Positions 1 through 25,834 of a stretch of 25,834 nucleotides of DNA are shown here, in pieces. The stretch comes from a virus. The notes beneath the pieces were generated by a model. That model saw only the letters and a list, made by a program, of their open reading frames with translations, ran no database searches and was not told the origin of the DNA. The position numbers and the translations under genes were made by a program. Positions within the stretch are counted from its first letter, which is position 1, and every line of letters starts with the position of its first letter. The DNA lies in the IMG/VR virus record IMGVR_UViG_3300032235_000379, positions 1 to 25,834 of that record; one strand, 5' to 3'.

Positions 1-476
1 CCTGCAGTAGTGCCATTTTGGAATGCGAGCAGTCCCGTGCCGCTGATGTTGGCTATTGCTGCTGCGATACCACTCAGAGCGAACGTCGGATTACCCGACA
101 CCCCATTTCCATCAGTGACTGTAAGTCCAGCACCCGACGTCGATAATGTGCGAGGCGTTACAGCATTACCGGCGGTCTTAGCGATGATCCCAGTACCTGC
201 AGCTTCGAGGCTTCCCGATGCTCCGTTGAGTGTGATCTGCAGCGGATTTAATGCGCCGTTATCAGTGAGACCCAGTCCAGTACCCGTCGATAGGTATCGA
301 CTATTTGGTAGGGTCGGCTCTTGATTTCTGGTGATGAACGTTTGTGTCTGATTGGGTGCAGAAGATATCGCACCCGCCGTCGTGCGCACGGTAACACCAT
401 TCTGGACTACAGGAACTAATTCAGAACCAGTAATGGGACCTGCTGCAGGTAATTGCGTGATCTGTACATTAGCCAT
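1..476 (-). CDS. Tail fibre or appendage protein, N-terminal part (runs off the window)
   Basis: The reading frame begins with ATG at 476 and stays open for 158 codons to the left edge, so the C-terminus is missing. It begins MANVQITQLPAAGPITGSE and continues with VPVVQNGVTVRTTAGAI, a start I recognise from many phage tail fibre and collar-type proteins, where it forms the virion-attachment end. The rest is Gly, Thr, Ser and Asn rich with repeated pieces of the type STGTGLGLTDNG and STSGAGLTVTDGNG, as expected for a beta-rich fibre shaft. The start codon shares one base with the stop of the upstream gene (TAATG), so translation is probably coupled. Role in host binding is inferred from family and position; the receptor-binding end lies outside the window. 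Confidence 0.8.
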   Translation of the reverse strand, partial: MANVQITQLPAAGPITGSELVPVVQNGVTVRTTAGAISSAPNQTQTFITRNQEPTLPNSRYLSTGTGLGLTDNGALNPLQITLNGASGSLEAAGTGIIAKTAGNAVTPRTLSTSGAGLTVTDGNGVSGNPTFALSGIAAAIANISGTGLLAFQNGTTA

Positions 477-817
477 TATGGACTCGTGCTCAAATTGTCC
501 AGATTACCGTTGTTTTCTGGATTGTCCGTGTTCTGCTCCGGAGATATCACAAACTCATTCGGAGCATTCGTCGTAATACCGGAATACGTCACTGCAATAT
601 CGACATCGGGTCTCGGAAACCTCAGATTAATTCTCTCGGTCTTTCTAGCCGGTAGTCGATATGGGTCGAATTCGTCTTTGCACCCCTGATCGCATACTCG
701 AAGCCCCGGAAAGTTAAAATCGGCACTCAGAGTGGCCAGAGGACGCTTCATCTTGCACCTGTCGCATACCGCGATGGCCAGTGTAGAATATCCGAGGGTA
801 TCGAGAAATACCGGCAT
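476..817 (-). CDS. Small phage protein with a CxxC...C zinc-site pattern, tail region
   Basis: This 113-residue protein begins MPVFLDTLGYSTLAIAVCDR. Two cysteine groups, CDRC (about residues 18-21) and CDQGC (about 42-46), could hold a zinc or fold a small knuckle, followed by FDPYRLPARK. I recognise this layout as a conserved phage protein found next to tail fibre genes in short-tailed phages, but I know no biochemical function. It starts two bases after the stop of the adaptor-like gene and its stop overlaps the fibre start, so the three genes form one translational unit. A role in tail or fibre assembly is inferred from position only. Confidence 0.75.
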   Translation of the reverse strand: MPVFLDTLGYSTLAIAVCDRCKMKRPLATLSADFNFPGLRVCDQGCKDEFDPYRLPARKTERINLRFPRPDVDIAVTYSGITTNAPNEFVISPEQNTDNPENNGNLDNLSTSP

Positions 818-819
818 AA

Positions 820-1893
820 CTATCTCGTATACACTGAGATATTCGGAGCAAAGTAGATCGGCGACTTGTCGCGTTCTTCTTGTTCAGCTCGATTCAAGCA
901 CTCTGCCGCTTCGACCTTCAAATATGCCACTCGATTAAGATCGACCTGCGGAAGAATTACCGACATGCGGTGTGCTAACATCGCCTGAATAGCTAGATAC
1001 CATCTCTGGGGTATCTCGAGTTCACCAGACAGTTGCCCGACGTCCTGGATTTGCCTCGAATAATACACAACCATCTGCACGAATGCATTCGATGGTGTCG
1101 GCCATAGTTGAATCTGGGCCTGAGGAATAGTTCGATTAAGCCAGAACTGGTATGGCTGATTCGCGGTGAAGTCTTTGTTTGGCAGATTGGTGAAGTCATC
1201 GCGGTTCAGACGCGCCATCGGCACTTCCCGCGCCATGTTACCGAGGTAGAATTCACGCAACGCGAGTGTCGTGCCGCTATAAGCACGTACTCGATAATAT
1301 TCGACGGTTTGTCCCGGCTCAATATCGGTCCATATCCACTCATTATCAGTGACCGCGACGGTGCCCAGATCCTCAAGCGTGAGCCAAGTGATACCATCTA
1401 CCGAATATTCGTAAATGATGTTCCAAGTCGTTGAACCGCCACCGGCGACGTACGGCAGAATTCCGATGCTGCCGACGAATACTGGATCGTTTGTGCCGAA
1501 GAACACCGAGATATTGCCATTTGCTGATGACTGCTGACAGAATGTGCTGGTGTTGTTATCATAAACGTTCGCGACCACTCCACCAGCCGAAGATGTGTAC
1601 TGGCCGGACTGGCGGTTCATATTTCGATACAGCACATTCAGCGTGTCTACACCGCCGATCGGCAGCAGATAAATGCTTTTATCAGGCGTGAGACCGTAGA
1701 CCTTCTTGTCGATACACCAATACTGAATGCCGATGTTTACAAGATCGGACAACAGATAAAACAGAAAACGCTTTGATGCCTGTACTTGTTCGACCGTCAG
1801 TTCTTCAGCGAGTTTACCGGCACAACGAGCACCGTCATCGATCATATCTTGGACCGATATCTTGGTGAGTCCCACAGTGCCTGAATACGCCAT
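820..1893 (-). CDS. Probable head-to-tail adaptor / DNA stabilisation protein (gp4-like) with an inserted beta domain
   Basis: 357 residues. The N-terminal 60 residues are helical and the C-terminal third (from about 225: RLNRDDFTNLPNKDF, IQLWPTPSN, YYSRQIQDVGQL, LEIPQRWYLAIQAML) resembles the family of P22 gp4-type adaptors that sit below the portal and close the packaged head. Between them, about residues 80-220, lies a Gly, Ser, Asn and Thr rich stretch that looks like a beta sandwich of the discoidin or carbohydrate-binding type. Position between capsid genes and fibre gene fits a connector. The RBS AAGG is about 7 bases before ATG at 1893. Family call comes from recognition of sequence style, so moderate confidence; it could also be another tail tube component. 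Confidence 0.6.
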   Translation of the reverse strand: MAYSGTVGLTKISVQDMIDDGARCAGKLAEELTVEQVQASKRFLFYLLSDLVNIGIQYWCIDKKVYGLTPDKSIYLLPIGGVDTLNVLYRNMNRQSGQYTSSAGGVVANVYDNNTSTFCQQSSANGNISVFFGTNDPVFVGSIGILPYVAGGGSTTWNIIYEYSVDGITWLTLEDLGTVAVTDNEWIWTDIEPGQTVEYYRVRAYSGTTLALREFYLGNMAREVPMARLNRDDFTNLPNKDFTANQPYQFWLNRTIPQAQIQLWPTPSNAFVQMVVYYSRQIQDVGQLSGELEIPQRWYLAIQAMLAHRMSVILPQVDLNRVAYLKVEAAECLNRAEQEERDKSPIYFAPNISVYTR

Positions 1894-1902
1894 TAGTCTA
1901 CC

Positions 1903-2166
1903 TTACCAATTCGACGTTTTCTTCATCGACGATTTAACCTTGCCGCCTTTGCGCATGTTCTCAAGGCCCGACATCGCTTCTCGCATGCGCTCCTGAGGCG
2001 TACGACGACGCAGATCGCGATCGCGTGTCTTCTTGAAATCCTCTTCGATGTCCTTCAGACCAGCGGCGGCGTCCATCGCATTGAAAGTCGTCTCATCAAC
2101 GTCGGTGACTTCACCTCTTGCGCGTTTTCTCTCGAGTTCGCGTGCTAATTCTCTTAAATCCGCCAT
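1903..2166 (-). CDS. Small charged helical protein, unknown function
   Basis: 87 residues, strongly charged. It has an N-terminal helix rich in Arg and Glu (LRELARELERKRARGE), a central helix and a basic C-terminus (RKGGKVKSSMKKTSNW). The start at 2166 has the RBS TTGGAG at good distance. It sits between the DUF6321-like gene and the adaptor-like gene in the late operon. I do not recognise a family. Small basic virion or assembly proteins are common in this position, but that is only context. Confidence 0.7.
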   Translation of the reverse strand: MADLRELARELERKRARGEVTDVDETTFNAMDAAAGLKDIEEDFKKTRDRDLRRRTPQERMREAMSGLENMRKGGKVKSSMKKTSNW

Positions 2167-2181
2167 ATTGACTCCAAGTAT

Positions 2182-2586
2182 TTACCAGCCCGGACAATTC
2201 CAACGCTTCATCGACGCTCTGGCTCTAGATCCGGTATCCGATTTTTTGGCCACCGGCCCCATCCGGGCGCAGAATGAATCTCTTCTAGAACCACCTTCGG
2301 GCTGCGGAGCCTTCAGATTGCTTCCAGTCTCCCTATTATACTTTGCCCGACCTTTTGCCGTCAAACCCGCGCCTTTTTCAACGGGCATCTTCTCGCCACG
2401 CCCGACGGCCAGCGCTGGGCCTCCGTCCTTCATCCTGTCTGGTAGCTTGCCGTACGACTTCTTGCCGACGTTCGACTCGGTGTACTCGGAGGCGGTGCTT
2501 TGCGAAATACCCACCCGCTTGGCGACTTTGGGATCGCTCGCGACCGCCTTCATCAACCGGAATTGAGCTTTCGATTTGGAGGGCAC
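2182..2586 (-). CDS. DUF6321-like phage protein, GTG start
   Basis: 134 residues beginning MPSKSKAQFRLMKAV, read from a GTG at 2586, two bases after the stop of the preceding gene. The central block GLTAKGRAKYNRETGSNLKA followed by PQPEGG, SFCARMGP and a C-terminal KRWNC is the hallmark of a phage family I know as DUF6321. The family occurs with capsid and tail genes but has no established role that I know. It is strongly basic with conserved Cys near the end. No Shine-Dalgarno is visible before the GTG, so translation probably depends on coupling. The SKAQ motif near the N-terminus supports this start. A promoter-like sequence lies inside the coding region. Confidence 0.8.
   Translation of the reverse strand: MPSKSKAQFRLMKAVASDPKVAKRVGISQSTASEYTESNVGKKSYGKLPDRMKDGGPALAVGRGEKMPVEKGAGLTAKGRAKYNRETGSNLKAPQPEGGSRRDSFCARMGPVAKKSDTGSRARASMKRWNCPGW
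2335..2364 (-). promoter_or_regulatory. Candidate sigma70 promoter inside the DUF6321-like gene
   Basis: On the minus strand TTGACG (2359-2364) is separated by 18 bp from TATAAT (2335-2340). It could feed the last structural genes from about 2328 leftward. The hexamers fall on codons for a conserved protein motif (LTAKGRAKYN), so chance or protein constraint is a real alternative. Confidence 0.35.
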
Positions 2587-2588
2587 GA

Positions 2589-3341
2589 TTAGTCGGGGTT
2601 CTTTATAAGGTAACCACCCGCATACATGCTGCAGTTAAGCGGTCCACCAGAACTCGATTTCACGCAGAACTGGATATCCATTTTTTCCGGATGGAGGATG
2701 GGCGTGGTGAACGGGGTTTCTTGCTTCTGCACGAATACTGTCTGATGTGTCAGAGTGACAGCACCTGTTGTATTGTCTTTGTTGTATTCTTGCGCGGTCA
2801 TGAATGCGCTTGAAGTAAAACCGATCGCAGCGTCATACTGTGTGTACGACAAGTAAAAGGTGTAACCCGCTGGCACCGTGTAAATCGACATCTGCGTCTG
2901 ACCAACACCTGCGTTGATCTGCGCGTAAGTGGTCGAACTGATTTTTGCAGTGATGACCCCGACATTGGTGCCGTTGGTCACGTACATACCATTGATGCGG
3001 AGGAATGAATTCGTAGTCGTCACATTAGTGGTGCCGTTCAACGCAATCGTTTCCGTCAGAGGAGCAAAACCAGCGCCACAGCCTTCAATTCGTACACTCA
3101 GTGCCGAAGTGTCAGATGTTGAAGTGCTCACCAATACCAAAGGAGCAGCGGATCCGGGATATGAGTACAAACCGCCGGATTGAGTCTGCCCTTCCCACAT
3201 CGGACCTGACGCTGTATTAGAAATGTTCGGTGTAAAGCCAAAAATCTCGAGACCGACGTGACCGTCTACCTGTCCACGGGATACTTGTAAATCAAACGGC
3301 TCATACGCCCCTTGGCGCGTTGCGGAAGAATAAGTTCCCAT
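2589..3341 (-). CDS. Beta-rich virion-associated protein, unknown role
   Basis: 250 residues, rich in Thr, Ser, Gly and Asn, with few charged residues. Pieces such as LVLVSTSTSDTSALSVRIEG, TETIALNGTTNVTTTNSF and YTVPAGYTFYLSYTQ match a family seen in the structural modules of many environmental phages, usually unnamed. A role on the virion surface or in the head is inferred from composition and from its place between the capsid and tail genes. It is the first gene after the terminator at 3361-3387, so its expression depends on read-through or another promoter. The start ATG at 3341 follows the purine-rich RBS GGAGAGACGG. Confidence 0.75.
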   Translation of the reverse strand: MGTYSSATRQGAYEPFDLQVSRGQVDGHVGLEIFGFTPNISNTASGPMWEGQTQSGGLYSYPGSAAPLVLVSTSTSDTSALSVRIEGCGAGFAPLTETIALNGTTNVTTTNSFLRINGMYVTNGTNVGVITAKISSTTYAQINAGVGQTQMSIYTVPAGYTFYLSYTQYDAAIGFTSSAFMTAQEYNKDNTTGAVTLTHQTVFVQKQETPFTTPILHPEKMDIQFCVKSSSGGPLNCSMYAGGYLIKNPD

Positions 3342-3360
3342 CCGTCTCTCCGAATCTTTA

Positions 3361-3387
3361 TAAAAAACAGGGAGCCGAAGCCCCCTG
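3361..3387 (-). terminator. Rho-independent terminator with UUCG loop
   Basis: On the minus strand an 8-bp stem (CAGGGGGC pairing with GCTCCCTG, one A/C mismatch) closes a TTCG tetraloop and is followed directly by TTTTTTA. Stem arms are 3368-3375 and 3380-3387. It lies between the Gly/Lys-rich gene and the beta-rich gene and should end much of the capsid transcript. Confidence 0.88.
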
Positions 3388-3393
3388 CCGTTC

Positions 3394-4065
3394 TTAACAC
3401 TTCTTGCTCACGCCCCCACCGTTACGAAATGTACCGGCAAGTTCGTTTATTCGAACAGGTTTTGAAGCAGGCTTCTTGGGCATAGCTACGGGAGCGCCCG
3501 AATTAACAACTCCCCCCGTAGCGTAGTGCTTTTTTGCTGCACCACCCTCTTTGTAACCGCCCTGCCCTTTGACCACGCCGCCAGTCTTGAAGCCACCCTG
3601 ACCGTTGACCACACCACCGGTCTTCAGTCCTTTGTGAGCAACAGATGCCTTCTTGCCTTCGTGACTCTTCATCTCTTTCTCGAGATTCGAAAGCTTGGAC
3701 ATCTCTTTGGCGTGCATGCGTGAGCTTTCGCCGCCTTCCTTCATGCCACGGCCTCGGATCAATGGCATGCTGCTCACCATCTTTCCTACTGCCGCGCCCA
3801 TACCTGCGGGCACCTTCATACCTGATGCCTGTGGGGTAGGTTTCGCAGCAACAGCCTTTTTCGCCGCCTCGGCTACTGCCGAAGCCATACGAGGTAGGGC
3901 CTTGGCAGTCGGTGCTACAGATGAAGTCGCTCTGCGAACCGCCTGACCAATCGAACTACCCATCTTACCACCAAATGCCATTTTTACAGGACCACCCTTT
4001 TTGAGCTTCAATACAACAGAAGGCTCGGTGGTCTGCATCTTGACCATCGGTTTAAACTCAGCCAT
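3394..4065 (-). CDS. Basic Gly/Lys-rich repeat protein, unknown function
   Basis: 223 residues, very basic. It has an N-terminal KLKKGGPVKMAFGGK, an Ala-rich middle, a charged part with MKEGGESSRMHAKEMSKL, and a C-terminal tandem repeat of the kind KTGGVVNGQGGF, KTGGVVKGQGGY, KEGGAAKKHYATGG between about residues 148 and 188. Similar low-complexity GGxVKGQGG proteins are frequent next to capsid genes in aquatic phages. I know no function. Positive charge and flexibility would fit contact with DNA or with the capsid interior, which is inference. The RBS TAAGGAG precedes ATG at 4065. Confidence 0.75.
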   Translation of the reverse strand: MAEFKPMVKMQTTEPSVVLKLKKGGPVKMAFGGKMGSSIGQAVRRATSSVAPTAKALPRMASAVAEAAKKAVAAKPTPQASGMKVPAGMGAAVGKMVSSMPLIRGRGMKEGGESSRMHAKEMSKLSNLEKEMKSHEGKKASVAHKGLKTGGVVNGQGGFKTGGVVKGQGGYKEGGAAKKHYATGGVVNSGAPVAMPKKPASKPVRINELAGTFRNGGGVSKKC

Positions 4066-4077
4066 GATCTATTCTCC

Positions 4078-4527
4078 TTAAGCCGCTTTTTGAGCGTACA
4101 CAATGGTGAATTTGATCTGCGCTTGAGTAGTAGACACAGTACCGTTGGGGTCAACAGTGCAATAAACGACGGTGTTGGTGCCAATGTCCGCCATAGCCGC
4201 AACATCTGCCACGGTCAGAGTACCTGCGGTGCGAGCAACAGAAGCCACATCAGTGGCATCCATGTACTGAGCACCACCGGAAGTGGAACCAACTGATACG
4301 TTTAGAGCAGTAGCTGAACCACCACCGACGACCCAGTTTACAATCTTGTCCGCGTACATCTCAATGATCTGAGATCCTGCAGGTAGAGTAACCGAGCCTA
4401 CAGCGGCGTTACCAGACGACAACGATGTAACAGTGACCGATTGGGACACCACTACGAAACCGCCATCGACCGTATCCGACAGTGCATCAGTACCCGTGCG
4501 CAGCGTAGAACCAATATAGGTTGCCAT
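4078..4527 (-). CDS. Capsid decoration-like or minor head protein
   Basis: 149 residues with almost no charge except near the ends, made of predicted short beta strands (SQSVTVTSL, AVGSVTLPAGSQIIEMYAD, IKFTIVYAQKAA). Composition and its place immediately after the major capsid gene fit a capsid decoration or head protein. The RBS AGGAG lies 6-7 bases before ATG at 4527. The gene is separated from the capsid gene by a strong hairpin, which may lower its expression compared with the capsid protein. No named family is recognised with certainty. Confidence 0.7.
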   Translation of the reverse strand: MATYIGSTLRTGTDALSDTVDGGFVVVSQSVTVTSLSSGNAAVGSVTLPAGSQIIEMYADKIVNWVVGGGSATALNVSVGSTSGGAQYMDATDVASVARTAGTLTVADVAAMADIGTNTVVYCTVDPNGTVSTTQAQIKFTIVYAQKAA

Positions 4528-4543
4528 TTCATTCTCCTATAAC

Positions 4544-4559
4544 GGGGGCCGAAGCCCCC
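4544..4559 (-). terminator. Strong UUCG-loop hairpin behind the capsid gene (attenuator-like)
   Basis: On the minus strand GGGGGC-TTCG-GCCCCC forms a perfect 6-bp stem with a UUCG loop, just after the major capsid stop. There is no T run behind it (GTTATAGG follows), so it may be a weak terminator, an attenuator or a 3' stability element instead of a full stop. Its stem closely resembles the complete terminator at 3361-3387. Confidence 0.55.
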
Positions 4560-4567
4560 TGATTGGT

Positions 4568-5482
4568 TTAGACGCCCGGGGTACCGTACATAGCACGCCA
4601 GTCGGTGAAGCCAACGTCGTAACGCTCGGTGGCCTTGTAGCGCATCGAGTCAGTTTCGAAATCGCCTTCCATGGTTTTCTCCAGACGACGACGCATCAGA
4701 AGCTTCATGCCTTCTGGTGCATCAGTCTGAACCCACCATGCGTTGGGGTTGGTCAGACGGGACATTACGGTCGCGCCTTCGGCCAACAGACCAATCGACT
4801 TCACTGGGTTAATGTCGTTGTTCGCGGTACCTGAACGCAGAACCGACTTCAGCAGCACTTCGGCTTGGAAAACGTTGCCCGGTGCCACGACCAACTGGGT
4901 CGGGACCAGACGGATTTTCTTGCCGTTGTTGTCCACTGCTTGACGGATCTGAATCAGCATCTGCTCGAGCGACGTCTGCGACAGGTTAGCCGCAGTAGTC
5001 AACAGGTTCGATGCCGTACCGTTCACGATCGGGTGTGCATTGCTGTTCAGCTGCACGCCATCACCGCCCGGATATGCCGAGTTGAACGCGTAGTTCAATA
5101 CGTTCGCCGACAGAGTCTCCTTGGTCTCGATCAACGACTGCGCCAGATGGCGAGCGTAGGTCTGACCAATGCGGATGTGGTCGCCATCTTCGACGAGGAC
5201 CTTGGTCAGGGCGAATGCCAGACCGTAGACCTTGTAGACGTAGCGCTTGAGGAACAGCACGCCGCCCTGCTGATACGATACAGGAGTACCGTCAGGCAGT
5301 TCGGGAGCCGCGCCAAAGCCATACAGAACTGGCTCTTCGTGGTAGTTACGTGGGATGCCTTGTTGTTCGCGGAAAACACGCGACCATTCGTCGGCACGCT
5401 GGTCATAGATGCCATCGAAGCATTCGTTAAGGATAGGCTCAACAATACTCCGAAAGTCTGTACTTCTCATCGGGGCTGCCAT
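4568..5482 (-). CDS. Major capsid protein
   Basis: 304 residues. The pattern fits phage major capsid proteins of the HK97 fold: N-terminal helix (ILNECFDGIYDQ), long central helix with YARHLAQSLIETKETLSANV, then VPTQLVVAPGNVFQAEVLLK, and near the C-terminus DAPEGMKLLMRRRLEKTMEG, FETDSMRYKATERYDVGFTD ending in RAMYGTPGV. This last block, with a capsid-type 'drym..er...g..d.R..y' pattern, is the most telling. Upstream come the scaffold-like and portal genes in normal head-gene order. The RBS GGAGGG lies about 9 bases before ATG at 5482. The hairpin after the gene may protect its mRNA. The fold is not proven by sequence alone, but no other gene here is a better candidate. Confidence 0.87.
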   Translation of the reverse strand: MAAPMRSTDFRSIVEPILNECFDGIYDQRADEWSRVFREQQGIPRNYHEEPVLYGFGAAPELPDGTPVSYQQGGVLFLKRYVYKVYGLAFALTKVLVEDGDHIRIGQTYARHLAQSLIETKETLSANVLNYAFNSAYPGGDGVQLNSNAHPIVNGTASNLLTTAANLSQTSLEQMLIQIRQAVDNNGKKIRLVPTQLVVAPGNVFQAEVLLKSVLRSGTANNDINPVKSIGLLAEGATVMSRLTNPNAWWVQTDAPEGMKLLMRRRLEKTMEGDFETDSMRYKATERYDVGFTDWRAMYGTPGV

Positions 5483-5500
5483 AGTTCAGTCCCTCCCTTC

Positions 5501-6076
5501 TTAAATAGCGGTGCCTGCAACAGGACCGAATTGATACTCGGCAATGTTGCAGCGGACGACCGTGAAAGCATCGCCCCAAGCGTTATCGACAAGAGGAGCC
5601 AAGTCAATGATGCGCATCTGCGCACTATTGCCAGCACCAGCCAGAGTGGTAGACAGCGTGCATTGCGACAAGCCAGTTACGCTCGAACCCGCAGTGGTGT
5701 TCGAGAGATCAGCCTCATCACCCAGAGAAGTCTGGGCCAACGAGCCGTCAGCTTGGATTTCATACACGATGTTTTGGTCAGCATAGAAGTACGCTACGCA
5801 CGAACCGGTCTGGTACGCAGTGTTTGCGGGCCAGTAGTTCGATACGCGACGACGACCAGTAGTGTCAGTCCATTCGACACCTGCGAAAGCGCCAACGAAA
5901 GCCTGACCAGCTGCTGCAGGCTCGATGACACCACCGGTGACGTAACGGACTGGTTGACCTTTAAGAATGTTCGACGCGAACGCCGAAACAATACCGCCAG
6001 CCAGCGCTTGAGCGCGATCCAGACCCGAAGGGTGAAAAGCAGGGCGCAAGCCGAACGGAGCATTAATTGCAGACAT
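5501..6076 (-). CDS. Capsid-associated structural protein of the APFGLRP type
   Basis: 191 residues starting MSAINAPFGLRPAFHPSG. The NAPFGLRP start followed by a beta-rich body (GQPVRYVTGG, AFVGAFAGVEW, SNYWPANTAYQTGSCVAYFYAD, GDAFTVVRCN) is a recurring phage structural protein type found beside the major capsid gene. It is probably a decoration or minor capsid protein, though its exact place in the virion is unknown to me. Its RBS TTAGGAGC is strong and the start at 6076 is clear. It lies 18 bp upstream of the capsid gene in the same operon. Confidence 0.75.
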   Translation of the reverse strand: MSAINAPFGLRPAFHPSGLDRAQALAGGIVSAFASNILKGQPVRYVTGGVIEPAAAGQAFVGAFAGVEWTDTTGRRRVSNYWPANTAYQTGSCVAYFYADQNIVYEIQADGSLAQTSLGDEADLSNTTAGSSVTGLSQCTLSTTLAGAGNSAQMRIIDLAPLVDNAWGDAFTVVRCNIAEYQFGPVAGTAI

Positions 6077-6099
6077 AATGTGCTCCTAACGAGGACCCG

Positions 6100-6642
6100 T
6101 CACTGAAAAATCGGTGGCGGGAGATGTTTATCAAAGGAACTCATGCCTTCACCTTCCACCCCGCCGAGACGACGACCATTACTGTCGCGCACCGACTGGA
6201 GTTGCTCGACCTGCACACGAATCTTGTCGGCCTCTTCTTGAGGAGCATAGTGGTGTACTTCAGCCATCAACTGCTGATAAATCTCGTCAGGCATCTTGTA
6301 CAGCACCATCTCATTACAAGCGACAAAACCAGTGAGTTCGCCCGCTTTCACCTTGTACGTATCAAAGCCCGGTAGTTCCTCGGCTTTTACGGGTTCGTAA
6401 CCTAGACGAATGCGTTTATGGATCGGGTCGTATGCGTTGGTGGTGGAAAGCCAGCATAAGTGGTATCCGGGGACATCCGGAGGAGTGGGCAAGGCTTCTT
6501 GGATCCACTCTGATCGGAACATCCTACGACGCTCCTCGGCGCTTGCTAGTTGATCATCCGCAGGTCGTGCTCTATCGTCTTGCATTGCGCGAGACTCGCG
6601 ACCACCGGCGTTTAGATTCTTTTTCAGACGTTCATCTTTCAT
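6100..6642 (-). CDS. Conserved head-module protein of unknown function
   Basis: 180 residues. Acidic and basic N-terminal helix (about 1-45), then a compact central region with PPDVPGYHLCWLSTTNAYDP, IRLGYEPVKAEELPGFDTYK and MVLYKMPDEIYQQLMAEVHH, and a short Gly-rich tail. I recognise this arrangement (PGYHxCWLTTTN, RxxLGYEPVK) from unnamed proteins between scaffold and capsid genes in environmental phages. The function is not known; position suggests head assembly. The ATG at 6642 overlaps the scaffold stop (ATGA), and a GAGAGG site lies upstream at good distance, so coupling plus an own RBS are both present. Confidence 0.75.
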   Translation of the reverse strand: MKDERLKKNLNAGGRESRAMQDDRARPADDQLASAEERRRMFRSEWIQEALPTPPDVPGYHLCWLSTTNAYDPIHKRIRLGYEPVKAEELPGFDTYKVKAGELTGFVACNEMVLYKMPDEIYQQLMAEVHHYAPQEEADKIRVQVEQLQSVRDSNGRRLGGVEGEGMSSFDKHLPPPIFQ

Positions 6643-7661
6643 GATTGGCCTCTCTGATTGCGATCATATTCCACGAATTTCTGGATCATCTTCTGGCGTG
6701 ACTTGGGATCTTCCCACATGCCAGCTTCTTTAATAGCACGGACACGCTCGGGTGAGAGTCCAAACTCTCCCGGGCGGGCAGTACTCGAAGCTTCACGACC
6801 AGTTCCAGTTTGCACGGATCGAGGCGTCCTTGTTGAGGACCGTCTGGTTTCAGTGCTGCGATTATACCTGTGAGGCAAATACTTTGTCAAGCGGTCGTCG
6901 AGTTCGTCCCAGTATTCGTCGGTCGTCGGATCCCATCCCTCTTCCGCCAGAGACTCGTCGATCTTGGTCGCGACGGCGGAGTCGGTATCCTTCGCTTCGG
7001 GGTCGTACCATTTGTTACGCTCCATCCAAGCTGCCGCCTTACGCTGCATCCGGATATCTGGAGCCTTCGGAACGTTAGCATTTTGCGTGTCCTGCGACGT
7101 GGCCTTCTTGCGCATCCCTTCGAGGGCTTCGATCTGCCGACGAGACTCGTACCACTGCTCCTGAGCCTCGGCCAGAGCCTGACCATTGCGGGCGTCTGCC
7201 GCCTCGGCCATGCGTACCTTGGCATACTGCATGCGCAGATTAGCATCCTCGATAGCCTTCTCCATCCTGGCCATATCGGCACCAGCGGAACGCTTCTCGA
7301 GAGCCGCCAACCGGTCGGCCATCTCAGTATTTTGCCGCTTGAGCGACTCGATCAGATGATTAGACTCTCGGGCCTTCTCGCGGTGGAGCTTCTTCTTAAG
7401 CTTTCGCTCCTCCCGCCGCGCCGCCCGAATCGCCTCCCGCTCGTCTTCAGTGCGACCAGCAGCTTGCGCCTCTTCCTCATCACGCTGTGCATCAGCATCA
7501 TCGTCACTATCATCATGGTCGTCGTTAGAACGAGCACTACCACCGTCAGCCATTTTATCGTCATCAGGAGCAGGTCCATCCTCGAGTCCCTCGATCTTTA
7601 CTATCGCCGAGCCATCTACGTCCTCGGCGATTTGCATCTCCATCTTTTCAGTCTGGTTCAT
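6639..7661 (-). CDS. Scaffolding-like protein, acidic and coiled-coil
   Basis: 340 residues when read from ATG at 7661, preceded by the RBS GAGGCGG. A GTG at 7676 that overlaps the upstream stop is an alternative start. The N-terminal 75 residues are very acidic with an Asp run (DDHDDSDDDADAQRDEEE). Then come long heptad-like helices (about 75-190) rich in Arg, Glu, Lys and Ala, and a C-terminal part with WYDPEAKDTDSAVATKIDES and a basic tail. This is what head scaffolding proteins look like, and it lies between portal and capsid genes, the usual place. It would guide procapsid assembly and then leave the head. The segment DGSAIVKIE near the N-terminus is also present in the portal protein. 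A consensus-like promoter is buried in the coding sequence. Confidence 0.75.
   Translation of the reverse strand: MNQTEKMEMQIAEDVDGSAIVKIEGLEDGPAPDDDKMADGGSARSNDDHDDSDDDADAQRDEEEAQAAGRTEDEREAIRAARREERKLKKKLHREKARESNHLIESLKRQNTEMADRLAALEKRSAGADMARMEKAIEDANLRMQYAKVRMAEAADARNGQALAEAQEQWYESRRQIEALEGMRKKATSQDTQNANVPKAPDIRMQRKAAAWMERNKWYDPEAKDTDSAVATKIDESLAEEGWDPTTDEYWDELDDRLTKYLPHRYNRSTETRRSSTRTPRSVQTGTGREASSTARPGEFGLSPERVRAIKEAGMWEDPKSRQKMIQKFVEYDRNQRGQS
6861..6890 (-). promoter_or_regulatory. Sigma70-type promoter inside the scaffold-like gene
   Basis: On the minus strand TTGACA (6885-6890) and TATAAT (6861-6866) are both perfect and 18 bp apart. It would start a transcript near 6854 that carries the capsid genes but not the portal. 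The hexamers fall within codons for LTKYLPHRYN. Confidence 0.6.
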
Positions 7662-7672
7662 AACCGCCTCGC

Positions 7673-8098
7673 TCACAGGAATGCCTTGACATTCAACGGA
7701 TTACCAGTCACCTTGGCGATGACTTCGTGATCGTTAAATATCGAAAATAGCGCCGACTCATCATCACCCATCGGCACCTCCCAACGGTCGCCGCCCCATT
7801 TGGGCATGCGGACATAATCGCCCACATTGACCCAGTTGCCTTCCGGCCATGGTTCAAGCGTATCCCGTTTTTTGAACGCAAGCGGCCCAACCGCGATGAC
7901 CTTTGCCACCTGATTGTTCCACTTCTCGGTCTCTTTGGTCTCCTCGACTATCACAATTCCCGCCGAAGTGACCGTCTTGCGCGTCTGACGCCATTGCACA
8001 AGAATTCGACCACCAACAGGTACTGCTCCCGGATCAACCTGAGGAAATGCTTCCTCGAGCGTCGCTTCATGCGAAGACGCCGGTAAAAGGTCATTCAT
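7673..8098 (-). CDS. GroES-like (Cpn10) co-chaperonin
   Basis: 141 residues from ATG at 8098; a second ATG two codons upstream (8104) is possible but sits directly on the RBS AAAAGG. From about residue 25 the sequence follows the GroES fold: VPVGGRILVQWRQTRKTVTS, AGIVIVEETKET (the region of the mobile loop), QVAKVIAVGPLAF, then GNWVNVGDYVRMPKWGGDRW and a final DHEVIAKV strand. Phage GroES homologues such as T4 gp31 work with host GroEL to fold the capsid protein. The place two genes before the capsid module fits this. An N-terminal extension of about 25 residues precedes the domain. Whether it replaces host GroES cannot be told from the sequence. Confidence 0.75.
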   Translation of the reverse strand: MNDLLPASSHEATLEEAFPQVDPGAVPVGGRILVQWRQTRKTVTSAGIVIVEETKETEKWNNQVAKVIAVGPLAFKKRDTLEPWPEGNWVNVGDYVRMPKWGGDRWEVPMGDDESALFSIFNDHEVIAKVTGNPLNVKAFL

Positions 8099-8276
8099 CT
8101 TCATCCTTTTCTTCCAAAAGGTCGTTCAAAATATCCAAAGCCATCTGAAGGCCTTGGCGTTGACCTACAAGACCTCTGTAGGATTCCATGGACGAGGCGT
8201 GACCCTCGGCCAGTGAATTCGCAATATCTGACTTCCGCTTCTCTAACGAAGCGATCAGATCTTCAAGTAGGCGCAT
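8091..8276 (-). CDS. Small helical coiled-coil protein, unknown
   Basis: 61 residues, almost wholly helical (LLEDLIASLEKRKSDIANSL, then LQMALDILNDLLEEKDEDE), with an acidic C-terminus. No Shine-Dalgarno is visible; it starts three bases after the stop of the 47-residue gene and its end overlaps the GroES-like start by 8 bases, so it is probably translated by coupling. I recognise no family. Small acidic helical proteins near portal genes can be assembly factors, but that is only position. Confidence 0.65.
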   Translation of the reverse strand: MRLLEDLIASLEKRKSDIANSLAEGHASSMESYRGLVGQRQGLQMALDILNDLLEEKDEDE

Positions 8277-8279
8277 CGA

Positions 8280-8423
8280 TCAATAATTGATCGGGCGCGA
8301 TGGGTTTGGTCCCGGAATACCACCTGCAGGTACTTTAGTACCGGTGCTTGGCACGTCCTGCGCCAAACGCTTATGCTGGGGAACCGCCGCCGATTGTTGG
8401 GCTTGGTCTTGATTCTGTGCCAT
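8280..8423 (-). CDS. Small Gln/Pro-rich protein overlapping the portal gene end
   Basis: 47 residues, beginning MAQNQDQAQQSAAVPQHKRL and ending PGPNPSRPINY. It starts inside the last 53 bases of the portal gene in another frame. The start is supported by a perfect AGGAGG site six bases before the ATG at 8423, the best Shine-Dalgarno in this neighbourhood, and by filling the otherwise empty gap 8277-8370. The product is Gln, Pro and Gly rich, probably without a stable fold. No family recognised. Confidence 0.65.
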   Translation of the reverse strand: MAQNQDQAQQSAAVPQHKRLAQDVPSTGTKVPAGGIPGPNPSRPINY

Positions 8424-10920
8424 CTAGGCCTCCTATAGCATTTTGTGCTTCCTGAAGCACGGACATTGCAGTTTTCTGCTGCTCGTGCTGCAAAATCGCG
8501 GCATCGTGCGTCAGTTCTGCGGATTTGATGCGCTCTTCGGTCAGATTGTCCACCGCATCGAGCGCGACTTTTACCTGCATCTCCTTCAACTTCATCAGCG
8601 ACTCGTCCTGAGCTTTCTGTTCCATAATCGAAAGCTCCTTCACGTCGCGTTGTGCACGACGCTGAGTCTCGGCAAGCGAAGTCTCTTTGAAAACCTGATC
8701 CGCTCCATCCAGAGGCGGGGTCGGTTTGTACTGCGCAGCCGTTTGGACCATCTGCTGCAACACTGGCAGGACCTTCTCGAACATGCCGAGTGCGTCCTGA
8801 TTTACGTGCTGCGATGCTAGTCCGAACAGCTTGTCCACCTGCGCGGTGATCGCAGGCATATCATAATCTTTAACCGGCGCACCGAGTGCACCCTCGACAT
8901 ACCCGCGCATCTGCGCCGAATACCAGAGCACCAAATGCTGCTTGATGTGCTCGACCGCGTTCATCATGAACGACGGCGCGATGATCGGGTTCGAACCGTA
9001 GATCGGGTTCGCTGCGAAATCCAGATGCGTCTGCAAGTGGGCGAGGTGATTCTGGTGCGGGTACGCGAACGCGCCGCGACCGAGCGACATGGCGACGTTC
9101 TCCTCGGCAGCGTTAAGCTCGACCGGCTCCGGCATGTTGGGCATCAGTTCCTTCATATTCGGAACCTTCAGCTGCTTCAACGTGCGCTTGACGATCGCCT
9201 TCGGATCCATCACGCCCGGGTACGCCTTGTCCAGCTGGATGATCGCCTGATTCTGCGCCATCCGCTGCGTTTCCGAGAAGATGTGCGGATCCGACACTGG
9301 GATCACGTCGGTATTGCGTACGAAATCCTCGCGACGAATCGGAAGCTCGGCGACTACATCACCCTTGCGCATGTCTTCCAGATACCACCGGTCGATACGG
9401 CCCAAGATCTTCAGCAGTCGCGACTGCGAATTATGCAGACGAGCGTGAATTGCCGAGAATACGTGTGCACCCTGCTCGATCAGCGCCTGAGTGGTACCGA
9501 CCGGCGCTTGCGACGTGATGTCCGCGATTTTCTCTTCCGAGGTGGTGACCACGCCCTTGGCCGCGTCGGTCAGCCATCCCATGAGCTTGAACAGCACCTC
9601 GCTCGGCGGGTTGAACGGCATCGGCATGGCGATCTTGCGGACATCATCCACACCCGGCGCACCCTCGATCTCGGCCACCTGAGTGACTTCGACCTGCGTG
9701 CTCTGGCCCGAAATCTTGGCTCCCTTGAGCTTGAGCATCGTGGCGGCGTTGTTAATATGCGCCGAATCCATCAATGCACGCAAGGCACCAGTCAGTGCCG
9801 CCGATAGACCACCGATCAGATGCGGGAAGCCCACTCCGGTCGCACCGCGCCATGGGATAAACTTGAATTCGACGACGTGATCCAGCTTCGTCATCGTATC
9901 GTCGCCCTCTTCCCAGTTCCGGTACACGCCCAACACTTCGCGATCGTTCTCGTCGATCATCAAAATGTACGGTGCTAGATGACCTTTCGATATCTTATCA
10001 TCGTCGAGTTCGAGCCATGTGTAAATGTGATACACATCGCGCAGCCCATCGACGTTATCGTCTGCCGATTTGCCCTCGATCTTGGCCGTCGCCTTTTCCG
10101 GACCCGTCTGGTCAGGTACCATCGACGCCCGTACGATGGATACATCGCGGTACAGACCTGCCGACACCCGGCGCTCGTATTCCAGCTGGGTGATGTGGTG
10201 CACCTCGGTCGCACGCGGAGCGGTGTAGAAGTTCGCTGCCGAGAACGGCAAAATCATGTCATCAATCGGGATGAACTCGGCGCACGGGCGCTTCTTCTCC
10301 TCGTCGTACCAGAGCTTCATGTACTGCGAGCCGCCGAGTGGTAACTGAGTGAGCATCTGCTCCATCTCGTCACGGAATTCCTCGATTTGCTCGGTAAGCT
10401 GCCAGTTCAGGTAATCACGCTTGCGCTCGGCGACCTCTTGCTTATCTTCGGTGACCTCGCCCAGAATGTTCGTGCGCACCGGACCATCGGGCGGGAATAA
10501 CTCTTTGATCGCCCGCGACATGAAGTCCACGCACGCCTCGGCCATGACTGGGTGCACCACTCGTGAAGCGCCTTGGAAGTTCGCACCGCCCGGCGCATCG
10601 TGGCCCAAACCAGTACGCTTGATGCCTTCTTCATACTGCTCGTCGCGCTTCTTGCGGGACTCCTTGTCCTTATCGACGTAACTGAGGTAGTTGGTCGCGA
10701 GCGTGCTAAGCTCAGAATTGCTCATGTCCTCGGACAGGTTCGCGTAGAACTCCTCATCATCCTGCGGACCAGCGTGCTCGAGCTTTACGATCGCCGAGCC
10801 ATCGGGTAGCTCCTCGACGTCGGTGTCTTCTTCGAGCAGGTTGAAGTCGATCACCATACCTTCGGCATCTTCCGGTCCTTCGGGCAAGCCCTCAGGCATC
10901 GCGGGCATCAACTCATCCAT
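8371..10920 (-). CDS. Portal protein
   Basis: 849 residues. An acidic N-terminal 70 residues (with DGSAIVKLE) is followed by a body with the features of large phage portals: helical NYLSYVDKDKESRKKRDEQ, SRVVHPVMAEACVDFMSRAI, then LPLGGSQYMKLWYDEEKKRP, EFIPIDDMILPFSA, LEYERRV, a central wing and stem with TSEEKIADITSQAPVGTTQAL, and a long C-terminal coiled coil with Gln, Lys and Glu (about 730-830). The portal is the twelve-subunit ring at one vertex through which terminase pumps DNA and onto which the adaptor docks. Length is in the range of portals of short-tailed phages, and the gene stands just after terminase. The RBS AAAGGA fits ATG at 10920. Confidence 0.87.
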   Translation of the reverse strand: MDELMPAMPEGLPEGPEDAEGMVIDFNLLEEDTDVEELPDGSAIVKLEHAGPQDDEEFYANLSEDMSNSELSTLATNYLSYVDKDKESRKKRDEQYEEGIKRTGLGHDAPGGANFQGASRVVHPVMAEACVDFMSRAIKELFPPDGPVRTNILGEVTEDKQEVAERKRDYLNWQLTEQIEEFRDEMEQMLTQLPLGGSQYMKLWYDEEKKRPCAEFIPIDDMILPFSAANFYTAPRATEVHHITQLEYERRVSAGLYRDVSIVRASMVPDQTGPEKATAKIEGKSADDNVDGLRDVYHIYTWLELDDDKISKGHLAPYILMIDENDREVLGVYRNWEEGDDTMTKLDHVVEFKFIPWRGATGVGFPHLIGGLSAALTGALRALMDSAHINNAATMLKLKGAKISGQSTQVEVTQVAEIEGAPGVDDVRKIAMPMPFNPPSEVLFKLMGWLTDAAKGVVTTSEEKIADITSQAPVGTTQALIEQGAHVFSAIHARLHNSQSRLLKILGRIDRWYLEDMRKGDVVAELPIRREDFVRNTDVIPVSDPHIFSETQRMAQNQAIIQLDKAYPGVMDPKAIVKRTLKQLKVPNMKELMPNMPEPVELNAAEENVAMSLGRGAFAYPHQNHLAHLQTHLDFAANPIYGSNPIIAPSFMMNAVEHIKQHLVLWYSAQMRGYVEGALGAPVKDYDMPAITAQVDKLFGLASQHVNQDALGMFEKVLPVLQQMVQTAAQYKPTPPLDGADQVFKETSLAETQRRAQRDVKELSIMEQKAQDESLMKLKEMQVKVALDAVDNLTEERIKSAELTHDAAILQHEQQKTAMSVLQEAQNAIGGLDGTESRPSPTIGGGSPA

Positions 10921-10929
10921 GTTAGTCCT

Positions 10930-13050
10930 TTACTGAATCATTTCAATCGGCTGAAGCATCTCGAACTGCGTGGGCGAAAAATCAGCCAACGTGGGTCGCT
11001 CGTATGCGTCATTGACCGGTGGCAGCATTCCGGCCAGCAGTGAAGAAAAATCCGACGATGCCTGACCGATCATGTCGCGGTAAGCGTCCTCGCTCGAACG
11101 TTGGCGGGCCGGACCAAAATACCTCGTGCGAAGATCCACCGAACCGCCTTCTGCCATACCGGGAGGCTCGAAATTTCGGATTGCCTCCAGCATCTGCTGG
11201 TCTACTTCCATCAGAGTGTTCGGATCCATTCGACTAGCCCGTTTCATCCAATCCAGAGTGGTGGCGGGGTCACTACTCCGACCATACTGCTGTTCCTGCA
11301 TGATCTGCTCAAACTCTGGGCGACGAATCAGTTTATCACCGATGCGAACCATGTCGGTATAATTAAAATCGCCAATCTCCGGTGCATACTGGCCTGAACG
11401 TACAAAATCCGCGACATATGGCTGGTACTCCTCAACCGGCGCGACATTCTGCTTGCCCTTGATCTGCTCGATCTTGCCACCTGCAGTTTGTGCTTTTGCG
11501 ATTTCCTCGGCCCGTTGATAAATGTCTTCACTCGGAATTTCGGCATCGCCACGCTCCATACGCAGGGCAGTTTCGGCAGCATCATAATAATCATCAGCAG
11601 TACGATGTGCGACTTCGACGGTCACATGAGAGCGGCCTTTGGGATCGCGCAGCGAATAAATGTCGGTGACACCCGAGAGTACGTCCTCGCAATAACTACC
11701 GACGCAGTGACCCATGATTTCGCCCTCATTCTTGAGCGCCTTTTCAGTGAGTTCCTCAACATGATAATCGTTCGCACGCTCGAGTGCTACATCCTCACCG
11801 ACGTTCGCCTTCATGTACTGGTCGTACTTAGACCGGGCATTAGGCGTTAGCTCATCTGGGGTCGCGGCGGGCTTGGCCCGTAGGTTGACCCACCTGAACC
11901 CTGACTCGTACTCGCGATGCAGAGGGAAATTCTTACCTGTCTCTTCGACTGCCGCCTTTTCCATGGCGGCGGCTTTTTCGATGTTATATTCATGCGTGCG
12001 ACGAACTGCCTGTTCCATCGACACCTTGGATAATTGATCGGGACGGATCCGACCAGTCGCCAAATCCTCTTTCAGCACGTCGATAATGTGCTCAAAGCCC
12101 ATATTGCGGGTACGCGGCGCGAACACCTTGGTGCCTTCAGGTAGCTTCTTCATCCACTCCGGAACTTGCTGGCCACCCAAATTAAAAGCCTCCGCAGTCT
12201 CCGGGCGACCGACTACATAAGGCTCATCCAGTGCGAAATCCGCCATTGCTTCGTACCGCTGTGCCTCTGGGCGACCAGCTACGCCGTACTTGGGGTACCC
12301 CTCCATCTCGCGCAAGCGGCGCAAGTCGGCGGTCGGTTGAGCAAAATACGGAGCGAATTCGGTATGCGTGATGCCCTCTTCGGCCAGCAGACGCACCGGG
12401 TCCTCGGGCGTACCCATATCTCGCTTAATATACTTGGCAAGTGGGCCTTCGATCCATTTCTTTAGAGCGACTTCCTTCTTCATTTCGTCAATCGATCGCT
12501 CGAATATGCCACGAGATGCTTCGTCCGAAAACCCCCTCGATGCTGTTTGCTCAAGCTCAGCCAGCACAGCTTCGGGGTTCTGACGCCTCATCATCCCGGC
12601 CAGGTCACTCTTCAGACCGGTTTCGATCGTCTGAGATCCTTTGGGCCTGATAATCATTCCGATCGGCATGCCCTTGCTGGCGCGAACTAAAGGACCTGCA
12701 CCGGGCGCGAGATTAAGTAGGGCCTCAGCCGCCCCTTTAGTATCTTTCGTTAGCTGTCGGGCTTGGCCGGTGCCGCGAGTCAGGGGTGAACCGTAATTGA
12801 TGTTCTCGATGGTGCGGGTGAGCGCCGGGATCTGCATTAGATCCGAGATGATCTCTGCCGGTGGGTTGCTGTAGCCGAATGGCTTGCGGGCGAACTCGTC
12901 TACCGATTTGAGCGCCCGGCCAGTGGCACCGAGCAGCGGGAATTTTTCCTCGCGGGCGCGAAATTCGGGACCCGACGGCGCGGCCTTCTTGGACTTACCA
13001 CGCCCAAAATACTTGTCACGTAATCCAGACGCAATATCGTTATCAGCCAT
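10930..13050 (-). CDS. Large protein with PcfJ-like domain, possibly a virion or ejected protein
   Basis: 706 residues between large terminase and portal. The region about 440-540 has the signature I associate with the PcfJ-like family: EIMGHCVGSYCEDVLSG (His448, Cys449, Cys454), YSLRDPKGRSHVTVEV, and after a helical insert KIEQIKGKQN. PcfJ was named from a conjugative plasmid; its biochemical role is not established as far as I know. The rest is mostly helical and charged. A motif of the type LRxxYFG occurs near both ends (LRDKYFGRGK, residues about 10-19, and LRTRYFGPAR near 640). The gene begins two bases after the terminase stop. Size and position would fit an internal or ejected protein, but this is inference. 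Confidence 0.75.
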   Translation of the reverse strand: MADNDIASGLRDKYFGRGKSKKAAPSGPEFRAREEKFPLLGATGRALKSVDEFARKPFGYSNPPAEIISDLMQIPALTRTIENINYGSPLTRGTGQARQLTKDTKGAAEALLNLAPGAGPLVRASKGMPIGMIIRPKGSQTIETGLKSDLAGMMRRQNPEAVLAELEQTASRGFSDEASRGIFERSIDEMKKEVALKKWIEGPLAKYIKRDMGTPEDPVRLLAEEGITHTEFAPYFAQPTADLRRLREMEGYPKYGVAGRPEAQRYEAMADFALDEPYVVGRPETAEAFNLGGQQVPEWMKKLPEGTKVFAPRTRNMGFEHIIDVLKEDLATGRIRPDQLSKVSMEQAVRRTHEYNIEKAAAMEKAAVEETGKNFPLHREYESGFRWVNLRAKPAATPDELTPNARSKYDQYMKANVGEDVALERANDYHVEELTEKALKNEGEIMGHCVGSYCEDVLSGVTDIYSLRDPKGRSHVTVEVAHRTADDYYDAAETALRMERGDAEIPSEDIYQRAEEIAKAQTAGGKIEQIKGKQNVAPVEEYQPYVADFVRSGQYAPEIGDFNYTDMVRIGDKLIRRPEFEQIMQEQQYGRSSDPATTLDWMKRASRMDPNTLMEVDQQMLEAIRNFEPPGMAEGGSVDLRTRYFGPARQRSSEDAYRDMIGQASSDFSSLLAGMLPPVNDAYERPTLADFSPTQFEMLQPIEMIQ

Positions 13051-13052
13051 GC

Positions 13053-14483
13053 TTACACCGCATATGGGTTAATCCTCGGCCTGACTTCGTCTGCATAATC
13101 GTCGTCGGCGGGCGGGGGGTCGATGTTGATGAGTCCCATGTCACGCAGCAGACGTAGCGCCTGCGACGTGGTATCTATTAAATCATCCCTTTCGCTCTCT
13201 GGGAAGGAGCAGATCTGCGAAACTAGCCTTTCGGCCCAATCCCGAGGCTGACCACGCTTGAGTGTCGATTCAGGTATGTAAACCCGGCCACGCTCGATGA
13301 TGTTGGCGATCAGTGCCAAGCGCTGGGTCTTATCCGCCCGCCCCGGGTTGTACCCACGAACAGGCAGTCCCGACCGCTGCAGATCCTGAATCAGCGACAG
13401 GCCCGAGGCCTTCTCCTCGATGAGCACCTGATCCACCCGCTTGCCCGGGTCGCCGTAGATCGACTCGAACTCGTCGATCATTTTGCGCTTGAGGTCGGGG
13501 TAAATCATGAACTCTTCCCAGCAGTCGATGAGCATGACCGACATAGGCTTGTCTTCCGATGGCCGAAACACGCCCCAGACCGAGCATGCGGTCGGGTCAT
13601 TGATCGTCTTGTCGGTGTAGGCGGGGTCGTACGACTGTAAAACGTAGATGAACTCCGGGAACTCGCGATCGGCGGGCCAGAGCCGGAACCACTCGCGCTT
13701 TACGATACCGTAATCTTCCGGATCGATAAGCTCGGCGTATAGTTCCTGCCGCCCGAGACGCGTGCCCTCGTACTCGGAGATGATCTCGTCCCTGAAGGTC
13801 GGGGCCAAATTGCCGAAATTCTCGTGGGTGGTGCCGGTGGTCACCAACGTGCGGACATCTTCGACCAGCTTGCGGATGATCGGAATCGGCTTGGGCGTGG
13901 TGGTAACGCAGCCGCGTGGCTTTTGCCCGAGTCGCAGACCGAACATCAGGTTCGACCATACGGCGTCCGGGTTCTTGTACTTTGCTAACTCGTCGCACCA
14001 AAAGAGGTCGTGCTGCGGGCCTCGAAGAGCCTCCGGATCCACGTCGGAGTAAATGGTGGCGATCGCACCGTTAGGCCACTCGAGACGCCGCTTCGATGGT
14101 ACGAAATTCGGCTTCATCATCGGGTGCGAAATGGCAAGGATTCCGGATTCACCCTCGACCATAACATCCCGGGCGTCACCTGCATCCTCGGCGATCAGCG
14201 CAATACGACCGGCCAGACCATTTTCGACATGGTAGCGCACGAATTCGGCACCACAGCGTGTTTTACCCCAACCGCGACCGGCGAGGATCATCCAGACGGT
14301 CCACCAATCCTGCTCGATCGGCACCCGCTGGTTAGCTCTGGCCCATGTGTGCCAGTCGTAGAACAGTTCAAGCGCCTCGGCGTCGGTGAGTTCAGATACG
14401 AACTCGTCCATGTTCGAGGGGTCAACTATCGTCTGAACTTTCTGCTTTGGCTTTCGCTTTGAGACGTTCGGTGAGCCGATCAC
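13053..14483 (-). CDS. terL: Terminase large subunit (packaging ATPase and nuclease)
   Basis: 476 residues from a GTG at 14483 that has the RBS GAGGG five bases upstream; ATG at 14411 (24 codons later) is an alternative without RBS. Walker A is AGRGWGKT (Gly69 to Thr75), Walker B is LFWCDE (Asp164, Glu165), and the motif III-like VTTTPKP follows near 204. The C-terminal RNase H-type nuclease shows its first acid in YVLQSYDPAYTD, then LIEEKASGLSL, and a final Asp in DDLIDTTSQAL. The enzyme cuts concatemeric DNA and drives it through the portal. It overlaps the small subunit gene by 62 bases if the GTG is used. Confidence 0.93.
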   Translation of the reverse strand: MIGSPNVSKRKPKQKVQTIVDPSNMDEFVSELTDAEALELFYDWHTWARANQRVPIEQDWWTVWMILAGRGWGKTRCGAEFVRYHVENGLAGRIALIAEDAGDARDVMVEGESGILAISHPMMKPNFVPSKRRLEWPNGAIATIYSDVDPEALRGPQHDLFWCDELAKYKNPDAVWSNLMFGLRLGQKPRGCVTTTPKPIPIIRKLVEDVRTLVTTGTTHENFGNLAPTFRDEIISEYEGTRLGRQELYAELIDPEDYGIVKREWFRLWPADREFPEFIYVLQSYDPAYTDKTINDPTACSVWGVFRPSEDKPMSVMLIDCWEEFMIYPDLKRKMIDEFESIYGDPGKRVDQVLIEEKASGLSLIQDLQRSGLPVRGYNPGRADKTQRLALIANIIERGRVYIPESTLKRGQPRDWAERLVSQICSFPESERDDLIDTTSQALRLLRDMGLINIDPPPADDDYADEVRPRINPYAV

Positions 14484-15099
14484 GCAATCCCTCGATGTTT
14501 ACGTTGGTCTCAACCGAACCGGAGTGGTTCATGTTGATGTCCTGCTTGCGGAATTTTGCATCATACCCCATGAGGGTGAACTGCAAAAGCGTATCCGAGA
14601 ATTTCTTGACGGTTTCACCGGTCTTGAGACCTTGGTGCACCAGAGGCTCATCGTGGCCAATGGCTGCGCGTCGGTAGGCCTCCTCACGGAGAGATTCGAC
14701 CATTTCGGCCTGAACCGAATCGACGATCGCGCTAAATGTAGGATAGATTTCGCGCCACTTGATGACCGTCATGGCAGAGACACCCGCCTTGCGGTAACCA
14801 GCACTCAGCGAAAATCGCCTTTCGCCCTTGTCATTGGCACCCCGGTATTCCGACAAAATCTGGAGCATAAGCCATGCGCGGGTCTCTTCGCGCTGCTTAA
14901 GCAAGCCCTCGGCCCGGACAGTCGGGTCATTACAAGCCAGAGAATGCGGGAGAGTGGATGAGGAACCTTCGTCTAGCCGGGCACGACCAGCGATGATGTC
15001 GGATAACAGAGCTTGCAGGGTAGTCCCTGCTCGTTCCTCGTGAAATGCCACGGTTTCGGCACCCAACTCGTCGAATGTGATGAGTTCATATTTAGCCAT
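14422..15099 (-). CDS. terS: Terminase small subunit
   Basis: 225 residues. A helix-turn-helix region lies around 85-125 (FSLSAGYRKAGVSAMTVIKW), followed by helix VDSVQAEMVESLREEAYRRA, and the C-terminal block HQGLKTGETVKKFSDTLLQF with LMGYDAKFRKQDI. This order, with the 'D.LL.f.L.g..p..yr' pattern, is typical of small terminase subunits that recognise the packaging site and recruit the large subunit. It is the first gene of the late operon, next to the repeat-rich intergenic region that could hold its binding site. The ATG at 15099 has no Shine-Dalgarno and lies where a transcript from the promoter at 15107-15136 would begin, so it may be translated leaderless. Confidence 0.87.
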   Translation of the reverse strand: MAKYELITFDELGAETVAFHEERAGTTLQALLSDIIAGRARLDEGSSSTLPHSLACNDPTVRAEGLLKQREETRAWLMLQILSEYRGANDKGERRFSLSAGYRKAGVSAMTVIKWREIYPTFSAIVDSVQAEMVESLREEAYRRAAIGHDEPLVHQGLKTGETVKKFSDTLLQFTLMGYDAKFRKQDINMNHSGSVETNVNIEGLRDRLTERLKAKAKAESSDDS

Positions 15100-15106
15100 G
15101 GAGCGA

Positions 15107-15136
15107 ATTAAACCACCGCACTTCGGATATTGTCAA
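15107..15136 (-). promoter_or_regulatory. Promoter of the terminase / late operon
   Basis: Minus strand TTGACA (15131-15136), 18 bp, TTTAAT (15107-15112). The transcript should start near 15100, at or one or two bases from the terS ATG at 15099, and no ribosome binding site exists in between. Confidence 0.65.
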
Positions 15137-15183
15137 TTATCTAATAACACCGATAATCTCCGTATCCACCTGCTGGAACAATC

Positions 15184-15231
15184 ATTCACGTCGTTTATAA
15201 TGCTGCGGTGCAACAATTCACGTCGTTTATA
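15184..15231. repeat. 16-bp direct repeat, two copies 32 bp apart
   Basis: ATTCACGTCGTTTATA occurs at 15184-15199 and 15216-15231. The repeat distance of 32 bp is about three helical turns, so a protein could bind both on the same DNA face. The copies lie about 85-130 bp upstream of the predicted late start point, a possible activator position. Confidence 0.75.
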
Positions 15232-15296
15232 GACCTTAACACTTTGATAACGATTTTGTATCCGTTGTATCCGTATTATCAGTTTACTAACGGATA

Positions 15297-15319
15297 CAAA
15301 AAGTTAGTGACCACTAACT
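15297..15319 (-). terminator. Rho-independent terminator of the early genes
   Basis: Minus strand AGTTAGTG-GT-CACTAACT (15302-15319), which would form at least a 6-bp stem with a 6-base loop, is followed by TTTTTG. It lies downstream of the VRR-NUC gene and upstream of terminase. The T run is part of one CGGATACA repeat copy. Confidence 0.7.
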
Positions 15320-15405
15320 CCGAGCGCGAATTCCCACGCGGGTGCGGAAGAACCCAGAATTCTTTGTATCCGTTGTATATACCGTTCTGTCGTCTAGCGA
15401 TATTT

Positions 15406-15425
15406 CTGTCGCAGCCTTGCGACAG
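15406..15425. repeat. Perfect 8-bp hairpin
   Basis: CTGTCGCA (15406-15413) and TGCGACAG (15418-15425) are exact complements around a 4-base loop. No T run follows on either strand, so it is not an obvious terminator. It may be a protein site or a structured RNA element within the repeat region. Confidence 0.55.
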
Positions 15426-15488
15426 GACAATACCCCCATGCGCGTGTGTAACAGCGGATACAGATCGCCTTCTTTTCGACTGGGAGAG

Positions 15489-15512
15489 GGTGTTCCATGA
15501 GGTGTTCCATGA
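15489..15512. repeat. 12-bp tandem duplication
   Basis: GGTGTTCCATGA occurs twice in direct tandem (15489-15500 and 15501-15512), close to the outer inverted iteron pair. Function unknown. Confidence 0.6.
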
Positions 15513-15614
15513 GGGGGTTCTGAACCGGATACAACGGATACAGACCCTGTTGAAGCTTTGCTGCGCCGCACCTAGACCTACGATACGGACTCCCCGGGCG
15601 GGAGTGATTGCATT

Positions 15615-16049
15615 CTACCTCGCTCTCAGCAGCGCGTCAATGATGTCCAGATCATTCGCCTTTTGCAGATCTACCACTATCGCCGACGTCCTGAATTCCG
15701 TCACGTTCAGCCCTTCGAACAGCGCCAGCGACTGGCGGGCCGAGAACACGTAGGCTATCCCTTTGCATTCCACCACGATCCAGGATCGGGTGCCGAAGTC
15801 CCGGTGGGTCCAGTGCCAGTTCGCTTGCCATGGCGTGTAGTGCGGCACCTTCACCGTGGTCTTGGCCAGCTTCGGGAATTCGGGCAGCGATTTGAGTTCG
15901 AGCCACCCATGTAGCTGTGCCGAAATGCCGAAGTAGACATCCGGCATCCCCTGCAGTATTTTGTTCTCTACTCGGTCAGCCCTCCAGCGACCCTTCATGA
16001 TCGCGCTCAGCCTGTCCCACAACACTTGTTCCGGTTTTCTCATACCCAC
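15615..16049 (-). CDS. VRR-NUC-type PD-(D/E)XK nuclease
   Basis: 144 residues, GTG start at 16049 with RBS AAGGAG eight bases upstream; an ATG two codons in is the alternative. The sequence fits the small VRR-NUC or resolvase-like nuclease fold: an acidic residue in RVENKILQ (Glu28), then GMPDVYF (Asp37), GWLELKS (Glu51, Lys53), and a PWQANWHWTHR helix with the conserved Gln, followed by strands SWIVVECKG and IAYVFSA. Such phage enzymes cut branched DNA or resolve junctions before packaging. It is the last gene before the early terminator and lies next to the repeat region. The exact substrate cannot be read from the sequence. Confidence 0.8.
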   Translation of the reverse strand: MGMRKPEQVLWDRLSAIMKGRWRADRVENKILQGMPDVYFGISAQLHGWLELKSLPEFPKLAKTTVKVPHYTPWQANWHWTHRDFGTRSWIVVECKGIAYVFSARQSLALFEGLNVTEFRTSAIVVDLQKANDLDIIDALLRAR

Positions 16050-16095
16050 GGGAGCCTCTCCTTGGTACTTCCACGGCCTTCGAACATTAGGGTAG

Positions 16096-16410
16096 CTATA
16101 TTAGTAGCTCATGTGCATCCAGAAGCGCTTCTCGGGCCTTCTCTTCGGTCTCGCCATACCTGCTTGGCGTCTGCTGACCCTTGTACGGACTGTAAAACGC
16201 GGCCAGAAACCCGCGTGGCGTGCCAGAGTCATCGGCGACCGGGTCCACCTGAATGTACAGCCCCGAGGTGTCGTCCAGCGCTCCACACCATGGGCATTCG
16301 GTCAGCGACCCATCCGATGCCGACGGGTCCCCCACCCGGGGGATGTCGCCGTCGTAATCGATCACTCCGCACGCGTTGCATTTCGAGAATTCAGAGTCAG
16401 TCATGGTCAT
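16096..16410 (-). CDS. Zinc-ribbon-like small protein
   Basis: 104 residues, or 102 if the second ATG at 16404, better spaced from the AGG upstream, is used. The N-terminal half has two CxxC groups, KCNACG (residues 11-14) and ECPWCG (39-42), a normal zinc ribbon spacing, with acidic residues between. The C-terminal half carries IQVDPVADDSGTPRGFLAAFY and a helix EEKAREALLDAHELL like those of small phage proteins that process amino acid or base analogue residues poorly characterised. Function unknown. The first ATG overlaps the stop of the upstream gene (ATGA). Confidence 0.7.
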   Translation of the reverse strand: MTMTDSEFSKCNACGVIDYDGDIPRVGDPSASDGSLTECPWCGALDDTSGLYIQVDPVADDSGTPRGFLAAFYSPYKGQQTPSRYGETEEKAREALLDAHELLI

Positions 16411-16652
16411 ACCTGCGTCGAAGCCCGAATGATGGCTTTCATTTCCGGCGATTTATACGCGGCCAGCGCATCATCGACTGACCAGAACGTGCGCCCGGTG
16501 CCCTTCCACACCCGGTTAGATGCATTTTTGCAGCAAACGTTGATTGTCCCGCTGAATTTACCATACCAGACGTATGCGGATGTCTTGCCGCAGACTGCCT
16601 CAAAGTAGGTACCGGTCGCGCTCTGTTTATTGTCGATGATGATTACGTCCAT
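16407..16652 (-). CDS. Small hypothetical protein
   Basis: 81 residues. N-terminal strand MDVIIIDNKQ, aromatic middle (YVWYGKFSGTINVCC), and a C-terminal helix VDDALAAYKSPEMKAII. It has three cysteines but no clear metal motif. The gene is preceded by the recurrent leader motif (ATAGACGATAGAGG) that contains the RBS GAGG. I recognise no family; it belongs to the block of small early genes. Confidence 0.65.
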   Translation of the reverse strand: MDVIIIDNKQSATGTYFEAVCGKTSAYVWYGKFSGTINVCCKNASNRVWKGTGRTFWSVDDALAAYKSPEMKAIIRASTQV

Positions 16653-16674
16653 TTTGCTTGTCCTCTATCGTCTA

Positions 16675-16950
16675 TTAGATGCTGAAAAAGCCCTTTTGGG
16701 CGAACCATCCGAGGTAGGTACCTGTTCTGGATTTTGCACTCCATGCCGACAGGTTAAATACCACGGTCCAGCGGTTATTCGATGGCAGCTGCACGACCAT
16801 GTAGTCCATGCCGACGTTGGTGTTGTTCCACTGCTCGAATTTCGCAGCCAGTTCCTCTGCCTTGGCCATCGCGGTCTTGTATGCGCCGTATGTCTTGACA
16901 CCGGCTTTGTTCTCGGTCAGGCGCTCTTCAATGCGTTCGATGATGTTCAT
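16675..16950 (-). CDS. Small hypothetical protein, first gene after promoter P1
   Basis: 91 residues: an N-terminal charged helix (about 1-42, MNIIERIEERLTENKAG and AMAKAEELAAKFEQW), then a beta part (YMVVQLPSNNRWTVVFNLSA) ending in GTYLGWFAQKGFFSI. It stands directly behind promoter P1 and a duplicated hairpin leader, with RBS GAGG before ATG at 16950. Such placement suggests strong early expression. Similar small proteins with a final aromatic strand occur in other phages without known role. Confidence 0.7.
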   Translation of the reverse strand: MNIIERIEERLTENKAGVKTYGAYKTAMAKAEELAAKFEQWNNTNVGMDYMVVQLPSNNRWTVVFNLSAWSAKSRTGTYLGWFAQKGFFSI

Positions 16951-16962
16951 GGTATCCTCTAT

Positions 16963-17004
16963 CGTCTATCCGGTGAAATCCACCGTCTATCCGGTGAAAT
17001 CCAC
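16963..17004. repeat. Tandem 21-bp repeat in the P1 leader, each copy a hairpin
   Basis: Two exact 21-bp units lie at 16963-16983 and 16984-17004, followed by three bases of a third. On the minus strand each contains CGGTG-GATTT-CACCG or its equivalent, a 5-bp hairpin; the promoter-proximal one is at 16992-17006. The leader of P1 thus carries two identical hairpins in a row, where the other leaders have one. Confidence 0.85.
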
Positions 17005-17014
17005 CGTGAGACAA

Positions 17015-17043
17015 ATTATACCACCCGTGGCATAGGCTGTCAA
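17015..17043 (-). promoter_or_regulatory. Early promoter P1
   Basis: Minus strand TTGACA (17038-17043), 17 bp, TATAAT (17015-17020), both perfect. Upstream is AAATAC, as in P3 and P4. The -35 box contains the TGA stop of the upstream small membrane protein gene. It drives the genes from 16950 leftward. Confidence 0.9.
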
Positions 17044-17159
17044 GTATTTTTCGAATGCCAGCGCCAGAAGACCGCAAGCATTAATAAGATGATAACGCCG
17101 GTCACGATCAGGCCTCCGGCCAAGGCCAAGGTGAGCACGGTAGTCAGATGCACGCTCAT
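17040..17159 (-). CDS. Very small single-span membrane protein
   Basis: 39 residues: MSVHLTTVLTLALAGGLIVT followed by GVIILLMLAVFWRWHSKNT. About residues 5-31 form one hydrophobic segment and the end is short and positive, so an outside-N, inside-C topology is likely. Its ATG at 17159 overlaps the stop of the upstream gene (ATGA) and a GAGAGG RBS lies seven bases upstream, which makes it credible despite its size. Its stop lies inside the -35 box of P1. It could act on the host membrane, for instance in superinfection exclusion or as a holin-like peptide, but nothing proves this. Confidence 0.65.
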   Translation of the reverse strand: MSVHLTTVLTLALAGGLIVTGVIILLMLAVFWRWHSKNT

Positions 17160-17368
17160 GCGTCCTCTCGAGTCTTCCGGGCGCGTCGAGGCTTGGCTGC
17201 GGCTTCCACATCGACCGGCGCATCTGCAGCCTCGGAGGTACCTTCCGTGGCCTCGGGGACGGCGTCCTGCACTATTGGCTTGTTCGCGTTCGAGCACTGG
17301 CCGGGCCAGCGGCAGGTCGTGGTACAGAGGTTCTTCGGATTGTACTGGGCAGCTTTGCAATTTTGCAT
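17156..17368 (-). CDS. Small Cys-rich protein with basic tail
   Basis: 70 residues from ATG at 17368 with the RBS AGGAG. The N-terminal 25 residues contain four cysteines (C4, C15, C19, C25; CKAAQYNPKNLCTTTC then RWPGQC), possibly a small zinc knuckle or disulfide fold. A middle part is Ala, Glu and Asp rich and probably disordered, and the C-terminus is strongly basic (KPRRARKTRED). The family is unknown. A basic tail with a metal site would fit nucleic acid binding, which is inference. Confidence 0.65.
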   Translation of the reverse strand: MQNCKAAQYNPKNLCTTTCRWPGQCSNANKPIVQDAVPEATEGTSEAADAPVDVEAAAKPRRARKTREDA

Positions 17369-17378
17369 GTAGATTCTC

Positions 17379-17636
17379 CTATTGACGTTGGGCGGGGATT
17401 CGCTCGAGGATCGCGGCGGCAATACGGGTCAGATCCATTTCGTCGGCCCACTCGGACACCATCCGGGCGCACGCTTCACGCTCCATAACCACCGCCGTCT
17501 TGGACGCTTCGATCGCCATCGCCATGATTTCGGCTTTGGCGATCACCAGCGCCTCGTCGAATTCCTTCTGCGTAAATAGTGTGGACTGGGTACCCTTGGC
17601 GAGGAACGCTTTTTGGAAGTCCGACATTTCGCTCAT
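17379..17636 (-). CDS. Small helical phage protein
   Basis: 85 residues, nearly all helical. The part ASKTAVVMEREACARMVSEW resembles the common phage motif of the type 'a...EReaCA...' with one conserved Cys, found in many small early proteins of unknown role. The ATG at 17636 overlaps the stop of the winged-helix gene and has an AGGAG site nine bases upstream. Function unknown. Confidence 0.7.
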   Translation of the reverse strand: MSEMSDFQKAFLAKGTQSTLFTQKEFDEALVIAKAEIMAMAIEASKTAVVMEREACARMVSEWADEMDLTRIAAAILERIPAQRQ

Positions 17637-18079
17637 CCGAATATCTCCTGTAGTCTTGCGTAGATCCTGCGAGCCTCGCCGATCGGCAGCGCATCGACGT
17701 CAATCTGGCCGAGGATGGGTACCGGCGCGGGTTTAGGCTCCTCGTATTTTACCACAGCGACCGGTGCGGGATCGATTTTGACGTTTGCTACCGATTTAGG
17801 TAGCGGCAGCAGCTCGTACTCGGACAGGGCGACCGCATACTCGAGCAGCGATTTACGGCCAGACCCCCGATAAGGGCGGTGCAGGACTGGTTTCGACTTG
17901 ATCATACCGCGCGTAGTCATGTCGCGCAGTTCCGTCTGGATCCACTCGACTCGCTCATTCAGCGCGGTCGCGATTTCGCGTGACGTCTTGTTCGGATGGT
18001 CGCGCAGCCAGTTGAAGATCCGGCGCTTGATCGGTACTTTGATGCCTACGTCATTCAATGCTTTTTTGATGATGTTCAT
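17633..18079 (-). CDS. Winged-helix DNA-binding protein, putative regulator
   Basis: 148 residues. About residues 15-62 read as a winged helix-turn-helix: RRIFNWLRDHPNKTSREIAT, ALNERVEWIQTELRDMTTRG, MIKSKP, with a wing in HRPYRGSGRKSLLEYAV. The middle is Pro, Val and Lys rich (EPKPAPVPILG) and the C-terminal helix ALPIGEARRIYARLQEIFG may serve contacts. This makes it the best candidate in the window for a transcriptional regulator, for instance of the repeated promoters. It has a good GAGAGG RBS and overlaps genes on both sides by four bases. The regulatory target is unknown. Confidence 0.75.
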   Translation of the reverse strand: MNIIKKALNDVGIKVPIKRRIFNWLRDHPNKTSREIATALNERVEWIQTELRDMTTRGMIKSKPVLHRPYRGSGRKSLLEYAVALSEYELLPLPKSVANVKIDPAPVAVVKYEEPKPAPVPILGQIDVDALPIGEARRIYARLQEIFG

Positions 18080-18327
18080 GCATTCCTCTCTCTAAGTTTC
18101 GCTTGCAGCAGGTCGGCGAATTCGCTCGGCTTCTTAGTCACACTCCACAGGGCTTTTACCTCTGCTGTGGTCAGATCCTTCCATTCATCTTTAAACCGTG
18201 GCGCTTGGTAGCTACACTTAGGGCAGATGTACCATTGTTGGTGTTCGGTGTTGGCTTTTATCCACTTTTCTATGGTCGATTCCATTTCTGAAATGTTCCC
18301 TTGCGGGTAAATGTGGTCATCGGTCAT
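18076..18327 (-). CDS. Small hypothetical protein with one CxxC
   Basis: 83 residues from ATG at 18327, which overlaps the upstream stop (ATGA). It has a helix EMESTIEKWIKANTEHQQWY, then YICPKCSYQAPRFKDEW with a single CxxC (half of a ribbon), and a helical end (PSEFADLLQAKLRER). Metal binding would require dimer formation or other ligands. No family recognised. It belongs to the small-gene chain. Confidence 0.65.
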   Translation of the reverse strand: MTDDHIYPQGNISEMESTIEKWIKANTEHQQWYICPKCSYQAPRFKDEWKDLTTAEVKALWSVTKKPSEFADLLQAKLRERNA

Positions 18328-18518
18328 TTTATTCGATCGTAGTAGATGTATGGGCCTTTGGCGGCTGACTTGTAGATGCTCTCGCTCTTGCGATCGAGGC
18401 AGCACTTGCAGATCCATCGCCGACTCTTGGTGGTCTCTCGAGTCACGCCGCCTTCGATCAGACGCACCGCCTGACACGACGTGCAGAATCTCATTTTTTC
18501 CGGGTCAGAAAGGCCCAT
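18324..18518 (-). CDS. Small zinc-finger protein
   Basis: 64 residues. The core is FCTSCQAVRLIEGGVTRE and RRWICKCCLDRKSESIYK, giving a CxxC pair and a CxCC group about 22 residues later, as in small treble-clef or HNH-like zinc fingers without the catalytic His. The start at 18518 has a very good RBS (AGGAG, eight bases). It may bind DNA or RNA. A later Met (residue 9) is an unlikely start. Function unknown. Confidence 0.7.
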   Translation of the reverse strand: MGLSDPEKMRFCTSCQAVRLIEGGVTRETTKSRRWICKCCLDRKSESIYKSAAKGPYIYYDRIK

Positions 18519-18577
18519 AGGTACACTCCTGTATGTATCACTCCGACTGCATAGGTCAGGATTTCGTATTTATTCAT
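18491..18577 (-). CDS. Tiny putative membrane peptide
   Basis: 28 residues: MNKYEILTYAVGVIHTGVYL then WAFLTRKK. It is one hydrophobic segment with a basic end. It overlaps the 56-residue gene by 8 bases and the zinc-finger gene by 28. The ribosome site is poor (GCGAG very near the ATG), so it is only a candidate. Without it, the gap between 18518 and 18570 would be short but empty. Confidence 0.4.
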   Translation of the reverse strand: MNKYEILTYAVGVIHTGVYLWAFLTRKK

Positions 18578-18740
18578 GACTCGCGTTGACCGGCGGCGCA
18601 TTGTTCACCGGGTACATACGCCCGAGGTACTCGATCATTAGAATCATCTGCTCCAGCTCACCGCGCGTGTAGAATCCAGCTTCAAGCGTCACGCCATTCT
18701 CGCTGTAGGCCTTGCAGCCGGGGTTCGGGCTTGGGTTCAT
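18570..18740 (-). CDS. Small hypothetical protein with a strong RBS
   Basis: 56 residues: MNPSPNPGCKAYSENGVTLE followed by a helix ELEQMILMIEYLGRMY and a Pro/Asn-rich end. GAGGAGG lies six bases before the ATG at 18740, among the best Shine-Dalgarno sites here, although the start falls within the last 59 bases of the 69-residue gene in another frame. Either that gene is truncated in function or the two really overlap. No family recognised. Confidence 0.65.
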   Translation of the reverse strand: MNPSPNPGCKAYSENGVTLEAGFYTRGELEQMILMIEYLGRMYPVNNAPPVNASHE

Positions 18741-18891
18741 CTTTCACCTCCTCGCACCAATAGCCATGCCAGTCGATCAGGGCGGGTTGGCCATTTGGGC
18801 ATAGTTGTATATCAGGCTCTGGGTTGTGGCCGTCGTGGAATCCGACGACCCACAGGAACACCAGAAAGCACATAGTGAGTATCAGTCTCAT
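18682..18891 (-). CDS. Small protein with N-terminal signal or membrane segment
   Basis: 69 residues. MRLILTMCFLVFLWVVGFHD is a hydrophobic N-terminus, a signal or a membrane anchor; the remainder is polar with two cysteines (QLCPNGQP, YWCEEV) that could form a disulfide outside the cytoplasm. The ATG at 18891 overlaps the stop of the upstream gene, with only a weak GGAC site. It may be a small periplasmic or inner membrane protein, for instance one protecting the infected cell from other phages or taking part in lysis. These are guesses from topology. Confidence 0.6.
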   Translation of the reverse strand: MRLILTMCFLVFLWVVGFHDGHNPEPDIQLCPNGQPALIDWHGYWCEEVKDEPKPEPRLQGLQREWRDA

Positions 18892-19241
18892 ATGGGTCCG
18901 GCAGCGAGTAATTTACGGATCGCGTTGCGCACTCTCATCGTCGCCACGCCGCCATTCGGAGCCGATTGGTACAGGTCGTGCGGCAGATCATACTTGTCGC
19001 ATAACTCAGGCAAGGAAAGATCGGGAATGTCGATCTCGGGCTTTACTACTCGCTCTATCTTCTCTTTCACTACCTTTGCCTTCCCGGCGACTTCACCGGC
19101 CACCACAGAGACCCCGGACTGGGTCACGTATTCGTGGCGGTGGGTCCGGGCGTATTCGCCTTTAGCCCACCACGGCACGTAGTCTGGGCCGGATATCGGG
19201 GCATGTGCGGCTAGTGCCGCTTGGACCTCAGCCATTCCCAT
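18888..19241 (-). CDS. Hypothetical protein with C-terminal helical domain
   Basis: 117 residues from ATG at 19241, with GGAGG nine bases before. The N-terminal part contains PDYVPWWAKGEYARTHRHEY, the middle is a Lys/Val/Ala-rich helix, and the end (about 70-117) reads DIPDLSLPELCDKYDLPHDL and GVATMRVRNAIRKLL, which has the shape of a small helix-turn-helix or helical bundle. Family and function unknown. The start overlaps the upstream gene by 14 bases. Confidence 0.65.
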   Translation of the reverse strand: MGMAEVQAALAAHAPISGPDYVPWWAKGEYARTHRHEYVTQSGVSVVAGEVAGKAKVVKEKIERVVKPEIDIPDLSLPELCDKYDLPHDLYQSAPNGGVATMRVRNAIRKLLAAGPI

Positions 19242-19419
19242 AGACGATGTCCTCCAGCGCTTGCAGCAGTTCGAGGTCCGGGTACTGCACGGCCACCGGC
19301 GACTGCTCGAACGAGGCTTGCAGACCACGCTCGGTACGCAGCGCCCAGAACTGGACCTTGGTGCCTTTGTAGAGCATCTCGCCCTCAAATTCACCGGTAA
19401 ATATGCGGATCTTATTCAT
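19228..19419 (-). CDS. Small hypothetical protein
   Basis: 63 residues from ATG at 19419 (RBS GGGAG, seven bases). Beta N-terminus MNKIRIFTGEFEGEML and KVQFWALRTERGLQASF, with an amphipathic helix DLELLQALEDIVYG at the end. It overlaps both neighbours by a few bases. I recognise no family. Confidence 0.65.
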   Translation of the reverse strand: MNKIRIFTGEFEGEMLYKGTKVQFWALRTERGLQASFEQSPVAVQYPDLELLQALEDIVYGNG

Positions 19420-19609
19420 CGCCGTACTCCCGGTCGAAATTATCCCACGCGGCGTCTGCACGCGCAATGGCTTTTTGGTCGGCGACCATCCAGTCGATCA
19501 TCTTCGCCGCTTCCTCTCGGGTGTCGTACGTCCACTGGCCCACGAATGTGACCACTGGGTGCTCGATGGTGAATCGTCCGTCGGGTAATTGCTTGACTGT
19601 GTAGTACAT
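19412..19609 (-). CDS. Small hypothetical protein, first gene after promoter P2
   Basis: 65 residues from ATG at 19609 with RBS GAGAGG in the recurrent leader motif. MYYTVKQLPDGRFTIEHP and VVTFVGQWTYDTREEAAKMI form a beta sheet followed by a helix, as in small 'modulator' proteins of phages, ending acidic. An upstream in-frame start at 19684 would lie before the predicted transcript start and is rejected. No function known; position right behind P2 suggests strong early expression. Confidence 0.7.
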   Translation of the reverse strand: MYYTVKQLPDGRFTIEHPVVTFVGQWTYDTREEAAKMIDWMVADQKAIARADAAWDNFDREYGDE

Positions 19610-19655
19610 GATGTCCTCTCTATCGTCTATGGGGTGCCAGAAATCCAGCACCCCG

Positions 19656-19684
19656 ATTATACCACGGGTAAAATACCCTGTCAA
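19656..19684 (-). promoter_or_regulatory. Early promoter P2 with palindromic spacer
   Basis: Minus strand TTGACA (19679-19684), 17 bp, TATAAT (19656-19661). The spacer contains the perfect inverted repeat GGGTA-TTT-TACCC (19666-19678). A 7-bp inverted repeat with arms 19631-19637 and 19648-19654 follows directly, around the start point. The -35 box contains the TGA stop of the upstream gene. Confidence 0.9.
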
Positions 19685-20148
19685 GCCCCCCGGAGGGCCT
19701 TACGCACCAAATTCCCGAGGTTCATGCGCTGCATGCCGAGATTCAGGTTCACGTACTTGGCGCGGAGTGTCTTCTCGTCGGTCTGCAAGGTCTTGGCCGC
19801 AAAGGCATAAGCCTGATCGAGTGTCATGCCACGCATCTTCGATGCCACCTCGTCGCCGCAGTCCAGCGCACGCTTGACGGTACCGTCCTCGAGTTGCACC
19901 TTGGACGCGCCGTAGTGCAGCAGGTAGATCGAGTCCACCTTGCCATTCTTGCGGGTGTTGATGTCGATCGGCTTCTTCTCGCGTGCCGCCTTAGGTGGTG
20001 CTTTCGTCGCGCGGGATACTTCCTTCACGCTCGAGATTTCGGAATTTCGCACTTTTTTCTGCCCTCCATGGAGCTTGATGGTTGACCACCCACCGTTGAT
20101 CATCAGCACTTCGACTTGTTCGCCGGATTTGTAGGTTGCGATTCTCAT
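19681..20148 (-). CDS. Basic hypothetical protein, first gene after promoter P3
   Basis: 155 residues. The N-terminal 35 residues look like a small beta barrel (MRIATYKSGEQVEVLMINGG, then WSTIKLHGGQKKVRNSEI), reminiscent of SH3- or KOW-like nucleic acid binding modules, but this is only a resemblance. A basic linker (KAPPKAAREKKP) leads to a helical C-terminal half with LDQAYAFAAKTLQTDEKTLR and NLGNLVRKALRGA. It may bind DNA or RNA. The RBS lies in the recurrent leader (GAGGATAGAG). The stop codon lies in the -35 box of P2. Confidence 0.7.
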   Translation of the reverse strand: MRIATYKSGEQVEVLMINGGWSTIKLHGGQKKVRNSEISSVKEVSRATKAPPKAAREKKPIDINTRKNGKVDSIYLLHYGASKVQLEDGTVKRALDCGDEVASKMRGMTLDQAYAFAAKTLQTDEKTLRAKYVNLNLGMQRMNLGNLVRKALRGA

Positions 20149-20193
20149 TTTCTCTATCCTCTATTCTATAACGGCAAAATTACCGTAAAATGA

Positions 20194-20223
20194 ATTATAC
20201 TACGGGTGTGATACCCTTGTCAA
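20194..20223 (-). promoter_or_regulatory. Early promoter P3
   Basis: Minus strand TTGACA (20218-20223), 18 bp, TATAAT (20194-20199). It lies wholly within or at the 3' end of the upstream gene; the TAA stop of that gene is part of the -10 box. A 16-base near-palindrome ACGGTAATTTTGCCGT (20171-20186) follows as the leader hairpin. Confidence 0.9.
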
Positions 20224-20449
20224 GTATTTTCGTGTTTTGCGTGGTCATCGGGTCGAAGTTGAACGCGCAGAGTTCCCCCAGACGGCTGGCCGACCCCTCG
20301 CCGAACCACTCGTCGTACAGCTTCTCGACCATGGCCAGAGACATCGAGCCAAAATCCGGCAGTTCGACGTCCGGGGACAGATCTTCGGCTTCCATCTCGA
20401 GGATCTTCTTCTCCATCCAGACGCGGCGCATTTTACGTGACATTCCCAT
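20195..20449 (-). CDS. Small charged hypothetical protein
   Basis: 84 residues from ATG at 20449 with RBS GGAGG; a second ATG six bases on is also possible. N-terminal basic helix (MSRKMRRVWMEKKILEME), then acidic DLSPDVELPDFGSMSLAMVE and a helix VEKLYDEWFGEG. The last eleven codons double as promoter P3. A longer form from 20518 is rejected because it lacks an RBS and would overlap the upstream gene. Function unknown. Confidence 0.65.
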   Translation of the reverse strand: MGMSRKMRRVWMEKKILEMEAEDLSPDVELPDFGSMSLAMVEKLYDEWFGEGSASRLGELCAFNFDPMTTQNTKILDKGITPVV

Positions 20450-20466
20450 ACTACCTCCTCTATCGA

Positions 20467-20706
20467 CTATTGTAAAAAGAAAATGAACATCATCAGGATC
20501 GCGACCACCATGATCCACTCGCCGTGTGCGTTCCAGAAATCTTCGCCGTGACGGTTAGATCCCAGCAGCATCTGCTGCACCTGCATCTCCTCGTCGGTCA
20601 GCGGCACCGCCGGTGGGATGTACCGGCATCCGATCTTGACCTTGCCGGTGTCGTACGGAACCACCTCCGGGCGGTTCGTGGTGAATGTACCTTCGATATT
20701 TTCCAT
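20467..20706 (-). CDS. Small tail-anchored membrane protein
   Basis: 79 residues: a polar N-terminal domain (about 1-62) with IGCRYIPPAVPLTDEEMQVQ, then a single C-terminal hydrophobic segment WIMVVAILMMFIFFLQ that ends the protein. This is a tail-anchor topology with the body in the cytoplasm. The start shares a base with the upstream stop (TAATG) and GGAGC lies upstream. It might act at the host membrane (replication anchoring, exclusion, or lysis), without proof. Confidence 0.7.
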   Translation of the reverse strand: MENIEGTFTTNRPEVVPYDTGKVKIGCRYIPPAVPLTDEEMQVQQMLLGSNRHGEDFWNAHGEWIMVVAILMMFIFFLQ

Positions 20707-20990
20707 TATGCAAGCTCCATCGTCTTGATGTTCATCTGCTCCGAGGCCTTCATGAATTCGGGCAGCAGCTTCGGACCGATGTGTGCGCGGACCTTCTCGG
20801 TGTCCAAGATCGACTTCGTCGTGAATGTGATCTCGACCGCGCAGTTCTTCGATGAATAGGTCGCGGCACCACCATCGCGGAAGGCGTCCTTCAGCTCCTT
20901 CTCACGGGCAGCGAGTGCACGCAGCTTCTCGCGAATCGTGACCAGTTCATCGACCATGTCTTCAGTGATGACTACTTTCGACTTTGCCAT
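20706..20990 (-). CDS. Small helical protein, first gene after promoter P4
   Basis: 94 residues. A long charged N-terminal helix (DELVTIREKLRALAAREKEL) is followed by SKNCAVEITFTTKSILDTEK and a helical end KLLPEFMKASEQMNIKTMEL. This layout, coiled helix, beta hairpin and helix, is seen in many small phage proteins near replication genes. I cannot assign a function. The RBS AGAGGG is in the recurrent leader, and P4 is about 45 bp upstream. Confidence 0.7.
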   Translation of the reverse strand: MAKSKVVITEDMVDELVTIREKLRALAAREKELKDAFRDGGAATYSSKNCAVEITFTTKSILDTEKVRAHIGPKLLPEFMKASEQMNIKTMELA

Positions 20991-21033
20991 TTTACCCTCT
21001 ATTCTCTATATCCGGGAAGTCCCCGTAAGACCA

Positions 21034-21062
21034 ATTATATCACCGGTACGATAGTCTGTCAA
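21034..21062 (-). promoter_or_regulatory. Early promoter P4
   Basis: Minus strand TTGACA (21057-21062), 17 bp, TATAAT (21034-21039). The leader hairpin CGGGGACTTCCCG lies at 21013-21025. It starts four bases after the stop of the DUF6378-like gene. Confidence 0.9.
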
Positions 21063-21066
21063 GTAT

Positions 21067-21438
21067 TTACCACGAATCCCGGTCAGGTGTTGTCGAGCTG
21101 CTAACACTCGACCGTCCGAGATCCTCGACCGATATCTCCACCTCCTCGAACGCCGCCCGGATTTCGCGGGACACCTCGTCCTGCTTCAGGCGATCGACCA
21201 CCAACTGGGCGTACCCGATTATGTCTACCCACGAATCCATATATTTGGGGTCACCATTGAGAATCCGAGCGATTTTGTGCTGGATCATCTCGAGCGATTC
21301 TTGCATGTACGGATATAACTCGGGCCACGACCGGCCTTTGTGCATCACCTTCTTAAAATGCACCGATAATTCGGCGTGGTAGCGAAAATCGCCGTACTTT
21401 TCTGCACGGTCACTTAGCGTCTTTTTGATGTCCGTCAT
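21067..21438 (-). CDS. DUF6378-like phage protein
   Basis: 123 residues. The core TLSDRAEKYGDFRYHAELSV, then ESLEMIQHKIARILNGDPKY and DSWVDIIGYAQLVVDRL, is the pattern of a helical phage family I know as DUF6378 ('R...YG.f......m..K.aRi..G....D...DiagYa.L'). Its fold resembles small all-alpha nucleotide-related proteins, including MazG relatives, but no activity is established to my knowledge. The C-terminal 35 residues are variable and Ser rich. It lies right behind the Z-base genes and overlaps the zinc-ribbon gene by 29 bases, so it may belong to the same nucleotide-handling block. Confidence 0.78.
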   Translation of the reverse strand: MTDIKKTLSDRAEKYGDFRYHAELSVHFKKVMHKGRSWPELYPYMQESLEMIQHKIARILNGDPKYMDSWVDIIGYAQLVVDRLKQDEVSREIRAAFEEVEISVEDLGRSSVSSSTTPDRDSW

Positions 21439-21571
21439 GAGTCTTCTCTCTAGTAGTGAATCGGAATTGGCACTTCGGTGATTTGCACTCGCGCCGACGG
21501 CGTACGGTGTTATCGGCGTTGTTGTAAGTCATCAGTACATGAGTGGGCTTGCCGCATTTAATACATTTCAT
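21410..21571 (-). CDS. NrdR-like zinc-ribbon mini-protein
   Basis: 53 residues: MKCIKCGKPTHVLMTYNNAD, then NTVRRRRECKSPKCQFRFTT and a polar end. Cys3, Cys6, Cys29 and Cys34 form a zinc ribbon. The VRRRRxC...RFTT stretch is that of the N-terminal DNA-binding ribbon of NrdR, the repressor of ribonucleotide reductase genes. The second cysteine pair is CxxxxC instead of the usual CxxC, and the ATP-cone domain of NrdR is absent. The ATG at 21571 shares four bases with the datZ stop (ATGA). A role in reading NrdR boxes or in dNTP control is attractive but inferred; short ribbons of this kind also occur in other phages. Confidence 0.75.
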   Translation of the reverse strand: MKCIKCGKPTHVLMTYNNADNTVRRRRECKSPKCQFRFTTREKTHDGHQKDAK

Positions 21572-22104
21572 AGGCCCATCTCCTTTCGAACCTCGAACAT
21601 CCCTGACCGAATGTTCAGGTCGAGATGCTCCTTCTCGTATTTATCGATCATGTCGTACATGGTGTCGTACAGACCGGTGAGCACTTCCTTGGCATGGATG
21701 CCCACACCGTGATCTTTTAAGAACCAGATCGCTTCCAGGATATCCGCGAATTTCACGATTACGCCGTATACGGTGCCTTCCGCACGACGACACATTCCAC
21801 CATACTCCTTCAGGAACTGCTCTTCAGCGGCAAGCATCTTCGCACCATTCGCCTCGAGTGCACGCTTGAATGGGGTCGGGATGTCGCCGGTATAGATCTC
21901 GACAATGTCGTGCATCAAAGCCCAAGACATCAGATCCAGTTGATCCGAGTGATGAAACCGCCCGTTCCATCCGATCGCCGCCGCGATGCGAACTGCAATG
22001 CCCGCGACGTTGAACGAGTGTTCAGCGATCGTCTGGGTGCGCGACGTATTCACTATCGTCCACCGCTTGGTGTACGACGCACGCAGCCATTCACTCGCTT
22101 TCAT
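21568..22104 (-). CDS. datZ: DatZ, HD-domain dATP triphosphohydrolase
   Basis: 178 residues from ATG at 22104, which overlaps the mazZ stop (ATGA) and has GAGG at good distance; an in-frame start at 22143 is less likely. The HD fold residues are His29 (TIAEHSFNVAG), His65-Asp66 with Glu69 (ALMHDIVEIYTGDIPTP) and Asp121 (VIVKFADILEA). This is the YfbR-type HD family, and the start region SYTKRWTIVNTSRTQTIAEH matches phage DatZ proteins. DatZ of Z-genome phages strips the triphosphate from dATP so that no adenine reaches the polymerase. Position next to mazZ and purZ makes this reading much more likely than a general 5'-nucleotidase. Confidence 0.87.
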   Translation of the reverse strand: MKASEWLRASYTKRWTIVNTSRTQTIAEHSFNVAGIAVRIAAAIGWNGRFHHSDQLDLMSWALMHDIVEIYTGDIPTPFKRALEANGAKMLAAEEQFLKEYGGMCRRAEGTVYGVIVKFADILEAIWFLKDHGVGIHAKEVLTGLYDTMYDMIDKYEKEHLDLNIRSGMFEVRKEMGL

Positions 22105-22595
22105 ACATGCCTCATGATTCGCGTGTTCGGATCCACTCGCCATGTTCGCTGCTCGTTGATGTCCATCTTGTCATTCACCGCTTTCTGTATGTCGATGTCA
22201 TTCATGCGTGCGACATCCAGCAGCAGGATCATAATGTCCCCGAATTCAGGAGCACTCTTAGGGTCGCGTGCGTACTCTCCAAGCTCCTCATATAATTTAA
22301 GCAGGATATCGGCAGTAGTCCGATTGGGAAAGTTCTGATCAGCCCAATCGACGATACGATCCTGCAATTGCTTGATGTCGGCACCAACTCTTTTATGATA
22401 GGCCGAAACGGCACGTAGTACAAAATCGGCATTGATATCACACGATCCGGTGACACCCTTATAGAGGTCACGCGTCTCGAAATCTGCAACCGGTAGCCCG
22501 TTGGCGTCCAAGAGTAGCGCGGGATTGCCTTCACTCTTCCTCCACGGTAGTGGGTTCATCTCGTCGGTATAACCGAGCGCTTCAAAAATCGGCAT
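22101..22595 (-). CDS. mazZ: MazZ-like MazG-fold dGTP pyrophosphohydrolase with N-terminal extra domain
   Basis: 164 residues from ATG at 22595, chosen because AGGGAGA lies just upstream; the open frame goes on to 22652 without RBS. The C-terminal half is a MazG-type helical domain: LYEELGEYAR (Glu103, Glu104, Glu107), EFGDIMILL (Glu117, Asp120), and KMDINEQRTW with Lys143, Asn147 and Arg150, the usual metal and substrate sites. The N-terminal 75 residues (NPLPWRKSEGNPALLLDANG, NADFVLRAVSAYHK) match a separate phage domain of unknown role. In Z phages MazZ converts dGTP to dGMP, the PurZ substrate. It overlaps purZ by 14 bases. Confidence 0.83.
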   Translation of the reverse strand: MPIFEALGYTDEMNPLPWRKSEGNPALLLDANGLPVADFETRDLYKGVTGSCDINADFVLRAVSAYHKRVGADIKQLQDRIVDWADQNFPNRTTADILLKLYEELGEYARDPKSAPEFGDIMILLLDVARMNDIDIQKAVNDKMDINEQRTWRVDPNTRIMRHV

Positions 22596-23604
22596 ATTCA
22601 ATCTCCCTAATGTCTGCATCATCCGGCCCGAAGCACAGGTAATCTGGTCCAAAGTTCGATAAATTCATCTGACGGATGATGTTGGTCAGCGTATCCTCGC
22701 CACAGTAATCCGCGAATGTGAGTACGACTTTCGTCGAGAGTCCCGCACAGTGTAGCATCGCGTGCTTGTACTGCGCGTCCGAGAATTCGAAGATGCGACG
22801 CGGCAGCTTGGTCACTGTAGTCAGTTCAGGCTCTAGTCCCAGATCGCCCCAAGATATCTCTTTCTGCCCGGGGTATGCAGGTCCAGACGTACCATCACGA
22901 TTATTCACTCGGATCGGGAACGTGCGTACGACCATCCACACCGTGATCGCTGCCGCCCATGTGAACGGTAATCCGCAATCCGCCGCGATCTGCCACGGTG
23001 TTACGTCACGCGATGTACAATATGGCCAATCACCATGGTACATTGACAGGCCGAACCCCTGTGCACCTTCGACCAGCAGATGGCGCGACTCGTTCAGGAT
23101 GCGGTCGTATTCGAACCGATCGACCACGAACTGCTCGAGCGGATGACCCTTGAAACCCAACCGGGCGACGGCTTTCGAATCCGGGTCACGCATGATGCGA
23201 TCCACCATCGCAGCCCCCACGCCTTTGGTGGTCGAGCCGATTTTGGTCATGCCGAGTGATTTCTCACGCTCAGAATGCTCATCCGTCACCACCGCTGCGT
23301 GTTCGTGGATCACCAACCGCTGGCCCTCGACCATGTATTTGTCGATCTCTCGTTGCAGGGTACCCGCGTGAATGAGCGATCCCGGGCCGAGCATGACCGT
23401 GTTCACCGACGGGCCAGACACTCCGACCGGCAGCTGCTGCACCATCATCTTCAGACCCCGGGCGCGGTCATTATACGTGTGACCCGCTTGCGTGCCATAT
23501 GAACACACCACGGTGTCGTATGCATACCGTTTCGCGAGCCAGCCGGACACGCCGCCTTTGCCACACGATCCCCACATGCCATCCATAGTCATATCGATTC
23601 TCAT
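22582..23604 (-). CDS. purZ: PurZ, phage adenylosuccinate synthetase-like enzyme for 2-aminoadenine
   Basis: 340 residues, about 90 shorter than bacterial PurA. The first loop is WGSCGKGG: Ser13 stands where PurA has catalytic Asp13. The catalytic His is kept (His42 in QAGHT), and GSTTKGVGAAMVDR (123-136), VEGAQGF (178-184) and YCTSRDVTPWQIAADCG (195-211) follow PurA regions. The guanine-binding TKLD motif reads TKLP (265-268), so GTP specificity is probably lost. PurZ joins aspartate to dGMP; host PurB then gives dZMP, which host kinases turn into dZTP. The RBS GAGGAG fits ATG at 23604. The gene has its own possible promoter. Confidence 0.94.
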   Translation of the reverse strand: MRIDMTMDGMWGSCGKGGVSGWLAKRYAYDTVVCSYGTQAGHTYNDRARGLKMMVQQLPVGVSGPSVNTVMLGPGSLIHAGTLQREIDKYMVEGQRLVIHEHAAVVTDEHSEREKSLGMTKIGSTTKGVGAAMVDRIMRDPDSKAVARLGFKGHPLEQFVVDRFEYDRILNESRHLLVEGAQGFGLSMYHGDWPYCTSRDVTPWQIAADCGLPFTWAAAITVWMVVRTFPIRVNNRDGTSGPAYPGQKEISWGDLGLEPELTTVTKLPRRIFEFSDAQYKHAMLHCAGLSTKVVLTFADYCGEDTLTNIIRQMNLSNFGPDYLCFGPDDADIREIEYADF

Positions 23605-23631
23605 ACTACTCCTCTATACGTTAGAACATAC

Positions 23632-23660
23632 ATTATAACATAGTGCTACCGGTAACGTAG
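23632..23660 (-). promoter_or_regulatory. Possible extended -10 promoter of purZ
   Basis: Minus strand TGTTATAAT (-10 box 23632-23637 with upstream TG). The -35 region (23655-23660, CTACGT) is poor. The spacer contains TACCGGTA, similar to the spacer of P4, and the RBS leader TATAGAGGAG resembles those of P1 to P4. The 58-bp gap between polymerase and purZ holds nothing else. Confidence 0.5.
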
Positions 23661-23662
23661 TG

Positions 23663-25483
23663 TCACCCTTTCGCCTCGTACCAGTTACCGCCGATACCCC
23701 AGTCGCAGGTGATCGGCACCCTGAACTTCATCTCGCAATCGACGCCATCGAACGTGGTGTAGATCTTGGCGATCGCGTCGGGATTCGCGTCCTTCTCGAG
23801 CGATATACCGACTTCGTCGTGCACGGTCAGCAGCAATCGTCCCGCATCACGCTCGGTCAGATATCGGTCGATCTCAATGAGCTTCACCTTCATCGCGTCA
23901 GCGCTGGTGCCTTGGTAAATCAGACCCGACGCCTTGTGCGTGAACTGCCCGCCCGGGAACCGGATGTGACGGCCCATCATGGTCATCACGTGACCCCGCT
24001 GCCGAGCGATCGCCGACGCCTTTTGCTGCATATTGCGCATTCCAGGATTCGCCGCGTGGTACTTCTCGAAGATCGCAAGCGCCTCGGGGCCGGGTTTGAC
24101 AAACACTCGCCCATCGTCCATCGTCTCCTCGGCACAAGGTAGCCCGATCTCTTGCGCGAGACGCCCGGCACCCATGTTGAATGCAAGACCCAGATTGATC
24201 GCTTTCGATGACGGCCCACCCGCATACTGCGCGTTCCGGGGAATGCCGGTCATATCGGATACTAGCTGGTGGAAGTCGAGGTTCGGGTTGTCGTGGTACG
24301 CCTTGATGATGGCCGGTACTTGGCCGTAATGGTTAGCCACGCGAAACTCGAACTGCGACCAATCCATTCCAAGCCATCTTGCGCCCTCATCTGGAAGGAA
24401 AATAGGACGTACCAAGGACTTGATCTCTTGGTCACGACTAGGGATCTGCTGGAGCGCTGGATTGGTAACTGAGAGTCTGCCGGTACCAGTTCCGGCCTCC
24501 GCATCATTTTTCGTCTGGTTATAGTTACAGTGAATGACGCCTTCATTGTGATGTCCTAAGATGTGGCCGGATAAGAATGTATCGCGGGTTTTCAGCATTT
24601 TGCGCAGGTCGAGTATCATCTTCGCCGCCGGGTGCTTCATGCGGCGCAGACAGTCTGCGTTTATCGATGCCTTACCCCCATCAGTCTTATCCGCCTTCGT
24701 GCCGTCATTCAAATACCATTCACCATCCGATCCTAACTTCGGCTCGAATAGCTTCGTGATCGATCCGGAAGGGTTCGGGTTGACCTCGAATCCCGCGAGG
24801 GTATTCAAGGCCCGGTGGTCCTGCTCGATGCGAACGGAGAGCCTCTCGACCGCCTCCTCGGCCCGATCGACGTCCACCCGCACGCCGCCCTCTTCCATCC
24901 GAATTATAACAGGCATGAGCCTCCGCTCCAGATCGTGCACCTTGGCGATCTCGGTCATGCGGGGTTCCTGCCACTGGAACAGCTTCATCGTCGCCAGTGC
25001 ATCCTGCTTCGCATATTTTGCCACCATTTCTGCCGGTGCGCGGTGGATATTGGGCATTTGGGCGTTCCGAGTGGCCCTACCACCGAACAACCCGGCCATC
25101 TCCTCGTATATCTCGGTCTCCTTGCGGGTGTTGGCGTACTTGCGAGCCAAGAAGTCGAGTTCATAGGTGGGTTCATGCTCGTTGATCAGCGCCGCCCGGA
25201 TCATGGTGCAGTCGATTCGATCCTCAGGCAGGATGACCCCCGCCTCGCGCAGAAAATGGTAATCGAACTTCAGATTATGTCCGACCCACTTCGTGCGCGG
25301 ATTCGCATCGATCAGGTCATTTAACCAGTCGATAAATCGAGGATCCGTTCGAACATCGAAATACCATGTATCTTCGGTCTCCGTACACAGCGAGACCCCG
25401 AAAATGCGGTCTTTCCACCACTTTAAACCAGTGGTCTCCGTATCGATCACCAACACCTTCGGATTCTCTATGCGCGGATACAT
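23663..25483 (-). CDS. dpoZ: Family A DNA polymerase with 3'-5' exonuclease, DpoZ type
   Basis: 606 residues. The proofreading domain has Exo I VIDTETTG (Asp14, Glu16), Exo II HNLKFDYHF (Asp73) and Exo III YAKQD (Tyr156, Asp160). The polymerase domain has TGTGRLS (330-337), motif A MDWSQFEFR (Asp373, Glu378), motif B SSKAINLGLAFNMG (Lys426), QGTSADAMK (523-531) and motif C VHDE (His554-Glu556). There is no 5'-3' exonuclease domain. In the O helix of motif B, positions matching E. coli Pol I Arg754 and Phe762 appear as Gly422 and Leu430. In phages with PurZ, a polymerase of this kind (DpoZ) prefers dZTP over dATP; the location next to purZ supports that. No RBS is visible; it starts five bases after the upstream stop. 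Confidence 0.9.
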   Translation of the reverse strand: MYPRIENPKVLVIDTETTGLKWWKDRIFGVSLCTETEDTWYFDVRTDPRFIDWLNDLIDANPRTKWVGHNLKFDYHFLREAGVILPEDRIDCTMIRAALINEHEPTYELDFLARKYANTRKETEIYEEMAGLFGGRATRNAQMPNIHRAPAEMVAKYAKQDALATMKLFQWQEPRMTEIAKVHDLERRLMPVIIRMEEGGVRVDVDRAEEAVERLSVRIEQDHRALNTLAGFEVNPNPSGSITKLFEPKLGSDGEWYLNDGTKADKTDGGKASINADCLRRMKHPAAKMILDLRKMLKTRDTFLSGHILGHHNEGVIHCNYNQTKNDAEAGTGTGRLSVTNPALQQIPSRDQEIKSLVRPIFLPDEGARWLGMDWSQFEFRVANHYGQVPAIIKAYHDNPNLDFHQLVSDMTGIPRNAQYAGGPSSKAINLGLAFNMGAGRLAQEIGLPCAEETMDDGRVFVKPGPEALAIFEKYHAANPGMRNMQQKASAIARQRGHVMTMMGRHIRFPGGQFTHKASGLIYQGTSADAMKVKLIEIDRYLTERDAGRLLLTVHDEVGISLEKDANPDAIAKIYTTFDGVDCEMKFRVPITCDWGIGGNWYEAKG

Positions 25484-25488
25484 GGCGG

Positions 25489-25752
25489 TCAGAATGGTAG
25501 GTCATCGATGAATTCCTTCGGCGATCCGGGCGACGGAGCCTTAGGCGGCTCGTCCTTGCGGTTGATCGCGATCGAGAAGTATTTCTGGCCTTCGAGTTTT
25601 GATCCTGGACCTCCCTCCTTCACCCATGCGGACATCCAGAACTCGACGCCTTCGACGTTGATGGTGCCGGTGTACTCGGGATGGGTGGGCTTCTCCTTGC
25701 GCTTGTTACGAGCGAGCATCCCGGAGTTGGTGTTGTCGTATTCCTTTTTCAT
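25489..25752 (-). CDS. Small protein with SSB-like acidic C-terminus
   Basis: 87 residues. DNTNSGMLARNKRKEKPTHP followed by YTGTINVEGVEFWMSAWVK and KYFSIAINRKD is a recurrent phage and plasmid type (similar to DUF736-like proteins) with a small beta barrel. The C-terminus EFIDDLPF resembles the acidic tail with final Phe by which SSB binds replication partners. It is likely a single-strand binding or polymerase accessory protein, since the DNA polymerase gene follows after five bases. The RBS AGAGGA precedes ATG at 25752. The barrel identity is inferred. Confidence 0.72.
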   Translation of the reverse strand: MKKEYDNTNSGMLARNKRKEKPTHPEYTGTINVEGVEFWMSAWVKEGGPGSKLEGQKYFSIAINRKDEPPKAPSPGSPKEFIDDLPF

Positions 25753-25764
25753 GCTAATCCTCTG

Positions 25765-25834
25765 CTAATTGAGTTTAAATCCATTGTGACCCTCGACGAT
25801 GTCCAAGATATTCTTGGCTCTCGTCATTCCAACG
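25765..25834 (-). CDS. C-terminal end of a gene entering from the right, or a 20-residue ORF
   Basis: The frame is open from the window edge to TAG at 25765-25767. The visible end reads MTRAKNILDIVEGHNGFKLN after the codons for Val and Gly. The Met at 25827 could be a start only if an RBS lies in the seven bases before it; none is seen, so it is more likely the end of a longer gene. It is 12 bases from the next start, as expected within an operon. Confidence 0.5.
   Translation of the reverse strand, partial: VGMTRAKNILDIVEGHNGFKLN

Follow-up and report, generated by a model that had tools for sequence, protein, structure and literature searches.

A 25,834-b viral fragment (the window; record G000) carries a dense array of the octamer CGGATACA upstream of its small terminase gene (terS). 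Relatives carry a second array of matching units upstream of an archaeo-eukaryotic-type (AEP) primase. We give an even chance to the reading that array 1 is one of two sites that form the replication origin of a lytic Z-base phage, a function that we infer.

Array 1 in the window

Exact copies of CGGATACA, counted on either strand, number eight in the window. Seven lie within 15257-15542 (286 bp), at 15257 (-), 15266 (-), 15291 (+), 15365 (-), 15455 (+), 15526 (+), and 15535 (+), and the eighth lies outside the array at 25475 (+). The 17-nt arms at the borders, 15257-15273 and 15526-15542, are 100% complementary and separated by 252 nt. Each holds a doubled unit with a 9-bp step. Simulating the window 100 times with a first-order Markov model gave a top count of 4 for any octamer per 300 bp, compared with 7 observed, which rules out a chance origin. 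The array is real. Exact counts and simulations thus confirm an earlier note that described seven octamers in 286 bp, two of them doubled at 9 bp as exact 17-bp inverted borders. The same note had named a search of the rest of the genome as a check, and in the rest of the window only the copy at 25475 was found. The array occupies a 515-bp gap between terS (start 15099) and the next same-strand gene (end 15615). Its parts are as follows.

15257..15542, no strand: array 1, seven exact CGGATACA with embedded palindromes (exact counts, simulations, alignment with relatives)
15257..15273, minus: doubled octamer with a 9-bp step, forming the left arm of the 17-bp inverted pair
15291..15298, plus: octamer opposing the left pair, within a 13-bp inverted repeat (15254-15266 / 15289-15301)
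15302..15319, no strand: AGTTAGTG-AC-CACTAACT dyad, partly common to relatives (sequence, alignment)
15365..15372, minus: octamer; a doubled unit in relatives, with the second unit degenerate in the window (alignment)
15406..15425, no strand: CTGTCGCAGCCTTGCGACAG near-palindrome, with CTGTCGCAAGCTTGCGACAG as its counterpart in G001 array 2
15455..15462, plus: octamer
15489..15512, no strand: 12-bp direct repeat that contains TGTTCCA twice (= TGGAACA, the unit that predominates in sister lineages)
15526..15542, plus: doubled octamer with a 9-bp step, forming the right arm of the 17-bp inverted pair

Megablast of the window against 50,697 phage records returned no match. Blastn of the array gave a best E of ~3 among phages and no match among plasmids. 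Between terS and the array (15179-15231), the 21-bp sequence CAAxxATTCACGTCGTTTATA stands twice in direct orientation, with the copies 32 bp apart, and the pair also occurs in G001.

Neighboring genes

The genes and promoter that frame array 1, and those of the Z-base set, are as follows.

14422..15099, minus: terS, downstream of array 1 (PHROGs phrog_4044, E 2e-18)
15107..15136, minus: sigma70-like promoter TTGACA-18-TTTAAT, ~8 nt ahead of the terS ATG
15615..16049, minus: phrog_2165 gene, last gene of the replication-side module (PHROGs)
21568-22143: datZ-like gene (HD hydrolase)
22101-22652: dATP/dGTP pyrophosphohydrolase
22582..23604, minus: purZ
23663-25483: family A DNA polymerase

The window also encodes terL, portal, a DUF6378 protein, and SSB. 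By its gene content it is a fragment of a Z-base phage with a full Z-base gene set, and Z in the DNA itself is predicted from these genes. The earlier note placed terS and a VRR-NUC nuclease beside the array. The first assignment is supported. For the second, the sole PHROGs match of that gene is phrog_2165, labeled "DNA helicase," and no Pfam family matched it. A putative PD-(D/E)xK-like motif in this gene is our own reading of the sequence. If the TTGACA-18-TTTAAT promoter is used, terS may be leaderless.

A second array in relatives

An exact 17-mer scan of IMG/VR returned 23 stretches. Carriers G006, G014, G015, G016, G018, G021, and G022 were left out as fragments or possible chance matches. 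Whole-record searches found two CGGATACA clusters in each of four purZ-positive records.

G001: 32374-32754 and 51049-51329
G004: 15923-16155 and 48619-48876
G005: 16887-17119 and 49291-49548
G017: 1130-1410 and 18102-18377

Array 1 is upstream of terS, as in the window, and array 2 is upstream of the AEP primase. In G001, array 2 lies between a lytic/tail gene and the primase (phrog_21866, E 3e-120; Pfam AEP-TOTE and PriCT_1). After the primase come genes for an SNF2-like and a UvrD-like helicase, along with genes resembling Pam3 gp32-34. The two arrays bracket the replication/Z (nucleotide) module and are 17-23 kb apart (distances from 10 records). The second array of the window phage would lie outside the record.

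A primase alignment scan found 286 loci, of which 79 were kept and 78 assessed (L160 was too short). Stepped tandem pairs occur upstream of the primase in all 48 loci whose primases are at least 66% identical, with a mean of 5.17 compared with 0.49 in 1,241 control windows. Among remote primase loci, 19 of 30 have at least one stepped pair, against a background of 39%. The remote genomes G042, G038, and G039 have a second, small cluster built of the primase-side unit, and no array was found at either place in the remote G050, G055, and G051. The earlier note suggested that Z-containing DNA may need a special initiation site, and the arrays were indeed found in phages with Z genes. Several PurZ-positive records with related primases, however, have no array at the place examined, upstream of the primase, which counts against an origin. 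A search for a prophage or host link gave 64 pattern-matching stretches in genome contigs, none encoding a relative.

The primase also identified 24 records of annotated isolates, including known Z phages. Four were examined: PMBT28, SH-Ab 15497, Kokobel2, and K21lambda1. Arrays are upstream of the primase and again towards terS, with units TGGAACG, AGCAACC, and TGGAACC. PMBT28, reported to be virulent, pac-type, and circularly assembled, has its array 1 about 2 kb upstream of terS.

These data bear on two proposals of the earlier note. The ordered, iteron-like array as a possible origin is supported by the second matching array and by family-wide conservation. At array 2, clustered, phased repeats adjoin a replication gene, as at iteron origins, and the AEP primase itself may be the initiator. 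The terminase recognition (pac) site, bound by TerS, found no support. In the window clade, array 1 lies a short way upstream of terS, and the related PMBT28 is reported to be pac-type, but a pac site is expected to be single and at or near terS. We consider this reading very unlikely because an equal array with the same units stands 17-23 kb away, upstream of the primase; the 2-kb distance from terS in PMBT28 also counts against it.

Unit turnover and pairing

Both arrays were compared in 22 genomes (12 of the 25 records of one set, six earlier records, and 4 of the 24 annotated phages). Every genome has the same unit type in both arrays, counting mixed arrays, in which TGGAACA occurs with TGGAACG or, in G003, with CGGAACA. 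Two distant sites with the same repeats, the SPP1-type arrangement, are therefore present in 22/22, and the window record itself covers only array 1. Arrays span 120-450 bp, with 5-10 units plus extra palindromes. The unit varies by lineage (CGGATACA, TGGAACA, TGTAACA, TGGAACG, TGGAACC, or AGCAACC); array placement and 8-12 bp steps are kept across lineages. G002 and G003 (PurZ about 45% identical) lack the CGGATACA array and have TGGAACA-type units at the same two places.

Unit counts are available for 47 primase loci. In G025, TGTAACA has 9 and 8 copies in the two arrays and 2 elsewhere. CGGATAC in G004 has 10 and 9 copies in the arrays and 4 elsewhere, and AGCAACC in SH-Ab has 7 and 5 in the arrays and 6 elsewhere. 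By local alignment, the two array copies are inverted in 19/22 genomes and direct in three (PMBT28, K21lambda1, and Kokobel2). Copies of array 1 and array 2 keep type-specific stretches in alignment, which would argue against simple gene conversion between them. A TGTCG..CGACA palindrome was rejected as a universal part, since it occurs in only 13/22 array-1 and 9/22 array-2 regions (background 14%).

Because units agree at sites 17-23 kb apart and switch between lineages, they point to one trans-acting, sequence-specific phage factor. The matching units would be best explained by a single phage protein that reads both arrays. The lineage switches form a natural specificity series for finding it.

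PurZ is 72-89% identical among the CGGATACA phages (G001, G004, G005, G017, and the window). It is only 40-45% identical to that of TGGAACA/TGTAACA phages, despite primases about 70% identical, and purZ may have been exchanged on its own between lineages.

Origin, operator, or structured element

As half of a two-site origin, array 1 would act as follows. A phage protein would bind the octamers as tandem sites with 8-12 bp steps, both in the array before the AEP primase operon and in the one before the late (terS) operon. Once bound on the primase side, it would recruit the primase and helicases and start circle-to-circle replication. At the terS-side array, the same bound protein would provide a second origin or a fork block. 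As has been proposed for SPP1 oriL/oriR, such a block could help replication switch to the concatemers used in headful packaging. Origin activity and the theta-to-sigma role are both inferred. GC skew has no sign change at the arrays in 10 records, which counts against an origin, and was dropped as origin evidence. No consistent AT-rich unwinding element was found in 14 genomes, where the AT maximum fell anywhere between the 5th and 100th percentiles of background.

The main and serious rival, which we judge possible but less probable than an origin, is a pair of operator or enhancer arrays; the earlier note had also proposed a regulator's array. A phage regulator would occupy the same sites before the primase and terS promoters and couple early and late transcription. 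Operators commonly have short tandem and inverted sites, and both arrays are upstream of sigma70-like promoters, as operators would be. In most of the 22 genomes, the stretch from array 2 to the primase holds a sigma70-like or extended -10 element. TTGACA-17/18-TTTAAT precedes terS in the window and also in G009 and G017 (spacing 17), and PMBT28 array 1, despite its distance from terS, still precedes TTGACA-N17-TATAAT. However, lytic phages do not usually have one unit at both early and late promoters, and the size of the arrays, their number of units, and their extra palindromes also count against operators. So does their orientation: in 19/22 genomes the two arrays face opposite ways with respect to the operon that follows each. 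No regulator gene was found in common among the genomes compared. A 148-aa protein of the window (17633-18079) weakly matches a MarR-type regulator (phrog_1687, E 2.6e-6); as a universal regulator it was rejected, with no counterpart among the matches listed from G001.

A structured RNA or single-strand element is improbable. Transcripts or displaced strands would fold through the inverted units, for example into priming hairpins of the RSF1010 ssiA/ssiB kind or into an element of RNA control. Folding against shuffles gave a mean z of -5.44 in 44 arrays, 36 of them below -3, compared with -0.49 in controls (n=28); the window array has a z of -4.37. The fold similarity of the primase AEP domain to RSF1010 RepB' also favors priming hairpins. 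Inverted protein sites alone, however, would yield the same fold signal, and many units are direct tandem copies that need no pairing partner. CTGTCGCAAGCTTGCGACAG, moreover, is a dyad with no loop, as dimer sites typically are. No RNA family in Rfam matched the window, which counts against a known RNA and against an RNA element.

Candidate reader protein

Returning to the origin, G001 and G044 ORFs (queries of at least 60 aa) were compared across 17 records to list shared proteins. The widely shared DNA-related proteins are the primase, SNF2-like helicase, gp32-34, UvrD-like helicase, polymerase, and SSB. No dedicated regulator common to all carriers was seen in this comparison. G044 has no gene replaced relative to G001 that would point to the binder, and the G043 and G044 contigs have no purZ match.

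The leading candidate is perhaps the predicted winged helix at the primase C-terminus. In the primase model, the AEP domain matches CAPP PrimPol (Z 23.5, rmsd 2.4, 198 aligned). The C-terminal half, modeled alone, has pLDDT 86.8 and pTM 0.60. Its weak fold matches are SaPIbov1 Rep 45-142 (Z 6.5, rmsd 2.6, 79 aligned), the pCW3 oriT-binding protein (Z 6.5, rmsd 4.2, 93 aligned), SCCmec Cch 436-555 (Z 5.8, rmsd 3.9, 92 aligned), an ORC subunit (Z 5.6, rmsd 4.3, 92 aligned), and PadR regulators (Z at most 6.5). All these Z-scores are below 8 and may reflect just a common arrangement. Foldseek found no match to the C-terminus at E of 0.001 or less.

Five primase alignment columns separate CGGATACA phages from all others, and three of them (490-492, G001 numbering) are in the predicted wing loop. 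Null groupings did equally well in 12/815 cases for the primase, 19/815 for gp32, and 64/815 for the helicase. Because 12/815 null groupings match it, the covariation is a lead only and a weak pointer to the binder. Loci L095-L098 have primases 83-84% identical to that of G001, but their units are mostly TGGAACA, which counts against this reading.

For the Z-base siphophages of this group, we tentatively propose a two-site origin with the unit switching in step at both sites and the primase winged helix as reader. We regard this fuller scheme as rather doubtful. If true, replication compatibility groups would follow unit type, and an origin would for the first time have been described in a phage group with DNA predicted to lack adenine.

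Comparison with known systems

No description of Z-genome phage replication origins or of such arrays was found in open-licence literature on diaminopurine/PurZ phages. PMC8342488 discusses origins only in general terms, and the words repeat, primase, intergenic, and iteron are absent from the main text of PMC12884076. The paired arrays with changing units give a concrete place to look for Z-phage origins, and phages for testing include isolates.

The closest arrangement is that of SPP1, a virulent headful siphophage. In SPP1, gp38 binds repeats at two noncontiguous sites, oriL and oriR, which are 12-13 kb apart on the circularized genome and share one initiator; stalling at oriR is proposed to start concatemer formation. 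SPP1 differs in its AT-rich unwinding elements and in gp38/gp39/gp40. The phages described here have an AEP primase, helicases of the SNF2-like and UvrD-like kinds, and a Z-phage polymerase; they show no constant AT-rich element, and their units turn over between lineages. No gp38/gp39/gp40-like initiator, loader, or DnaB helicase was found among two sets of 10 G001 proteins scanned, which gave AEP primase, SNF2, and UvrD families instead.

Phage P4 replication needs two cis regions, and the P4 alpha primase is fused to a helicase. The primase here has no helicase domain, and the arrays, unlike those of P4, are 17-23 kb apart. The likeness is that short repeats at P4 ori/crr are bound by a winged-helix domain of the primase protein alpha, which carries a Toprim-type primase (PMC4234260).

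Origins of PICIs always have two iteron sets, according to PMC6092414. PICI and SCCmec Rep-ori systems are thus similar in having two repeat sets, and the phage primase C-terminus weakly resembles their SaPIbov1 Rep and Cch domains. The PICI sets flank an AT-rich region at one site, whereas the phage sets enclose a large module.

RSF1010 ssiA/ssiB with RepB' also combine an AEP-type primase with two sites. The two RSF1010 priming sites have opposite orientation and are together in oriV. Those of the phages are distant and, in 3/22 genomes, direct.

Other repeats in relatives

The start of the G001 contig, a contig end (L052:1-450), has a dense repeat with ACTACCGGAAC and 11 copies of TACCGGAA in 400 bp. 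In the remote Z phage G038, 22 CACTGCA copies are found in 300 bp downstream of purZ (L184:4800-5200).

Follow-up and report, generated by a model that had tools for sequence, protein, structure and literature searches.

The four promoters P1 to P4, all on the minus strand of the 25,834-nt viral stretch analysed here (the window), are best read as strong sigma70-type promoters that combine a putative operator in the spacer with a gene-specific 5'-terminal RNA hairpin and that would serve small early or middle genes, a reading to which we give about an even chance. Comparison of the module across about 50 related contigs divides it into three apparent layers, namely a full-consensus promoter, a spacer palindrome and a hairpin predicted at +1. 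Every consensus contact is held, including the -35 box, the -10 box and, in three of the four, the RTGN extension. With the spacer operator occupied, RNA polymerase would be blocked in the manner of an early promoter under repression. A hairpin at the RNA 5' end, ahead of certain genes, would most likely shield that end from decay, and the common ribosome-binding leader would then follow.

Promoters and their spacer palindrome

The initial annotation described four perfect pairs of -35 and -10 boxes, and these were confirmed at sigma70-type spacings within 16–18 bp:

P1, 17015–17043, minus strand: exact TTGACA-17-TATAAT; the TGA inside the -35 box ends an upstream open frame
P2, 19656–19684, minus strand: exact TTGACA-17-TATAAT; the TGA inside the -35 box is the stop of the P3 gene
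P3, 20194–20223, minus strand: exact TTGACA-18-TATAAT; the TAA inside the -10 box is the stop of the gene at 20195–20449
P4, 21034–21062, minus strand: exact TTGACA-17-TATAAT with an extended -10

AAATAC lies immediately upstream of P1, P3 and P4 and is absent at P2, as annotated. The window holds five exact sites, compared with a mean of 0.003 and a maximum of one in 300 dinucleotide shuffles. We take the fifth (6861–6890) to be a coding coincidence because it lies inside a gene, has no leader and encodes LTKYLPHRYN, which relatives also carry when compared by eye. Sites of the class AAAGGGTCGGGCAAAG, also considered as promoters, were judged by eye to be conserved coding sequence. In the viral collection, the leader was present at 130 of 138 distinct matches to the promoter-plus-palindrome pattern, and the same pattern gave only 26 isolated matches in a genome collection of 257 billion bases. 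A near-DNA search of named phages with the window returned no match.

The spacers are indeed similar, as had been noted, but the likeness goes beyond ACC[CG]GT: an 18-bp palindrome, TATNNCACNNGTGNNATA, sits in the spacer and reaches into the -10 box. A related site lies upstream of purZ:

17017–17034, minus strand: P1 operator-like palindrome TATGCCACGGGTGGTATA, score 21.1
19658–19675, minus strand: P2 operator-like palindrome TATTTTACCCGTGGTATA, score 18.5
20196–20213, minus strand: P3 operator-like palindrome TATCACACCCGTAGTATA, score 18.6
21036–21053, minus strand: P4 operator-like palindrome TATCGTACCGGTGATATA, score 20.3
23642–23659, minus strand: operator-like TACGTTACCGGTAGCACT ahead of purZ, which scores under the cut-off of the window scan

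The purZ-upstream site stands 8 bp further from its -10 box (23632–23637) than the palindromes of P1 to P4 and has no -35 box. Across 75 distinct spacers, which were picked without regard to spacer sequence, the palindrome is centred between spacer positions -6 and -5, and six of its nine pairs are 73%–85% complementary. Mean complementarity is 0.61 at this centre and 0.41 at the best alternative centre. The central pair is complementary less often than expected (0.15 versus 0.30), and the pairs show no covariation beyond column composition. A model built from the left half only recovers the four window sites with scores of 18.5–21.1, where shuffles lead us to expect 0.3 sites scoring at least 14.

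A spacer bound by no protein, in which RTGN is an extended -10 and the remainder reflects promoter preference or common descent, is an alternative for this element that we consider unlikely. Its GTG at -4 to -2 is conserved at 100%, 100% and 96% across 56 distinct 17-bp spacers, which fits an extended -10 and gives half of the palindrome's symmetry a second reason, and ACC.RTGN is common to isolated Z-phages that have no palindrome. Such a spacer does not account for TAT (-14 to -12) and C (-9), which are conserved and mirror the right half. Nor does it account for spacing that is tied to the -10 box rather than the -35 box: the distance from palindrome to -10 is constant for 17- and 18-bp spacers, and the palindrome is conserved in both clades. 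The palindrome also persists after loss of the -35: sites at which that box is poor, 13 of the 163 leader-anchored ones, retain it. The suggestion that the spacer is an operator is thus supported, and the 18-bp palindrome is most likely an operator.

The best candidate for the protein that would bind this operator is a small NrdR-type zinc ribbon found throughout the clade:

21410–21571, minus strand: 53-aa stand-alone NrdR-type zinc ribbon, candidate palindrome binder

This protein scores over the cut-off for PF22811, its profile matches Escherichia coli NrdR at 1.1e-6, and its alignment has 15 invariant columns. A Foldseek search with the ribbon gave nothing below 0.001, so that the sequence profile did better. 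The ribbon and the operator occur in one phage clade, and therefore their joint presence may reflect descent only. A 148-aa MarR-like protein (17633–18079; phrog_1687, E 2.6e-6) was dropped as a general regulator because, besides the window, only one relative (L007) has it.

Leader hairpins and the genes behind them

The inverted repeats downstream of the -10 boxes, and the genes that follow them, are:

16971–17006, minus strand: P1 leader, two tandem copies of the hairpin unit CGGTGGATTTCACCG (16992–17006 and 16971–16985)
19631–19654, minus strand: P2 inverted repeat GGGGTGCTGG-ATTT-CTGGCACCCC, beginning 2 nt past the -10
20171–20186, minus strand: P3 leader hairpin ACGGTA-ATTT-TGCCGT, 8 nt past the -10
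21013–21025, minus strand: P4 leader hairpin CGGG-GACTT-CCCG, 9 nt past the -10, weakly evidenced
16675–16950, minus strand: P1 gene, 91 aa
19412–19609, minus strand: P2 gene, 65 aa, family 7
19681–20148, minus strand: P3 gene, 155 aa, family 1 (phrog_8941 in part)
20706–20990, minus strand: P4 gene, 94 aa, family 0, with a homologue in 40 loci

A stem that begins about at the RNA start, as first proposed, would describe three of the four. The arms of P1, P3 and P4 lie 8–9 nt past the -10 and therefore fit a predicted start near +1, taken as 7–9 nt past the -10. The full P2 stem does not fit; because its arm begins after 2 nt, it would lie partly outside its own transcript at the usual start distance. 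The doubled P1 unit folds into a single long hairpin (-23.1 kcal/mol, z -5.6), whereas the 4-bp P4 hairpin folds no better than shuffles (z -0.22). A search of Rfam gave no match over the gathering threshold in the window.

Pairing kept under changing letters, which had been read as structure under selection, is clear at P3, where both sides have changed in three of six pairs and all 24 cells are paired across four distinct rows. P2 and P4 show one compensating pair each, P4 with one mismatched cell (in L039), and P1 shows no variation, so that selection on structure is apparent in the P3 slot, weakly indicated at P4, and limited to that single pair at P2.

That hairpin and promoter form a single module is not supported. 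A stem of at least 4 bp is present in 52 of 229 leaders (19 expected), with a peak 8–10 nt past the -10, so most such promoters in relatives are without one. In a few gene families, which were grouped after their hairpins had been seen, 51 of 92 leaders carry a stem; among all other leaders, 1 of 137 does. We therefore rule out the hairpin as a component of every promoter. The annotated leader with its ribosome-binding site exists, but stretches like ATAGACGATAGAGG serve as ribosome-binding leaders in general and also precede genes lacking such a promoter (16656–16675 and 20451–20464).

Protection of the 5' end by the hairpin would agree with its predicted position at +1, and we weighed two other roles for it. 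The hairpin could be an RNA target of a protein, with the P3 product binding its own leader and a few others. We regard this as improbable, even though P3 homologues follow the hairpin promoter both in the window's own clade and in four isolated Z-phages that infect other hosts. The P3 product is modelled with an N-terminal small beta barrel of the Sm/SH3 type, and its closest folds are Hfq-like barrels at weak similarity (E 0.05, none below 0.001); however, the model reaches a pTM of only 0.43, stem and loop differ in their letters, and a stem of at least 4 bp is missing from 20 of the 34 leaders in family 1. A search of ten small early proteins against Pfam gave no match. That the inverted repeats work at the DNA level, whether as another operator or as a cruciform, is less probable again: it would suit the P2 arm, which begins upstream of the expected transcription start, but a protein site would keep its letters, while P3 is altered on both sides of its three changed pairs, and the position of the other hairpins fits an RNA start.

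Z-genome phages and promoter strength

The window carries genes of Z-genome phages, including PurZ, a dATP hydrolase (DatZ) and a DpoZ-like polymerase, which suggests, from genes alone, that this phage replaces adenine by the base Z:

22582–23604, minus strand: purZ
23663–25483, minus strand: DpoZ-like DNA polymerase I

Twelve isolated PurZ phages contain 37 exact promoters, compared with two in 13 control phages, a small set chosen by the author and presumed to lack PurZ. Promoter-bearing isolated Z-phages infect Salmonella, Klebsiella, Acinetobacter, Providencia and Vibrio. Their spacer motif differs, being the ACC.RTGN form, and several carry the +1 hairpin. In the TerL-related record MW202545, there was no exact or one-mismatch promoter in a 47-kb stretch, and CACNNGTGNTATAAT was absent from the whole record. 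Our literature search found no description of Z-phage promoters.

According to published work, C2 substitution of the adenine at -11 blocks promoters that are weak and not those that are optimal; Z carries such a substituent. Since every A of Z-DNA bears an amino group at C2, firing might be restricted to full-consensus promoters. We tentatively propose that Z-phages solve transcription of their own base with promoters in which all sigma70 contacts (-35, RTGN and -10) are perfect. Weaker, host-like promoters within Z-DNA would stay silent, lineage-specific spacer operators would take over the regulatory part that promoter strength can no longer play, and the +1 hairpin ahead of the P3-type gene would be an ancient part of that early control. 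Somewhat more probable, if still short of even, is that these are ordinary strong early promoters whose full consensus is unrelated to Z. In its favour, one T5-like control phage has two exact sites, and PurZ-positive S-2L and Bm1 have none; against it, none were found in lambda, T7, T1, T4, N4, P22 or HK97, and RTG accompanies the exact boxes at all 37 sites in the 12 Z-phages.

The recurrence of one design in laboratory Z-phages of other hosts suggests how host RNA polymerase can read Z-DNA, and the promoter set bears on the reading of an adenine-free genome. Promoters from isolated phages and uncultured relatives make this question directly testable in vitro and can serve at once as parts for expressing genes from Z-DNA, and the zinc ribbon offers a candidate regulator with an 18-bp target that is easy to assay.

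Comparison with known systems

In lambda PL, an early promoter close to consensus, the palindromic operator OL1 lies between -35 and -10. The window promoters are alike in placing a palindrome inside the spacer of such a promoter, as found in our scan. They differ in the length and core of the operator, in having several copies over several kilobases, and in that no CI-like protein was seen among the proteins scanned.

As described in the NrdR literature (PMC9110341, PMC12051234, PMC4409342), one palindrome half is bound per ribbon, and the Pseudomonas aeruginosa NrdR box overlaps the -10, as the phage palindrome does. The 53-aa protein shares the N-terminal zinc ribbon with its RRRR motif. 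Unlike NrdR, it has no ATP-cone and ends shortly past the ribbon (the longest relative among those listed is 101 aa), and the specificity residues D15/R17 given there are replaced by TYxN. The phage palindromes are not at ribonucleotide reductase genes, have CAC near the centre, and occur singly as 18 bp per promoter in the window scan rather than as two 16-bp palindromes 15–16 bp apart.

In the stabilizing 5'-terminal stem-loops of ompA, papA and aprE, reports on which are cited in PMC3997798, a stem lies at the RNA 5' end or no more than one or two nucleotides from it, and the unpaired leader that follows carries the ribosome-binding site. The hairpins of P1, P3 and P4 would resemble these if transcription starts 7–9 nt past the -10; the phage hairpins differ in recurring at several promoters, always next to a spacer that resembles an operator. 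The stoperators of cluster A mycobacteriophages (PMC9283540) similarly consist of many copies of one site across a phage genome, whereas the sites in the window phage are palindromic and lie inside promoters.

Exact promoters and the palindrome in their spacers

The initial annotation had described four promoters with perfect -35 and -10 boxes, and these proved real and above chance. Exact TTGACA and TATAAT boxes separated by 16 to 18 bp occurred at five sites in the window, compared with a mean of 0.003 over 300 dinucleotide shuffles.

Exact promoter sequences of the window
17015-17043 (-), promoter P1
19656-19684 (-), promoter P2, before a family 7 gene
20194-20223 (-), promoter P3, before a family 1 gene
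21034-21062 (-), promoter P4, before a family 0 gene
6861-6890 (-), fifth site, inside a conserved gene and in frame with LTKYLPHRYN

The fifth site is likely a coding coincidence. The stop codon of the upstream frame is the TGA within TTGACA at P1 and P2 and the TAA within TATAAT at P3, so the promoters are packed into gene junctions. TG precedes the -10 box in P1, P2 and P4, with GTAG at that place in P3, and it stands there in 167 of the 173 exact promoters in polymerase loci of the window clade.

Relatives found via the polymerase comprised 46 IMG/VR loci (near clade, 84%–98%; far clade, 71%–74%), which together with the window contained 178 exact promoters (156 with AGAGG within the next 100 nt) and 82 distinct spacers. 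Spacers of 17 and 18 bp share the same conserved letters (T[AG]T at -14 to -12, CAC at -9 to -7, GTG at -4 to -2), which hold a fixed distance to the -10 box, the additional base of the 18-bp spacer adjoining the -35 box. With the first four letters of the -10 box they form the palindrome TATNNCACNNGTGNNATA. Across 75 distinct spacers, chosen solely by -35, -10 and leader (the RNA stretch after the promoter, including the ribosome-binding site), six of nine pairs around the centre -6|-5 were complementary in 73%–85%, and mean complementarity was 0.61 at this centre versus at most 0.41 at others. In the same spacers, the pairs showed no covariation beyond column composition, and the innermost pair was complementary less often than its columns predict. 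A mirrored weight model built from the left palindrome half alone scored P1–P4 at 18.5–21.1, with 0.3 sites of at least 14 expected in shuffles.

A second search, anchored on the -10 box and leader alone, yielded 163 distinct sites. A good -35 accompanied the palindrome core in 100 of them; 13 sites had only the core, 14 only a good -35 (several of these resembling gene ends) and 36 lacked both. The combined -35, palindrome and -10 pattern occurred in 116 stretches of the viral collection; the 114 loci read gave 194 matches (138 distinct, 130 of these with the leader), and the genome collection gave 26 single matches, many in Clostridia. The promoter-palindrome module belongs to the window's phage clade. 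Where operator sites for a phage protein had been suggested, the spacer half of that idea gained support as a predicted site, and the binding protein is at the stage of a candidate.

Related sequences also occur elsewhere. Upstream of purZ (window 23632-23659 (-); related loci L006-L011, L039, L046, L051), a core [CT]ACC[GCA]GTA stands 8 bp farther than in P1–P4 from an extended -10 box (TATGTTATAAT) that has no -35, a placement at which an activator could work. Locus L055 carries a near-perfect operator palindrome at 521-538 (TACCATACCGGTACTATA, score 15.2); no promoter of the P1–P4 type accompanies it. In the far clade, L056 ~387-700 (G007 20387-20700) has an exact promoter whose strand is opposite to that of the genes. 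It adjoins GTTCCA/TGGAAC motifs that recur ahead of a gene of replication type, and the region is perhaps an origin or control region.

Leader hairpins

We sorted 229 distinct leader-bearing sites by downstream protein into 31 groups. A perfect stem of at least 4 bp with at least three G or C was present in 52 leaders, compared with 19 expected from shuffled leaders, and its 5' arm mostly lay 8–10 nt after the -10 box. All but one of these hairpins (51/52) fell within 92 sites, those of families 0, 1 and 7 and the P1 slot, families that were grouped after the fact; the remaining groups had a hairpin in 1/137 sites, and leaders outside the hairpin families are short, e.g., AAAGTCTTTTAACCAACCGATAGAGG.

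Leaders with a hairpin, and fold-energy z of the window leader
P1 slot: 6/6; z -5.6
Family 7 (P2 gene): 7/8; z -3.3 with the full stem, +0.75 with a truncated stem
Family 1 (P3 gene): 14/34; z -2.2
Family 0 (P4 gene): 24/44; z -0.2

Aligned on the stem, near-clade leaders of P3 gave four distinct rows with 24/24 cells paired and three pairs changed on both sides, a covariation score reached in 2/500 shuffles. In near-clade leaders aligned likewise, the P2 stem had seven rows, all paired, with one pair changed on both sides, and the P4 stem four rows with 15/16 cells paired, one pair changed and one C-A mismatch. The proposal that structure is under selection is supported for P3. Overall, the control element is real, conserved and three-layered.

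At the P1 slot, a nearly unchanged leader precedes different genes across phages (families 12, 13, 16 and 30). Promoter and leader are near-identical before unrelated genes in the window (16956-17043), L010 (17742), L053 (~15076), L163 and L051 (16545), as if genes had been exchanged behind a fixed control cassette.

Z-genome phages and full-consensus promoters

The window, a 25.8-kb uncultured virus record with genes on the minus strand, runs from terminase, portal and capsid through small early genes to dATP triphosphohydrolase, PurZ and DNA polymerase I. The polymerase has its nearest counterparts (49%–48%) in phages including Klebsiella K21lambda1, Salmonella PMBT28 and Acinetobacter SH-Ab 15497, and its PurZ matches the same phages; therefore, genes of Z-genome phages are present, and we infer from these genes that the phage DNA holds Z, which puts an amino group on C2 of each A. 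Between clades, PurZ identity (window 22582-23604; loci L012-L050) is ~43%, against 73% for the polymerases, but reaches 72%–73% in L036 and L044; part of the clade may carry a replacement purZ.

Counted over whole records, 12 PurZ-positive phages had 37 exact promoters, all 37 with RTG ahead of the -10 box.

Exact promoters per isolated PurZ phage
Kokobel2: 5
K21lambda1, PMBT28, PSA28: 4 each
SH-Ab 15497, Barton, phage 53, 69E27.1, QH: 3 each
phiVC8, ZP6: 2 each
BUCT555: 1

Whole records of the PurZ phages S-2L and Bm1 had none. The 13 control records had two, both in S113, and none in Caulobacter GB2A, a Desulfofustis phage, MW202545, IntR, DS1, lambda, T7, T1, T4, N4, P22 and HK97; 83 unrelated viral loci (675 kb) had one. 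The spacer of the Klebsiella-Acinetobacter-Providencia group is mostly CCCCAA[CT]CTATG, unlike the window clade's palindrome, and neither CACNNGTGNTATAAT nor the zinc ribbon discussed below was found in the nine records tested.

Many isolated Z-phage promoters are followed by a hairpin in the corresponding position and then by a leader such as GGAGATATAGAG-ATG. The P3-family profile found the gene behind a hairpin promoter in PMBT28 (E 4.7e-22; leader fold z -2.7) and, in short pieces, in SH-Ab 15497 (E 6.9e-6; z -1.7), Kokobel2 (E 3.4e-5; z -2.8) and K21lambda1 (E 0.001; z -1.0), and the only clear hairpin among Kokobel2's five promoters is the one before this homologue. Single folds are therefore modest, and the weight of evidence lies in hairpin recurrence before homologous genes. 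For the P4 and zinc-ribbon profiles, the pieces searched gave no good match.

A review describes N1 of -11A and its unsubstituted hydrogen at C2 as important for strand opening, and states that placing 2-aminopurine at -11 kept a weak promoter from opening, but not one of optimal sequence (PMC4496690). Set beside the amino group of Z, this chemistry raises the tentative idea that Z-phages need full-consensus promoters: these would be required for transcription of Z-DNA, and spacer operators would overlay regulation on them. We consider this less likely than not because 2-aminopurine differs from Z, the controls are few and members of one lineage do not count as independent phages. The Z-DNA link is the most valuable lead of the analysis.

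A candidate binder of the palindrome

In family scans of small window proteins, the only recognised DNA-binding family conserved in the clade was a zinc ribbon.

21410-21571 (-), 53-aa NrdR-type zinc ribbon
17633-18079 (-), 148-aa MarR-like protein with a winged helix (phrog_1687), seen in the window and L007 only

The ribbon matches PF22811 (NrdR N-terminal domain; 39.4 bits, cut-off 27.2) and has homologues in 97 of loci L006-L171 (52 distinct); a profile of 21 ribbons matches E. coli NrdR (E 1.1e-6). A related ribbon occurs in 95 new loci. In 12 of these it is of the TTYxN type, and nine of the 12 show a loose operator pattern and three a weaker variant within an exact promoter; the single match in the 83 others was a chance one without a promoter. 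This joint presence may reflect descent only. The zinc ribbon as binder of the spacer palindrome is a reasoned guess.

Zinc ribbons of NrdR type occur commonly in phages as stand-alone proteins (L234, L245 and others among the ribbon loci), and some retain the DSR residues with which the bacterial protein recognises NrdR boxes. Compared with bacterial NrdR, the ribbons of the window's clade keep the arginines, and T15, Y16 and N18 are invariant or near-invariant, which fits a target different from that of NrdR.

Follow-up and report, generated by a model that had tools for sequence, protein, structure and literature searches.

Does this stretch of DNA, a 25.8-kb fragment (25,834 nucleotides; hereafter the window) of an uncultivated virus, encode the replacement of adenine by 2-aminoadenine (Z), and is its PurZ an ordinary copy of the known enzyme? 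A first-pass annotation of the window had described four adjacent genes, dpoZ, purZ, mazZ and datZ, as a match to the 2-aminoadenine pathway known from phages such as S-2L and phiVC8.

The Z gene cluster of the window

The features of the locus are as follows.

25489..25752, minus strand: SSB-like gene, 87 aa; first gene in the conserved block
23663..25483, minus strand: DpoZ, 606 aa; family A DNA polymerase with 3'-5' exonuclease, phiVC8-like
22582..23604, minus strand: PurZ, 340 aa; putative succino-2-amino-deoxyadenylate synthase; Ser13, donor pocket atypical (T296-F-A-D299)
22101..22595, minus strand: MazZ, 164 aa, ATG at 22595; MazZ-1/DUF550 type, predicted (d)GTP diphosphohydrolase
21568..22104, minus strand: DatZ, 178 aa; predicted HD-domain dATP triphosphohydrolase; an in-frame ATG at 22143 would give 191 aa
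21067..21438, minus strand: DUF6378 gene, 123 aa, all-helical; 3' of datZ and conserved
21034..21062, minus strand: putative sigma-70 promoter with perfect consensus, TTGACA-17-TATAAT, TG-extended; directly after the block

The whole block from the SSB-like gene to the DUF6378 gene (25752-21067) lies on the minus strand. All four of the genes named at first are intact ORFs, and their identification was borne out by family and PDB matches, catalytic residues and synteny; purZ, mazZ and datZ are adjacent and co-oriented (minus-strand ORFs 23604-21568) in an order that is repeated in related loci. The 14-bp purZ/mazZ overlap stood as annotated, whereas the 4-bp mazZ/datZ overlap (ATGA) holds only if datZ starts at 22104, and is 43 bp with the start at 22143. 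The first-pass annotation had left the co-conserved SSB-like and DUF6378 genes of this interval unnamed. DpoZ and PurZ are both encoded in 46 of 46 DpoZ-related viral IMG/VR loci, and MazZ, DatZ and DUF6378 adjoin them in these loci whenever the contig reaches far enough. Moreover, the five genes have dN/dS values of 0.02-0.13 when the window is compared with locus L008.

DpoZ scored 800.3 bits on NCBIfam NF038380 (cut-off 500), and its best PDB match is phiVC8 DpoZ (7pbk, E 3.7e-139). It contains the exonuclease residues D26, E28 and D85, R358, R440 and the HD dyad, as well as the phiVC8-clade residues L455, F459 and G548 and the DpoZ insertions, as these clade features were defined in PMC8599892. 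MazZ matches S-2L MazZ best (7ody, E 2e-10; Pfam PF04447, E 9.2e-9) and conserves all of the MazZ-1 metal ligands E35, E38, E50 and D53 and the guanine contacts I56 and D60; it has an N-terminal extension of ~70 aa, as is often reported in MazZ-1 (PMC8342488). Similarly, the best PDB match of DatZ is S-2L DatZ (6zpa, E 4e-15), it matches PHROG 7076 (dATP triphosphohydrolase) with E 4.7e-29, and its active site is identical to that of S-2L at 14 of 14 positions including the HD metal ligands, R19/W20/I22, P79, K81 and K116. Because of the DpoZ model score, the PDB matches to characterised Z enzymes and the conservation across 46 loci, the cluster is not a chance assembly. In total, family models, PDB matches, residues, trees and synteny argue for a Z-genome cluster that is functional and of the same kind as in S-2L, phiVC8 and SH-Ab 15497, and the match to the known pathway is upheld by gene content, order, families, catalytic residues and phylogeny.

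The SSB-like protein matches two PHROGs annotated 'single strand DNA binding protein', 18154 (E 1.7e-15) and 7364 (E 4e-14), and its gene adjoins DpoZ in related loci too. The DUF6378 gene (PF19905, E 3.7e-7) recurs in related loci. A MazG-fold pyrophosphohydrolase was considered for its product, but no PDB structure matched the helical model (pLDDT 83) convincingly (Foldseek E >1; VIA Z <=6.2, helical bundle), and the protein may still have this fold. It is possibly nucleotide-related; because the family is common in phages without a known Z link, it was not counted as a Z enzyme. The promoter matches the consensus at 12 of 12 positions, and both hexamers, TTGACA and TATAAT, are found 17 bp apart at the equivalent position in eight related loci; it probably drives the next small-gene unit.

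By analogy with characterised homologues, the cluster is very probably a Z-genome biosynthesis operon. Sequence reads do not distinguish A from Z, and Z in the virion DNA is a prediction. MazZ would convert dGTP to dGMP, and PurZ would combine dGMP, aspartate and a nucleoside triphosphate to form N6-succino-2-amino-dAMP, from which host adenylosuccinate lyase and nucleotide kinases would complete dZTP. DatZ would remove dATP, and the proofreading polymerase DpoZ would favour dZTP over dATP, so that the genome would be built with Z replacing A. Partial substitution, in which the genes are active and the virion DNA is a mixture of A and Z, is unlikely: phiVC8 DpoZ prefers dZTP without being exclusive (PMC8599892) and the host may continue to supply dATP, but the dATP-removing and Z-selecting components are all intact and under purifying selection, and characterised phages with such a gene set are fully Z (PMC12884076). 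Even less probable, and very much so, is that the genes are remnants, or have a different role, in an ordinary A genome, as suggested for phiJL001, which has a DpoZ-like polymerase and no Z cluster. Phages lacking purZ can carry DpoZ-like polymerases (PMC8599892); here, however, all four genes are intact: they have their catalytic residues, their frames overlap and their dN/dS is low.

Identity and donor pocket of PurZ

The best PDB match of PurZ is phiVC8 PurZ (6fm1, E 1.5e-59), on which its AlphaFold model (pLDDT 91) superimposes with Z 45.9 (329 residues, 1.7 A); PADLOC returned no hit for the protein. On NCBIfam NF038379 the protein scored 284.7 bits, just under the cut-off of 300, which is an annotation threshold and not an enzyme property; members of its own clade are likewise below the cut-off (277-291 bits), and both residues and tree identify it as PurZ. 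Position 13 is Ser (MWGSCGKG), as in all phage PurZ compared, and Asp in E. coli PurA. In a tree with E. coli PurA as outgroup, the protein nests within a 57-row PurZ clade (support 100/98). Grouping with ordinary PurA, which would have spoken against the original assignment, was thus not found, and tree and residues together rule out identity as ordinary PurA or PurZ0. PurZ also keeps the T273/T276 aspartate loop and V241, which hinders ribose (residue roles from PMC8342488 and PMC8065100); in the dGMP pocket, Asn49 is replaced by Gln, elsewhere found only in one archaeal group. This replacement and the score just under the cut-off count against the Z reading. We conclude that the enzyme is a Ser-type PurZ, predicted from these residues to use dGMP.

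The donor pocket is unusual. ATP-type PurZ have N-F-x-N/Q at this site, and PurA and PurZ0 have T/S-x-x-D. The Asn/Gln pair that reads adenine (N305 and Q308 in S-2L) is absent in the window PurZ, which has T296 and D299 instead, and therefore the protein was not filed as the ATP-using subtype. The T-F-A-D pocket is fixed in the window PurZ and the sampled members of its clade. A Thr/Ser plus Asp pair is also present in PurZ0 (Ghobes, S-F-A-D; Goodman, T-M-L-D); PurZ0 forms a separate clade (100/99) without the window PurZ, and therefore the latter was filed as PurZ, not PurZ0.

In an early small tree the window PurZ was sister to all ATP-type PurZ, but with wider sampling its clade sits inside ATP-type PurZ. 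The ancestral state at the donor position is strongly N/Q, with an ancestral P(Asp) of 0.001. Retention of an ancestral Asp was rejected, as it needs 10 losses against 2 changes and the irreversible model has lnL -28.8 against -12.4. These reconstructions indicate that Asp was regained later, inside the PurZ clade, and not retained. An archaeal PurZ-like group (L168, L171, L173) has the W-Q-D signature as well; an AU test rejected one origin for both (p 3.7e-6), and the signatures therefore arose independently.

According to the title of Kang 1994, as cited in PMC7952092, the substitution D333N in E. coli PurA switches the specificity for the donor from GTP to XTP. Based on the pocket residues, we lean slightly towards this PurZ lineage using GTP, not (d)ATP, as phosphate donor. 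There is a considerable chance, if somewhat short of even, that the protein is instead a standard ATP-using PurZ, with a neutral Thr/Asp change, ATP or dATP as donor and an ordinary copy of the S-2L/phiVC8 pathway. Phe297, whose counterpart stacks on adenine in S-2L and other ATP-type PurZ, is kept, which counts against GTP use; Pro327 is kept as well, Asp could in principle accept a hydrogen bond from the adenine 6-amino group, and the clade nests among ATP-type PurZ. Against this, both polar adenine-reading residues have jointly become those found in PurA and PurZ0, and the new pair is fixed in the sampled clade, N/Q is retained by the remaining sampled members of the ATP-type clade, and Asp was apparently regained despite a strong ancestral N/Q state.

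Exchange of purZ and the phage lineage

In DpoZ (73% identity), TerL (74%) and the portal protein (65%), the window groups with one set of phages, whose PurZ is only ~43% identical. Moreover, AU tests reject a shared history of PurZ with the remainder of the genome, and the PurZ and DpoZ trees conflict. These conflicts indicate that purZ was swapped in from another Z phage as a single gene within a tightly overlapping operon. An assembly chimera could also place a mismatched purZ beside dpoZ in a metagenomic contig and set the trees in conflict; however, contigs assembled independently from many samples place this very purZ between these same two neighbours, dpoZ and mazZ, and where checked its overlap into mazZ is identical, making misassembly extremely improbable. 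Both the exchange and the atypical donor pocket had been missed when PurZ was taken as a plain match to the known pathway.

The window belongs to a lineage of ~57-kb phages. Its capsid module, initially called less familiar, has relatives in Caulobacter phage RW and the 57-kb phage MW202545. A search for Z genes in MW202545 found none; the structural genes of the window are thus kin to those of a Z-less phage. Known hosts of its structural relatives are Caulobacter, Roseobacter and Pelagibacter, which tentatively suggests an alphaproteobacterial host for the lineage.

In total, the basic cluster is another member of an already known system and extends the known Z-genome phages by a lineage of ~57 kb, and the novelty lies in the PurZ donor pocket and the PurZ exchange. 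With odds that we put a little above even, the PurZ of the window is of a third functional kind: an ATP-using PurZ regained a GTP-type pocket (N-F-x-N/Q to T-F-A-D, N49 to Q, Y/F21 to W), moved by itself into a Z-phage genome otherwise inherited vertically and now supports Z synthesis on GTP beside DatZ, MazZ-1 and a phiVC8-type DpoZ. Such a regain would run against the proposed direction from PurA through PurZ0 (GTP) to PurZ (ATP). If true, the transition from PurZ0 to PurZ would be reversible, the enzymes of the Z operon would be exchangeable singly and freely combinable, and donor choice would not limit a Z genome. Free combination of Z enzymes would bear on the origin of base-replaced genomes and on the engineering of Z-DNA.

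Comparison with known Z systems

SH-Ab 15497 (Acinetobacter), K21lambda1 (Klebsiella) and PSA28 (Pseudomonas) have the same order of UvrD-like helicase, DpoZ, PurZ, MazZ and DatZ; for the lineage of the window, the helicase was seen in the relative G001. They share with the window a MazZ of DUF550 type with an N-terminal fusion, and their DpoZ is 48-49% identical to that of the window. By contrast, SSB lies before DpoZ in the window and after it in these phages, the DUF6378 gene 3' of DatZ sets the window apart, and their PurZ is 38-40% identical with N-F-C/A-N in place of T-F-A-D.

Cyanophage S-2L (PurZ 7ODX, MazZ 7ODY, DatZ 6ZPA) has the same purZ-mazZ-datZ adjacency; besides the DatZ active site, the MazZ active-site residues are mostly identical. 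S-2L has a PrimPol and no DpoZ, and its PurZ, with N305/Q308, uses ATP or dATP (PMC8342488, PMC8065100). Vibrio phage phiVC8 (PurZ 6FM1, DpoZ 7PBK) resembles the window in PurZ fold and DpoZ family and likewise has a DUF6378-like gene downstream; it differs in having MazZ-2 (PMC8342488), where the window has MazZ-1, and in its N-F-C-N donor pocket.

PurZ0 (Gordonia phage Archimedes, 7VF6; Ghobes; Arthrobacter phages) is accompanied by DutZ/DmtZ/DUF5664 and another DpoZ type (PMC12884076). It has Ser13 and the Thr/Ser-Asp donor pair, like the window PurZ, but forms a clade of its own, and the Asp of the window appears to be a later regain inside PurZ.

Layout and identity of the Z-gene block

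The window is a linear IMG/VR virus record of 25,834 bp, a fragment from an uncultivated virus, in which nearly all genes lie on the minus strand and the Z block occupies the high-coordinate end.

Z block and following promoter in the window
25752-25489, minus strand, SSB-like gene
25483-23663, minus strand, DpoZ gene
23604-22582, minus strand, PurZ gene
22595-22101, minus strand, MazZ gene
22104-21568 (or start at 22143), minus strand, DatZ gene
21438-21067, minus strand, DUF6378 gene
21062-21034, after the block, sigma-70 promoter (TTGACA-17-TATAAT, 12/12 consensus match)

The first-pass annotation had recognised a DpoZ, PurZ, MazZ and DatZ set matching the known Z pathway, and family scores, structures and catalytic residues support this; the overlaps it described, 14 bp for purZ/mazZ and 4 bp for mazZ/datZ (ATGA), are both present, the latter with the datZ start at 22104. 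DpoZ scores 800 bits against the NCBIfam DpoZ_1 model (cut-off 500 bits), has phiVC8 DpoZ as its nearest solved structure (E 3.7e-139), and contains D26, E28 and D85 of the exonuclease, the HD dyad of the polymerase, and the clade residues L455, F459 and G548 as well as the DpoZ insertions described in PMC8599892. MazZ, which has an N-terminal extension of ~70 aa, keeps the S-2L metal residues E35, E38, E50 and D53 and guanine residues I56 and D60 together with K76, N80, R83, W85, M93, R94 and H95 (S-2L numbering). DatZ has the same residue as its S-2L counterpart at 14/14 tested catalytic and specificity sites, including I22, which excludes the 2-amino group (site roles from PMC8065100). Between the window and the related locus L008, dN/dS is 0.02-0.13 for five genes and, therefore, these genes are under purifying selection.

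By homology with characterised enzymes (PMC8342488, PMC8065100, PMC8599892, PMC12884076), we infer that MazZ would convert dGTP to dGMP, PurZ would join dGMP and aspartate into dSMP, host enzymes would complete dZTP, DatZ would remove dATP and DpoZ would incorporate Z, such that virion DNA would contain Z.

The promoter is conserved at the same position in eight related contigs and probably starts the next transcription unit. In the leader after it (20990-21062), a short palindrome, CGGGGACTTCCCG, is kept in several related contigs and is possibly an operator or mRNA hairpin. In the window lineage, datZ is followed by the DUF6378 gene, and phiVC8 has such a gene near its datZ; the family, with the strongly conserved motif E..DMI..K..RI..G.P...DSW.DI.GYA, also occurs commonly in phages that have no known Z genes.

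The donor pocket of PurZ

The closest relatives of the window PurZ are phiVC8 and S-2L PurZ, and it has Ser where PurA has the catalytic Asp13. Its AlphaFold model (pLDDT 91) matches phiVC8 PurZ with Z 45.9 (1.7 A over 329 residues), while scores are lower for P. horikoshii PurA (Z 38.4) and PurZ0 (Z 37.8). The clade reaches 277-291 bits against the NCBIfam PurZ model, below the cut-off of 300 bits, and, therefore, automatic annotation may overlook it.

In S-2L PurZ, the adenine of ATP/dATP is hydrogen-bonded by N305 and Q308 and stacked on by F306 (PMC8342488). Of the PurZ sequences compared, those of the ATP-type group carry N-F-x-N or N-F-x-Q at these positions, apart from two (L101, L154) with T-F-x-N; T-F-A-D is found in the window PurZ and in every relative of at least 72% identity, and S/T-F-C-D in the L085-L087 group. 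The pocket is T-K-L-D in E. coli PurA, T-M-L-D in P. horikoshii PurA, which was crystallised with GTP, and T-M-L-D or S-F-A-D in PurZ0. PurZ0 reportedly uses GTP. One sentence in PMC12884076 reverses the PurZ0 and PurZ donor preferences relative to its own introduction, probably by a slip. According to a title (Kang 1994) cited in PMC7952092, an Asn substitution at the equivalent residue of E. coli PurA, Asp333, switches the enzyme from GTP to XTP specificity. Two pocket residues and their phylogeny tip the balance slightly towards GTP as the donor of the window PurZ lineage, a prediction limited by the retained adenine-stacking Phe.

In a tree of 83 proteins, with seven trait columns left out, the window clade groups with L085/L087 (99/94) in a 20-row clade (100/100) within a 57-row phage PurZ clade (100/98). 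Two changes account for Asp at the pocket site if it was lost where ATP-type PurZ arose and came back in the window clade, whereas retention from the ancestor requires 10 losses, and forbidding regain costs 16 log units. Under a two-state model, P(Asp) is 0.98 for the common ancestor of the seven carriers and 0.001 for that of the 20-row clade. We conclude that Asp was regained and not retained; T-F-C-N in the neighbour L101 is an intermediate. W and Q49, which accompany Asp in the window clade, recur in an archaeal group; a single origin of this common signature was rejected (p 3.7e-6).

Exchange of purZ between phages

Compared with the related locus L025 and its relatives, the window shows identities of about 73% for DpoZ, about 57-67% for MazZ, 74% for TerL and 65% for portal, and of only 41-46% for PurZ. 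In the DpoZ tree, the window groups with the L025 set (SH-aLRT 100) and grouping with the L083 set was rejected (p 1e-5); in the PurZ tree, its neighbours are L085/L101/L083, and a grouping with the L025 set was rejected (p 9e-13), although these groups were named after the identities had been seen and the p values are not fully independent. An assembly artefact could also create such a mismatch; however, this is unlikely because the same purZ gene junctions are present in independent contigs. Thus, purZ has been exchanged between phages, and the foreign gene more likely sits in the window lineage than in the L025 set, because the PurZ and DpoZ neighbours of that set are similar in both trees.

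Two other relatives, L019 and L020, are 72-73% identical to the window in PurZ and 71% in DpoZ and only 44-45% in MazZ, and TerL of the L019 contig is 46% identical; therefore, mazZ and structural genes were also reassorted.

Relatives and known Z systems

A DpoZ scan yielded 46 related viral loci, with DpoZ and PurZ in 46/46 and MazZ, DatZ and DUF6378 downstream in every contig long enough. In several, mazZ and datZ are separated by a gap (e.g. L012:9502-9725), which in G001, the longest close relative (56.5 kb), holds an 81-aa ORF (L240:348-590) absent from the window. Upstream of the block, G001 encodes a UvrD helicase, a SNF2 helicase and an archaeo-eukaryotic-type primase. For its structural half (TerL, portal, GroES-like, capsid), the window has relatives in Caulobacter phage RW and in MW202545 (57,457 bp); in the latter, tblastn found none of the Z genes. 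The GroES-like co-chaperonin gene (7673-8104) lies inside the head gene module, and MW202545 is also annotated with a chaperonin-10 gene; a 706-aa protein with a PcfJ-like domain is encoded between the terminase and portal genes (10930-13050).

Ser-type PurZ-like genes also occur on bacterial chromosomes in a conserved neighbourhood (L176:5001-7072, L215:2897-7155 and, among the genome_contigs loci, about 15 others, namely L183, L187, L190, L195, L197, L200, L203, L208, L209, L212, L213, L216, L217 and L225-L227). Many have a gene for an RNase H-like nuclease joined to a P-loop kinase, followed by the PurZ-like gene and a dCTP-deaminase-like gene, and restriction genes adjoin in two cases (MmeI; a type I-like methylase, by eye). 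PADLOC models gave no match to the PurZ part, and the neighbourhood may be a nucleotide-modifying or defence module not described before. In a second chromosomal unit, from many phyla, a kinase domain is fused to a Ser-type PurZ-like domain (L177:4431-6116, L222:4419-6652, L193:4440-6778 and others), in most such loci followed by a DUF7002 gene (DUF7002 in 19/80 loci).

A 2026 survey (PMC12884076), with a tree drawn from NCBI viruses, recognises only the classes PurZ0 and PurZ, and we found no description of a donor-pocket regain or a single-gene purZ swap in the Z-genome literature examined. These two features are the new part, whereas the Z cluster is of a known kind and its presence expected: its gene order is that of the described Z phages SH-Ab 15497, K21lambda1 and PSA28, from which it differs in the position of the SSB gene.

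Follow-up and report, generated by a model that had tools for sequence, protein, structure and literature searches.

An NrdR-type zinc ribbon without an ATP-cone follows datZ in one lineage of Z phages and may regulate palindromic early promoters

The window analysed here, a 25,834-nt stretch of viral DNA (IMG/VR record IMGVR_UViG_3300032235_000379), carries on its minus strand, in the order of transcription, genes for a PolA-type polymerase, PurZ, a MazZ-like protein and DatZ, followed by a small zinc ribbon gene and a gene for a DUF6378 protein (Table 1). Judged by family matches, purZ, datZ, mazZ and a DpoZ-type polymerase lie together here as a Z-genome cluster, and the closest cultured relatives of the polymerase are Z-phage polymerases. 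In the Z clusters of phiVC8, S-2L, PMBT28 and SH-Ab 15497, purZ likewise lies beside datZ-type and MazG-type genes. The DUF6378 protein is conserved in all eight genomes compared. Elsewhere in the window (15257-15542), in the interval that separates a nuclease gene from that of the small terminase, a perfect 17-nt inverted repeat (TGTATCCGTTGTATCCG) has its arms 252 nt apart and is accompanied by further direct copies, possibly marking a replication or packaging site.

Table 1. Positions of the Z-cluster genes, the ribbon gene and the palindromic promoters in the window
Feature	Position	Strand	Basis or detail
PolA-type DNA polymerase	23663..25483	-	PF00476 174.5 bits; best tblastn matches are Z phages, 47-49% identity
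purZ, amino-adenylosuccinate synthetase family	22582..23604	-	NF038379 PurZ 284.7 bits, slightly below the cut-off of 300; phrog_1211 219 bits
mazZ-like dATP/dGTP pyrophosphohydrolase	22101..22652	-	PF04447 35.9 bits; phrog_801
datZ, HD-domain dATP triphosphohydrolase family	21568..22143	-	phrog_7076 102 bits; PF12917 58 bits
NrdR-type zinc ribbon gene without ATP-cone	21410..21571	-	PF22811 full-length match, AlphaFold model, conservation in 85 contigs
DUF6378 protein gene, overlapping the ribbon gene at its 3' end	21067..21438	-	PF19905 30.7 bits
Sigma-70 type promoter TTGACA-N17-TATAAT	21034..21062	-	Imperfect palindrome TATcgtACCGGTgatATA at 21036-21053
Promoter of the palindromic sigma-70 class, N18 spacer	20194..20223	-	Palindrome about 20196-20213
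Promoter of the palindromic sigma-70 class	19656..19684	-	Palindrome about 19658-19675
Promoter of the palindromic sigma-70 class	17015..17043	-	Palindrome about 17017-17034

The ribbon ORF opens with an ATG preceded by the ribosome-binding-like sequence AGGAG and encodes a product of 53 residues (MKCIKCGKPTHVLMTYNNADNTVRRRRECKSPKCQFRFTTREKTHDGHQKDAK). Its start codon overlaps the datZ stop codon by 4 bp in a common ATGA. The product matches the Pfam family Zn_ribbon_NrdR (PF22811) over the whole domain (39.4 bits against a cut-off of 27.2; 42 of 42 positions), and the same cut-off is passed by all seven related contigs tested. The NCBIfam model for NrdR (TIGR00244) is matched at 22.3 bits against a cut-off of 124.65 and over only the first 44 of its 147 positions, indicating that the C-terminal ATP-cone with which NrdR senses ATP and dATP is absent from the 53-residue protein. 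These results uphold a sequence-only reading of this DNA, which had described an NrdR-type ribbon that lacks the sensor domain and is coupled to datZ. The second cysteine pair of the window protein is CX4C, versus CX2C in NrdR; among the 85 Z-type ribbons collected below, CX2C-X22-C is retained in every one, and the second pair is CX2C in 65 and CX4C in 20. The cysteine pairs are thus separated by 22 residues, compared with 24 in NrdR. An AlphaFold model of the window ribbon (mean pLDDT of 82, about 90 within the ribbon) gave no significant match with Foldseek alone, and a second-look fold aligner returned five NrdR entries as the top matches (Z of 5.4-6.5; rmsd of 2.0 to 2.8 over 50-51 residues), with the next fold at a Z of 4.8. 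Given the Foldseek result and the middling Z values, the sequence match outweighs the fold evidence in assigning the protein to the NrdR-type ribbons.

When IMG/VR was scanned with PurZ, DatZ and the polymerase as well as with the ribbon and two ribbon alignments, 85 different contigs with a Z-type ribbon emerged. Selection on the ribbon core is strong (dN/dS of 0.01-0.10 when four relatives are compared with the window, with values for datZ of 0.05-0.13 for two of these four), and since the 85 contigs encode the ribbon as 53 distinct proteins, the ORF is evidently a genuine gene and not a chance reading frame. In all 83 contigs that reach datZ this gene lies directly upstream of the ribbon, the remaining two ending before it. 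The exact ATGA overlap is found in 70 contigs and a GTG start at the same spot in five further ones (L060-L064), while more than 40 bp separate the two genes in six (L074-L076, L104, L128, L139). The ribbon is present in every polymerase relative whose contig extends past datZ (that of L170 ends inside purZ), and a terminase-based search for Z-less close relatives revealed none, as every locus reaching the region has both ribbon and datZ. No ribbon relatives were confirmed in bacterial genomes. Genes are gained or lost on either side of the datZ-ribbon pair, which itself stays together and keeps its order across two terminase types.

The clades that share this pair have diverged in other parts of the operon. 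Between the window and L056-L078, PurZ falls to about 43% identity, far below the polymerase (about 73%) and MazZ (62%), a gap suggesting an exchange of purZ in one of the clades. In most of the distant relatives the ribbon gene is followed by a gene for a histone-deacetylase-type protein (PF00850, 103.7 bits; among others L068:6227-7057 and L071:6255-7124) and then by one for a protein of 394-440 residues without a family match, both placed between the ribbon and DUF6378 and both absent from the window's own clade. This 2.2-kb insert was considered as a ribonucleotide reductase (RNR) and rejected on identification of these two proteins. Another relative (G009; L086:1433-1759) encodes, upstream of the helicase, a product containing an Acb2/Tad1 hairpin (PF24729, 56.8 bits), a domain named after phage anti-defence proteins.

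All carriers of the Z-type ribbon belong to a single phage lineage. Unlike the window, 11 records of cultured Z phages from other groups, including phiVC8, S-2L, PMBT28, ZP6 and SH-Ab 15497, contain no match to PF22811 above cut-off anywhere in the record. The gp24 protein of phiVC8 (52 residues), which occupies the same place behind datZ, was rejected as a ribbon because it is without the ribbon cysteines. The sequence-only reading had proposed looking for the small ORF next to datZ or purZ in other Z phages; the adjacency stands for every testable contig of this one lineage and does not extend to the 11 other phages.

Z-less relatives of the window were located through the capsid protein, which is 88% identical in phage ctpbd312 and 77% identical in Caulobacter phage RW. 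Neither phage has Z genes, a ribbon or the palindromic promoters described below in the stretches searched. In genomes G002 and G003 the terminase and portal are different (about 44-45%), yet the Z genes and the ribbon are retained. Taken together, the absence of both from phages with a related capsid and their retention in G002 and G003 indicate that it is the Z and early module, and not the virion module, that the ribbon accompanies. ATP-cone-free solo ribbons of the NrdR type are encoded in Z-less phages as well, away from any Z genes, lying between nuclease and terminase genes in L142-L147 and occurring further in EBPR siphovirus 2, Synechococcus phage Ssp-JY39, ctLwi270 and Geobacillus phage GBSV1. 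Such ribbons in other settings (L142-L147; L188-L193), together with the confinement of the Z-type ribbon to one lineage and its absence from other Z lineages, would fit an ordinary conserved gene of that lineage whose adjacency to datZ is functionally meaningless. We regard this as rather improbable, given that the datZ-ribbon order survives the turnover of flanking genes, the divergence of PurZ and the change of terminase, and that the ribbon is missing from the Z-less phages whose capsid protein is related.

The residues through which NrdR binds DNA and pairs allow the ribbon to be compared with its better known relative. In S. coelicolor NrdR, the backbone of the DNA is contacted by R12, R26-29 and R37, and sequence specificity seems to come from D15 and R17 (PMC9110341); in E. 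coli NrdR the ribbons pair via a β edge, with salt bridges involving R27, R29 and E42 (PMC12176259). The Z-type ribbon has in common with the NrdR structures (E. coli 9fxk/9fvr and S. coelicolor 7p37) the zinc ribbon domain, the phosphate-binding RRRR stretch, R37 and the R27/R29/E42 set. Ribbon residues R25, R26, R27, R37 and E42, which correspond to NrdR R27, R28, R29, R37 and E42, show no variation across 21 diverse aligned members, so that the pairing residues are fully conserved and the backbone-contacting residues are invariant or, at the first position of the stretch, R/K. In contrast, D15 and R17 are replaced in 85 of 85 Z-type ribbons. The equivalent of R17 is always Tyr, with an Asn a constant number of residues further on, forming a conserved T-Y-x-N at the place of the D-S-R of NrdR. 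Judged by homology, backbone binding and pairing thus look intact, and with both specificity residues exchanged the Z-type ribbon should still form pairs and contact DNA, without reading NrdR boxes as NrdR does.

A small basic ribbon could also aid replication or the Z enzymes without being a transcription factor, for example by binding DatZ or by binding DNA non-specifically. Its fixed position directly behind datZ, with coupled translation, and its arginine-rich surface, which in NrdR mainly contacts phosphate, are consistent with such a role. This nevertheless seems improbable to us, as the exchanged yet conserved T-Y-x-N at base-reading positions suggests sequence reading, and the wider datZ-ribbon gap in six contigs indicates that immediate coupling is not obligatory.

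The sequence-only reading had further suggested that the ribbon could compete at NrdR boxes, which would link Z synthesis with RNR control. In this scheme the ribbon would pair with host NrdR or occupy its boxes, derepressing the nrd operons and sustaining dGTP. The retained pairing residues make mixed pairing with host NrdR possible. No large-chain RNR gene (PF02867) was found in 11 long contigs, and on this ground the phage probably relies on host RNR. In pneumococcus, phage infection raises the host NrdR regulon (PMC6755750); this class of effect therefore exists, with no sign of the Z-type ribbon causing it. Against these points, the residues for box recognition are replaced throughout the Z-type ribbons, and NrdR boxes (≤3 mismatches) are absent from five of six phage genomes, the sixth having two weak sites; competition at the boxes is not borne out. 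Nor is a special link to RNR, as 11 other Z phages make do without the ribbon. In addition, NrdR requires dATP for DNA binding (PMC9110341), and DatZ, going by its enzyme family, should destroy dATP, so that an anti-NrdR device looks redundant and is hard to justify. We therefore consider an anti-NrdR function quite unlikely. The DSR motif is retained in the solo ribbons of EBPR siphovirus 2, Ssp-JY39 and ctLwi270. In EBPR siphovirus 2 (L188:2501-2815) the ribbon is unannotated and lies near a 104-residue gene annotated as RNR alpha; if any phage protein acts at NrdR boxes, this ribbon would be a better candidate than the window's.

A different set of sites is found in the ribbon phages themselves. 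These phages carry consensus sigma-70 promoters in which spacer and -10 together contain TATnnCACnnGTGnTATAAT, and an imperfect palindrome, TATnnCACnnGTGnnATA, covers this part. All four promoters of this class in the window read into the block of small genes that follows the Z operon. Among 49 non-redundant promoters of ribbon phages the left half of the palindrome accompanies the right half in 31 of 35 and is present in three of the 14 without the right half. As the counted promoters are related in sequence, p-values of the half-site association overstate certainty. In Z phages without the ribbon, the left half is found in two of 12 promoters. The right side corresponds in part to the extended -10 element, while the left TAT corresponds to no known promoter element. 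The left half is itself imperfect (TAT in 10, TGT in 8 and TAC in 6 of the 49). The distance from palindrome to -10 is constant with a spacer of either 17 or 18 nt, and the palindrome thus behaves as one unit. In L069 (6190-6240) and relatives the next promoter, palindrome included, falls within the 3'-terminal codons of the ribbon ORF, such that the C-terminal tail of the protein is partly written by promoter sequence.

A palindrome of this kind points to a DNA-binding protein that acts as a pair. Among the non-enzyme proteins conserved in all eight genomes, a DNA-binding fold was recognised in the ribbon alone. Two further proteins, orf155 and one of 150-168 residues, are conserved in eight of eight and orf94 in seven of eight, with folds that are not recognised, and the binder could be another conserved small protein of this kind instead of the ribbon. 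A 148-residue protein (17633-18079) with a possible winged-helix start (HTH_65 at 12.9 bits only) was rejected as the binder, having no relative in the other genomes compared.

These promoters also bear on a resemblance of the ribbon to the Ogr/Delta late activators of P2-type phages (PF04606), which are likewise small phage ribbons without a sensor. A protein of that type would touch host RNA polymerase and activate phage late promoters, a job that suits a small sensorless phage ribbon. Ogr_Delta is the second of the Pfam matches, and the CX2C-X22-CX4C spacing of the window protein is that of an Ogr-type Serratia phage protein (L191). However, the PF04606 match reaches only 14.7 bits against a family cut-off of 26.3, the arginine stretch and RFTT ending are NrdR-like, and most relatives have CX2C in place of CX4C. 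The palindromic promoters, moreover, have consensus -35 and -10 elements, so an activator should be unnecessary. We judge an Ogr/Delta-like role unlikely.

Our preferred reading, held tentatively and at a likelihood somewhat short of even, is that the paired ribbon regulates the phage's own early promoters via TATnnCACnnGTGnnATA, the effect probably being repression. The ribbon would be a phage-owned DNA-binding regulator without nucleotide sensing, produced alongside DatZ, through coupled translation, from the final part of the Z operon. Presumably holding zinc, two ribbons would probably pair through the β edge used by NrdR, place their arginines against the DNA backbone and recognise the palindrome through T-Y-x-N. 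The likely target covers the spacer and -10 in the promoters that follow the Z operon, where binding would most simply repress, and the downstream genes would be shut off once Z synthesis is under way. Consistent with this regulator, ctpbd312 and RW lack the ribbon and the palindromic promoters alike in the stretches searched. Against it, no promoter of this kind turns up in the ribbon-bearing G002 and G003 at ≤1 mismatch, and looser dyads are few there; because all carriers form one lineage, the promoter class and the ribbon also have their ancestry in common.

The Z-phage literature that we found centres on the enzymes that make and use dZTP, transcription control from Z-DNA seems little studied, and our literature search found no paper joining NrdR, zinc ribbon and phage. 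With a fixed gene behind datZ and a candidate operator, the question of how transcription from Z-DNA is controlled could be reduced to one small protein and a short piece of DNA. The ribbon would be a case in which the DNA-binding domain of a repressor has been reused, with its sensor dropped and its reading residues exchanged. That the T-Y-x-N ribbon is adapted to Z-containing DNA, telling it from host A-DNA at a palindrome with conserved adenines, strikes us as very doubtful; if true, the phage promoter switch would depend on the base substitution itself.
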